Made by a program: the position numbers and the translations under genes | Shown here: one piece after another, positions 1-64,000 of the stretch | Numbering within the stretch: position 1 is the stretch's first letter | How the letters are laid out: every line of letters begins with the position of its first letter | DNA from: Onthophagus taurus | Taxonomy: Eukaryota; Arthropoda; Insecta; Coleoptera; Scarabaeidae | DNA: 64,000 bases | Assembly (NCBI RefSeq): GCF_036711975.1 | Contig: NC_091972.1 | Coordinates: 8,003,001-8,067,000 of the forward strand | Direction: 5' to 3' | Notes under the pieces: generated by a model | The model's input: the letters and a program-made list of their open reading frames with translations, nothing else | Told to the model about the DNA's origin: nothing | Databases searched by the model: none

Positions 1-9
1 ACTTTACAG

Positions 10-59
10 GTTATACTGAAACGGTGTTGGAAGAAATCAAGAAATTCTTGCTGCAGTAA
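10..59 (+). CDS. Last coding exon of an unidentified gene
   Basis: A splice acceptor (TTTACAG at 3-9) is followed by an open stretch ending in TAA at 57-59. With the phase that keeps it open, the C-terminal residues read YTETVLEEIKKFLLQ. The rest of the gene lies left of the window. The tail looks like an amphipathic helix but is too short to assign to a family. An AATAAA signal follows about 90 bases downstream, which supports this being a real 3' end. I do not recognise the gene. Confidence 0.5.
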
Positions 60-146
60 GTAATAATTTTAATGAAATAATAAAAATTTTCAAAATTATT
101 TATTGTTTTAGACCACATTCGCTAAAATGTACGTTATGTCCAAATG

Positions 147-152
147 AATAAA
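147..152 (+). terminator. Poly(A) signal of the left-edge gene
   Basis: AATAAA lies about 90 bases after the TAA at 57-59 and is followed by an A-rich run. It marks the likely 3' end of the gene entering from the left. Confidence 0.45.
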
Positions 153-164
153 AAAATTAAAAAG

Positions 165-1840
165 ATGTTTAGGTGTATTTATTTAATTTTGTGTAAAATT
201 TTAAAATAACGTTGTCAAGTGAAGGTAACTTGTAAACCCATTTTAAAACCATACAATATTAATTAAACTAAGATGACCATAGATTACGGTTCCACGGCCG
301 CAACGTCGTCGTTAAACAAAAAAAACCAACGGGGACAGCTGTACATATTGAAAGAAAAGGAAAATTACAATAAAGGTCGAACAGTATCACCTTAACGAAA
401 CAATAACAGTACAATTCCTTTCACGGCAAAATAAAGATCCGTAAATAAGATAACACAACATTGACTTGGTGCTGCGGTTAGAAAATAATAATTAAATTCC
501 TTTTATAGAGAGGCGACATTGGTTTATTAAATTAAATAAATATCTTTAACGAATAGCTTTCTCTAAAAATTTCAAAAATTACCTAAAATATTTAGGTCGT
601 TCGTTAAAATTAATCAAATCAAGTAATTCTTTTTTAAATTTTAAATGCCAAACCCGAACAAATCGTACATTAATCACTGCACCACCATTACCTGCGCATT
701 TCAATAGGTTATTAATCAATAAATCGCAACGTTAACGTAATAAGCTAAGAAATAGAAAGCTTGAGCCTTCTACATTGTCGAAGTGAGGAACATAAGGCGT
801 TAATTACGCTTTAGAAATCCCGTAATGTGCGAACACATTAAGTAAAGCACCAAAACCTTTTCCTTAATTTTTTTATTTTAAGTTAATCGTGAAAAGGTTA
901 GTTTTGAAATATTATGCCTAATTATTTCATAATTGTTTCGAATTGGTTACGATTGCTAATTAGTTGGGAAACCCGCGAGGCGTTTAATATTTATGAAAAG
1001 TTTGACATTAACGATATATACAACCTTTACCTAGCCGAGGCCCACCGTATGTTCAAAACTTTTTTAAAAGGAGTGCCACTTAATCCTTGAAGAAACATGA
1101 CGGCAATTAACGTTAAAATTAATCTTGGCGTATTAAAAAAAATTAGGTAGTTTTTGTGAATTAAAATTTTCAATAAATGACGTCGTTTTATTAATTATTT
1201 ATAATTATTTCAAGTTACATATATTAAAACGCTTTTGTCATCAATTGATTCAACCTTTTTTATTGATAAAAAAAACAGAAATTTATTATGCGGGTCATTA
1301 CTCAATCACTACGAAAGTCGTTTCAAAAGTAATTTCGTCGTTATATCAATTACACTATATGAATAAATCTATCAATTGGTTTAAATTTATCCAAACTAAT
1401 TATTTCTATATTTACTTTTAAGACTTCTTTTTTATGTTGTTCAACAAATCTGCGTATTAAATGGCTCGTTTATGAAATGACATTAATTGATTTTTAATTG
1501 GATAGATCATTACAGTCTTGAAAAGAAAAACGTGCTTATTACAAACAAGCTTCGGCCATCTAGCTTCATTTTATATAATTAGATTAACGATCAACAATTT
1601 CTCTTATCGATACCGCCATTTACCATTAACAAACATCAACTAAATTGTATAATTACCGGTCGTACACGTATGCAAATAAATTTTCTTTTTATCAGTTTAT
1701 TTATTAATAATGCATTAAAATAAAATGTTTATAAAGAGGAAAGGTAGTGACAAAAATGAAGAGAATGTGAAATGAATAGTTCAGAATAGACTATAATATA
1801 TAACCAAACGAAGAATATACAGAACAACGACATCTGGCAC
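165..1840. other. AT-rich intergenic stretch
   Basis: No open frame longer than about 60 codons, no recognisable mobile element and no tRNA-like box were seen. The sequence is AT-rich with many homopolymer runs. Confidence 0.5.
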
Positions 1841-1842
1841 TT

Positions 1843-2104
1843 GTGAAAACAATATGGGAGTGCAAACCACCATGCAAGAAAGAAAAGGGCGACCATAGGA
1901 AACTTTTGGCTCTTGGGTTTGATGGTTGCACAACAATGGCTGGAAAAGAATCGAATGTGCTACAAAGAATTAAAACAAAGCATCTCAACGGAACCTATTT
2001 CATTCTACACCACACTGAATGTAGTTATCAATAACTTATGCTCAGGGAGATTCAAAATTGTTCTTCATATGTATGTATTAAATGCAATAACAACACAGTC
2101 ATGA
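1843..2104 (+). mobile_element. hAT-type transposase fragment (decayed)
   Basis: The first frame encodes GFDGCTTMAGKESNVLQRIK, the hAT/ZMYM-like pattern in which an acidic residue and 'MAGK(E/Y)xGVQxRI' mark part of the RNase H-like core. About 40 residues later the family usually has a conserved 'HxLNLVVNDL' element. Its equivalent, LNVVINNL, is present but in the next forward frame (1913-2104), so the copy is frameshifted. No zinc finger, no dimerisation domain and no terminal repeats were found. It is a short internal piece of a dead element or a domesticated-type gene. Confidence 0.6.
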
Positions 2105-2430
2105 AGCGTTTTTACCTAATTTTAATCCTAACTGTTATTTTCTGTAATTAAGTAACTTTAATTATGAGACCCAATGCAAACACGTAGATATACAGCATGT
2201 TGTGCAGAGAAGCCTAGTGACGGAGCACCTGCGATATCTGCATGGTAGGTCTTTGAGGAAACATTTTTCCATAAATAAAATATTAGAAAATATATGAAAG
2301 GAGATGTCAAAAGTGTTGTTAATGTTGTATGGGTTGTTGGGAAAATTGCATTCGGAGGATTAGAAACGCAAAACCAACCCCAGACTATTTTCTGGTGTGG
2401 CTCTCATTATAAAAATAGATGATAAAAGTA
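2105..2430. other. Intergenic stretch between two element fragments
   Basis: Nothing recognisable was seen. It separates the hAT piece from the Penelope-like element and may contain decayed parts of either. Confidence 0.35.
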
Positions 2431-4330
2431 ATAAATGACGCCCCCGTTTACGTTTCGCCATCTTATGAACTAGTTCCTCAAGCAACGAAGGAGCTTAAAA
2501 ACTTTAAAAGCAACGACACAAATACACTCTGTCAAACACTCCGTGTTTGAGTTATCCATTGTTGTTGTTTTTGTTACTGATATGTTGAAGGAATGGGTTT
2601 TTAATGGTTTTTTTCTTCCTCCATGGTGAACTTTATCATTGAATGGCTTTGGTTTTATTATCAGATGACAAAAGTATCATCCACGTATCGTAGCCATGAC
2701 TTTGCTTTTCAAGGACTACCTTTTAAAGCCGCTTCTTCAACTAGCTCCATATAGAACTGGGCGATGATTGACTATAACGGTGATCCCATGGCTGGTAACT
2801 TATAAAGCTCTCCTTTTCAGCTTAAGTAAGTCGAAGACAGGCAAAACTTTACAAGTTCCGGAACGTATCTTCCACGGCATCTGGAAAATCTGGGCATCTT
2901 CACGGAAATATTGCCAATTCTACAAAATGTTTACCTTTTGCTGCAGGCAGGACGACACTACGCTTGTTTTGGTATAATATGTAATTAATATATATGCGCA
3001 GAAAGGTTCAGAACTGTTCGGAACTACAGAACTCTTGAACCAAAAAGCAAAACTTATGCCAATTTTCTCTCGCTCTCTCACTGTCTTGTTGGACTTTTGC
3101 GGTCACGAATTTCTTGATTTTCAGCTCTTCTGGATCCCTGGTTCTGCCATTTCCATGGTTATTCTATCCACTTTCTCTCAATTTTCCCTGAATATAGAAC
3201 TCCAAGTCTTGGCGATGATTGACTATAACGGTGATCCCATGGCTGGTAACTTATAAAGCTCTCCTTTTCAGCTTAAGTAAGTCGAAGACAGGCAAAACTT
3301 TACAAGTTCCGGAACGTATCTTCCACGGCATCTGGAAAATCTGGGCATCTTCACAGAAATATTGGCAATTCTACAAAATGTTTACCTTTTTCTGCAGGCA
3401 GGACGACACTATGCTTGTTTTGGTATAATATGTAATTAATATATATGCGCAGAAAGGTTCAGAACTGTTCGGAACTACAGAACTCTTGAACCAAAAAGCA
3501 AAACTTATGCCAATTTTCTCTCGCTCTCTCACTGTCTTGTTGGACTTTTGCGGTCACGAATTTCTTGATTTTCAGCTCTTCTGGATCCCTGGTTCTGCCA
3601 TTTCCATGGTTATTCTATCCACTTTCTCTCAATTTTCCCTGAATATAGAACTCCAAGTCTTGGCGATGATTGACTATAACGGTGATCCCATGGCTGGTAA
3701 CTTATAAAGCTCTCCTTTTCAGCTTAAGTAAGTCGAAGACAGGCAAAACTTTACAAGTTCCGGAACGTATCTTCCACGGCATCTGGAAAATCTGGGCATC
3801 TTCACGGAAATATTGGCAATTCTACAAAATGTTTACCTTTTTCTGCAGGCAGGACGACACTACGCTTGTTTTGGTATAATATGTAATTAATATATATGCG
3901 CAGAAAGGTTCAGAACTGTTCGGAACTACAGAACTCTTGAACCAAAAAGCAAAACTTATGCCAATTTTCTCTCGCTCTCTCACTGTCTTGTTGGACTTTT
4001 GCGGTCACGAATTTCTTGATTTTCAGCTCTTCTGGATCCCTGGTTCTGCCATTTCCATGGTTATTCTATCCACTTTCTCTCAATTTTCCCTGAATATACA
4101 ACTCCAAGTCTTGTGTATTATTTTACGTAATCAGATTTGTTCTGTTCTGTTCAAGGTTTTAAGGACTGCAGCTGTTGTGAGTCATTTTAAGATTGTTTAA
4201 ATCCTTGATAAGTTTGAAAGTATTCCCCCCATAGAGATTGTAGATTTAAGTTCGTAGGATTTCACGGTCGGTGTTATTAGAAATTAATATTAAAACTAGA
4301 AGCTTCCAGGTTATGACGTGCGTCTATCAA
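2430..4330 (-). mobile_element. Penelope-like retroelement, broken, with internal tandem amplification
   Basis: Read on the minus strand, about 2660-2800 shows two reverse transcriptase signatures of Penelope-like elements: AMGSPL followed by an 'IIAQFYMELVEEAAL' block, then WLRYVDDTFVI. Just upstream in the same sense is LCLSSTYxxxKGELYKLP, also typical of this family. The sequence near 2440-2470 (GATGGCGAAACGT on the minus strand) resembles the end region of such elements. The endonuclease region expected after the reverse transcriptase seems largely missing. The copy carries several breaks. A family-like end segment lies at about 4240-4320 and is shared with 14025-14165. The middle is occupied by three 451 bp tandem copies. 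Confidence 0.6.
2761..4113. repeat. Three head-to-tail copies of a 451 bp unit
   Basis: The units start at 2761, 3212 and 3663, each beginning GCGATGATTGACTATAACGG, and the array ends near 4113, so the length is exactly 3 x 451. The copies differ at only a few positions (for example in the stretch before the GCAGGACGAC motif), so the amplification is recent compared with the decay of the host element. The bases TATAGAACT occur just before the array start and also near the end of each unit, which may mark the recombination or slippage site. The unit carries the minus-strand AMGSPL segment at one end. Confidence 0.95.
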
Positions 4331-4334
4331 ACGA

Positions 4335-7300
4335 TATCGAATTCCTTAATTAAATGTAGAATGTCATCACCATTACCGTTGATCATCTAGCAAGGCCATT
4401 CAAAGGAGTTAAAATGTAAATATGCCATAATTGCCGAAAAATTTTATGATTAATGAAAAAATTAACAATTCCCTGCGATATCGTCATGTCACATGAGAAT
4501 AAGGTTTTTCACCTTACACTGTGAAAATATAAAATGACGTTATCTTGTGAAAAAAGCAAATTCTATAATTACACTTATTATAATTCTACTTATTTAAGTA
4601 CACCCATTTAATTATTCATTATTTTATCTTTTCTTTTAAAATAAAAAGATTGCAATTTTCGTTTAGTTACTCTATTAGGTGAGTAATGTAATTCAGCATA
4701 TTTCTATATTTTTTCTCATATTTCTACGCTTTTCTGTAGAATGAATGGATTAAGTTAATAAATTACAATTTAAATAAATTCAATGAAATCAGAAAATTTG
4801 ACATACTTTCATCAAAACTTTCGTGTTAGAAATTTTTTGTTACAACACAATTTTATAAAATTAATTTTAATATAAGAAAATACACAAATTAATTGTTGCA
4901 TCATGATTTAACTAACAGACACGAATTATCGCAAAATTTCACACAAATTGCAAATTATTTAATTGACTCATACGCACTGTTTTGAACGTAAAATGACTGG
5001 CATTTGAAGCGTCCATTAATTGATTTACGAACGGCATAAATCAAAATAAATCGATAATAATTGAATGACGCGTCGGAATATAAATGAGCGAAACGTGTTA
5101 TATCGGTCAATTTATTCGAATATGTCCAACCAACAAAACAACAAAGAAGAATTCCGTTTTATATCGATCACCAATGAGCTTATAAAAAAAATACCGAAAG
5201 TTCTTTTAACACGTTTTAATTTTAATCTTTGATTAGATACAATATGATCGATTAAAATTTAAACGATGTTTAAACATTTAAAAGGAACCTTCACAAAGTT
5301 AAAGGTAAAGGTGAAGGTTCCGGTTCTCTTCGGTTCGTTGTCCATTCGATGTAAAACGACCTTGGACGACCCAAAGAAGGAAAGAACACTATAACAGAAG
5401 GAGATTTATGCAGGACAGATTTACGCACCTCGTACACCGTCCGAACGATTTATATTGCATAATTAATAACCGGAATGTGAATGCGGTCGAGACTAATTAC
5501 AATGTACGAAGAGTTTTAGTTACAATTGAGACGACCCAATTATAATCGTTCAAAAAATATACGAAATTAATACGAAACGTTTCGAAAACCCAGAGTTATA
5601 TATATATTTTTTATTTTTCGACGAGAAATCTTTCGCAACCGCAATGAATAGATAAGCTGGTTTAAACGAGGACATCGTAAATTATTTAAAAAAAAGTGGG
5701 ACGATGAATGAAGAGAAAAAATAAATTTTAGTATGGGTTTAAAATTAGGAATTGTAAAAAGGAATTTAAGGATTATCGATTTCAAGATATTTTTATAGAA
5801 TGATTGATGATTTATCTTCTAATGAAGGTGTATTGAGATTATTAAACTGATTTACATGATCTAATATTCAATACTCAGTGACGATCATGACATGAATATT
5901 CGCGCGTTGGTAATTAAACTTCCGCTATTCCAGCATTAAACAGATATTGATTTGAATTTCATTGCATTATATTTGCTGATTAAGCACGTTTGACCTTGTA
6001 TTAAATGTGGAATTATTAGGGTTAATTAGGTCTTAAATTGATATTGAGTATTTTTAATCTTTTAAAATTAATTATCCTTGAATAAGACAACAAGTTAATT
6101 TAACTTAATACAATGTATTTGATTTTTTGGCAAAATCAACTACTATATAACATTTAGGTCTTTGCCAAATTCATACTCATTTATTTCCACAAAATTATAC
6201 AACCTGATTTATTTATCACTTTACTTTAAAAATAAAATTTTGAAAAAGCACAAATAATTTACTTCAAACTCACCAAAGTCAATGTGAAATACCTAAGTAA
6301 TACTTTCAGCTTAAGTAACTCTAAAATACTTTAAATATCATCCGTATCATTCGTTCCACAAAATTCTTTAACAACATTTTGTAATAAATGCCAAGAATAT
6401 TTTAACTAAAGGAAACATTGTTTTCTCTTTTTATCTTGAGATAAAAGTATACAAGTTTAATCATTTCTCCTAAGACGCTTTGTTTGCCTTTTCTTGTCGG
6501 TAGAAAACGGTCATTATAAGTAATGATTAATTGCCTCCAGGACTAATTGCGTGTCGTTCAAAAATTGGACACTAATGAAGGCGTGTTTACGACACTTCCA
6601 GTTCTAAAAATTACTTTATAATCGTCGTTATCCTTAAAACGTCGCTTCGGATACCGTTAAATGCGTTGTGGAAAATTGAAGTTTAAGTTAAAACTTGTCG
6701 TTTGCCAACAATGCTTCTCGTTCGGTAATTAAGGCTTTAAAGTTTTTCTGAGTTACAAAAAAATTATTATTTTCAACGCTGGCTTGGGTTGTGTCATTTT
6801 AAATCCATTAACGTTTTTCGAAAACGAATCTAAAACTAAAAGTTAAATTTAAAAATAATTTTTCAAACACTTTGTTAATCTAAAGAACTTTGTTAACATG
6901 TGATTGAGAAAAATGTTGATTAAATAATCTAAATCCCATCAACAGAAAATATTTTTTTAAGCGAATTTTATTTAAAGCTAGAAAATTTATTCTCATATGT
7001 CAAATAATGCAAACAAATCCACTGAAATGTGGGGAATTACTTGAAATTTACTCTCTAAAACGAGTTTAGAAATGCTTCTACGTAAAAAGCTATAAACATT
7101 TCTTTGTAATCCATTAAATTTAAAAAAAGAAAAGAGTATTTCTTTTTTTGCGCATAATATTAAAATTAGTCAAAATAATCAGAAATCCTTACAGATTTTA
7201 TCTCTTCGGCTGAAAGGAAGGTTTTTCAATTATAATCTCAAATGTGCAAGAAAAAAACTTTTTTTGGTCACTTCGAATAACAAAACTGCCAAGGAGATCA

Positions 7301-9615
7301 AAAGAAGAATCCTTCAAACAAATAACAGTTAAATAACATTTCGTTAAAAAGCAACCTCATTCACAAACTTGCAAAAAAGAGTTCTGGGCGTTGAGGATCT
7401 TACACTACAAGTAAAATCAAAATCAGTACAAAGTACATAATTTACAGCATGTGAAAAGTCTTGACTCAAATTGCTGGGTGCAAAACTCGATCGAGTATTT
7501 AAAATGTTTCATTTTGTTTAACCTGTCTAAAGTTCAAAAAATATGAAGTCTTTGTTAGTCCCTTGTTAATGACTATGTCAAGTGCCAACATTTCATTAAA
7601 TTGATTGTCGGAAATTTATTGCTTCGCTGGCGGTAACGAGTACTAACGTAGTTAAAATATTACTAAAAATAATAAATTAGTTTGATAGGTAATCTATCTG
7701 AAGTAATATAATGAAAATATAACTTTCTCAAGAAATAAACGTAATTCATCTTGTTGGACAGGAGTATATGTCGAACGTGATTGAAGTGGGTTTAGACATA
7801 TTTGAGCAGGTTGACAAGAAGATATTACTGCGAAATAAAAAAAAAATCTTATGTGTATGGAAACGATTGATTATTTATTAAAACAACACTCGATTTCAAA
7901 ATACATTTTCACAAGGTTATAAAAATATGAAAATTAAACATAAAATGTGTGTCATAAAAAAAATCATTTATCTTATGATTAGAATTTGGATTTTATGAAA
8001 TAGAGTTAAAGTTTGGTAAATAATATTGTTTAGCGTATGAAGTCCGAATATATGAATAAATCAATTTTATCTTTGCCCTCAAGTTATAAAATAGTGTCAG
8101 ACTAAGTGCGTTTTCGAAATAATCAAAACATATACAAATCTTCATCTTTCATCTTTGACAGTACAACATCGTTGGGTATCTCTCGAAAGCCGTATAAAAG
8201 TTACGACCTAGAACGCTTGCCAAGTAGAGTAAAGGCATTTCTTGAATACACGACTTCCAAATTTAACGATTGCACAAACAGAAAGAAATCAAAATAAGAA
8301 AAAAAAATACGATTTCATGTCGAAAACGTTTTCGTTCTGAGCGTTTCAATGAATTTAAAAAGATTTTTTTTATAAATCAAAGAAAAATTTTGTTTATCCA
8401 TTTGCCTTCGAATAACATCCTGCGAAAAACCTTTGAACTTTTCTTTTTTGGACAGATTGAAAACTCGCCTTCAATAATTAAAATTGCATTAAAATAGAAA
8501 ATGGATTGTTATGTTTGATGGACGACTGTTTACAGACAAATTTTTTTCTTCGAAAGAAAAACAACCATTAATACAACCCGTAAAGTAGTAATTGTGTAAA
8601 TATTTAACGAACAAACAAAGCTATCTATAGCGTGGACCAAGTAAAAGATAAAAATAATAAACGACACTCACCAAACAATTTTACAGATATTGCAAAATTA
8701 ATCAGCGTTTGCGATGTAAACTACTTTTTTTGAATTAAAAAAAAAATCAAGATTTATAAATATTCCAACTTTGTGCTTAATATTTATTTTTAGCAAAGAA
8801 TTTTTTTCCCAGCATCACAACAACAAATTCAGCGAAACCGATAATAATGAATAATTTATTTTTCTGCGATATGTTTTCCTTGAAAAAAGCAAATTTGCTT
8901 TTATGGCGCCACTGATAAAATAAACTCAATAAAATAATCTACATTAAATAATTCAATAACTCGATAAATTTACCAATATTATAGTAGAGAATACAACGAA
9001 AACGTAAATTATTTGAACTTGTGAACCCATCAATCATCTCATTAATAAAATCGTTTTATGTAAATATTTTGCTGTCGATTTAAAGAACAACAAAATTAAG
9101 AAATTGATTACTAAGTTTGTTAGTATATAAACATGTATTTTACATTAAAAATTCTATTTGTCAAAAAAGTTGCTTTTTATAAAAATTGCTGTAATTGACC
9201 TACAATTTAGTGGCTGCTTCGTCATTTAAATTTTCATTGATACAATGGACAAATCACTTTGTCTTCTAAGATGCCTGCCCATGCATTATTTTTTTCATGA
9301 TTCTGAATGTATCGTTCAACAGTTCTCCTACAGTTATGTTTACAACCAATCCATTTTATGCCAATCTATTGTAATAAAAAGTATATTCACCGCCTCAAAT
9401 TAATACAATTTTAACCTATTCTTGCAAACTGTAAACCATTAACGTTACATTATTTAAACAACAAAAGAAACAGAATTCAATATTTTTCATTTATACCATG
9501 ATTGTTTGTTCGGTTACACAAGTTGAATCAACGAATGCAAAATCGGTGTAGTAATTTATTGAACAGTTCTAAGTTGTTACGATATTAACTGTAAACAACC
9601 ACGACCAAAATTATC
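4335..9615. other. 5.3 kb AT-rich intergenic region
   Basis: Only short open frames occur (8106-8297, 8270-8497 and 5567-5785 on the minus strand). Their translations are low-complexity and rich in F, K, I and N, with no domain I recognise. No terminal repeats or RNA genes were seen. The stretch may hold regulatory DNA, but nothing points to a specific site. Confidence 0.45.
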
Positions 9616-9619
9616 TTTC

Positions 9620-10420
9620 TGCCTTAAGTTTAGACAAAGTCTTGGCTGATTTAGCCGAGGTTTGCCAGATCTTCATGATATGTCCGATTTATTGAAGCTT
9701 CCGTTTTTTAACGATTATCAGTCTTTGCCCATATGTTTGAGCACCTCGTCATTTGTTATTCAGCCCATCCATGATATCAGTATCCAGCTCTTGGATCCGT
9801 AGAAAAGAACGGAAAATACATAACAATGCAGCAGGCGTACACGAAGCTGTAGGCTCAGGCTACAATTTACGTCCTTATGGCTCCTTATGCTCAATTCATG
9901 ACTGGTTTTCTTGTTTGGGATTAATTATTTCATTCACAAGAATTCCAAGATATTTCACGGACACCACTTGTTCTATTTTCTTGTCGTTAATTTGCAAGTA
10001 CCTTTTTCGGTGACTTGAAGTACATGATCTTAGTTTCGGTAGTTTTGATATGTAAGTCGTATTGTGCACTGTGCGTGGCGATGACGTTTGTCCTGCTTTG
10101 GAGATGTGAAATACTGGTAATCAACATGACAGTGTCTCGGCATTTACTAGTGCTTCCTGGAATATTGCTTCCGACTAGATATTAAAAAGGAGAGAAGACA
10201 AAATGCATCTTGTCTTACATTTCTACGGATCTCTATTTCATCAGATGTTATGTTCTGTATCCTAACTTCTGCAGTTTAACTCCAGTAGAATTGTGTGATG
10301 ACACGCAGGTTGCCTTCATCAATGCCAGAGGATTTGAAATTTTTTGAAAGCATTAAAGCGATGCAGTCTAAAGCTTTCTAATAATCAATAAAGGAGGCGC
10401 ATATATAAATAGCAAGAAAT
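9620..10420 (-). mobile_element. Non-LTR retrotransposon (LINE) reverse transcriptase fragment
   Basis: Read on the minus strand from about 10420 downwards, one finds in order: an 'FIDYxKALD' block, 'GIDEGNLRVITQFYWS', 'SDEIEIRRNVRQ' (family form 'IRRGVRQGC'), 'FQEALVNAE', 'HSAQYDLHIKTTETKIMYF', 'INDKKIEQVVSVKYLGILVNE', and near 9700 'NDEVLKHMGK'. This is the usual order of the palm, thumb and C-terminal parts of an insect LINE of the CR1/Jockey/RTE-like kind. The motifs fall in different frames with stop codons between them, so the copy is inactive. The endonuclease part and the poly(A) or simple-repeat tail were not found. Confidence 0.75.
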
Positions 10421-10424
10421 ACCT

Positions 10425-13400
10425 TGATGAGTCATGAGAAGCGTTCGGTTTCTTGGATATGGTGCAAATGTTGAGTTTCAAACCATTCCAAGTAAATAGC
10501 TTTACTTGGCTAAAATTAGCAAAAGGTATAGCATTAGACACAGATGAATAGATTGACCATCTGGTTATTATCACAACAAAACAAACATAACAAGAACAAA
10601 TATGATTTTTATTCATTTAACTTCATTATTAAATGTAATGAATATTGAAGGTATAGACCATAAATTATAAAGTTGCAAAATAGGAAATATTGCGTTTATA
10701 GAAATTGTATTTTTCGAGTGTTTGTATTATGTTGGATAAAATTGTATTAAACCATATAAATTTGATTCACAATTTTACATATTTATACGAAAATATGAGA
10801 GATTCCAATAAAATTAATTGCAAATACTATTTGCATATTCATTCCATGTTTATCAGTAAATTAAATCGGTCAGATAACTAAATCAACAACGAAGTCAGGT
10901 TTTAATAAACGGATATTATAAGGTTCGATTTGTTCACACGTTATACATCATACATTTAAAACAATATTGTAGGCTACAGAATTGGATGGGAATTCATAGA
11001 AATTCGTTTGTAACAGTATAGCACGATTACCTCGGGCTATTTCCAATGAAATGTTATTGGGTTTGTCAAATATGTAGGTATAGAAACGTAGTAGAATAAT
11101 TAAAAAATCAAACGCGGTAAATTGATATGTTGACATAGCTCACAAAGTTTTCGATTAAACTAAATTCAATATTTGCACAACAGATATTTTAACGTGTGAT
11201 AACAAAAAAATGTAGTGTGTAACAGTTAAATAAATTAAAACGTTCGATTTCGTGTCTACGTGAAATGACGCCCGTATTTTGAAATGTTTTGATTAAAACT
11301 TAACATGATAAATCAAAAAATTTTTACGTAAATTTAAATGTAAAAATGGATCAATTAAAACGAACGGTAAATGAAAGTAAGGTTGCGGTTACTCGGTTTA
11401 AATAAGTATTTGTAAAATTGTCGAAAGTCCCAATAGAAAGTAATGAAAATAATGATTTCATGGATTTTATTAATAATTATAAAAAAATATTTATTTTTCG
11501 ATTTACCGAAACAGGAAGATTACTTACTTTCACAAAAAAAAACACTTAGTTTATGTGAATTCCAACGAAAATTAAAAACAAAACACTTCGTACAAAAAAA
11601 CAAAATATTACTACAAATTAGTACCCAATTTAAATCCAATTATTTCAAAATAACCTCGAAAATCAACTTTTTTCAGATTTAAACTTAGCTAAAAACGACA
11701 AATAACGTTTTCCTACATTGTTGCGAGAGAGTAAATAGGTTTGGCAAAGATTCAATATCACGACATTGAAGTAATCAAATAATTTATAAATGTTTATTGC
11801 TTTTATGGTACGAGAATATATCAACAACTAACAAAGAACTTTAAAAGATGTCGACGTAGTTCTCGTTAAGTAGATACAATGTTGTATTTAACGAAACCGC
11901 AATCGTAAATGTTATCTTAGTGTATACAAAAGTAGGTTACCAAGAACTATTTTAATGAACAATTCTGAAAAATAGATACGACCTTGATTAAAAAAAAATT
12001 TATACATTTGAATTAACCTAAATAAAAGTTCTGAATTTAAAAAAAACGTAATTTTATTATTTGTGTATATAAAAAAAACGATTATGATGCAAGAGGTTTT
12101 AACAAGGAAAATATTAATCATTTTTCGATTTAACAAGGATAACAAAGTACAAACTTGTAATTTTGTTAGAACAAATGGTATTATATTGTTTAAATCATAT
12201 TGCTATATCACATCCCATTTGCAACCTTTATAGGCAATCTTATTTGGTTAATTATGGCAGAGCAGCCAGTGTGGAAATTGCAGAAGTGCTGCAAATCTTT
12301 ACAAATAACCCGTTTACATCAGCTGATGTTTTGCAACGTGATAAAATTCCAATTAAAGGTTCTAGCAGTGATATTGATAAAGATCACAATACGCCTCTGA
12401 ACAAGACGTCACGTATAGTGTATATACATTTGAATTTTTGGCAAAAACAGAAAAAAAAACTAATATTAATAGTTTTGCGTACAAACAAAGAAAGAAAACA
12501 TGATAAAATGTAGGAAATGTCTCACTTGAGTACACAGTACATGTTACAGGAATCACAGCGCAGACCAAAATTTATATTTGCTGTAATTGCTGTTAAAAAA
12601 ACAAATGGGCCAATTTAGGGAAGTAGTTTCTTTATTTGAACCGATGTCTAAATTTCAAGCTTGACCTAATTATGGCCAATCAGTGATTCAGAGGCACTAG
12701 AAATTACCACCATACTCTACCCATACCATACCACACTCTCTCTATATGATACAATCATTTTTGGACATGAAACACTTTTTGTTAACATTATGGCAATAAT
12801 TTAAAATAAGAACTTCTTTTACGTCTTCTCGTTGATCTTTATGAAGTATTTTATAATAACAACCACGATTTTGTGGATGTCAAATTTGCCTTTTATCTCT
12901 TCATGTATTTCTTTCAGCATTACTTTTCACGCTTTTCGTCCTCATTGTACTAATCCAATCGCCCGATTTGAAATCGTTCAATGCGCGTATTTGATCGCCT
13001 AACAAAGCAAACGTTCCATGCGCGACTAATTCCATAATAGCCCAATTCCAAACGGACGATAACTTTAGCTTTTATACGAAACATAATGTTTCATCATATC
13101 TCGAATGGACGTTTGTTAAATGAAGTTGAATGTAGCCCGGTACAGTTATTTATTTATAATCTCATTTTCAACTAACGTCAATTTCAAATTGATGAATGAA
13201 AAGGATGTATTTAAAGAAAACTGTTCTGGAAACTTAAAATTTGATGCAACATAAGTACAGAGATTCCTATAAAACCTCAAAAAGTTCCATATCTTAAATC
13301 CAAACCATTTTTGAGAAAAGATTTTTTTAATCTCACTTTCAACGACTTGAAGTAAAACCGCAAAGTTTTAAAAATACATATAATATAAATTTTAATAACT

Positions 13401-14020
13401 TCAAATACTGCTTTATAATGTTAAAAAGTTTAATATTTTATTCCAGCATTTTGAAAATAATGTTTGTCTTCTATCATATATGTATAAAGTACATAAAAGG
13501 TTCCTGAATCCATTTTGACTATTGTCAGCGTTGTCTCTATGTACGTACTTATGTATGTATGTAGGTAAACATGATAACCCAAAAACGCAATTAGCTGCGG
13601 TGACAAAATTTGATATATGGCAATTAATCGTAGATCTGTATCAACTCTTGGAGTTATTTCATCAACCTGAAGTGGCACTTTACCTGAACGCAAACGGAAC
13701 AATTTTTAAAAATTAATCAATACTTATATAAACCTTTATCATCATAATAAGCAATTCGACATAAAATTTTAATCAAATTTCTTAACCGGAAGTGGTACTT
13801 TATCTGCAAATTTCAATCATATTTTAAAATGACTACGATTTCTTAAGTTCAATCAGTCATTTACAATCTCACAAAGTTTAGAAGAAAACATTTTTTTAAC
13901 CTTGACTTTCCGTAACCTAAAACATAAATAAATTTATATTTAAAATGTATATGTATGAAATACGTTAGAATGTTTTATTTAATTTCAAACTGTTTTAGAA
14001 AATAGAAAATATTCTTTATG
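10425..14020. other. AT-rich intergenic region
   Basis: The longest frames (12163-12513 on plus, 116 codons; 13430-13702 on minus) show no recognisable domain and no splice context. Two copies of a short 'CCxGAAGTGGxACTTTAxCTG' motif lie near 13669 and 13787, probably remnants of an old repeat. I see no gene. Confidence 0.4.
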
Positions 14021-14024
14021 TAAG

Positions 14025-14165
14025 TTCGTAGGCTTTCACGGCCGGTGTTATTAGAAATAAAACTAGAAACTTCCGGGTTATGCCGTTGTTTTGCCGTGAA
14101 AAGTACTTTTGAACTTGTTTCTGAAGAACGCATATCCCGGAAATTTCCAGTTTTATTATCTAACA
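14025..14165. repeat. Dispersed foldback repeat (Penelope-end-like)
   Basis: The stretch begins AAGTTCGTAGGCTTTCACGG, and the same segment with a few changes is at about 4240-4320 beside the Penelope-like element. It also folds on itself: the segment with ATAAAACTAGAAACTTCCGG near 14057 pairs with an inverted copy near 14133-14160, giving imperfect arms of about 28 bases around a loop of roughly 50 bases. Its kinship with the element next to the 4.3 kb copy suggests a solo end of that retroelement family, but a small non-autonomous foldback element is also possible. Confidence 0.6.
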
Positions 14166-14169
14166 TTCT

Positions 14170-15095
14170 TAATCTTTAATCCTATTTTCAATAAGGGAAA
14201 ATTCAAACAGGCGATTTTAAAAAAATTATTTAAATTAAAGTGTTCACTCCTAATTATTTAGGAGAAAATATTTTGCTGTTTTCAAAAAACGTTAAATTTA
14301 ATCACGGATTTTAAGAAATCTATATAAATTGAATTGTTCACCGTGGAAAATTAAGACATGATCTAGTTTTAGTTTCAAACTTTCCTTTGTAACCTGAAAA
14401 AGTTTCATTTATGAACTCTGATCTTTATTGGAAAAAACAATTTGTGTTATCAGCCATTCTCAACACACAGCAATTTTAAATCGATAGTTTTTTAAACTTT
14501 TATCAATAATAATCTGTACATATATAGTATTCGCGCAGTTATTAGACATTGCTAAATGTTAAAAGAAACACTTTATGAATGACTAAAATTAAACGATAAC
14601 TACTTACATCACTTAAAGTCGGAATATTTTTTCTTCTTTTTAGTTTAAATAAAAATGAACTCCGATTTATAGGATACAGAGTAACGTTAATCAATTATCC
14701 TGAAAAAGTAAAGGTAATAATAAAGTTATGGTTGCAAAATATTTAATTAAAAAATACATAAATCAACGTGTTTTGGTTTCAATTATTTTTAAGTTAGATT
14801 AGAGCGGATTCCATTGCATACTTCGCATCTAGGAGAAAGTAAACATCAATTAATGGATTTGTACTTTTGCATTCTCATTAATATAACTCACCATTTAAAT
14901 GCCTTGAATGTGGTATTTCAAGGAAAAGTGCCAATTAATTCATAACATATTTGATAAAATTGAAACTATTAAAAACAATGTAAAAATTTAAAAAAAAATT
15001 TAAAAATTTTCCTGTTATGAAATAACAAGTCACGTTTTTCGCATTTAAGAAAAGGACGTCAAACAGTAAACCAATAATATACTCAATAATAAAAC
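14170..15095. other. AT-rich intergenic stretch
   Basis: No coding potential and no recognised repeat were seen. Confidence 0.4.
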
Positions 15096-15097
15096 CA

Positions 15098-15513
15098 TAT
15101 ACAGGATGTTCAGAAATTGGCGGATAATCTACACGTAACGACATTCTACGACCGATTCTGAATCGAAAATCTTATGTTAAAATTTAAAATGTTGTTCTAC
15201 TATGTTGCCAAATGTGTTTTTCATGAAGATATGATAATGAAAAAATGTTAAAAACAAACTTTAAAGCTAAAGAAAATAACTTTAACAAAGAAAGTTGTTT
15301 TCAAAATTCTTTTCATTCTAATTACAGCTTATTTATCAACAGATATTGAATATTAATAATTATTTATGGACAAATTATCCGGCCTTTGAGAACCTCATGA
15401 AGACGTATGGGACAACATTTTACAATTAAGAACAATCAAGATTTTCGCTTTAGAATCGAAGGAAGAATGTCGCTACGTGTAGATTATCTGCCAATTTCTG
15501 AACACCCTGTATA
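15098..15513. mobile_element. MITE with long imperfect terminal inverted repeats and TA target duplication
   Basis: The left end reads TATACAGGATGTTCAGAAAT and the right end is its inverse (about 15492-15513). Both ends are flanked by TA, as expected for Tc1/mariner-type insertion. The inverted match continues inwards with gaps for about 100 bases (segments GACATTCT, CGATTCT, CGAAAATCTT and AAAATGTTGT recur in inverse order). The element is about 412 bp and has no coding capacity, so it is a non-autonomous foldback transposon. It sits directly beside the piggyBac fragment that begins near 15524. Confidence 0.85.
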
Positions 15514-15523
15514 ATCGACGTTG

Positions 15524-16085
15524 TATACATTTATGGAAATATTAATCTACATATCAATTATCCATTTACCTACCAGTGCGCGGTATTACTGGTCGATTAA
15601 ATTAGAGATAATTCAAATCAAAGAAACCATGAGTCAGCATAGCTTTAACAGTATTCGATCTAACATTCATTTTACAGAAAACATAAAAACAAAATCACAA
15701 TATGCTGATCATCTTTATAAACTTAGGTCAATTATTGACCACTTGGATGCTAAAGTTAAAGAAGTATCTTCTTATGAAACCATGCAAAATATTTCAAATT
15801 TAGGATTTCGGTGTATGCAGAAAATAAATTTTGTATAGTATGTTTCCAATTACCATACCATGATTTCTTTAATGACTTATTCAGCTACTAAAAGAATTTA
15901 TTTATTGGATGCCAAATGACCACCGGAAAATGTGCTCAAAAAGAGACAAAGGGCTACTATGACAACGCTGCCAAACAAATAATAGGCCTGTTTTGGTACA
16001 AGAGATCTGTAGTTCTGAACCTTTCCGCGCATACGTCTAATATGCAATATGTATGCGCAGAAAGGTTCAGAACATGCCTAATGTA
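15524..16085 (+). mobile_element. piggyBac-type transposase fragment (N-terminal half of the catalytic domain)
   Basis: An open frame to 15838 encodes ILIYISIIHLPTSARYYWS, then EIIQIKETMSQHSFNSIRS, NIHFTENIKTKSQ and LYKLRSIIDHLDAKVKEV. This is the piggyBac DDE domain start ('RYYWSxxLEIPxIxxTMSxxRFxxIRSxIHFxDN...LYKLRPIIDHL'). After the stop the sequence diverges; a later stretch at about 15918-15990 (PPENVLKK ... FWYKRSVVL) resembles the C-terminal half of the same family, so the middle was lost. No intact ends were found. Confidence 0.75.
16012..16073. repeat. Near-perfect 23 bp inverted repeat shared with the 451 bp array
   Basis: The arms at 16012-16034 and 16051-16073 differ at one position and flank a 16-base loop. 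The core GCGCAGAAAGGTTCAGAAC of the right arm also occurs once in every 451 bp unit (near 2998, 3449 and 3900). In those units the following bases (ACTACAGA...CTCTTG...ACCAAAA) match the inverse of the left flank here, with a 12-base insertion. Confidence 0.85.
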
Positions 16086-16089
16086 AATA

Positions 16090-17275
16090 TATCAACAGTG
16101 ATCAGAAGAGGCAATAATAATAATAAGCTTTGGCAATAATATTGGCTTATGTAACTCTAGTTTCGAATTTTGTGGCGATAAAATTTTGAATAAAAAGATT
16201 ATTCCTTACCCAAATTTGGATAAGATTATAACATGCGTGGTTAGGTCCAAAGAAATGGTACATCCATTTCTGTATCGAAGTCATCAAAAGAACCGTGAAA
16301 ATCCAGCAACTAGTATTCAATAAGATCTTGCAGTAAAGAAGAAAAGAGGACCTAGATAAATATGTATCACCAACGGATGTACAAAGTGGTATTGCACATT
16401 ACTATCATACATTAAATATTCGAAGTGTGATGTACAATTATTAAAACATCTTACTGTTTCAATGATTTTCATCAATAAAAATGTTAATAATGTATTTGTA
16501 TTATTGTTTTGTTAATGTATTATTATTTAAAAATGCACTGTGTATCATATCTATACATTGACAAAATAATCACCACATTAACAAAATAATCAATGGAATA
16601 AAATTAGTCTTTTGAATGAGTTGTCATCATTTAATAAATCAATTTATTAATATGCGTTAATACGTCAATATCGCGTTATATAAAAGAGATAAAGTTTTAT
16701 TTATTCATTTTTATAAAAATATTTAAAGTTTATTCTCTTTTATTGTCAGGGATTTTATACAAAAGGAACAATAGAGTGGAAAGAACAAAAGGAAAAAAAA
16801 GGAGTTGGGGCTATATTATTGGAAACCATTGTTGCTTTATGTTGCAGATAGCATTATTGTGTTCTGTACATAATTCTATATATACGAGATGACACAAGCG
16901 TAAATTGTGGACGGATGGCGTAACGGATGAGATAATTACAGTTCAGTTTTTTTTTAATACACTCACCAGTTACTTTTCTTTCTTTATTTTTTTTCTATAT
17001 AAGAAAAAAGAAAAACCAGCTGGTGTGTGTTATACTTACGAAAGAACACGGTTCGTAGATATCCAAGGTTTTAAAAGTTGTTTAATGCACAATAATGAGA
17101 AAAAATCACTTCCTTTCGATAAGGTGAATTCACTCTTTTGTTACTTTGTAGAACACACAATCACGAGAAAGTTAATGATAATTCACTTCACTGTATTATA
17201 AAATTCACTGTAAAAATATATTTTTTTTTCAATTTTTTGTGGAAATAAAGGAAAATTTAAGAAAACGACCATTGA
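16090..17275. other. AT-rich intergenic region
   Basis: The frame at 16905-17201 encodes an F/Y/K-rich low-complexity peptide that I do not believe is real. Nothing else was recognised. Confidence 0.4.
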
Positions 17276-17279
17276 TTCT

Positions 17280-19228
17280 ATAAAAACAGTAACACTTTTT
17301 ATTTTTGTAAGCGTATTTTCACTATGACTAGCTGTACATTATATATATTTATATATATTTCATATATATAGAGCGACATTTTTATACACATATTCACAAT
17401 TTTTTTTGCTTTTTTGCCAGCCGAGGATCCGACGGCAGCTTTAAATTTATTTTTTACTTTAATTTAAATGTTTTTTTGTTTTCCTGAAGTTATATTTACA
17501 CGAACTTCGATAGGTTTCTTTGGTCTAGCTATTTTAGCTAAAAGTATATGTCAGATCTTTTGCTAGTTTTATTTTTTTTTAGTTTTATCATCGGGTGCTA
17601 GCTCTAGGTTGCTCCAAATTTTCATAACAAAGTAGCGTATTTATAAAGTCTGCTACAAAAATAAAATTTTTTTTAAAAAGAGCTCCAATAAGTTTCAGTC
17701 GTTCATAGTAAGCGCAAAGTTTTTTTTATATATTTTTTTAGGAAAATTTAGAACAACCATTTTCGTTTTTAATATGTTTGGTTCGAAGTACACATGAAGA
17801 TTATTAATTATTTGGTATACTGTGTTTATAATGTGATAATGAAGAAAATAATTATTTATTTCAATGTTTTTTGATCATTTTTATAATTATTTTCTTCACT
17901 ACCTACAAAAATTAAACAATTAACGTGAGTGTGAAATACCTCTTAACTCTTTACCAACACTGATATTTCGGAGTTTTTTTATATTTTTATTTTTTTGGAA
18001 AAATACACATCGCTACCTCCACTATATGTTTTTTGCTTCATTTTACATCGTTTTTTTTTTCTTCTATACATTCGCCTCTACTTAAAAATTATAATTCGAA
18101 GGAAAATATTAATTAAAAATCGTATAATTTGGAGTTTAATAATATTTTTGAAATTATCCCAGTAATGTTATTAATGTTTTTAAATCCACGATTTCAAAAA
18201 ATTAAAATAAATACACATGAGTTTATACGCCGATTATACATATGGCATCGAATAATAATAATAATAATAAATATCTTGAATCGATATTTTTTTCTTTTTA
18301 TTTGCTCGTCACGTCGGTCGTCTGTTTTATTGTCCATAATCGAGTTTTTATTATTATTTTTTTTTTAGATTTTTAGGAATTTACACTGATCTGCACTATA
18401 CATACATTATCGTTATTATTATTACGTTATAAGATTCTTAGTCGATATTGAAAGACTCATCGGTGTATTTAATTTTTTTATGATTTTTTCAACTTTTTTT
18501 TTGAAACGGGAACCGAATGGAATGTTTTTTTTTTACAAAAAAATTGAAAATATGCAAAATATGTTTTCGAGGAATGTTATTTTTGTTTTGAATTTTCGAA
18601 AATATTAAGTTATCGACTAGAAATGCATAATTTCAATTTTTTTATCCATTTAGACCATTCAATTTTAATTTTTAATATTTACATTTCTGCCATAAAGGGA
18701 AGTTTTCACTTTCCCTTGGATAAGTAATAAATTTAAAACACAAAATATTAATAAAAATAAAAATTGAATGACCTAATTCCTTTAAATTTATCTTTAATTT
18801 TGATCTGTAAACAGGATTTTTTTTGACATTACTTGAAGCAAAGGATTTTAAAGCGATTTGATAATTTTTTTTTATTTTTTGATTTGAGTTTTGGCACGTC
18901 ACAATTAAAAAAATTTTGTGAACTAAGGATATGTTTAGCCGGGTGCACTAAGGTCTTTAAATATCCATTTTTTTAGTCGATTTTAGTTTTCAAAATGTAT
19001 CGAACCGATATTAATGAAATTAAATAGAGCAAACATAGAGTAATCATCACAATAGGGGGAGAAGTCGTCTTCTATAATAATAATAATGAATTAAGAAGAA
19101 AAGGTCGTCTTCTATTCCGTCAGATCAGAGTACCACGCCCGGATAGGTTGGAGCATGCGCCCCTCCCAGAATGAGGAGAGACACTTCTATCGCACTATTA
19201 TCACAAGGGGTTTATCACATCACAGCGA
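17280..19228 (-). other. Probable long 3' UTR of the glutamine-rich gene
   Basis: This T-rich stretch (A-rich on the minus strand) follows the stop of the 19.2 kb gene without any other coding signal. On the minus strand it holds several AATAAA-type signals and two TGTAAATA sites that match the Pumilio consensus (inverse at 17493-17500 and 18676-18683), plus many AU-rich tracts. The composition is typical of a long regulated 3' UTR in insects. The true end of the transcript cannot be placed from sequence alone. Confidence 0.35.
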
Positions 19229-19921
19229 TCACACGTTGTAGCACACTTGGTGAATTTGTGGAAATGTGGACGCTATCGGAATCGCAGAACTAACATAAGG
19301 ATGGAGCCTATGAGCTCGCAGATACTGTCTGTATTTCCCGGTGAGGATGTGTTTATCATCCGGTCGATCTGGTGAACGATCTGGATCGGTCCAGTGTCCA
19401 GAATCTGATCCTGAACTATAAGTTGTCGTTCCTGATACTAAATTGTCTCTTTTGCTGCAGTATGATGTGGTTGTATTTATTGGCACTAAAGGTGGCAGGG
19501 AGTCCCAAAGTTGTTGTTGTTGCCTTTCGGCATACTGTACTGGGTATTGGGCCGCTTGTTGAGGAACTTGCTGTGGTAATTGTTGACCTCTCATCATTCG
19601 TCTTTTAGATGAGATGGTCGCGGCGGATGTCGAAGATGTTTGTTGTCTATTGGGGAGATTATTCACAAACGGACTTCGACGTTGGCTTTCAATTTTTCTG
19701 AAGTAACAAGGATGGATCATCAGCAACGGTTCATTCCTGACACCAACCGGCGGTTTAGCCTGATTCGGAAGTTCATATTCAACACTGCAATCCACGTGTA
19801 ATGGTCTTGAGTAGTCCTTTTGTTGCACTACAGATCTTTGCACAACCGCACTGACCGTTTGCTGCTGCTGCTGTTGCTGTTGAACAGCTGACGGATCGTA
19901 AGATGGGTAACACGAAGCCAT
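19229..19921 (-). CDS. Glutamine-rich protein of unknown function (230 aa, single exon)
   Basis: The ATG lies in a fair context (AAG before ATGG) and the frame is open for 230 codons without an intron. Residues 14-21 are eight glutamines encoded by mixed CAG/CAA, and residues 113-137 are also Q-rich. Between them, residues 41-90 form a more complex block (HVDCSVEYELPNQAKPP, then EPLLMIHPCYFRKIESQRR and SPFVNNLP) that looks conserved. The C-terminal block at 164-216 holds an SGSDSGHW stretch, an acidic/proline segment (DPDRSPDRPDD) and a basic KYRQYLRAHRLHPY. There is no signal peptide or membrane segment. Such a protein is likely nuclear or cytoplasmic and disordered outside the two blocks. 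I do not recognise the family. The surrounding DNA is gene-poor, as is common for regulated genes. Confidence 0.8.
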   Translation of the reverse strand: MASCYPSYDPSAVQQQQQQQQTVSAVVQRSVVQQKDYSRPLHVDCSVEYELPNQAKPPVGVRNEPLLMIHPCYFRKIESQRRSPFVNNLPNRQQTSSTSAATISSKRRMMRGQQLPQQVPQQAAQYPVQYAERQQQQLWDSLPPLVPINTTTSYCSKRDNLVSGTTTYSSGSDSGHWTDPDRSPDRPDDKHILTGKYRQYLRAHRLHPYVSSAIPIASTFPQIHQVCYNV

Positions 19922-19944
19922 CTTATTAACAAGAGTCTATATTG

Positions 19945-20289
19945 TTATTGAAAAGTTCTCTCTCGACCGAGTCTCTGGCTCGACTGAACACTCGTTCGGA
20001 GTCTCTGTTGGTTCTGAGTTTGGCGGCCGTCGACGGCGCCGACGTCGGAGTTTCTGGTCCGGTTGGTGGGGGAAGGAAATCGATGAGGCCAGGCATTTTG
20101 TTCGTCTAGGAGAGTGTCTGTGCCACGGGAGTACGTCATCTGATTCGCTGTCTGCGTATTGGTACGTCCGTGTGAATGTGTTATTCGTACACAGGGGCGC
20201 CGTATGTGTGTGTGTGAATGTACACGCTGCGAGTACGTAACAGCAGAACTGGGCACCGCTCTAATTACTCTGACTAAGCGGTGCCTCAT
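19945..20289 (-). other. 5' leader of the glutamine-rich gene with a 114-codon upstream frame
   Basis: The region directly upstream of the 19921 start is GC- and CpG-richer than its surroundings, as expected for a promoter and 5' UTR. An ATG at 20289 opens a 114-codon frame (rich in R, S, T, H and Q) that ends 23 bases before the main ATG. Its composition looks like translated leader and not a folded protein. Whether it lies in the messenger depends on the start site, which cannot be seen here. Confidence 0.4.
20252..20285. repeat. Perfect 9 bp inverted repeat in the leader
   Basis: GGCACCGCT (20252-20260) is exactly inverted as AGCGGTGCC (20277-20285) around a 16-base spacer. On the minus strand the stem begins one base after the upstream ATG (20289-20287). 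Confidence 0.7.
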
Positions 20290-20329
20290 TGTTATTTGAA
20301 CTACTTTGATCGGCGCCGCTACGTTTTAT

Positions 20330-23300
20330 AGCTTTCAATTTTACATTTTTTTTTGTACAGTTGCAAATTTTTTCGCTGCAATTGTTCCTTTTTTATTTTT
20401 AACACTATTTACTGCTTGTTTTAGATTGCTAATTATTTTTATACACATTTTTTTTGATGACATTGTAACATGAAAATAAATTCGTTTATTGTTTTATATG
20501 TATCTAGATTTAATCTATTAATAGCAAGCAGTTGTTACTAAAAATAACTTTGGTTATGTAGGAGAAGTATAAGTGTATAGAATTAGTAAAGAATCGCAAT
20601 AAAATTGCTACTATAATAACTTTAGGCGGCAATCCCTTATGATACTTAAATAATGTATTAATATTATGTATATTTTTGAAGGCATCCAGGGTGAGACGCA
20701 TTAACCAGGCTTTCAACAATACAGAGTCAATGCTGGGTGATAGACATACAAGGCACGTTAGATAGAATTACCATTAATATGAAGTGTATAATTACGCGGG
20801 CAAAGCTATAGACTTTATAAAAAAGTCTGGAATGACACACAAGACTTTAGCCCATAGCGATAATTCTATCCGACTTTAAACTGGAAGCAAATGTCTTAAA
20901 TACCTTGACAGGCTAGGTCAGCCTCCAGTAGTCGAAAAGAATTACAATAATCAGATAATCCAAACTGTAAGAACAAGTTTGGAATTACATTAACAAAATC
21001 CTTGATTGCAAGAAAACGAGAAAAAGTCAAAAACTACGCTAACCGAATACCAAACTTGAAGAAAAATCTGAAATTACCGTACTTAGGTCATACTCAATTT
21101 TAGAATTAAGTACGAAAACGGTCAAAATTAGAAATAATACTGCCTACCATCTAATCTGAAAGTGCATAAGCGGTTCATACTCCTATCTCATAAGCAATAC
21201 AATCAATAAAAGAAATGTTATAAGAAGCTTTAGCTTTCGCTGTGGTCGATTGTAAAAGTTCCTTAAACTTAGAAAGGTCATTACGTCTAGGTATTATAGA
21301 TCCCAACCAATTTTGTAACTTATTTGAACAGATAACTTTACTGCAATTTTTTTTATCGATCGGTTGAAAAGATATCGATCTCTAAAGTGAGGGGCCTTGA
21401 CTTTTGGCACGGATAGTAGTCAGAAATCAAAAGCTAGCCTGGAATGAACATGGCTATAAAATACAGAGCAAGATTTGAATTACTCTGGTGAGACTCAAAT
21501 AGACAAGAAAATATCAGGAATTACAGTGTTTCGAATTCCGAATTGAACAGCAAATCTAGAATTGACAGGATTCTAGACAAATACTGACAATGTGAAAATG
21601 TGGTTGTCAGGATAGAAAGCTGCTTCAATTTATTTTCTATATTTCCCGATAATTATCATACCTTATGCTTTTTCCTTTCTTGTCTATGTGCATAATGGTA
21701 TTTATCCCCCAATATGTTGGTATCTGTTCTATTCTCTAGATTTATTGGTCTTAATTCATTTTACCTATTTTGCTTATATCTGGTTGAATGTTGTAATTTC
21801 CAGTATCTTATTCTTCTTCTGCTCTTCTTTAATTTTTTATGTTTTGTATTATATTTAATTTTGTATATAAGACTCCTCTGTTTTCTCAAAAACTCTTCCA
21901 AACACCTTTCTTTTGCTTGTTTTACTGTCTCATTGGCTTTGTTAGGTTGTTGTTTATATTTGACTCTACTTGACATATATAACGGATTTTCTAATACAGA
22001 AATCAACCAACCTCTTTGTTATTATAAATTTGTATCTCTTCCGTGGTCACCCATTGTACCATAATCTATTTTATTACTATTATCGACATGGGAATTTCGA
22101 TTCTACAACTGGTATAGAGTTATCTAGATGCTATGATCACCTGTTATATCGCGACAAGAACTATCTATTCATTGAAATAATTTTTATTGCGTTCTCACGT
22201 TATTAACATGAACGCTGCGTATCAAGATTTCTGCTCTCTGACACCATTAAAGTATTACAAAAAAACCGAACAAGTCCCATTATTTACATTGTTTAATTGT
22301 GAAAGTAGTCGTTTTATGGGTCTTCGATGACAATATTGATGTCCAAACGCAAATAAAGATGGTAACTAATATAAAGAAGAATAACATAATAAGTTAGTTT
22401 AAACTTTTACACATTTGCTTTATTTATTATATTTACTTTCTTTTTCTCATATAGGTATTTATGAGCTATTGAGACTTTATTTTCTTGTGGACTGCCTAAA
22501 GGTGTCATCTTGTAGCGATAACACAAACTAAATACGTAGTTAAAATGAAGGGAAAATTTTTATTCTTATCGACTTTATATACATAACAAAATTTAAAGAT
22601 TTGTTTTTACTTTAGATAATAATATCGACTTTAAGACTCGGTTGTATAGATATCATGAACAGGAACCCACATTAACCAACCTATTTTTTTTATACTTTGA
22701 ATTCTTGGATAGCATAAAATTTTTATGGCAGCAATAATAAGTGCAATCATGTGTTCACCACTTATCGTCGTATATAGCCCACATTTTCAATCTAACTAAA
22801 TATTTGTTATGTATTTTTTTAACGTGGCCGCGTCACACATACTTTTAAGCGGTATATAAATACAGTTGACGACGCTTTCCCAATGTTGTAACAATTTGAT
22901 GAAATGTGGACGTAAATATTTATTCTAAATATACATCCTTTAAAAAATCCGTATAATATCTCTTATCGGTAAGTATATAAAACTAAAAGTAAAAACCAAA
23001 TTGCATGGCACAAAAATATTTACTTCATCGTGTTGGTATTAACACTCAAAGCTCTTTATGGGTAAAAAATGTTTTTAATAATTTCAAACAATACAATCAT
23101 CATCGTATCATCAAATAACACCACGCACGAATGGTTTTATAGATATCATAACTAAAAATATCGTAACTGGAGCCACACTTCAGCTAGCTTTTAAATAATT
23201 GTTTTTGTGTTATCAAGTTATCGCTCGCGTGACTAAATGCGGCTATTTTTTTTTACGGAAATGTGACTATCTCGAAAACTGGCGTAGTAAAAGCACTCGA

Positions 23301-24355
23301 TTCAGAGACCATTATTTTTAACACAGCGAGACTATTTCGCCCGATTGCTTCACTTTGTTCCTGGCCGGATGTTGACGACAAACGGAAAGTAACAAAAAAA
23401 AACGGAATATAGTGTAAATAAAAATAGAAATGCTGTAGAAAAAGAGGCGTGATACCGTGCGAAAGAGGATTCGTCGAGCTTATCACGGAGGATTGACGAG
23501 CGACAGTGGGTTCTCTTCTTCGGCGACGAGTAGTGTAGAGAGAGATCTCTGAAACCAATCTGGAATCTCATTAAAACGTTTCTCGGCGTGTGCTCGAGGC
23601 GAAGAGCTTCAATTAAAAAAAATTTTGATGTTAACTTTTTTTTAATCATGGTCTTTTAAGTTAAACTTTAATTAATGAATTGAATGAATTGTCGATTTAT
23701 ATACTTTTAACAATAAAAATATATCTCCAATAATAGATTAATAAAGATATAGTACTTACCTGTAAAGTAGAACCAAATCGTTTTGTTCACAACATAAATA
23801 GGACAAAACAATAGTTTCGTGTTTCTTGGGATTTCTTTTTTTTTGTTATATCTAATAAACAATAAGAAACAATAAGTATTTGCTCGGATACAATAAAACC
23901 TTTTGTCTTTTTATTTATCAACAAATACTCATTCAAACTTAGCGAAACGGATTTATTGTTTTCTATAATAACGTATTGAAATAACAATAACCTTACGAAA
24001 CTTTTTACGGAAAAAAGTTGTTTTTCTGAAATTTAATTTAAATTCAAATTAAGTTTTTTTATGTAAACTGATATCGTTCAAAATCTTACCTGACAGATCG
24101 TAAACAACGCGTTTAATGGCACAGTGAGAGGTCCCAAGAGTACGACGATTACACCTTATTCTTGAATTGTGACAGTAGGGAAGACGACTTAATTTAAAAA
24201 ATTGGGGAGGCATTCCGAGAAGCTGAAAACTTGAAACGAAAAGAACGGTGGAGAACGAAAGGAGAAGTGTAAAACTTCTCTATAATGGAATGAAGAAAGA
24301 ATCTCCTCAGAAAACATATTTAACGAGCTGACTAATTGAAGCTTCTGAATTCAAA
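20330..24355. other. AT-rich intergenic region
   Basis: No convincing gene was seen. About 20700-21560 repeats short GGAATTAC/GAAATTACC-like words and may be an old degenerate repeat. A patch at 23250-23620 is richer in GC and CpG and could be a promoter or non-coding exon, but no start or splice pattern supports a gene. Near 24110-24190 a plus-strand stretch (EYDDYTLFLNCDSRED) faintly resembles the C-terminus of a LINE. Confidence 0.35.
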
Positions 24356-24359
24356 TCTA

Positions 24360-25340
24360 CAGTTGAACCTGGATAAGTGGGAACTCTGGGGGACACCTAA
24401 AGCTTCCCTTAATTATTTAGACACCATAGATATAGACATCAGATGATCATTTGTTTTGTCTCAAATGATTGCAAAATAGTCATCTCTTCTTGTTACAGCT
24501 TTGGTTAATACAGAATTTTAATATCTGATTCTTCAACATCTTGTTCATTTTGTTCCAACTTTTCATTAAGATAGTTCCAAAATATCATTATCATTTTGAT
24601 CTCTAATTCCTAAATCATTGTACACATTTATCAAAAAATGCCTCAGATCTTCACATATTTCCATAACAATCCACCAGTTCACATTCAATTTATTCATTAA
24701 GCTTGAATTTTTTAAATCCAGCTTTTTTCAAACAATTAGAAATCGTTTTCCCTTTTTTTCAAACCAAGACTTCCTAGTAAAGCGCATAGTTTTCCGTGGA
24801 ATTTCTTTTTCCACTCATTTCAAAGTGTGTCAAAATTCATAGTGAAGAATTTACGTTAAAAAACTTTAAAATTTTGGATGTCTGAAATTTTTGATAAGTT
24901 AGGAATGTCGTTATGAGCTGTGCAAATATTAACGAAAATAATTTTTCCTTTTGAAGACTCATTTTTTATCTGATATCAGTAACCATTTACGAAAGATAAT
25001 AAAAGTCATCCAAGAATTTTTGTTACTCTTATAATTCAGCGACAATGTCCTAATATTTTTGAAACATCTTGGTTTCTTTGATTTTCCAATGAAAAGCATT
25101 TCTAGTTTCTCGTCTGTCCATTATGGCGCATAACAATAACGTTTCAAATTTTTTAGTGTTTTTGTCGCCATGACAATTATAGTTTCTGTAACAATTACTT
25201 TTATAAGGAAAACATTTAAAAAACAACCCAGCCTCATAGATAGCAGTATTGTGGTATCATGTGTCTGTTCCAATGTCTTTGGTAACATTTTTCCATCGTA
25301 TTTGGCCTTGATGGCAGTGCTCCTCGTCTTCATCACTTAC
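24360..25340 (-). mobile_element. pogo/Tigger-type DNA transposon remnant
   Basis: The left end begins CAGTTGAACCTGGATAAGTG directly after TA, the usual end and target site of pogo/Tigger elements. On the minus strand, scattered over frames, are AGLFFKCFPYK, NCHGDKN, EMLFIGKSKKPRCFKNI, TLSLNYKSNKNSWMT and, further on, CTAHNDIPNL. In pogo/jerky transposases these correspond to 'DETGLFYKxxPxKT', 'GKSKxPRCFKN', 'YKxNxxAWMT' and 'DNCPAH' around the DDE catalytic acids. The first acid is not evident and the frames are shifted, so the copy is dead. I did not find the right terminal repeat; the element may reach to about 26200. Confidence 0.65.
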
Positions 25341-25344
25341 AACA

Positions 25345-28300
25345 ACAATATCCTACGGGATTGATAGAGTTGCAACCAAGATTTCGAAAAGTCTTTAATA
25401 TTGTAATGATCAGAACCTCGTAGTTAAGAGCTTTTATTGCCAAAAATGTTTTTTATAAGTTCCAGATCGCTTTTTCTTGGGCAATCATCCTTTTGGAACC
25501 CACTAGAATCCCACTGGAACCGCATCAGGAATTTTGCCATTATGCCACACAACACCTTTAAGTTTTCATCATTTTATTGGATTGCTCCAGAAAGCTCCTT
25601 CCGTTTTCGGAAAAAGTACATCTTTGGAGTGTTGTGTAATAAGTTTTTTGTTCATGTAGTTAACCTTGTGTTTCATAACTTAGCTCCTTCATCAGACAGT
25701 TTAAAATTTCACTTGTCATTCGGATAGATTGCATTTCTGAGGGACTAACGAAAATTCCTTAATGTTCAGATGACTTATTAAATAAAACATTGGAATTGGT
25801 AGTGCTATAGAATGAGGAATCAGTCGAGTTGCAGAAGGTGTTACTACATCAGGATACTACATCTTTTCTGTATTTAGATGATCAAGTTGAAAAACCCTAT
25901 TAAAAACTAGTGAAAAGAACTGAATCTTTCACAAAACTTGTATTTGGAGGCATGTCAGAAGCTTATCAAAACAAATCAAAACTGTGGAAAAGTCTTCGCC
26001 GGCTAATATATCACATTGCTTTTTGTTCTCAACCTTGTACTTTAGCACTTTGACAACAGTACCTCTGAACACTACATTACAGTTTCCTCTTCTTGTAGAG
26101 AAACCATGTGTAATAATTAATTTCTCTTTCATTACATAACATGTCAAAAACGTTTGACGAACATGAAGTAAAAACGATGATTTATTATCTACCCAAATTG
26201 ATTGTTTCAACAATAAGGTTGTTTATCGTATTTTGCCAGCATAGAATATTAATATTAACCAGATGTTGAGAAGTGTATACTCAAAACATGATTTTAAGAT
26301 TAGTTTCAAGTACATACATTTACCACCATTTCACAATCGTTAGGAAATAATTGTAAATATTGACTTAAATTCATCGCACATCACGTTGTTTTTATTATTT
26401 TATTTTTTTTAATTTCGTTGTTTGTTAAAAAACTTAATTCATCATTTTCAATTTTGTTATTTACACGAATAACTTTGAAAAATGAGTGGTGTTTAGAAGG
26501 ATATGAGTCATCGAATTGTAAACACAAAAAAACCTTAAAAATAAATTATGGCTTAAAATTAAACGTTAGATATCAATCTGACCTTTAAAAACGTCATTTG
26601 TTCATTATAAGCACTTATTTCTTTTTTTTTTTCAAGTAAGCACTCGATCATATGCCAAAATTGAACTTGATAAAAATAAAATTATTGCGTGACAACATTT
26701 AAAAAAAAACCTTTAATGCCCCTTTTATATTAATAACTGTCGACAAGAACCTAACTTAAATGTAAAGTGTAAAGTATAACAAACGCTGCTGTCGGAAACG
26801 TAATCGCACTTAAGCTGATTAAAAATAAGCCCGTTATACCATCTCTCTCTCTCATTCTCGTTTATTTCCATTGTCCTTCTCGCGTTCTCTTCTTTCTGTT
26901 TGAATTACAAACGTGTCTAGCAAGAACTGTTTAATTCCGTGAGCTTAGAAATGGAGCAGGAATAACGCTAACACGTGTAATTAATCTGTTCCATGAATTT
27001 CGTAATCTCGGGAAGGTTAAATTGTAGCACCAATGCAGGGGTGTAATTTATATCCTGATACCGCCCCTCTTTTTGATAAGGGGGCGCTTAGGAAACTTCA
27101 CCGTTAAGGGCTAATCAAAGTAGGTATATACCAAAGAGGTTTGTTATTGTTCCGAACGATAATAATAGGAGGGTTCATTGTTGATTTTTTTTTGTACGAC
27201 GTTCATAGAAATGTTCAAAATAGTTTTGAAAAAAAAAATAATAAAATAAAATAGAAAGGGAAAGGAAAAAAATAAAAAGGTACCTATCATAAAACGGTAA
27301 AGTTGTAGCGTTGTGTGACGGTTTTGTTGCGATTCCGTAAAGTTTTGGAAATAGCGAGAAGCAGCAGTAAAAGGCATGACAGTGGGATATGCCACCGTAA
27401 CTAATGTTTATTGCCAGGTGCCTCGAGGGACCCGAAAAACATGTCAAGGTCTGTGAAGAATGGTATTTTATAGTATGAAATTCCTTTAATAAATGGTCGG
27501 GGATGGTTTGCTCAGAGAAATGAGAAATTTTAATGACTCGAATAATGAAACTTTTAAAAGGAAATAAAGAAAATTAGAAAAAAACTGAATATAAAGAAAA
27601 TAACAATTCATTTTTTCTTCCTCTCAGGTTTCTGCACCCATATTAAATTTAATATGCCCAATAATAAGAAAAGTTAAGGAGTGGTGTTATAAATTTTTTA
27701 CAACCTTTATCTCATTTTTATCAATGCAAAGTCAATCTTCGTCGCGGTATTTATAACCAGAATAACATTGAAACCATAAACCGTTGTAAATTACTAATAT
27801 CTCCTAATAACGTTCACATGTATGTAAATAGCCCAAGGTTATGTGCATATGACACTCTGTAAATATGCATTGTAGTTTTACATTGTTGATTATATTTACT
27901 TGATGTTCATAATATATTTATTGTTGGTAATACTACGCTGTTGGTCATGCAAATTTTGTGATATAACAACTACGTATTAAGTACAATATTTATCATATTA
28001 AGGTGACCGCAAAAGATTTAAAACACATTTATATTTTTAGCTTGTCTAGATTTATTTGTGGCGGATTAAGAGTACTATATTGTGAGCGTTATTTGTAACA
28101 TTTTCATAATCTATGATTTTCATGGTAAATAAAATGAAGGTATGAGTACACGGTAGATTTACAACCCCACGTTGCAGCAGGTATAAACGTGCGAAAACAG
28201 GTTTATTTATCGGTTTGCACTAACAACAATGGTCCATTTAAATAAAACCGTTGGTTATTAAAAGCGGATTACCTTACAATGTGTTTTTACGTAACAATCG

Positions 28301-29580
28301 CTCGCCAGAGGTATTATTTTCAAAGTAAATTGAGCCGTATGATACGTAGAAAATATCTTTATGACGTTATTGCATATGATTTGAATGGAAATTTCGATTC
28401 GATTTAAATGGAAATTGTATATTGCAAAAATATTGGAATTTTTCTGTTGTTTCGTTGTTTTTTCTTTTTTTCAAAGAAAATTATTAGAAAGTATATATTT
28501 ATGCGGTGTCACCACTGTTGACAACAAAAGCATACATCAGCGTTCTTTGTGTCTAGGCCCCATAGAACATTTATAAAAGGAATCCATTTTCTTTGTCAGT
28601 GGCACGTTCTCGGAATCCTTAGATCTACATTTCACGGAAAATTTCAAAGCGTTCGATAGCCGTAAACACGTTGTTTAGTGTTTCAACATTAATCAAGTCG
28701 CGGAAATATGCCGTTGCGAAAAATGGACACACATCACTATGGTATACAGAGGAAACAATATTTCAGTTATACGAATAGAGAAAAAAATCTTTTGTAAACA
28801 TTAAATTTCATTTTTTTTATGTATTAGCAATTTATTTTACGATGTTATAGGGTCTTTTGCGTTGCTATCCTCGTCGATATTGCCATTTTCCGTATCCGGG
28901 GTGTCGTAAAATTGCTTTATAGCTCTTAGCGGACAATTACATTTATTGGCCGCCGGGAAGTTGAAAGGAAAGGAAAGGACGCGAGGGGCTCTACGTAGAT
29001 TGCAGCGTTAATTCCCCAAATGGAAGGGCTATGTTACCTGGGGGAGACATCTGCGACGTTTGTCCGGCTTAAAGATCGCTTCGTACCTGAAAGTCTGTAA
29101 GGTACTTTATACCTACAAACTCGTATATTGCAGTTCTAAGTGTAAACAATTGCTGTGTGTAACTTCTTGGAGAAGTTGCCTCCAACTCGGGAGGTAGTTC
29201 TAAAACTCTTTGTTTGACTGTAAGCTTTTAATGAATTATGAGGGTTACAAGAACTGAATATCCTGAAAAAGTTTGGGATGTGAAAAGTAAATTGTATAAT
29301 ACAAATTTTAAAATAAATTGCATAATAGTGCGAAACATAAAAATTGCTGAATTTACTAAAAAGCAGATAATTAGATTGTTATTTAAAATATTATTTTAAG
29401 TTAAATTTACATGGTAACTTAAAATATTGGCTCAAAAATCGGTTCGCAGAATTGTTTTAAGAATTGAAATCAAAAGCTATAGAGTCGTTTTTGATTTACA
29501 AAAATTAATGTTTAAACATTCTTTGTAATTCTGTGGTTTTTAAAGAATGAATTTAAATATTTCTATAAAATCCGATTCTT
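25345..29580. other. Intergenic region, mostly AT-rich
   Basis: No recognisable gene. The minus-strand frame 25929-26213 (94 codons) has no known motif and may belong to the pogo element. About 28850-29110 is a GC-richer patch without coding signals. The rest is low-complexity. Confidence 0.35.
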
Positions 29581-29589
29581 GAAAATTTA

Positions 29590-30060
29590 GTGTGAAAATT
29601 ACACAAATTATCAACAAACGTGTCTATTTTGTGATAAACTAATCCGTTTTGAAAAACAACTTTTAGTTTTTGAGCGGATTTTATCAATTAAAAACAATTT
29701 TTATCGCTTGGATTTACACATTAATAAATCGAGATTCGTTGGAAATCTCACAAATCATCAATATAAATATAAGTGTCTATATTACGAAAAACTATGTTTT
29801 GAAAAATCACATTTAGTTCTGAGAAATAAATTCTTATAATTCAACAATTTTCAGCGATTAAGTTAACAATCTTTACAAAAACTGTTTTTTTGGAAAATTG
29901 GTATGGAAATTTCACAAATTATCAGTTAATATGTCTGTGTTTCCAAAAACCCGTTTTAAAAAATAACTTTTAGGTGTTAAGAGATTATTTTCTTAATACG
30001 TAATTCTAAGAATTAACTATTTTCATTGACTGAATTTAAAAATTCGTGCTAAGTCTATTT
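29590..30060. repeat. Degenerate tandem repeat, period about 150-160 bp, three copies
   Basis: Related blocks begin near 29592, 29741 and 29905. Each has a 'GGAAATTTCACAAATTATCA'-like start, a 'TGTCT(A/G)T' word, a 'CGTTTTGAAAAAyAACTTTTAG'-like middle and an AT-rich tail. The copies have diverged widely, so the array is old. There is no coding potential. Confidence 0.6.
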
Positions 30061-30259
30061 GTAAAAAAATTATTTTGTAATTTGCAATGCCAAGAACTTT
30101 ATGGGCTTGGTTTGGTTTGTAGTTTAAGTGTTGGTTGAGCTGAATTTACCTTGGGTTGGGTTTGATTTAGTGTGTGGCAGGATCTTTTATTTTTATCTTA
30201 GCAGTCTTTTGAAAAGACGGTTTTGCACGTTTCTTTTTAGAATGAAAGTGTTTGATTGT

Positions 30260-30570
30260 GGATTAGATGGGTTTGGTTTAGTTTGGGAAGATTAGGTTGG
30301 GCAGGGGGCCCGGGTTCGATCCCCGGTGTGAAAGCACATTTTGCCCGGAGAATCCGCCACCCGTCCTTCAAAGGGGCCATTAAGCCGTCGATCATACTTC
30401 TTTGGTGTCGTTACTACTAGTATACTCTTTCCTCTTAGAAGGAGATTGTCCGTGTAATTAACGACCACGTGTTGGAAAAGGACACACCTTAAAGAAACCT
30501 TTATACAGGTTCCTAGAGGAGGCCAAAAACCACTTAGAATTGTAGATCCAAAGAAAGAAGAAGAAGGAGT
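30260..30570 (+). mobile_element. tRNA-derived SINE
   Basis: GGGTTCGATCCCCGG at 30311-30325 is a good RNA polymerase III B box of tRNA origin. It is followed by a SINE body containing CCCGGAGAATCCGCCACCCG and TTAAGCCGTCGATC, a sequence style common in insect tRNA-derived SINEs. The 3' end at about 30550-30568 is an AAAGAAAGAAGAAGAAGG tail. The A box is not clear, so the head is probably decayed. The 111-codon minus-strand frame across this region is an accident of the SINE sequence. Confidence 0.7.
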
Positions 30571-30574
30571 GTTA

Positions 30575-33500
30575 TCTATAAAGTCGTGGTAGCATCTTGG
30601 GATAAGAATGTTCAAAATTCTTTCCACCGTGACTTTCGATTTCCAGTGACCAATCTATTGTTATCCATTCTGGATACATGGCTACGATGATCCATCAGCG
30701 AATTACCCTTTATTGATACGCAGTTTCAATTTTGTCTGCACCATTAAGCCAACACTCTACTTACTTTCCATCAGGACTTCCAGAGGATTTTTTTGCTGGT
30801 TCATCAGCTCGACGTGGATGATTGTATATAGGAATGTATATAGGAACACTTTTTCACTGAACCTAAGTAAGTGTTACTAGTGTAACTTATTTCGTACATT
30901 TATGCTATATGTAAATGTATAAAATATTGGCAATGTTACGAAAATTTTGGCAATGATATTCGTGAAGTTCAACTCATATGGAAAGAAGATTTTAGCAAAG
31001 GTTTTGAATACCCAAAGTGAATATATTTTAAATCTTAAACAGCCTCTTCTCGAAGTACCATTTCCTTTCAACGATAACAAGAAGTTTTTCTCCTTTAGTA
31101 TTATTAGGCCCATTCACCATTCTAGCAGATTATATCTAGTAAATATCTTCTGGTGAATCTTTAGATAAAGTATTGAACGAATTCAGCTATATATTTTAGA
31201 GAATCGAAAAGTGGTTCTGGACTTTGTTTTTTTATGAAAGTCAATTTCATAAAAATGTTGGTGATGTAAGAAATAAACTTTATCGTTTCAATCCAATATC
31301 TTAAAAATAACAAATCTGTTGTCTATGAGAATTGGAAATGATCTATAACCCGAGTTTTAGAAAATATTATCTCCCCTTATTTCCGCTAGTTCATGTTATA
31401 GCACAATTTTTCACAGGGCGCTATTTCATTGTTTGCTAGCGCAGCTGCGGGAGTAATTTTTCTCTTAAATTTGTAAATTTCCTCAGCACCTCGATGTTGC
31501 CGGAGCTCGGCGTTTCCGCTTTTTATCGCATCCCCGCACACAACACAGCTGCTACGGCACTCCTGACAAGTGGTTGAAATATTTAAATCGTTAGGTGCAC
31601 TTTGACACACGGCTTCGTCATGCGCCGCTTCATCCCCTTCACGATCCTTGCCACCGGCGACAGCAACCATTTTTCCCCTCCTTCCGGACTCTGATCCCGG
31701 TAAACACCGGGGAATAGACGAAAGATCCCGCTTTAATTTTCAAAGAGGAACGAGGGAGATTGGGAATCAGCTCATCCATTATTGTTAAGCCCGCTAAGTG
31801 TAACGAATGGGCGATTGTGTAGAAATGGGCAGATGGTCGGCGCTTTCTTTTTTTTTGTTTAAATTTGTAAAACCGGGGCTTAAGCTGGTTTTACGAACAA
31901 GAATGTATCGTTACGTTACGATTTTTTACGGATTTTAATTTTTTACGATCCACACTAAAAAAGAGAAGCGGTAAAATTTCTTTCTCACGTCACAGTCCGC
32001 GTTGAGGTTAAATCGTTATAAAAGTACATCAAAAATCGGAATTTAACAATGTTTGGATAAGCTTTTTTATTTGCCGAACCAGACGAGAGCAAGAAAAAAA
32101 TTCACGTTTGAAAAACTGTTTGATTTCAATAAAACGCGCATAGTCTGTTTGGTAAATAAAAACATCGATAAAGTGCGCGTTGTAACTGCAAAAATGGTGC
32201 CAAGCAAATAAAACTTTGTTGACAACTAAAACGTCAGTTGGACGACGGACGCGATAGAATAATCCACGATGATTCAATATTATTATAGACGACCATTGTA
32301 CAAATTCGTTCTTTGAACGATGTATTTGTCGCTATAAAAGAAGCGACTGGTTTATGAGAGCTAAGTAGGTTCGTCCGGGAACCAGCATGTAACAGCCCAA
32401 CACTAAATTTTAAATAACAATACCCCCATTCTTGGTGTTAGGTTTCTAGTACTTGCTCAATTCTTTCATGTACCTGTATTGTTACGTCCCATTTACATGC
32501 GAATAGACTCCAATTACATATAAATTAGATGATGGCTAAAATCCGCTTTGATAATATCTCTTTTCTTGATAAACGACTCACTTTATAGTGAATAATAATA
32601 CAATACAGAGAACTCAACCAAACCATATTTTGAATAAGGTATTCAAAAAAAGTAACCATGTATGTATATGCTAACAATTTCAAGTGTTCGTTCCTGTTAA
32701 AAAGAAATCTAAACTAGTCTTTATCGTTAAAATTATAGTTCATCCGAACCAAATATCGCGTGGAATAGATTACACGTTTTGTATGAGAAAGGAAGATACA
32801 ATCCAGAAGGGCGGAAGAGAGTTCACCTTCGAAGCGAGTGCTCGGTGCCGTGTTAAATTTAAACTTGAAGAGAAGGAGAGCGCGCAGACGGATAGTCGGT
32901 TTCATCCCCTTTTCCCGTGGCGAACACGTACCGCCTCCGACATCATTGCAGCCCTGCCCGGTAATTACAGTTTTTAGTTCCGAACTCGGGGAATGGTAAT
33001 CATCGCCAGGCAGCGGTTCTCACGCACACGACGTCCTCGGCCCTTTTCCTTCCTCCTCGCTGTTATCGACATCCGCCGGCCTCCTAATATCATCTGCACG
33101 CCTTATCTTTTGCGCCGTCGGGGCCTTTTGCTCTACGACCGAGTCAGACTACGACTTTGTTGGAACGTGCTTGTGACCGAAATGAAAGAGAGAAAGATAA
33201 AGATGAACATTTTCTGAACAGGGGCGGATTACATGAGAATTGATTACAGAATAAACTAGTTTTATTGATTTAAAATGTCACTTAACTGAACAAAGCACCA
33301 ACAAAATGTTATTTAAGACAAAAATATTTAAACGAGTTGTACCCAAAGGTAAGGTTTCGGTACTAATATTATGTTGGACCTCTTTTTTTATATTTTTACA
33401 AAAATCTTTTATGAAATCTGTTATACCAGGTCTTTTATGAAATCTTTGATAGTCTAATATCCACCTTATAGTACTTCCTATATTTTCCTCTTTTACTGTT

Positions 33501-33635
33501 CGAACTTTTATTCTTCCGTAACTTTCATATAGGTACCAGGAATTTCATATAACTCGTAATATATAAATGCAACATAGCTTAATAGTACAGGCATTGGGTA
33601 GTTTTGAAAAGGAAAAGTTTTGCTTGGAAAAGGTG
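30575..33635. other. Intergenic region with two GC/CpG-richer patches
   Basis: Patches at about 31400-31760 and 32790-33190 are clearly richer in GC and CpG than the AT-rich surroundings. The first is open on the minus strand for 94 codons from an ATG at 31670 (with a CxxC-x3-CxxC-like cysteine cluster), which could be a coding exon, but I see no partner exon. The second is open on both strands over short distances. Enhancer or promoter function is as likely as coding. Confidence 0.35.
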
Positions 33636-33639
33636 ACGT

Positions 33640-34165
33640 CCTTATGGTAACCCTGAGTTTCCGTCTTAGTATGGCTAAACCTGAATGTTTCTAGTTCTAG
33701 GTTTAGTGTTAGTTTTAGTTTTACACTAGCACCGTTTCTATGCGGAACTAACGCTATACCTATAATCAGAATCAGTTGGGTTTAGCTGCAGACGGCTAAA
33801 CCCGAATGATTTTAGTTCTAGTTATAATGTTCGTTCTGGTGATAGTGCTAGCGCAAAACTAGAACTAACACTAGACCGAGAACTAGAAATATTCGGATTT
33901 AGCCGCACGCCTTTCAAGCCGGCTAAACCCAAATGATTCTAGTTCTACGTCTTGTGCGTCTGAAGACGTGCTGTTAAACCCGAAACTTTCTAGTTCTATG
34001 TCTGCCGTTAGTTCTAGTTTTAGTTGAATGAAAATATGCAAGACAGTGATATTTTATGCTAACTAGAGCTACCTACCAGCCGTCTTAAGAGAGGTACGGC
34101 TAAATGGAATGTTTCTAGTTCAAGGTCTAGTATTAATTTTAGTGCTAGTGTTAGTCTAGTTTTAT
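33640..34165. repeat. Degenerate palindromic minisatellite (GGCTAAACCYGAATG / TTCTAGTTCTAGGTCTAGTG)
   Basis: The words GGCTAAACC(C/T)GAATG and TTCTAGTTCTAGGT(C/T)TAGTG recur at about 33673, 33796, 33921, 33975 and 34100, in places inverted. A long imperfect inverted repeat pairs 33870-33905 with 33920-33955 (29 of 36 positions by my count). The same word occurs again at 63762-63800. Confidence 0.7.
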
Positions 34166-34384
34166 TTTTTATTCAGCGCTAGATTGTTGTATATTTTTAT
34201 TGAGCTATAACGGCCTTTGCGTTCGATCGATCCGTTATATCCAGGTTTTATTGTAATTTCAAATTTTATTGACATATTGCATTTTATGTTGGACAAAGTA
34301 AGTAGGTACGCTCTAGTTTCTATATATAATAATAAATAAAAATATATTTTAAAATATATTTTAAATATATTTAAAAAATATATT

Positions 34385-34830
34385 TTAGTATATTGCATCT
34401 TAAGTGAAATTCACTGTACACATTAAATTTACTCTCACCACTAAAGATATCGTATTTCCAAAGTCTTTATGTTTCTCAACGTTAACTTTAGAGATTAACG
34501 GTTTACATCTTGGCGTTCGAGGATGGTACCAGTACGATATTAATATTCTTGTAACGTTTTCGGGATGTATTGGTTTCTTAGTTCTTATAGCGATTTCAGT
34601 TGCCAAACTTTTGGTCGACCAGATCAGAATTTATTAATGCTACTAACCGTTTCTTTCCATTGTATAATAGATTGGACAGTTCCACGAGATTTCATTACGA
34701 TTTTCGCAATTTCTAACTTTCAATAATCGCGTACCTATCATATTTACAGCACACATGCGTTTCTTGGTTTCTTCGGTTCTTGGAAAATCAACAGATGCTG
34801 TGATTTTATAAATTATACATAAACCTGAAT
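34385..34830 (-). mobile_element. Tc1/mariner-type transposase fragment
   Basis: On the minus strand the N-terminal part reads PRTEETKKRMCAVNMIGT, then EIAKIVMKSRGTVQSII, the second helix-turn-helix of Tc1-like DNA-binding domains. Further on come RTPRCKPLISKVNVEKHKD and FSGESKFNVYS, matching 'RRPxISKxNxxxRLxFAxxHxxW' and 'WSDESKFN', which holds the first catalytic acid (here GES). The parts lie in different frames and the later catalytic region is absent, so the copy is dead. Confidence 0.7.
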
Positions 34831-34869
34831 AAGGCAACTTTTCAGAATTTTTAAAGTATATGAACATTT

Positions 34870-36430
34870 TTGTTAGTCACTGTATTTAATCTTTTCAACT
34901 CTACCTTTTATCGTTTTTAAAGATATAATCGAACGGTTTCGTTTGAAATTGCATGATTCTTTATCTACGGTGATGTTGGAGGAATTTGTGTTTGAAAATA
35001 TCGAGTCGATCTCAACTGTATTGACTGACATGGGACGGCACTGACGCCGCTATTGAATCATTAATAATTTTCGATGGGGGGCGGTCTCGTCACCAGATAA
35101 AATATTAAAATATTTACTGCCGGCGAGATAAAGCCAGTGTAAATATTTCACGTTGAATGAACGCGCTCTGTTATCTCCCAAAATTTTACATTTTTTTGTT
35201 TGTTCGTAATCGATTAGAGCGGCGAACAATGCGTGTTCATCTATGAATTCTATGGTATGTTATGGATTCTACGGTATGGTGATTATCAATCGATGTGGTT
35301 TTCTGAAACCGACCACAATGATTAACTTTATTATAGAGTTTGATCGTGTGATAATAATAATGTTTTTTTTTAAACTTATTTAGTTTTCGAACCGCAACCC
35401 GACTCGAATCGGAGTCAATTTAAAATGACGTCAATGCGCTCCAATCGATCCAGTAAACTTCCCGTCGATATCGCCTACCATATATATTTTTCTTTGTGCA
35501 AATCTGAACCGCACAATTCCTTTGTTGCACGGATCAGATCGTGCGATCAGAACTGGGGATTTAACGCAATAAACTGTTAATTACCGAGTCGACAACTGCA
35601 CCGCGTCGCGAACTGAAAAGGGACAAACGCGAGATGCGTTCGACGATGACGATCATTTTCATGGATCTCGAAAAGAGAGAGAGAGATTGAGATTACTTGG
35701 TAAACGACCGACCCAAACACCGACGACGACGTGCTATGGCTCCCGTTCTAGGGAATTACCAGAGTGTGTGGCAATCAAGCCTCGCTAATCGACAATAACG
35801 GCAGCTTTGCGTTGTTATTAAGCAATACGCACAGTGCCAATTAAATTCGCAGATGATTACCGGTAGTTGCCGAGCTCCCAACAATTTATCGCAATCCAAC
35901 GTCTCTCTTCGATCGTTCTTAATGAAGCATACCAACTTTCCATTTGTAACAACGGATTCTGTGGATAGTCGGTTCTATCCACGGTTTATTACGCCTAATG
36001 ATTAGACCATTACCTAATTGATCCTAATTCTAATCGAACATGAAATCCCATATAATGTTACCACTAACTATAACTAGACGATTAGAACTATCTCATTGTA
36101 AATGCTAATGAGGTTAGTTAATGTTTACAGGTCAATTAAATTCGATTTGATTGTATTAATGAAAGTTAATTTAAATTCTGATGGTTTAAAACTTTCCTTG
36201 TACATTCCATTTCGTGTAGTTCGACCAAGATCTGTAATCTCACTAATTAAATTTCAAGTCGATATACGAACAGAACTTTTTCATTCCCTAAGGGGGAAAA
36301 GAGAATTGAATTATCAAACGATATTTGTACAACATGGGGAGTTCTTTTTTTTTTGAAATAATATAAATAGAGAGAATTCATTTCACGAATCGATTTCATT
36401 ACAATTAATCTTTTTCTCAACATATTCAGC
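34870..36430. other. Intergenic region with a GC-richer core
   Basis: About 35020-35930 has balanced composition, many CpGs and no open frame, the style of conserved regulatory DNA in insects. No single site can be named with confidence. Confidence 0.35.
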
Positions 36431-36439
36431 ACTCTAAAT

Positions 36440-37060
36440 GCTGCTTGCGGAAGACTGCTGGGAAAATGCTAGATTTTGTTAGCAGAAGAAAAAATGCTAT
36501 TAGCTATCATTACAAGACTAAGGTCATTATTGTTTTCAAAAGACTACTTACTGCCCACAGAAGTTTAGACAGTACAGGCAGAAGACTAGACACATCAACA
36601 TACTTGATGATAGCCATTAATAATAAAAGACTACTAGTACTTGTATAAGACCAGATATTGCTGGTGGAATATTAGATACTACTTGAATGAGACTAGATAC
36701 TTCATGAAGATGACTAATTTTGGTTGTAAGGAAACTAAATTTTGCTAGCAGGAAACTATACATATACGTATTGAAGAATAGCAGAAGAACAGGCACTGCC
36801 AATGAAGAAATAGCTACTTGCAGAACTATACTACGAGCAAAAGGTTAAATACTGCTCATAGACGGTTAAATATTACTAATGTAACACTTTTTCCTGGTAA
36901 TAGAAGACTAGATACTACTGGAATAAGACTAGATACTTCATATAGGTGACTAAATCCTGCTGACAGAGAAGTAGATTCAGCTGACGATTAGATCGACTAG
37001 ATTCTGAACCACTAGATACTAGATACTACCTTTAGAAGAGTATATACTTCTGGCAGAATG
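36440..37060. repeat. Degenerate 21 bp minisatellite
   Basis: About 30 diverged copies of a unit close to AGAAGACTAGATACTGCTGG recur, most clearly at 36650-36760 and 36900-37030 (for example AAGACCAGATATTGCTGGTGG, ATGAGACTAGATACTTCATG, AGATGACTAATTTTGGTTGT). Copies are mostly 21 bases long with small indels. No frame stays open through it. Confidence 0.7.
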
Positions 37061-37064
37061 TTAA

Positions 37065-39280
37065 ATTAATAATGACTTACATGAAGCCTTATGAATCGAC
37101 TGAATGAATTACTTTTCTGTCACCAAAAATAAATTTGATTAAACCTTAATCAAAGCTTAACATTAATGTAATATTACATTATAATCTAGCTGACCTGATG
37201 TCAGTACCATATTAAATGAAATCATGCGACCATAATCGAATACTAATTGAAGGTTGGCATTTTGATTAATATTAACTGACCAGGCGCACATATTCGATTA
37301 AGATTTGATTACCTTAAATACAATTGGTTCAGAAGTGAAAATATTTCCACATTTAATAGTTTCCAATTGTTAAGTAATTTAAGATTTTAAAGCGTAATTC
37401 AAGCTGTTATTAAATTATCGTGCCCTTTCACTAACTACGCATTAGCTGCAACGTAACAATATCCCATCAAAATTTAATCGAAAGTTAATTTTAAGCGGCC
37501 AATAACTAGTCACGTTTTATAATCATTTACGTGTTATAAAACGGAGCTTTAACCTATTATCAAAAAAGACACCGATCCGATAAAATATGACTTTAATAAC
37601 GTCTCGGGACACAACAAAACCCCGTCTTTGTGTTGGGATGTTTCGCTTTTAACGTCACCAAATAACTCTTACTTTCCCTTCTGCGCTCGCTTCTTCGAAA
37701 TAAGCGTATTTACCACAGAAATATTACCAACGTACGTTCCGTTAATCACATCGCCGTGGGTACAAAACAGCCAATCCGGCGCCACCGCGGCGGTCGTTTC
37801 TCAAGAAAGAGAGGAGTAGAGAATTTAAATTCTCAGGGGGAATCGGGGGTAAAATAAGCTTCTTTTAACGTTCCAAGAGAGGCCCGGAGTTCTCATTAAG
37901 CCCCACAAAAGGGACAGGCACTCGTCTTCTCGATGATTAGGGACACGTTTCGAAGGCGGTATTCAAAAGTCTCCTTCAGCTTCGGCCTCCACAATTCCAC
38001 GGAATATCCTTTTCAAGGATTTCAATATATTCCGCATTTCTCATCCTTTCGATCCTGAGAAAACTGCTGGATGTCCAAAGACGAACATGAAAGAACGGTG
38101 CGCAGAGGGAGAGAGAGAGGGGAGGAGAGTTTCGCGTTAGCTTCCGTTTGTCTTTGCATTGTCCAAGAACAATAAACTCGTTGGAACGGAAGGATTAAGG
38201 TAGAGCGAGGATAGAAACTTCTTTAATATCGAGGGAGTTATAAAAGGAAAAAAAATTCGTAACGGGGGCAAGGTTGAATAAAAAATCTATTTGTATGCTT
38301 GTTGTAGATGTCTTCAGAATCTTTAGATGCATATATAGTGCGTGTTTTATATAAGAAATGTTTTGCAATAATCGTAAAATGGGATTGTTCTCGAAATATT
38401 TGGACTTGAATAGAATTGAAATTGAAGCCAATCTAAATAAAAATACTTCTAGAAAATGATTTTGTTTTTGATAATTAAAAATAGTTTCTTGGTAATGTAA
38501 ATTTACGTCATGCATTGAAACTGTTTTGTCAGAGTTTTATTTTAGCTCAATTTGCGAAAGGCGTCGCGCATCTACGTCGGCATTCTAACAAAATAGTAAT
38601 GAAAATGCTGATTTATTCAGCGTTCGTTTTTGCAACCAACCGGAATTTTAAACGTTTTGCGTCAGCCCCTCGTGCTGAATATCTTCTCTGGTATTATACA
38701 CGAAGTTTTGGGAACGTTCCGAATACAGCCCGAAAATGCCTAAACACGACGCCCATTGTATAAGACCGTGTCATTGTCGCATGCAAATATCGTCGTTTGC
38801 TATAGAATGCGAAGCGGACGTGGAGTTTCTAAATGCCATTAAAATTTATATACGCGAGCGAAGTACGTTCGCGTAGAAGCAGCAATAACTGAAGGCCTTT
38901 GGAATTGACTTTCGGTACGAAACGCGTGCACAACCTATTCACTAACAAGTACCTACACTTAACGATGTATGGAACTCTTAATGTAAAATGCTCGGTACTC
39001 GTAAAAATATCCTGTTACGTCTCATGTTATTGCGTATATGAATATTGTTATGGGAGGTCAAAAAGAATATTGAATCATTTCAAACAAATCATTATTTATA
39101 ACTTTAATTACATCGAAGTGAAATTGCTGAGTCCTACTTAGTCTCTATCATTACTTAGAGTCAATGTCTCATATACTAAAAAGAGCTTAAATTTACTCTG
39201 AAGAATTGGTGTTAGCTTTTGTCAAAAACAGACGTAACAGGCATAAAAAAAATTACTTCAAAAACAAAAGGGTTCTCGTC
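37065..39280. other. Intergenic region
   Basis: About 37560-38190 is GC-richer, including a GA-rich tract near 38105-38125. The 82-codon plus frame at 38515-38763 has no recognisable motif. No gene is supported. Confidence 0.35.
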
Positions 39281-39289
39281 AGAAACATG

Positions 39290-39775
39290 GGAGATATTTC
39301 CAGCAATTATATAGTACTGAAGAAATAGCTACAATAAAAGAATATGAAATAACACAGAAAGTAACTATCAATGAAGAAGAGCTTCAAGAAAAAGTGGGAA
39401 AATTAAAGAAAGAAAAAGCAGCGGGAGTGGACAATATACTTAATGAGCTTTTGGCACAGAAGCATACAATACCTACTCTCAAAAGGGGACAAAAGACCTG
39501 CCCAAAAAACTATAGAAGTGTAGCCATTCTCAGCACAACAATGAAATTATTTACAAGCGTTCTGAAAGAAAAATTTGAGAAGAGCAATAACAATTTATAA
39601 AAAATACGTGAACAACAGTCGCTTTATTTATTATCGAACAACGAAAAGAAGTCAGTCAATAGAATTTAACAAACCCCTTTATATCTGCTGTGTTGCTATG
39701 GCGAAAGCCTTCACTAGAGTACGTCTAGACGAAATTCTGAGATTATAAATTGAAAAAGGAGTAGCAACATTTAGT
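39290..39775 (+). mobile_element. LINE reverse transcriptase fragment
   Basis: The plus strand encodes in order 'VTINEEELQEKVGKLKKEKA', AGVDNILNELL (family 'KAPGxDxIPxELL'), then GQKTCPKNYRSVAILSTTMK ('KKGDxxxCxNYRxIxLLSxxxK'), and after a stop KPLYICCVAMAKAFTRVRLDE ('PLYxCFVDLxKAFDRV', with the catalytic aspartate lost). This is the finger and first palm region of a non-LTR reverse transcriptase, with an internal deletion between the first two blocks. It stops abruptly where a Tc1 fragment begins. It seems a different family from the 10 kb LINE. Confidence 0.75.
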
Positions 39776-39784
39776 ACTTTTTTT

Positions 39785-40010
39785 CTGATTCAATTTTGGA
39801 CCTTTGGAAGGCCAATCTAAAACAGTCCAATGTTTATAAATTAACACTTTTTTCACAAATCGTGCCGTGTGTTTTGGAACGTTGTCCTCTTGAAATTGCC
39901 ATTGCCAATTTAATGCAATATTCTATCAATGAGTCTTAGTGGACCTACTCCATGAAAAATAACCCCAAATTTCTGTTTCCACTTCCGTACTTTATCAAAC
40001 GTTTAATGCA
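39785..40010 (-). mobile_element. Tc1-type transposase fragment abutting the LINE
   Basis: On the minus strand: VIFHGVGPLRLIDRI, then QFQEDNVPKHTARFVKK and HWTVLDWPSKGPKLN, the Tc1 'QQDNDPKHTA' (second catalytic acid) and 'WPSQSPDLNPIE' region. The final 'NPIE' is altered to NQKK. Frames shift between the first and second block. It is unlike the 34 kb fragment in coverage; the two could be parts of one family. Confidence 0.75.
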
Positions 40011-40019
40011 TCTAGCTAA

Positions 40020-40820
40020 AAGTCATATAAATCCATAAAGTGTTAATGTTAAGTCATGAAAATATCAAGTCAAGACTTCATCAAAGATGTCCCAAGCCGC
40101 ATGATATGTGTATAGGATTCTTAAACTCATCGTCATATGATGATGTCTATATATCGGCTTAAACCTGCAGCAAGATATAGGAGACCGCATCAAATACCAT
40201 ATTCTTACTTGATAGATGATTGCTTGATTACGTCTCCTTTAATTCCTTATAATGCTTGCATGAAGACTCCACCAAGTCTTCATAGAAGCAATTTGTATAA
40301 ATCTATATAGTTTCCAACATATTCTTATTAAGTAAAATCTCCATCAAGTTTGCACAAAGAATTGACCAAATATCTGTCAGGACTTCACATCTTTATCGTA
40401 CCTGCAAGAAGTCTCCATCAAGTTTGTATGAAGGCTATTTCCTATGAAGTGGAAATATACAATTGCAATTTCTATAGGATAGAGACTTTATTTGATGCAT
40501 AAAGTATTAACTTTGTTTCTATTGAAGTCAACTCTGTACAGAGCCAACCTCTTTCAAAACTCCATTAAGCCCAACCCAACTCAAACTATTCCATGCCAAC
40601 GCAACCCAAACTCTTTCAAAACTTCACTACAAACTAATACAAGAATCCTTTAAGATTACATAAAATCTCCATACAGTTCTTAATATCTGTATCGAGACTT
40701 AGAAGTCATTAAAGGACCATTGTAAATTGATAGATGAAGTGAGCCCCTATCAAATCCACTTTACATCTGTATCATGCTTACATCAAGGTTTTGTAAAGTC
40801 GGCATCATATCGCATAAATC
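40020..40820. repeat. Degenerate tandem repeat with TCTCCATCAAGTTTG core
   Basis: Related words GACTCCACCAAGTCTTCAT (40265), ATCTCCATCAAGTTTGCAC (40339), GTCTCCATCAAGTTTGTAT (40408) and AATCTCCATACAGTTCTTAA (near 40667) recur at irregular spacing, the first ones about 70-75 bases apart. A weaker cousin (AATCTCCATGAAATTAGTG) is near 51546. No coding potential. Confidence 0.5.
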
Positions 40821-40829
40821 GATCTGCAT

Positions 40830-43800
40830 AAATATTGGCAGACTTGGTATGTAAACAATGGTGCTTAACCATATCTGGTTATCCACAAACTGTTTCTTTT
40901 CAAGCTCACGTAACTCCAGTTGAAAATCATGATGCCGTTGCTGCAGCTACATTGCTTGTCAGTAAACATGTTTCATACAGAGTCTTATAGTGCATTTTTA
41001 TCAAGCACTGCATTAAACAAATATAGGAAAAAGCTTTTCTGAAAAAGGACAAATCGATTTTTATGTGTAAAACGTGTGATCGACTATTATTAAAAAACCT
41101 TGAAAAGAGTAGAAAGTTTCTTAGAAACTTATTCAAGACGGTTTAGAAATTGGTTTAACAGCTCAGAAGATGTCGTTATAGGAAAATAAACGATTGATCC
41201 GACTCAAGAGATTTGATTAAAGATACTAACGATGAAAATGAAAGAACAAGTTTTTTCGGTATAATTTAAATAATTAAGATGGTAAACAAACATATTACCG
41301 TTATAATACGTACAAGCCATGTCTAAAACCTTTCACATGGTGGATACATATTTTATTTAAAAAAATATACTCACATTTCCGTAACGTTGATTGTGAAATT
41401 TGAATTTATTAAAATTTATGAATTGATTTTGTAAAAATGGAAATTTCAAAAATAGAATTGAATTGCTAATCGACTTCCTTCTTGCATTATGTGTTGATTA
41501 GAAAGTTTTTAAAATCTACTAAAAAAATATTTTGATATAATATTTCTATTTGATATCGTTTTTAGTAATGAAGTCCTAGTTAATTTATTTATGAAAAGAA
41601 AAACGTTTTATTAAAAATTTAATTATGTTTCAAAGATAATGATTAAAAAATAACAAAGTAACACTAAAAGATAATCAAGTCCTCATTTGTATCGTCGTTC
41701 GTATCCATTTAACCCAAGGTTATATGGAACACACTCCAGAAAATTAGCTCTGCATCCTTATAAACACAGAGAGCTAAGCCGATTTGCGTTAATCCATTAG
41801 ATTAGGTTTATATAATAAACCGTCTGTGTACCCTGTACACAGATTAATGGTTAATCTAGATTAACGGCCAGCGAAAATGAGTCCCTAAGGGCGTGTTCGG
41901 TCTGAATCGAGGCAAAACCGGCCAAGTCCATCCTCTGCTTTCGTGTGTTCCTGCTGCCGCTTCGTGTTGCGCTTATGTAATGTATGCAAATAGGATTAAG
42001 ATTTAAAATAGCATTGACGTGTTATTAACTTTATCTACTTAGTAACAATTTTATGTTACCCTATATGGATAAATTTTAAATCATTTAAATTTATTCAATT
42101 TAAATTTGTTTTTATTATTTATTATACCATTTAAATCTTAACTTAAATCCTTATCTTCTTTTTTAATTTTTTAGATACCATTTTTAATAAAAATTTGTTT
42201 ATTAAACCTTGTGATGTATACATGCACATGGCGTTATTTTATGTGGATTTAATGTGCTCTGCGTTTATCGAGAAACGGAGGTAGTTGTTTGTTTGGGGGG
42301 CGACGTTATATTATCGATCGTAATCGTATCGTCTAGACTGGAGACATCTGAAATTACGAACTTGTCATGTACTTAGACGGATTTAGTGTTGATTTAAGTA
42401 TACGTTGCGGTTATATTGTTAATGGTTCGGTAAGGATTTTATCATGTTCTTGAAATGATGAGGAATAGTGCGATTATGTTGTAAAAAGTACCTTTCAATC
42501 AAAAAACTGTGTATATTTTGTTTGTTATCAAGTGAGATTATTTCTCAATCGTTTTCGTGTTTTAATCGATATTATTATTTGAGATATCTGCAGTAAATTG
42601 CCCAAAAACAATTTTGCCACAAACATTTTATTTAACATATAAAATGGTTATTAATTTTATATGACGGCAATTATTTTTATTGTCCCCTAAATAAGCAAAT
42701 ATCTTATAATAGCGTAGCGAATTATTTTATGACCACCCCGCTTACTACGTAATATTATTCTTTATTACCATTTCGGTTCTTTGCATATTTGCAAACGGAT
42801 ATACGACACCCCAAAAATAAACGTTCTCAGTCCGTCGTCGTCGTAATTGAACATGTCGACGATAAAATGAGAACCATGTGTAGCTGTCGCACATTGACCC
42901 TCATCCTATTTCCTCCGGGTCTCCTCTACGTTCGCAGTTCGACCATACTTGATTCTCGACGTCCGTTTTCTCCACGGGATTATAAGAGACGTCGTCTTTC
43001 CGTTGGTAATTGATATGCCTTCCCCGGTGTGAGACCCAGGAATTACAAACTTTGCTGCTCGTCTGTGACGGACTGTCTACATCAAACCCATAACGAAAAC
43101 TCTTCTCCTCTATACTCTATACCACGGATACAACACCCAGAGTTAATAACTATTCCCTGTACCGAAGTGTGACGCTTGAATGATAGTTTAATGCAGATGG
43201 TGCCCGTGGGGGACCCGGCCCCGATGTGAATTGATTATTTACACGAGGATGGCCGCCCTGGAACGACGCGTTATGAAAGCAGGAAATCGTAATATATATA
43301 GAGGCACACCAGGCGGACCGAGAGATCGGCGGCCGAGTGCAAAAATTACTATAAAAGGACGGGATATGAAAGCAACGTTGGGATGACGGCCTTTGAGAAC
43401 CAAGGGGGAGACTTAATTGAGCAATTGTCGATATGGACGAGGGACGACGTTGCCGTCATCTTCTGATGGCCAACGTTTTCAAATAGGTTTTATTAACCAC
43501 TTGTATCTTTTTTATATAAACCCGGTCTGCCGATACCTTTGAAATCAGCGACTTTACATACTTCGATAAACCAAGATTGAATAAAGTTTTTATTATTTGC
43601 TTGATTTTATACTACAGGAAGTTTAGCTAAATACAGATTAGGGTAAAAGATCTAAAATGCGACCCATAAACCAATAATCTTCTTGTTTATTCAGGCGTCT
43701 CCTTCATCTCCTCCTTTTCCTATTTACAAAGGATCCCTGTATAATCCGCACGGATGTGTACTGTTACGTATCATTCATAATAAATCTTCATACATCATAC

Positions 43801-44780
43801 ATTTATACTTAAATTTCAAAATTTCTTATCTTAACCCAATTAAAATTCTATCATACACACAAACAAATAAGCACTAATTCAATAAAGTAAAATTTAAACC
43901 AGTTATTAAAAATGATTGAAGCTTTTCTTAAAATATATATTTAATTAGTTCGGGGTATTAAATTTTTTTTAATCATTTGCTTTTAAAAAATATTGAAAAA
44001 TAATCTTTAAAAATGAAACTATATAATTCTATTGTTAATAATTCACGGTTGAGATTAATATTAAAAGAAACAATAGTCCATAAAGCTATTATTTGTTAAG
44101 ATTCACGTCCCCGATACGCATCTTCGGTATTTCACGCACAGTGACATTTTGCTTTCGTCGGTTCATTTAGGTTTCCATTCAATGCTAAGAGGTCCCGATG
44201 GCAAAGGATCTGACCTCAAAAACTGTAAAACAATACCTATTCAATATAAGAAATTTTAGAAAACCCCAGGTAAGGACTGATCGTGCTTTCGTCCGAAAGG
44301 TCAAACAAGAAATTCGCCAATTTATACCCGACTCACAATTGTATTATAGAGAAGGTAGCCATTAAATACCGTTCAGGTATCTTAACCATCAATCAATCAC
44401 TTTACATTTTGTTGAGAAATGCAATTAGTAGTTACCTACCTGGGCACGTTGTAACTTTCTAAGTATTTATTTGGAAAACGTTGGATATCTATTTCTTGAA
44501 GCAAATGAATCTTTTTTTAACGTTACTCGTATACAATGAGGTCGTTTATTATAATTTAATATGGAGTAATAATGATTTCACGATGTATATGTCCGATGGC
44601 TATAGATACATTGCGGCTATTAGTTACAGGCAATTGACTGCTTCCCGTTGTTAGTAACGATCTTGTAAGACTTAGATTGCCTATAGAATTCTCAATTAAG
44701 GCACCATTATTAAAATAAGATATTACTTTATATTTTTCTTACGTATACATACCAATTAGTAAAATTATTTTTATTATCAA
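40830..44780. other. Intergenic region
   Basis: Two GC-richer patches, about 41870-41960 and 42790-43490, have no long frame. A perfect short palindrome, TCTGTGTA-CCCTG-TACACAGA, lies at about 41822-41842. No gene, RNA gene or mobile element was recognised. Confidence 0.35.
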
Positions 44781-44784
44781 GTTA

Positions 44785-45400
44785 TGTGATCCTCAATAAT
44801 ACAAATCCAAAATACAGTTGGACACAAGTCAACAAATTGAATTGATCTTTTTGTTTTAATAATGCGGAAACCTATTATTTGGGCGTATATTGCTAAAGAA
44901 AAATGAATACGTGGATAAGGTACCAAATTGGTTTGAAATTCTGTCAAGTGTTCATTAAGAGAACCATCGAACCTAAGATGCAGTAATTGAAGAAACAATT
45001 TGAGCTAACAGTTTGTTTAAGTTGTTGTAGGTTGGACGTTCTGTATCCAAGTTACTTCGACAAATACTATAAATAGCATCATTATCTAGCATGAAGGCAC
45101 AATCTGAGTGTTCTAAAGTAGCATGGGTAGTTAAATGCTACACCGTAAACGCAATTTTAAGCGTTGTACGGTTTAACAACAGCTTTTGCAATTTGAGGAG
45201 CCGGATAAACGGCAAATTCCAATTCAGATTTTTTCCATAGTCAACAGAAAGACGCTCCATTGAAAGGAAAGTAAAGCTGGCTCCTTTTCCATCACCAAAT
45301 TAAAAATCCTTGCAAAAAATTAAAAATCCTTGCAAAAAATTAAAAATCCTTGCAATCCTGTACATTGATCTGCCAATTTACGAAGACCATCCAATATTTA
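44785..45400 (-). pseudogene. Partial alpha-tubulin pseudogene
   Basis: The minus strand matches the intact alpha-tubulin gene at 47.5-48.9 kb over about residues 118-352. Readable pieces include [20 protein letters not shown] and [15 protein letters not shown]. About 165 bp corresponding to residues 275-330 are missing, there are several frameshifts, and a 20 bp segment (ATTAAAAATCCTTGCAAAAA) is present three times in a row at about 45298-45355, where the parent has one copy. Both ends of the match stop inside the gene. The close similarity and position 2.4 kb from the parent suggest a local partial duplication; the parent intron lies outside the matched part, so retroposition cannot be excluded. 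Confidence 0.9.
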
Positions 45401-45760
45401 CTTTATTATTTTTTCTACAATTTGGTTTATTTCTATCAAGAGAAAATGTTTAATTTCCAAAATAAGTTAATTCGGCCCTGTTTAAGAAAGAAACTTGTTG
45501 TGTATTGACCAGTTTCAATGAACTCAAAGTTTACAAATAAAATCATGTTGCTTGTTTTTCAAAGAATATTAAAAATGTCAACAAATTTACGTCAAAGTTG
45601 AACGTAAAATGTTATTACCAGTTTGATTTCGTCAAGTATTTTATCCAGTTCATTAAAAAAGCTAACACACTCTAAAAAATAAGAAGAAAAATTGGAAGAA
45701 TTTAATATAAATTAAAAAGAACCAGATGATTTAACTTTTTTTTGATTACCAAAAATAAAA

Positions 45761-47011
45761 ATGAATGAATCACCACCAAGTGAAAACCAAGAAGAACGTT
45801 ATCCACTACTTTTTTTATTTTTAGAAGACGGAAATAAAGGTGCAAAGAAAGGAAGAAATGTTTTTTTCGAAAGGACACGTTCCCAAGGGATTATTACAGG
45901 TGCAACGAACGTTTTTACGCAATTTCCAGGATACATCTCATCTTGTGGTTTATCCATGATTATCTTTACATTAACGCTTATATTTCTTTTCTTAATGATA
46001 TTAGCGTGTAGTATGAAACCAAATGAACATTATTTACATCCGAGATGCATAAAAAGATCGTTCGACGACGATAAAGACATAAAAATATATTTGGTTCATA
46101 ACGAAGATAAATGGGAAAAGGACCAATTGGATATTTTAGAAGAAATTTTAGTAAAATTCAATCAATGTCATGTAGAGTTAATCACATTCGACGACTGTAT
46201 GGAATATCCGGAAATCGAAGAAAAAATTAATTCAAAACAACGACCAAAACGACATGTTAAAGATTTAAATGGGGCGAATTCAAAAAATGAAGAATTAAGC
46301 ATTAATGTTGGTGCTAAAAATCTTTTGCAAATTTTTAGAGAAAAAACGAAGAAATACAGCAAAATTTTTTCCAGCAATAAAAATATAAATACTTCGTTAA
46401 ACCCATTTTTTGCTCAAACAACCCAAACAACATCAACAGAAACACCAAAATCACTAAATACTATTCTCAAAACATACCCTCAACTAAAATTAACGAAAAC
46501 AACCAAAAAAGAATTTTTCGAATACAGCCCATTATATGATTCTTGGAAAAATATGAATCAACACACTTTAAACTTCGCAGCAAGAGTTTTAAAACTTTGG
46601 GATAATGCTGGAATTAGTTTTAAATTTCCAGATATTACGGATAACTCGGAAGATCACAAACACAAAAATTCTTTGAATTATTACAAATACAACGTGCAAG
46701 ATACTACAAACGTACCACCAAAAGAAAGTAAAGATAAAGATGATTTTAAAATAATTGAAACTATGGTTGAAACTGGCTACGAATCATTCAAAAAACTTCC
46801 AGACGGTCTGGTTACGGTAGATGAAGAAGGGATTCATATGGAAACTAAAACAACGTGCCACGCTTTCTTTGGGGAAGCTTTAAATCAATTAAAACGCGTT
46901 GAAGAAAATTCTAACATAAAGAAAATTATTCAAGATACGCTTAAGACTTTTTGTGTGAAAGGGGCTGTCGATTCCGAATATTGTAACAGTGTAAAATCAA
47001 GTGTTATATAA
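45761..47011 (+). CDS. Single-pass membrane protein, possible divergent A4GALT-like glycosyltransferase (416 aa)
   Basis: An uninterrupted frame begins at an ATG preceded by AAAA and ends in TAA followed by AATAAA at 47062. Residues 63-83 (GLSMIIFTLTLIFLFLMILA) form one strong membrane segment after a short N-terminal tail, which fits a type II Golgi-like topology. The large C-terminal part contains KIYLVHNEDKW (108-118), CHVELITFDDC (136-146), a low-complexity linker (about 150-240), then SPLYDSW and NFAARVLKLWDNAGISF (256-287), and DGLVTVDEEGIH with a closing HAFFGEAL and a cysteine pair (348-408). The 'PLxxW...LRxLxLWxxGGI' pattern resembles alpha-1,4-galactosyltransferase-like proteins, but the DxD metal site expected after 'GGIYxD' is absent (FKFPDI), so it may be inactive. 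I infer this only weakly. It converges with the alpha-tubulin gene. Confidence 0.75.
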   Translation: MNESPPSENQEERYPLLFLFLEDGNKGAKKGRNVFFERTRSQGIITGATNVFTQFPGYISSCGLSMIIFTLTLIFLFLMILACSMKPNEHYLHPRCIKRSFDDDKDIKIYLVHNEDKWEKDQLDILEEILVKFNQCHVELITFDDCMEYPEIEEKINSKQRPKRHVKDLNGANSKNEELSINVGAKNLLQIFREKTKKYSKIFSSNKNINTSLNPFFAQTTQTTSTETPKSLNTILKTYPQLKLTKTTKKEFFEYSPLYDSWKNMNQHTLNFAARVLKLWDNAGISFKFPDITDNSEDHKHKNSLNYYKYNVQDTTNVPPKESKDKDDFKIIETMVETGYESFKKLPDGLVTVDEEGIHMETKTTCHAFFGEALNQLKRVEENSNIKKIIQDTLKTFCVKGAVDSEYCNSVKSSVI

Positions 47012-47061
47012 TGAGAAAGAAATATTTTTTTTCTATTTTATACTTATTATGTAAAAGTGTA

Positions 47062-47067
47062 AATAAA
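47062..47067 (+). terminator. Poly(A) signal of the membrane protein gene
   Basis: AATAAA lies about 50 bases after the stop codon of the 45761-47011 gene. Confidence 0.65.
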
Positions 47068-47410
47068 AATGATTACTTTTAAATTTTTTTTGTCTATTCG
47101 AGTATTAAATATATTTTATTTATAAGTCAAGTTGTATCAAAATAATTAACCGCTATCTAATAAATTGATAAAATTTACAAAACATAATAAAATTGTGTAT
47201 TTAGTACCTATTTCAATTAAATGATTTTGTGGGTCTTAGCCTGTTCTAGAAGCCATCTTGTTTTTATAGTTGATATTGGAATTATTGATGCCATCTTGTT
47301 CATATAATTTGGGCAGCTATCTAAGCCTTGTTCTGACCATCTCATTCTCTCCAGACAACCTAATCTTATTCTTATATAAATCTATATTAATACAACAATA
47401 TAAAAAAAAA

Positions 47411-47416
47411 TTTATT
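47411..47416 (-). terminator. Poly(A) signal of the alpha-tubulin gene
   Basis: TTTATT on the plus strand is AATAAA on the minus strand, about 65 bases after the tubulin stop. The two converging genes therefore end about 340 bases apart. Confidence 0.6.
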
Positions 47417-47476
47417 TATAAACAAATTTTTATACGATTTACAAATAATAAAACAAAATATAACGCAAAGTCATGA

Positions 47477-48884
<1,408 letters not shown>

Positions 48885-48889
48885 GTTTC

Positions 48890-50945
48890 TTAAAAAATTT
48901 TGATTCTTCCAATAAAAAATGTATCAAATTTAAATGCGAAGCATATAAGACAAATTTAAAGAAAAAGGAGGCACAAAAAGAATCGTAAAATGTGGGAATA
49001 AAATCAAATAAAATTCAACACAACATACATGACATACATACATAAAGTAACTATTTACATAGAAACTAAAAATGTCATGTCATAATATCAATTATTTTGA
49101 GGTGAAATGATTCACAGCATGCTAATGGTGGAGTGAGGCTAAAATAATCCTTTACAATTTAATATTGGACTTGATCGTCCATTCTTATTTTAGCTTGTTT
49201 TTTTTACGTAGTCCTTTAATTTCTATTTTCTCATCAATTTGAAGTTTTTTTTTCATCAAAACTTAAACGTCGAGAAGGGATGGAGACTTTGAAAAAACAC
49301 GTTAATTGGAAATCCTTTCGTCGTCGCTTGGGGAGTGAAAAAGCAGGACAAGAGGGTGCCGAGCAACGCGACGGAAGGAACTCACGCGTAATCAATTAAT
49401 GTGACTTTCGAATCTTTGGTTCGATCTAAATTGGGGCCGACTGAAATAAAGAAATCAATACGAGTGCACGCCTTCCCCTGGAGCTGCTTATCTTTTAATG
49501 GGTCCTAAACGTTCGGAATTGTGCCGCGAAGAAAAAGGGGAAATTAATTGGATTTTGGATAAGGCATAGAAAGAAAAAAATCAAATTAAATTTTGTTAAC
49601 AATGTGTTTTAATCACTACATACATACGAAATTATTTGTGTTTCTTACTAAATAAATTTTCTTTGTTGTTTTCAACATGGCTTTAATAAACACATCTTTG
49701 TGTAATTATAAATTAAAGAATTTACTTTTTTATATAAAAACCGTAGAAAATCAAGCGATTTATTACAAACTTTTACAACACCATCGCCTTATCCGTAGCG
49801 GTTTAATTAAGTAATTTCAATGTCGTAAAAGTTTTAAATACCAATATATTTAATGTTGTCGACTATAGTAAGGAGAGAGATAATTTCGTAAAATCTTCCA
49901 TTTACTTACATCGTCTACGTAAGCAAGAATTATTAAAACCTTTAGTCAACCTACCCACACAAATATACAGAGATAAATTCCTAGCAAAGTGCTGTAAAAT
50001 GTCTTAACTGGTCGTAAATGTTGTTTAAAAGCAGTTTTTACACCCGCCAGTTGACGGAATATTAACTTCCCAAAAGCAGATTTTATTATATAGATCTAAA
50101 ACCGTTTTGATGTTCAATTTTAATTGAGAGACGTTCTCAATTTCAATTTTCAAGATTCCCATAAAGTAATATTTTATAGAGAGCGAAAAATATTCCGACA
50201 GATTTCATCTCGCCATACGTATTGTCCACTCGAATGACAGAATAACGTGAATAGTAAAATTATAACACGACACTTCCATTAGAGAATGAAACGAAAGCGA
50301 AATAACTATTCGCAATCAAAATAAGACGATTCAGTGAAATGAATTTTATTTTCACATGTAAAATTTCAGACAACAGTTCGTGTATCGTAGGTAACATTTA
50401 AAATGGTATAAATTCTTGTGACTTATGGCTAACTACACACTTTGGTAAGGTTTAAAATACGTGTTTGAAAGTGCATACCCCTATAATTACTAAAATAGTC
50501 CAGGAAGTGACTAAATTACACCTTACGTGTGCTTGTGTCTATGATCCACGACGAGGTACTTGGCTCAAAATTACTCTTCTAATATAATGATTTAGAATTT
50601 TACTAGAAAAAATAAAGGTTAAAAGTATGTTTTTAAGTTTTAATAGTTATTGGGAACTGTTAGATTTTCGGATCAATTAAGTGGAAAGTATTGACAAGAT
50701 ATTGTGAGCAATTAAAGCTTAGTACTATTTATAGGAAGTTGGGTATTCTTAATTGCAAGGATTAATTGGTAGAAATTGATACCCATTCATAAATATTAAT
50801 TATTGAGTAGTAAGAACCATTGAGTTATACGCAAAAGCAAGAGGTAATGTTTGCAACGAGGAACTATTCGAAGTAGTTACGATTGATTGATCGATTGAGT
50901 ATTCTTAACCCGTCATTTGTCGCTCTACACTTACGACGCTTTCTA
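48890..50945. other. Intergenic region upstream of the alpha-tubulin gene
   Basis: It must contain the tubulin promoter, but no TATA box or other clear element stands out just above 48884. About 49250-49520 is GC-richer. No gene was seen. Confidence 0.35.
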
Positions 50946-50947
50946 CT

Positions 50948-51412
50948 CGTAAAAACATAACAATGGACAATTATTTCACGTCAGTTTCCTTAGCCTTAGA
51001 TTTGTTAGCCAAAAGAACGACAATTGTTGGAACTATAAGAAAAAAAAGAAAGAAATTCCACCATGTTTTTTATATACAAAACAGAGACCAGTGTACAGTA
51101 GTGTTTGCGTTCCTGAAAACAGAAGTTTTGGTGTCATATGTGCCACGAAAATATAAAAATGTCCTACTTTTTTCAACTCTACATTCTGACGACAAAATTG
51201 ATAAAGATACTGGAGATAAATGTAAGGCGGAGATAAACACCGTTTATAACTTAACTAAAGGTGGCGTTGCTGTTGTTGATGAGCTTATATCTCAATATGC
51301 GGTGTCTAGAACCTCCTGCAGATGGCCCTTGACGATATTTTACATTTTGTTGAATATTGGTGAAGTAAACTCACAAATTATTTATACGGTTAATACAGAA
51401 CATAAACTTTGA
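50948..51412 (+). mobile_element. piggyBac-type transposase fragment (C-terminal half, open for 149 codons)
   Basis: The frame starts RKNITMDNYFTSVSLALDLL, then TTIVGTIRKKRKK, FAFLKTEVLVSYVPRKYKNV, LLFSTLHSDDKIDKDTGDKC, YNLTKGGVAVVDELISQYAV and RRWPLTIF-like CRWPLTIFYILLNI. These match the piggyBac pattern around the second and third catalytic aspartates ('MDNYFTSVPLA', 'TKGGVDxVDEL'). The third aspartate position reads AVVDEL with GGVAV in place of GGVDV, so one acid is substituted. There are no internal stops. The 5' half, the C-terminal zinc finger and the terminal repeats are missing. Confidence 0.8.
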
Positions 51413-51414
51413 AA

Positions 51415-54400
51415 AACTTATCATTGGACCAATTTAAGATATTGAGAACAATTAGGTTAAAATTTCAATTTACATTAGCTTAAAGCTGCAAGTACGAGAT
51501 AGACGACAGACTGCAAACCGCAAACAACACTACTGATTTGTATAAATCTCCATGAAATTAGTGTAGACCCAAGATTTGAGTGGATCTTATAACCTAGCAG
51601 GGAGTCAAGGGTTATCTTCATCTCTTTCAATACTGCAGTCCTAATCTCCTATTAAAGTTGTAATTAAAAGTTATAAAGCTGACAAAGTAGCGTAAGTTCA
51701 ATTTTTGCTACTTCTTGTGAATTTTAAAGACCGTGGATCATTCAATGATTTTAATTGTAGCTTTTTCATTCGAATATCCTCTTGATTCTAAACTGTCTTA
51801 TTTGAGTTAAGATAACTCTCCATTAAAGTTGGCATGGAACAAAATGCATTCGGAATCGATTTAATCGATCCCATTTCGTGTGAGTACACGTAGAGAATTT
51901 CGAATATCTCAACAATACGTAGGCACAAGTTGATTGTGTGCTTGTGTCAAGACTCGTGGCTTCACATAAATGTTCTCGATGTTAGAATTCTTTGCATGTG
52001 GAAGTCACGGTAAAGTACTTATCTTTACTTTCTGCGAGGTAGGGTATCTTGAATTGTATAGGACATTAATTGGTATTTTTTCAACTAATGGAATTTCTAA
52101 CGGTTCTCAACTGCAAGAAAAATACGGGTTCGCACAATAACATTATTTTTACGACGGCGTTGGTGGTCAAGCAGGATCTGAAACAATACCGTATTTAAGT
52201 TTTTTAGTATTATAGGTTTGTATTCCTCATCGACTTTCAATCCTTGCACAGAATAGGCTTTCTATTCTTATGTTTCTAAGATTTTGATAGATTGGAGCGT
52301 TATAGAATAGATTCATTGGATTTCTTATTATGGCATGTCTTAATAAGGCTTCAAAAACTGTCATTACAAAAGAACTATTAATTGCACTGTTATATAGAAC
52401 ATACATTTCATGATACATCTCAAGTACTCTAACAACGTGAAATGAAATCTTTCCACATTAGCTTGGCTTTCAGGATTTTTGTGAATCATTGTTGATAATA
52501 TTTCTCTTTTTAAAATTTTTTTTTAGATTTTTTACATTAAATAGACAGCAGACTAATCCAATAAAACTTTTTGGTTCCTCCATTTAAATTGAAAAACGGA
52601 AATTAAGTAAAAGATAATTCTGAGAAAGCAGACCTGAAAAAATGAAACAAAAGTATTAAAACAAAAACGAAATAAAAATGAATGTTTAGATAGTACATTT
52701 TTTTTGTGTTTTTTAATGTATAACAATAATCTTTATGATCGATTTTATGTATACTCTTTCCAATTTTTTGATTAAGTACCCTTTATATTAGAAAATATGT
52801 CGCGCTTTATCGTACATACGTTCAAATATAACAAAGTGTACTTGATGGTATCGCAGGCTTACATAGCTGACAGCGCGTCATAAATGAAAGGACTCGGCTG
52901 TTTTGCGTTCGCTATCGCGGATCGACGGTTACAATAAATATTGGCCTTTTCAATAAACAACCACGTACGAGACCCTCGACGGCATCGTTTTGCATACAAT
53001 CGCTTTTCTTGCACAGATTGCAAACGTATAACGCGCCCGCGACAGATGGTCCATGATAAATGATCAATATACGCGCAACTCGTGATAGATTGGTAAAATA
53101 TCAATAAACGAAATTATCCTAGATCTCTATAAACTAATTAAGATTGCGTGCACTTAAAAATATCTACATCCTTGATTAATCTTTTTTTTTGCTTAACATT
53201 GTTATGTATCTGAGTGAGCAAAAAATCCCCCTACACCTACAACAACAATACCGGTGTGAATAATGTGCCCATTTTTTCGTGCACACTGACATAATCTCGA
53301 GACGTGCGTGCGTAATACACACACACAATAGCCGTACCATAAATTGATGTTGTACTTAGGCGAGGGATTTAAGCACCCACATGCGGGATTCTTCAAATCT
53401 GAGTAAGCCGAAACCAAAGAGAGGTATCGCTGTTACAGATCTCCAACTCTCTCGCTGGGTTATTTAGAGATGACACGTCATGTGGGTAGATAAATTATTC
53501 ATTGCGGTACTTTTATCTTTAATACTTTGTACCATATTATAAATTGTCACCGTCATTATAAAAAGTTGTTAATACACAACTTAATCGGTATTAATAAACG
53601 ACGATCTATTGTATTTTTGGTTTAGAGATATTAAAAAAATATATCTGGGGGCCTATAATTTTTCATAAATCATTCCATTCTACTGTCGGGGTCTGACGTA
53701 AACCCAATTCTCGAGCACAAAGGCCCTTTAAATCTGGAACAATCCGGCAGTTAAATGCCGCACGAAACCGTCACACTAATTAACTTTTATTATCAGATAG
53801 ATAGCGGGTTTGTGTGCGCTTGTTCAGGCAACCAAACCAGCCGACACACACACACACCGGGAGTTATTATCAGCGTACAATGGTGTTTCTCTCTTTACCC
53901 CGATTCCCCCTGGTCAGGTCATAGTAATCTTTTTTATGGTCAGCTGTTTTTAACCACCCTCATTGGACTTTCCCAGTTTCATGGATCATTAACCATTAAT
54001 ATTATAGTACGGTAACACGGTAACATTGTAGATAGAAGGGTTTTAGATATAAATTACAATCATTATTTTTTTTTTAAGACAGGGAAGTATGTTCCCGGTT
54101 TTATAACGTTGTGAAAAATCTCACAATGTAAAAATCAATGCAACCATTTGAAAAACGAACGTTACAGACTACATAATGCACGCGCCTTTCCCTAGAATAA
54201 ACAAAAAAACTGTCCCCTTATTGCACCCGTAGCACCCATTCACCATCGTTCGCTCACTAAATCACGCCATTATCGTTCCTAGATCTACAAAATACTAAGG
54301 GGGGTCACAAAAAAGATCCCGTGACAGTTTCAAAAGAGTAAAACTTCGTGGAAACACTGTATTCACAAAAAATGTTAAATCGAAAACCTTAACCAGGTGA

Positions 54401-57235
54401 TTTAAAAAAAAAAGTATAAAAAAATTATCGGTGTAAATGAATATTTGAGATAACTAAAATAATTTATGAAAAGAGACAGATGCAAAAAAAAGGAAATCAA
54501 CGTTACGTGCTTTTGAGAGATCCCCTCATCCTAATCAGGACAAGCCACTTTAGTGAATTTAGGTTAGGGATCTGCAGGAAACTGGTTTAGATAGGGTGGG
54601 GAAGGGTCTACAGGACGTATATATTATTGTCCTGGAATGTTATTGTTTGAAACTACTCTTTCTCTTTTCGCCCCTCACACACCTTTCTGTCATCTCTTTC
54701 ATTCAGCAGTGTAAAAAAGGATTATGCAGGATTTGTAATAAAAAAAGTAGAGTAAATCGAATCTTATCTCTCGATCTTTGGAATGGTCTTCGTTATCGCC
54801 CGATTCATTGTTTACGATTAAAATTTGTGTTTCTGTACTAAAATTCTGTTGGGTACGAATGATTTAAAAACAGATTTTTTTAGTAATTTTATTCACATTG
54901 AACATTAAAATTACTTGACATTGAGTTTAACAATGAGTTCAAAAGAAGGTCCCCCATGAGTAGGTATAGGAATAAAAAAAATAAAAGAGATGAAAAGAAA
55001 GGCTGAACCGGACCAATTCATCGTAATATTTACAACGGGAATATTCATTTTGACGAATTCTGTAGGGTGCCCCAACCAGGTTAATGGTTCCATAGGGCAT
55101 AAGAGATGGTTCTGCTCTCGGTTGTCGCCCTGCTGACAAAGGAGCTGGGGCGATAGAAGGACTCCTGAAGGGATCCCCGACCTGAGTATATTCTTGTCAG
55201 GTTGGATAAGCCGACCCGGAGCTCGATAAATATTCAAAGGGATTTCACCCTATGGCTGGCTCCCTTCTATTTTTTGTACGTGCCAAACGTGTGCATGTGC
55301 AAATTTGTTTTTTATGCTCAACCAATTCAGACATATTTCAAAAAATATTTAATTATCAGTTGTAAAATTTTAACTCTTACAAAATATCGTGGCGAGCCTC
55401 TTTTGTAATCCTTATGAATAACTTGTAAAAAATGTACGATAAAAAATAAGTTGTTTCTGCTTTAGTTCATTTTTCTTGGCACACAGATCAGGTGCGCTTA
55501 TAAAAACTTCCTGAATAATCTCAGCACCTATACACACTCAGACTACACCGTTCCTTTTTATACAAAATAGCGGTTCGTTAAGAGACTTCTAAAAATATAC
55601 CCAAGCCAGCAGGCGGATGAGAGGACATCATAAAGGCGTCACCCAAATTGCGTACCCTTCTCGCATGAATACGCTTTGATTTTCCCCGGCAATATTTTTC
55701 ATCAAGGTCGACGCTTTGAATATCATCATCCAACGCCGTAGTGAGAATGAAAGAGGCTTTTCACGTTATTAATCATCTTTTCACCAAGCTATTTTAATAC
55801 CAACGACATTAATAATTACATTTTCTTCGTTTTCATTTTTCATCTCCATCCTTTTTTCTCTTTGTGTTTTGTCCAGCAACAGCAATGATAATAACGAGAA
55901 TGAATTATTATCTTTTCGATTCTTTAACATTCCTCCTTTTCCGATTAGATGATTCTTTAGACTTTATTATTGTCGGTTGGTTAGAAATGTGCTTGGTCAG
56001 AAGGGGGTTGATCGGATAGGAATGCCATCTGCGCGATATTCTACGCGTGTAACAATGGGCGTATTAGGCGTAATTTATGCGGTTTTGCGTCTGCGGGTTT
56101 AGATTACGCCCGGCCTTCGTCGAACCGAAACGGTTGCTGGTTGAAGGAAGCCTTGCGTTGACTGCGGTTTCGACATCCAACGGTTTCAGATTGCCGTAAC
56201 TAATGAAAACTGGCGTATTTGAATGATTGATTATCACAACAAGAATTGCACCAACTAAACTACGTTCTAGACACTATATTACGTGGGGATATTCATAAAT
56301 TAATAACTTCTAGTGGGATTTCCTAAGGACATTCCTTGACATTTATTAATTATTATATGCTACTTTTAGACTATAATAATTAAATGGATGTTTTATATTT
56401 TTCTTAATATTTACTCATTACCAAATTTCGGAAATCTATTTCTGCTATTAGAAAGGTAAAAACTCAGTTGGACATCCTTATCATATTACTTGATGCTTCA
56501 CTCGATATTACGTACAGTCTGGCGAAAGTAATACTTATCGCAACTGTATGACAGACTTCTGCTCCCTTTAATTGGGTTAGTTTGTGTTTAGCTATCGGAA
56601 AAGCGTTCTGACTTTTGCTGACCTATGAGGTACTGTTGTTGCAGTCTCGACCAGAAGAATCTACCTGGAAGAAAACAATACTTAGTAATAGTAATAGAAA
56701 TACCACTTTCTTGTTTGGCAGTATCATGAAGATCATCTTTGTGGGATCAAAATGATTTGGCCAAAATGATTTGGTCTGCGATGATGGCCGTATATTAGCA
56801 CAAACTATAATAAAGATGTTTCTTAATGTTGGGAGCTTGTCCGGAATAGACTCAATATAACAAGATGAACGAGCAAATGATAGACGTAATAATCATACGA
56901 GATGGAACAAGGGAAATGGATTAGCATATGAGATATATATTACGGGAAGGTATACGAAATGACGGACATGAGATAAGACGTGTATACGTAATGAGATGGA
57001 GTTGAGTGACCAAAACGAAGGGGAAATTCGGGATGGAACCTAATACAAGAGAACAAAGTTGTGGATTTAGAGTAGATAATCTACAAAGTAACATAAAATA
57101 AATATATTGATCAAGTCCATGTATAAACAATGATATAATCCATGTTTGGTGTTGAAACCTGTAAATTTTCCATTTATTTTGTGTTTGTTGCAATACTTGA
57201 TTTTTACTTTTCAGTATGATAGGTACTACCTAATT
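51415..57235. other. Intergenic region of 5.8 kb
   Basis: No gene is supported. A stretch at 54900-55260 differs in composition and is open on the minus strand for 108 codons without any motif I know; it may be a mobile element remnant. Patches at 52860-53100, 53200-53480, 53690-53960 and 55600-56250 are GC/CpG-richer and could be regulatory. About 56840-57010 repeats (C/G)GAGATG-like words weakly. Confidence 0.35.
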
Positions 57236-57239
57236 TGCA

Positions 57240-57660
57240 TCACCAATTTAGATTCTCAGGTTTGATATTAAGCCGTGTCGGCCTCCGTCTCGGTCGCGAT
57301 TTCCAAACAACAACAAAAACACAACCGCTGCCGCCGCAGCCGGGCCCCGTTCGGAATTTAAATTTAAATCCCGGCTCCGGGGGCCGCGGAACAGCGCTCG
57401 CATGTCCGTTGCAGGGTTATCTCCGTAATGAATGGTATTGTGAGAACTAGGCGGAAAGCGGCTTCGGCGTGTTTTGGATTCTGTACCCCTCCCCAAAGCC
57501 GAGTCGACCGCCTCCTTCCGCCGCCACCGTGGCCCCCATTTCTGTCCGACCGGCGAGACTCCGCTACAGAAACGACGGCGTTCGGTTCGGTCATGCATAT
57601 TCATCTTCATGGTACGGCCCCGTCTGAAAATGAAGTTTCACTACGATTCTAGACGACGCG
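57240..57660. promoter_or_regulatory. CpG-rich patch, possible promoter or enhancer
   Basis: This is one of the most GC/CpG-rich stretches in the window, with GCCGCCGCAGCCGGGCCCCG near 57327 and many CpGs. Frames are open on both strands by composition only (for example 57248-57610 on the minus strand). No splice or start context argues for coding. It precedes the 58.8 kb gene by about 1.2 kb, and it contains the first of a pair of repeated motif modules. Confidence 0.35.
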
Positions 57661-57945
57661 GGTCGGCATTTAAATTTATAACGGCATCACACTTTGTAAT
57701 GTTCACGTCATACATCATTTCCATAAGAACTTAAAACCATCTTTAAAAATCATTAATATATATTTTTTTTAAATAATTCAACAAAAGAGAACCGTACAGT
57801 GAAAATTTCTTTTTCCTTAGGTATAAACTTATGCCATAAAAAACACAAAACCAAAGATAGGTAGTATAATTTCATGCATATTCATTTCGTGTCCAATTTC
57901 CTTGTCAAAAAATGCCAGAGTGTGAGATTTAAATTTATAACGGCA
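57591..57945. repeat. Pair of exactly repeated motifs in the same order
   Basis: TCATGCATATTCAT occurs at 57591-57604 and 57872-57885, and ATTTAAATTTATAACGGCA occurs at 57668-57686 and 57927-57945. The order is the same in both, with spacing 77 and 55 bases, while the intervening DNA is unrelated. The first word resembles an octamer/POU site. Confidence 0.8.
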
Positions 57946-57949
57946 CGAC

Positions 57950-58785
57950 AGAAGAACTATCTTTTAAAGTTTTTTTATGTCGTTCCACTCCGGGCTCATA
58001 TTTAACTTTTATTTTTTTAAGATTTTCGAAAATATAAATCGAAATTTTTCTCTCTAGTGATTTACAGCGATGAGTTGAACCTGATAACTGAGATTAAATT
58101 ACCGGAGTCAAGTAATACAGAAATGTCGACAGGAACGTGATACTTCATTACACCACCCTCTTCCTCCATCACCTGAATGTTTATAATTAATTCTGTAGGA
58201 ACACCTAAAAACTCATCTTCAACTATGTATTGAAAAATACTTATAACATTTTCAGAATTTGGTCCTAATTCATAATTGTTATCTCAAATACGAGAGACAA
58301 CAATAAGAATTACGTTAACAAAGATTCTTTGTCGCACAGAAATGGAAAGCTTTTGTTGTCAATTTGTAGATTTCCCGGAACCTCGCTCTCTCTAAGCAAA
58401 TGACATAAAGCGTAATGTAACGTGATCACGATGACGACATCTCGTTATTTTCTACACAAAGGCCGCCTTCCTCGTCTATACAGAGGCAGAGTGCGAATCT
58501 CTTTACAAATTTGCCGATTTTATTCCATTCGTCTTGCACTTCCAGCTAGTATCTCATCCCCAGATCGACATCACTTTTAATCAACGTTTTATATGAATAA
58601 CTCATATCAATAGAAAAATCTAGAAACGTTGATTTCCTAGTACCAGTTACTGATACGAATAAATCGTATTGTTATCAATAAGAAAAACAAACACAATTTT
58701 CAATTAACGAAACTGTTATTTTGTGAAACATACTCCAATTACATATATCTAGATACACTTTATCGGCTATTTGACACCATTTCAC
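57950..58785. other. Upstream region of the LC8-like gene
   Basis: No coding signal was seen; it likely holds upstream regulatory DNA. Confidence 0.35.
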
Positions 58786-58788
58786 ACC

Positions 58789-58796
58789 TATATAAA
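58789..58796 (+). promoter_or_regulatory. TATA box of the secreted LC8-like gene
   Basis: TATATAAA lies 56 bases before the ATG at 58852. A start site near 58820 (AGACAGTG) would give a leader of about 30 bases. The strong TATA box suits a tissue-specific, highly expressed gene. Confidence 0.6.
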
Positions 58797-58851
58797 CACC
58801 TCAAAAGCAGACTAACAGCCAGACAGTGTTGTTATTTCAAGAATATCTACA

Positions 58852-59357
58852 ATGAGTTTTAAAATTATTATTCTTTTGGGGTCTTTAGCCCTTATGGGCG
58901 TTTCAAACGCCGATGAGATTAAGATGGGTTCCTCAAAAGCTATTACATTCGATTCTTTGGCTGCACCAAGAGAGGTTTGATGTTTTCCATATTTATATAA
59001 ATTAATTAACTTAATGCTGAGGGTTCCAGCTGCTTTAACCCTTACAATACGACTTGAAAACATTATGGTTGGTGAACTACATTTATTAATTCTTTTTAGA
59101 CTCAAGTTCTTGGACATAATATGAATCCAGCAATGATAAATAACGTCCAAGCTGCCATTCAACTTAGTCTTACTCGTTATGATGATCCAATGGACCGAGT
59201 TTATTATATAGGATCAACTTTAGTTGGTCTATATCCGAACAAAAGGTGGAATGTAGTTGAACAATATGATGCCATACTTTATTATTATGTCGATTACGCA
59301 GAAGTTTTAGCTTATTACAACTCTAGAAACATTTTATTCTTAGTTTATACCAATTAG
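58852..59357 (+). CDS. Small secreted protein with an LC8 dynein light chain-like domain (126 aa, two exons)
   Basis: Exon 1 (58852-58974) ends at a GTTTGA donor, and exon 2 (59100-59357) follows a TTCTTTTTAG acceptor; both are phase 0. Residues 1-20 (MSFKIIILLGSLALMGVSNA) are a clear signal peptide. The mature part from residue 49 follows the LC8 pattern: M-x3-M, a helix (VQAAIQLSLTRY), D-x4-YI, then Y-PNK-RW-NVV, and the last strands VLAYYNSRNILFLVYTN against LC8's FIYFYLGQVAILLFKSG. The LC8 residues that bind partner peptides are largely changed. LC8 proteins are cytosolic, so a secreted relative would be unusual. AATAAA lies at 59445. The secretion call is strong; the LC8 call is inference from pattern. 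Confidence 0.75.
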
Positions 59358-59444
59358 GAAAACCAAATTTTATATTTTGCTCTGTCGCCATGCAATTCTC
59401 TCTTAAATTATTAGAAATAGCCATGTATGTGTTTCCATCTATGA

Positions 59445-59450
59445 AATAAA
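59445..59450 (+). terminator. Poly(A) signal of the secreted LC8-like gene
   Basis: AATAAA lies 88 bases after the stop of the 58852-59357 gene. Confidence 0.6.
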
Positions 59451-59887
59451 TACTAAAATTAATCTGTCTTATTGTGAATTCATTTCAATATAACTCTAAA
59501 TATCTAAAAAAATAATATAAATTAGTACTTTTAACAACAATAAAAAATTTTAGAACCTTAAAATTTCAAACATCAAAAGCAACAATCATTTGACAATTCA
59601 ACAATGGCTCTATCTCTTATCGAAAACGTAAAATAATCGGAAATTATTAAATAAAATTATCTGCAATGATTAAAACGCAAAAAAATAGAATTCGACCTAA
59701 TAAATCATAATAAAACAATATAATTAATTTATAAAAAAAATAACTTAAACGGTAAAGTAAAAAACTTAAGTAAATTTTACAGGAATCTGTAATTCTACTT
59801 CAACTGTCATTGGTTAAACCGCATCTCGTCACAATCCCATTAATTTTCAAAAGAAATGGTACTTTTATTCGTTTTTTAATACACACA

Positions 59888-60343
59888 ATGAGTATTTATT
59901 ATTACTTAAACATTACATTGTTAGTATGTCGATCCGTAACTTAATAACATTGTCATTTTAATTGATAACATCACGCGTCAAAATCACGTTAGACATGTAA
60001 CCTAACCTCAAAATTTCTTTTCAGATCGCTTCATAACGAAGAATCTCGTGAAATAACACCGGCTTTCTTTAAAAAACATTTCGTCCAATCCATAAATCAG
60101 TTGTTTGGCGAAACCGTCTCTTCTTGCGGGATAGATCTACTAAAATATAATCCAAAAACTAAAGAGGCTATTATTCGTGTTCCTTCAAGTGAATACGTTA
60201 AAATTAGGGCGAGTTTAAGTTTGTGTGGAACGTACGAAGGAGTACCCTGTACTTATACAATCAAAAAAGCTGCAAGTTGTTTGAATTCTTTGATTGCGGA
60301 TAGTAGGAGATATAAGCATAGTACAAAAGATGTCGCACTGTAG
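59888..60343 (+). CDS. Rpp14: RPP14-like subunit of RNase P/MRP (about 128 aa, two exons)
   Basis: The main exon encodes [40 protein letters not shown] and a block with [19 protein letters not shown], matching human RPP14 (LFGEV...LPLDILTYEEKTLSAILRI...VKLWSSLTLLGSYKGKKC). RPP14 helps process tRNA and rRNA precursors in the nucleus. Exon 1 is probably 59888-59923 ([12 protein letters not shown], like human 'YHYMKVCLEF') with a GTATGT donor. An acceptor at 59992 (GTTAG) keeps the frame and gives 128 residues; human has 124. The better-looking acceptor at 60024 (TTTCTTTTCAG) would shift the frame and stop after 'IAS'. The stop at 60341-60343 lies inside the MIA40 start region, a 14-base overlap. 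Confidence 0.75.
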
Positions 60344-60810
60344 AAGAATGGGTCCTAATAAAAAGGATATTGTTATTTTTGCTACAGAAGAAGATCATAA
60401 AATTCCCAGTAAAGTTACACTTCCAGAAATCGAACAACAACCTGGTTTAATATTAGCTAACGGTGATATAAATTGGAATTGCCCTTGCCTCGGTGGCATG
60501 GCTACAGGACCTTGTGGAGTTGAATTTAGAAAAGCATTTAGTTGTTTTCATCATTCTACAGCAGAACCCAAAGGTAAAGAATTAAGAGATTAACCTAAAA
60601 ATGTGGTTTTGACAGGTTGAAAATAACCTCACAAACATTTTTCTTTTAGGAAGTGATTGTTTTGATCTTTTTAAAACAATGCAAACATGTATGAGGAAAT
60701 TTCCTGCTTTGTATAGTAAAGATATGGGTGAAGATGATGATTTACCTTTACCTGATGAAGCGACAAAAATAGAAAACGAACATATGAATAGTGGGAAAAA
60801 AACAAAATAA
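60330..60810 (+). CDS. Mia40: MIA40/CHCHD4 mitochondrial import oxidoreductase (134 aa, two exons)
   Basis: Exons 60330-60573 and 60650-60810 join across AAA-G|GTAAAG and TTTTAG|GA. The product carries the MIA40 redox site CPC at residues 51-53 ([16 protein letters not shown]) and two CX9C pairs, C62-C72 and C85-C95. MIA40 oxidises small cysteine proteins as they enter the intermembrane space. As in animal MIA40, there is no N-terminal presequence or membrane anchor. The start is set by homology: MSHCRR matches human MSYCRQ, and then [14 protein letters not shown] matches DRIIFVTKEDHETP. The acidic tail ([11 protein letters not shown]) is usual. The ATG at 60330 has A at -3 and overlaps the RPP14 stop in another frame. 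AATAAA is at 60930. Confidence 0.95.
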
Positions 60811-60929
60811 TTGGTTTAAGTTGAAAAATGATAGTAGATTTTATAGTCATTTCTGTTTTTCCGTTTAATACAAACTCCTTTGGTTAGTACTATTTGTTTT
60901 ATTTTATTGTATTTCTTGAGGAGTGGTCC

Positions 60930-60935
60930 AATAAA
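60930..60935 (+). terminator. Poly(A) signal of MIA40 (and probably the joint RPP14-MIA40 messenger)
   Basis: AATAAA lies 120 bases after the MIA40 stop. No signal was seen between RPP14 and MIA40, whose frames overlap. Confidence 0.55.
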
Positions 60936-60939
60936 TCAT

Positions 60940-62300
60940 CTCATACTTATTTTGTGTTCAATGTTGCATTCTGTTTTTCTAGAGTTTGTATAACAGAATT
61001 TGTTATATGTTGTTATAAAGCTTAACAATGGAGTCAAACATATTTTGAAAAGATCTGTCACATTGGCCTTAGATACCACAGCAAGGTAATAAAACTTATT
61101 TGCTACTTGAATTTGTATGATTTTATGATGCCATATTGATGACATGATAAATCCAAAATGGTAATATTAATACTGTTGCAACCAACTGCATGGGATTTTA
61201 TTGAATGAATTATTTTGAAACCCTTTCCAGTAAAGAAAGCAGTTGGGAATCATAACTATCTATAGTAGAAGCAATATAAAATTCCAACAGCTCAACGCCA
61301 CTGCATTGACTAACTGCGTATACACCACCAACAAATATTATTTTCTTTGGGATGTTCAAACTTGCGCGCGGCAGAATTGTATCCCGCACTTGCTGCGCAA
61401 TATTTGAACACACATATATCTTATAGTACTTGCAGTCTACACAGCAATCAATTCAGTTATCAGTTTAAGTATATAAAGCAAATCTTCAAATTTTTTTGTC
61501 CATTCTATATTTAAACATTCAACTATATTGTCTACATTTTTTCTTCTGTGTACTCTTGCTAATATCTTCACAAATCCAAAGAACTTTCCTAAGTATCACA
61601 AATGATATTTATTTTACTTCAAAGCTAAAATAATTGTTTGTTCTATTTGCAGAGTAACAATTATCTGGCAGTAGATAATTTATTTAACAATAGACAACTG
61701 CATCAAATGGAATAATCATTTTACGAATTATGTTATAAATTAATGGTTTACATCTCTAAACATGTATCGTTAAAATACTCGTTTTATTCTCTTTTTATCT
61801 ATCTAAACCTTTTCGAGACAGCGATAAATCGCTGTTTACCTTGCTAGTCATAAAATCCAGGAAGTTACGAGAGAGGCAGGGTCGCGTAACATACACGGAT
61901 ATAGTTTTGAGTAGAAATTGTAATCTATAAATTTGTTGATTATATGTAGAAATAGAGAATAATACAGAAACGAATGAATTAAGAAAAATTGAAAACTGAG
62001 AGATAAAATTGGTTTTAAATAATTTCTGTTTATAAAACAATAATCGTTTTTTCTTACTTCCTTTTATTACATTTTGTATTTATTAATTCAAATTTTGTGC
62101 CATAATATTAGTTTAGGATTCATTACACAGATAGCGCTTTTTAAAATATTTTACATAAATCAATGGTTTAATCATAATTGTTTTAAAATGAATTAAATTA
62201 AAACAATCGTAATAAATGAAATGATTTAAGTTTTTTAATTTTATTAATATTATCAGTCCAAATCAACAAAAAAAATAATACAAATCGGTACTTTTAAAAT
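60940..62300. other. Intergenic region with a possible decayed gene on the minus strand
   Basis: On the minus strand 61660-61210 reads, over two frames, a helical stretch (KFFGFVKILARVHRRKNVDN, IEWTKKFEDLLYILKLITEL) and then RDTILPRASLNIPKKIIFVG ... ELLEFYIASTIDSYDSQLLS. It looks protein-like but is broken, and I do not recognise the family. The rest is AT-rich with nothing notable. Confidence 0.35.
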
Positions 62301-62519
62301 TTTTATACAGATGGCGCTAGTATCGAATTGTCGACTGAGTTCTGACGTAAACTCAGTCATAAAGCGATATTCTGATTAGTATACTGTGTTGTTATTCTGT
62401 AAAGTGTAGTGAGAGTTTTTAATCAGGTTTATTTTTCTATTTGTAAAGTAAATCGTCCGTTGTGTAACTAGTTCGTACTTCCTTAGCAGTGACTAAGAAG
62501 TGCTCGTGCCAAAGAAAAA

Positions 62520-62554
62520 ATGTGTAACAAACCAGCTGTTAAAGAGAAACGCAG
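62520..62554 (+). CDS. First coding exon of a gene running off the right edge
   Basis: ATG at 62520 opens MCNKPAVKEKR and the exon ends in CGCAG followed by a strong GTATGT donor at 62555. The upstream 150 bases have a leader-like composition. The start context is AAAAAATGT. Only 11 codons and 2 bases are visible, so the product cannot be named; later exons must lie beyond the window or far downstream in it. Confidence 0.45.
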
Positions 62555-62559
62555 GTATG

Positions 62560-63755
62560 TATTATAAGAGAATTATCTCTTTTTATAAAACTATCCGGGT
62601 ATAGTGTAGTCCCTAATCTCCTAGGTCAAACGTTGTTTTTACGACCCATTTCTAATCAAAGGGTCATTACACTCGTTTAATTGGTTACATTCCGTTAGGA
62701 CTGAAATTGATGAAATATTAAGTATCTTCTTTAAGATATCCCGCGGATTCTTATCGAATCAACTTTCTCTTCTTGTATGGAATATTTAGAATTAGTATTC
62801 AACCCAAAAAAATATTTATCTTGATTTTTTTATGGAAGGGTATTAATTAGATAAATCAATATTTGTGTTTATTCCTTTGATAAGACCACAAAGTTATATA
62901 AGTCTTATGAACTATTCAAGGATTGAGATTTTAATTATATTTACAATTTAAATTTTATTAATTCAACACCATCTAATAACTACACATATTTTTGTTATAA
63001 GCTATTTTTTTGGTAATTGAGGTCACAAACTCTATTTACAACTCTTTTGTAAATCATGATTGATTAGAAACTTTTAACAATTAATATTAGTGTAATTTTC
63101 CCGTACTTTCCTATTGATCACTGATAAAAATGATAAGCAGATGTAATTATTGTACTGTAACGATAAGATCTACTGACGAACTTTCTCTAAATTTGTTCAA
63201 AATAAATTCACTGTTTTTTCCTTGTAAGGTTAAAGTCGACGTCAAAGCGGTTGTAATTTTTCCAAACAAACAATTAAATTGCATAATATTGTTTACTTTG
63301 TACACCTTTTTTTGAACTCATTTTTCAAAAAAAATTCTTGTCTCAATGTCAAGTTTTTTTAAATAACCTTTGGATTGAATATGTAAACAGGAAGTTGGAG
63401 TATAACATTGAAAATTATTTATTAAAGAAGAAACAGTTAAAGGTTGGTATTTATCTTTATGTATTGTTTACCTAAATACATTTAAAGTGATTATTGTACT
63501 CTAGAAAGATAATAATATTGATTTATTTAGCAAGTCATTGAATTTGCTAAATTAGATTAAAAAAGCACCACTTCTTATCATCTTTTTGAAAAAAAAATGA
63601 GTATAAAAATATACCTTTCAATACACTCTTGCAATTTAAATTTCAAATTTTGCGCTAGTGCCATCTTTTGTTGGCTAGCTGTTACAAATAACAATTTTTA
63701 AATGAATACAATATCAATAAATATTAATATTTGTGATATGATGTGCATACAAAAC
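62560..63755. other. Probable first intron of the right-edge gene
   Basis: AT-rich sequence without convincing exons follows the GTATGT donor. The 61-codon frame at 63130-63315 has no motif. Confidence 0.3.
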
Positions 63756-63759
63756 ATGC

Positions 63760-64000
63760 GTCTAAAGAACCGGAATCTTTCTAGTTTTAGGTCCTAGTGT
63801 TGCGCCCGAGACAGCGTAAGGTGTAGTCCAGATTTGTGTTGAAATGGTATAAATTGCAATAAATCGGCCGCAAGCTATCTCGGCATAATCAGGCTGTATT
63901 TTCTGTTGTAATGCTAGCCGGGCCGCTTGCGGACTAGGCAGTGTGTACTGTAGACCAGATTTGAGTTGAAATGATATAAATTCTGTCTGATACATTTTCC
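63760..64000. repeat. Degenerate direct repeat and copy of the 34 kb minisatellite word
   Basis: Two diverged copies of 'GTGTA(C)TGTAGWCCAGATTTG...TTGAAATGRTATAAATT' lie about 125 bases apart (near 63819-63859 and 63943-63983). Just before the first, 63762-63800 has GAATCTTTCTAGTTTTAGGT, the same word as the minisatellite at 33.6-34.2 kb. The minus strand is open for 77 codons across it with a matching internal repeat, probably by chance. Confidence 0.55.

What the first reader, a model, noticed from the sequence alone, without database searches (positions are those of the whole stretch)
59888..60810. RPP14 and MIA40 overlap as a likely bicistronic messenger, with an ATG-free first frame
The RPP14 stop (60341-60343) lies 14 bases inside MIA40, whose start is fixed by its conserved MSHCRR N-terminus. 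From the exon start at 60025 to the MIA40 ATG at 60330 there is no ATG in any frame, where about five would be expected by chance at this composition. That would let scanning ribosomes that miss the RPP14 start reach MIA40 next. Vertebrate RPP14 is known to share a bicistronic messenger with a mitochondrial protein gene (HTD2). A pairing here with another mitochondrial protein, MIA40, would be a parallel case.
Basis: partly seen in the sequence, partly recalled or inferred. Interest (0 to 1): 0.75.

Follow-up and report, generated by a model that had tools for sequence, protein, structure and literature searches.

The report
Two insect genes sharing one messenger
In this insect the gene for an RNase P subunit (RPP14) and the gene for the mitochondrial import protein MIA40 overlap by 14 bases and very probably share one messenger, an arrangement already recorded in fruit flies and aphids; new here is a weak, doubled splice site that could choose between the two proteins.

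Summary
RPP14 (59888-59919 joined to 60025-60343) and MIA40 (60330-60573 joined to 60650-60810) are real and each found once in this genome. They overlap by 14 bases, with no ATG in any frame from 60025 to 60329. Chance gives about 4 ATGs (P 0.006 by dinucleotide shuffle, 0.009 by synonymous recoding); 0 of 55 control coding windows are ATG-free.

A shared messenger is very likely and already in print. Hayden and Bosco 2008 list Drosophila CG7950 as a CX9C-protein messenger with a 111-codon conserved upstream frame for a tRNA-processing subunit, and report the association in an aphid EST. AUG-poor first frames with leaky scanning are known from Drosophila stoned and Snapin.

What I add: the RPP14 frame needs donor GTTAGT at 59920, which scores below all 38 reference donors from this genome. 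A stronger donor, GTATGT, lies 4 bases on; using it truncates RPP14 to 15 codons, followed by 293 ATG-free bases to MIA40. Leaky scanning, delayed reinitiation and the alternative splice would all deliver ribosomes to MIA40.

No RNA data or second insect genome was available. The architecture is a new member of a known kind; the splice switch is an untested hypothesis.

The parts
59856..59879 (+). possible 7-codon upstream frame, ending 8 bases before the RPP14 ATG; relevant only if transcription starts upstream of it (start site unknown)
59888..59919 (+). RPP14 coding exon 1 ([10 protein letters not shown] + 2 bases of L), ATG at 59888
   Evidence: adding it raises the match to human p14 from 50.4 to 53 bits and Pfam Pop8 from 21.1 to 26.7 bits, still just below that family's cut-off of 27.2
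59920..60024 (+). intron that keeps the RPP14 frame (donor ATT|GTTAGT, acceptor TTTTCAG|A)
   Evidence: donor 3.5 bits, below 38 of 38 reference donors; acceptor 9.85 bits; frame
59924..60024 (+). alternative intron using the stronger tandem donor TTA|GTATGT; gives a 15-codon frame [15 protein letters not shown] ending at 60036
   Evidence: donor 5.5 bits, above 5 of 38 reference donors
60025..60343 (+). RPP14 coding exon 2, stop TAG 60341-60343
   Evidence: Pfam PF01900 7.5e-10; human RNase P p14, PDB 6ahr chain H, 3.1e-13
60025..60329 (+). 305-base stretch without ATG in any frame
60330..60343 (+). 14-base overlap of the RPP14 and MIA40 coding frames
60330..60573 (+). MIA40 coding exon 1, start ATG 60330
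   Evidence: human MIA40 PDB 2k3j, 1.5e-39, aligned from residue 1; CHCH domain PF06747 4.9e-8
60650..60810 (+). MIA40 coding exon 2 with stop
   Evidence: donor AAG|GTAAAG at 60574, acceptor AG 60648-60649
60357..60362 (+). AATAAA starting 14 bases after the end of the RPP14 stop, inside MIA40; possible polyadenylation signal for an RPP14-only messenger (0.32 expected by chance in this exon, so weak)
60930..60935 (+). AATAAA, likely polyadenylation signal of the shared messenger

Best explanation
One promoter upstream of 59888 makes one pre-mRNA holding both frames. When the weak donor at 59920 is used, the mRNA is bicistronic: ribosomes that start at 59888 make RPP14, and those that miss that ATG, or have just ended the 7-codon upstream frame if it is transcribed, meet no other ATG until MIA40 at 60330. 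When the donor 4 bases on (59924) is used, RPP14 is cut to 15 codons and the rest of its frame becomes a 293-base ATG-free leader, from which reinitiating or leaky ribosomes start MIA40. SHOWN: both genes, the overlap, the ATG-free run, the relative donor strengths by a matrix from this genome. REPORTED IN PRINT for other insects: both frames on one transcript. INFERRED: the shared transcript here, leaky scanning, reinitiation, the use of each donor.
For: Genes, each found once. The overlap leaves no spacer between the two frames. ATG-free run beyond chance. Prior record in Drosophila and in an aphid EST. Leaky scanning through AUG-poor first frames in Drosophila stoned and Snapin, as described in passages of PMC11291117 and PMC3372440. 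No excess RNA structure that would suggest an IRES (z +0.91). Tandem donor.
Against: No RNA, CAGE or ribosome-profiling data were available. The RPP14 ATG has a strong context, so leakage alone may be modest. The transcription start is unknown, so the 59856 frame may not be in the mRNA; a simple motif scan found no initiator-like match between 59587 and 59888 but two between 59920 and 60330, which if anything favours the internal-promoter rival. The donor matrix rests on 38 sites, 37 of them from one gene family and fixed by profile score rather than by RNA, and the three weakest score only 3.9 to 4.6 bits against 3.5 for 59920. Tandem donors of this type are mostly splicing noise in mammals (abstract of PMC4267661).
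Confidence: 0.62

Rival explanations
1. MIA40 is made mainly from its own monocistronic mRNA, started by a promoter inside the RPP14 intron or exon 2; the ATG-free run is then simply the 5' UTR of MIA40.
For: FlyBase curators state that alternative monocistronic transcripts of the 3' gene usually come from a downstream or external promoter, and that in only 45 of 159 dicistronic loci do both proteins appear to come exclusively from dicistronic transcripts. Initiator-like matches at 59953 and 60097, a TCT-like match at 60016 and a CCAAT at 60085, against no initiator-like match in the 300 bases before 59888. ATG avoidance would also be expected in a 5' UTR.
Against: Short motif matches of this kind are expected by chance and were not tested against a null. 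The published Drosophila and aphid association is on one transcript.
Confidence: 0.25
2. Ribosomes translate RPP14 and, after its stop at 60341-60343, slip back to restart at the overlapping MIA40 ATG (termination-reinitiation).
For: Start and stop lie within 14 bases in an overlap, a spacing that I recall from viral cases.
Against: RPP14 is 116 codons, far longer than the frames after which reinitiation is usual (a limit of 55 codons is mentioned in a passage of PMC4705651). This route would not need an ATG-free RPP14 frame, which is seen.
Confidence: 0.06
3. An internal ribosome entry site drives MIA40.
For: FlyBase curators say that use of an IRES may be common among Drosophila dicistronic genes.
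Against: The 336-base stretch 60025-60360 is no more structured than shuffles (z +0.91; 82 of 100 shuffles fold at least as well). An entry site would not need ATG avoidance.
Confidence: 0.05
4. The tandem donor is an artefact: an assembly error near 59920 or a misjudged exon 1 makes RPP14 look poorly spliced.
For: Only one assembly could be read; a single base would change the frame.
Against: The protein from donor 59920 aligns to human p14 across the junction, the only gap nearby being one residue three residues later. The other in-frame route found, 59924 to 59992, has a poor acceptor (-1.4 bits) and inserts 12 residues, and its match to p14 no longer reaches exon 1.
Confidence: 0.12

Closest known systems
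Drosophila CG7950 conserved-peptide uORF (Hayden and Bosco 2008, PMC2276209)
   Same: A 111-codon conserved upstream frame for a putative tRNA-processing subunit before a main frame with CX9C motifs; reported in an EST of the aphid Myzus persicae. Almost certainly the same pair (116-aa RPP14 here).
   Different: That paper does not, in the passages and sections I read, name the pair RPP14-MIA40, nor discuss ATG depletion or the splice site for it. That CG7950 is the fly MIA40 is my recall, not a tool result.
Drosophila stoned and Snapin dicistronic genes
   Same: Upstream frames deficient in internal AUGs; downstream frame reached by leaky scanning (as reported in passages of PMC11291117, and PMC3372440).
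   Different: There the first start is said to have a context away from consensus; here it is close to consensus. Different proteins.
Vertebrate RPP14-HTD2 bicistronic mRNA
   Same: RPP14 first, a mitochondrial protein second.
   Different: HTD2 is described as lying in the 3' UTR, downstream of RPP14; HTD2 is a fatty-acid synthesis dehydratase, not MIA40.
GYNNGY tandem 5' splice sites (PMC4267661)
   Same: Two donors 4 bases apart, alternative use shifts the frame.
   Different: There the alternative splicing is primarily noise, and most regulated cases may act through mRNA decay (abstract); here the shifted form would leave a second intact gene on the mRNA.

Membership tests
RPP14 (RNase P p14, Rpp14/Pop5 family) | Sequence match to PF01900 over its cut-off and to RNase P p14 | tested here: met
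   39.3 bits against a cut-off of 23; PDB 6ahr_H 3.1e-13, the only distinct chain sequence at E up to 1
MIA40/CHCHD4 | Redox CPC motif followed by twin CX9C | tested here: met
   Best match human MIA40 1.5e-39 aligned from residue 1. In the translation I read [24 protein letters not shown] and [11 protein letters not shown]. The motif definition is recalled.
Bicistronic (dicistronic) eukaryotic gene | One mature mRNA that holds both frames | not testable with these tools
   No RNA data for this species; reported in Drosophila and an aphid EST for the corresponding pair
Bicistronic gene read by leaky scanning (stoned type) | First frame depleted of ATG in all frames | tested here: met
   0 in 305 bases
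Bicistronic gene read by leaky scanning (stoned type) | Weak start context at the first frame | tested here: not met
   CACA ATG A agrees at -4, -3 and -1 with CAaaAUGg. So I do not file it as a stoned-type case; it may still work like one.
Bicistronic gene read by leaky scanning (stoned type) | Short 5' UTR | not testable with these tools
   Transcription start unknown
Regulated GYNNGY tandem donor | Two usable donors 4 bases apart of similar strength | tested here: inconclusive
   GTTAGT 3.5 bits and GTATGT 5.5 bits; use not shown

The most novel reading that the evidence does not exclude
The tandem donor GTTAGTATGT is a splice switch. A shift of 4 bases turns one pre-mRNA from a bicistronic RPP14-MIA40 messenger into a MIA40-only messenger whose leader is the unread, ATG-free RPP14 frame. 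This would set the balance between nuclear tRNA processing and mitochondrial import, with the frameshift being productive instead of leading to decay.
Probability: 0.18. Interest if true: 0.68.

Novelty: new member of a known kind. Interest (0 to 1): 0.42.

Why it matters
It adds what appears to be another insect to a gene pair already reported on one transcript in fly and aphid. If the pair is the same throughout, it has been kept across Neoptera. It is also a second case, in a different lineage and with a different partner, of RPP14 sharing a messenger with a mitochondrial protein. That makes it a fair test of whether such pairings coordinate tRNA processing with mitochondrial function or are neutral relics. 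The tandem donor gives a concrete, cheap prediction: RT-PCR across one 101/105-base intron.

Tried and rejected
Looked for a retrocopy of the shared messenger that would prove it spliced: the DNA search of the genome gave one other match, 63 bases at 98% identity on contig C2, from the 3' end of MIA40 only, so it says nothing about RPP14. Looked for relatives of MIA40 in viral contigs (3 stretches matched a pattern, 0 confirmed) and genome contigs (37 matched, 0 confirmed). No second insect was therefore available, and neither the overlap, the ATG-free run nor the tandem donor could be compared between species.

Considered an RNA structure (IRES) and thought it unlikely. Considered the 59924-to-59992 intron that would also keep the RPP14 frame: poor acceptor and shorter homology, though its Pfam PF01900 score (38.6 bits) is only slightly below that of the 59920 form (39.3; exon 2 alone 37.8). 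Considered intron retention: it adds ATGs at 59926 and 59995, so it is not an ATG-free route. The promoter motif scan was plain matching without a null and decides nothing.

First control run read minus-strand kinase loci in the wrong orientation. Its control-window figures, its codon-usage null and its antisense comparison are discarded and the first two replaced. Its within-gene codon permutation does not depend on those loci and is kept. In one search one of two loci with the same match length and nearly the same score (L021, L022; taken as duplicates, not aligned) was dropped before counting windows, so 29 of 30 exons were used; of 4166 overlapping windows in these, 0 are ATG-free and 99 are free off-frame.

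The donor matrix: 80 candidate introns, 51 with a margin of 3 bits or more, 37 of these kept for pyrimidine-rich acceptors and a gain of 18 bits or more, plus the MIA40 intron = 38. I set this second filter after seeing that the first set held likely false introns. With the looser 52 sites the order is the same but the contrast is smaller (59920 4.6 bits, above 10 or 11 of 52; 59924 5.6 bits, above 14 or 15 of 52). The reference sites were scored by the matrix made from them, which flatters them slightly. Among the 37 kept kinase introns, 10 have a second GT 4 bases on, and in 1 of the 10 it scores at least as well as the first.

In Drosophila, CG7950 is in a list of genes with splice junctions that change on insulin signalling (PMC2687788); which junction is not stated there, so I count it only as a lead.

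Papers: PMC2276209, passages, section 5 (part 1 of 2), section 12 and the outline with abstract; PMC4528330, PMC4705651, PMC5932603, PMC11291117, PMC3372440, PMC2687788, PMC3634774 and PMC12819141, passages only; PMC4267661, abstract, outline and passages. Others only in search listings. The original papers on stoned and Snapin and on HTD2 were not read.

Full report
WHAT IS THERE. The window lies on a 40.8-Mb contig of a 290.8-Mb genome. Of 51 introns recovered from its kinase genes, 44 are 45 to 83 bases long (some of the 51 are probably false). RPP14 is a two-exon gene, 59888-59919 and 60025-60343, 116 residues, matching Pfam PF01900 (7.5e-10) and human RNase P subunit p14 (PDB 6ahr chain H, 3.1e-13). 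MIA40 is a two-exon gene, 60330-60573 and 60650-60810, 134 residues, matching human MIA40 from residue 1 (1.5e-39). Each matched only this place in the genome, so whatever MIA40 this insect makes must come from here, as far as this assembly and search show.

THE OVERLAP AND THE ATG-FREE RUN. The RPP14 stop is 60341-60343 and the MIA40 ATG 60330-60332, an overlap of 14 bases. From 60025 to 60329 no frame holds an ATG. Expected are 6.0 by base composition and 4.1 by dinucleotides; 29 of 5000 dinucleotide shuffles have none. Because the stretch is coding, the fairer null keeps the protein: redrawing codons from kinase exons of the same genome gives 3.1 off-frame ATGs and none in 0.92% of 20000 draws; permuting the gene's own synonymous codons gives 2.7 and 0.98%. 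ATG is the most depleted of the 64 off-frame trinucleotides by this null, and the only one at or below 0.015 (3000 draws). In real coding DNA of this genome, 0 of 55 separate windows of the same length are ATG-free and 3 of 55 are free off-frame. The exon also codes for no Met, which alone has a chance of about 6% over 101 residues at the kinase Met rate. The feature was picked by eye, so about 1% is suggestive, not proof.

PRIOR RECORD. Hayden and Bosco (2008, PMC2276209) searched Drosophila transcripts against dipteran ESTs for conserved upstream frames. Their tables list CG7950: uORF of 111 codons, Ka/Ks 0.35 for the uORF and 0.04 for the main frame, and the association seen as far as an EST of the aphid Myzus persicae. 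They call the uORF a putative tRNA-processing subunit and note CX9C motifs in the main frame. This fits RPP14 and MIA40 in kind, order and length; that CG7950 is the fly MIA40 is my recall. A search for CG7950 in the paper library gives 3 papers; none of the passages on it that I read discusses how the second frame is translated. Their abstract also reports that such uORFs tend to go with mitochondrial proteins. FlyBase curators count 159 dicistronic pairs; of 36 genes in 18 pairs whose coding frames overlap, 26 are on polycistronic transcripts, and in loci with only polycistronic transcripts the spacing runs from -34 to 319 bases. So the arrangement is of a known kind.

HOW IT IS READ. In the mRNA spliced for RPP14, the next ATG after 59888 is MIA40's, 337 bases on. 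This is the layout reported for Drosophila stoned and Snapin, where AUG-poor first frames allow leaky scanning (as told in passages of PMC11291117, and PMC3372440). But RPP14's own start is in a good context, CACA ATG A, against CAaaAUGg in Drosophila, so leakage may be limited. If transcription starts upstream of 59856, a 7-codon frame ends 8 bases before the RPP14 ATG; ribosomes that finish it would probably be too close to restart there and would next meet MIA40. This is an inference from the general rules of reinitiation. No RNA structure stands out (z +0.91). A plain motif scan found no initiator-like match between 59587 and 59888 and two between 59920 and 60330; it was not tested against chance, but it does not help the shared-promoter reading.

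THE TANDEM DONOR. Only a donor at 59920 joins exon 1 to the strong acceptor at 60024 (9.85 bits) in the RPP14 frame. It reads ATT|GTTAGT. I built a donor matrix from introns of this genome: a profile of 23 kinase domains without internal stops was used to choose, among 20585 candidate splices in 46 kinase loci, those that best restore the domain. With 37 such introns plus MIA40's own, 59920 scores 3.5 bits, below all 38; T at +3 occurs in 1 of 38. Four bases on, TTA|GTATGT scores 5.5 bits, above 5 of 38. About 18% of all GTs on the + strand of the window score at least as well as 59920, and 7% as well as 59924. With a looser set of 52 sites the order holds but 59920 is then above 10 or 11 of them. 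Splicing at 59924 gives [15 protein letters not shown] and a stop ending at 60036, then 293 ATG-free bases to MIA40. By this measure the splice that makes RPP14 is the disfavoured one. Homology still supports it: exon 1 through 59920 extends the alignment to human p14 (53 bits, against 50.4 for exon 2 alone and 49.8 for the other in-frame route) and raises Pfam Pop8 (26.7, against 21.1 and 21.5 bits) and PF01900 a little (39.3, against 37.8 and 38.6 bits).

READING. A weak RPP14 splice, an ATG-free RPP14 body and an overlapping MIA40 start fit together: missing the RPP14 start, or splicing out of its frame, leads to MIA40; intron retention is the exception, since it adds two ATGs. I hold the shared messenger as about 0.9 likely, leaky scanning or reinitiation from it as the main source of MIA40 at about 0.6, and the tandem donor as a working switch at about 0.2. 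In mammals such tandem donors are mostly noise, about 20% of alternatively spliced ones in humans and 3% in mice being regulated (abstract of PMC4267661). In Drosophila CG7950 has a junction in an insulin-responsive splicing set, but which junction is not stated there.

LIMITS. No RNA, no second insect genome, one assembly, and a donor matrix mainly from one gene family.

Noticed in passing
L002 1501-1563 (G000:C2:23585362-23585424, minus): A 63-base, 98% identical copy of the MIA40 3' end (window 60783-60845: last codons and start of the 3' UTR) on another contig; too short to tell whether it came from an mRNA.
   Followed up: partly
60357-60362: AATAAA starting 14 bases after the RPP14 stop, inside MIA40 exon 1, followed by a T-rich stretch; could end an RPP14-only messenger (0.32 expected by chance in the exon).
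   Followed up: partly
58852-59357: Two open stretches on the + strand that look like a small secreted protein (signal-like N-terminus MSFKIIILLGSLALMG, by eye); no Pfam family at E below 0.2.
   Followed up: partly
59999-60008: AACCTAACCT (two CCTAA/CCT units) in the RPP14 intron, which also fits a branch-point sequence (CTAAC) about 20 bases before the acceptor; read by eye.
   Followed up: no
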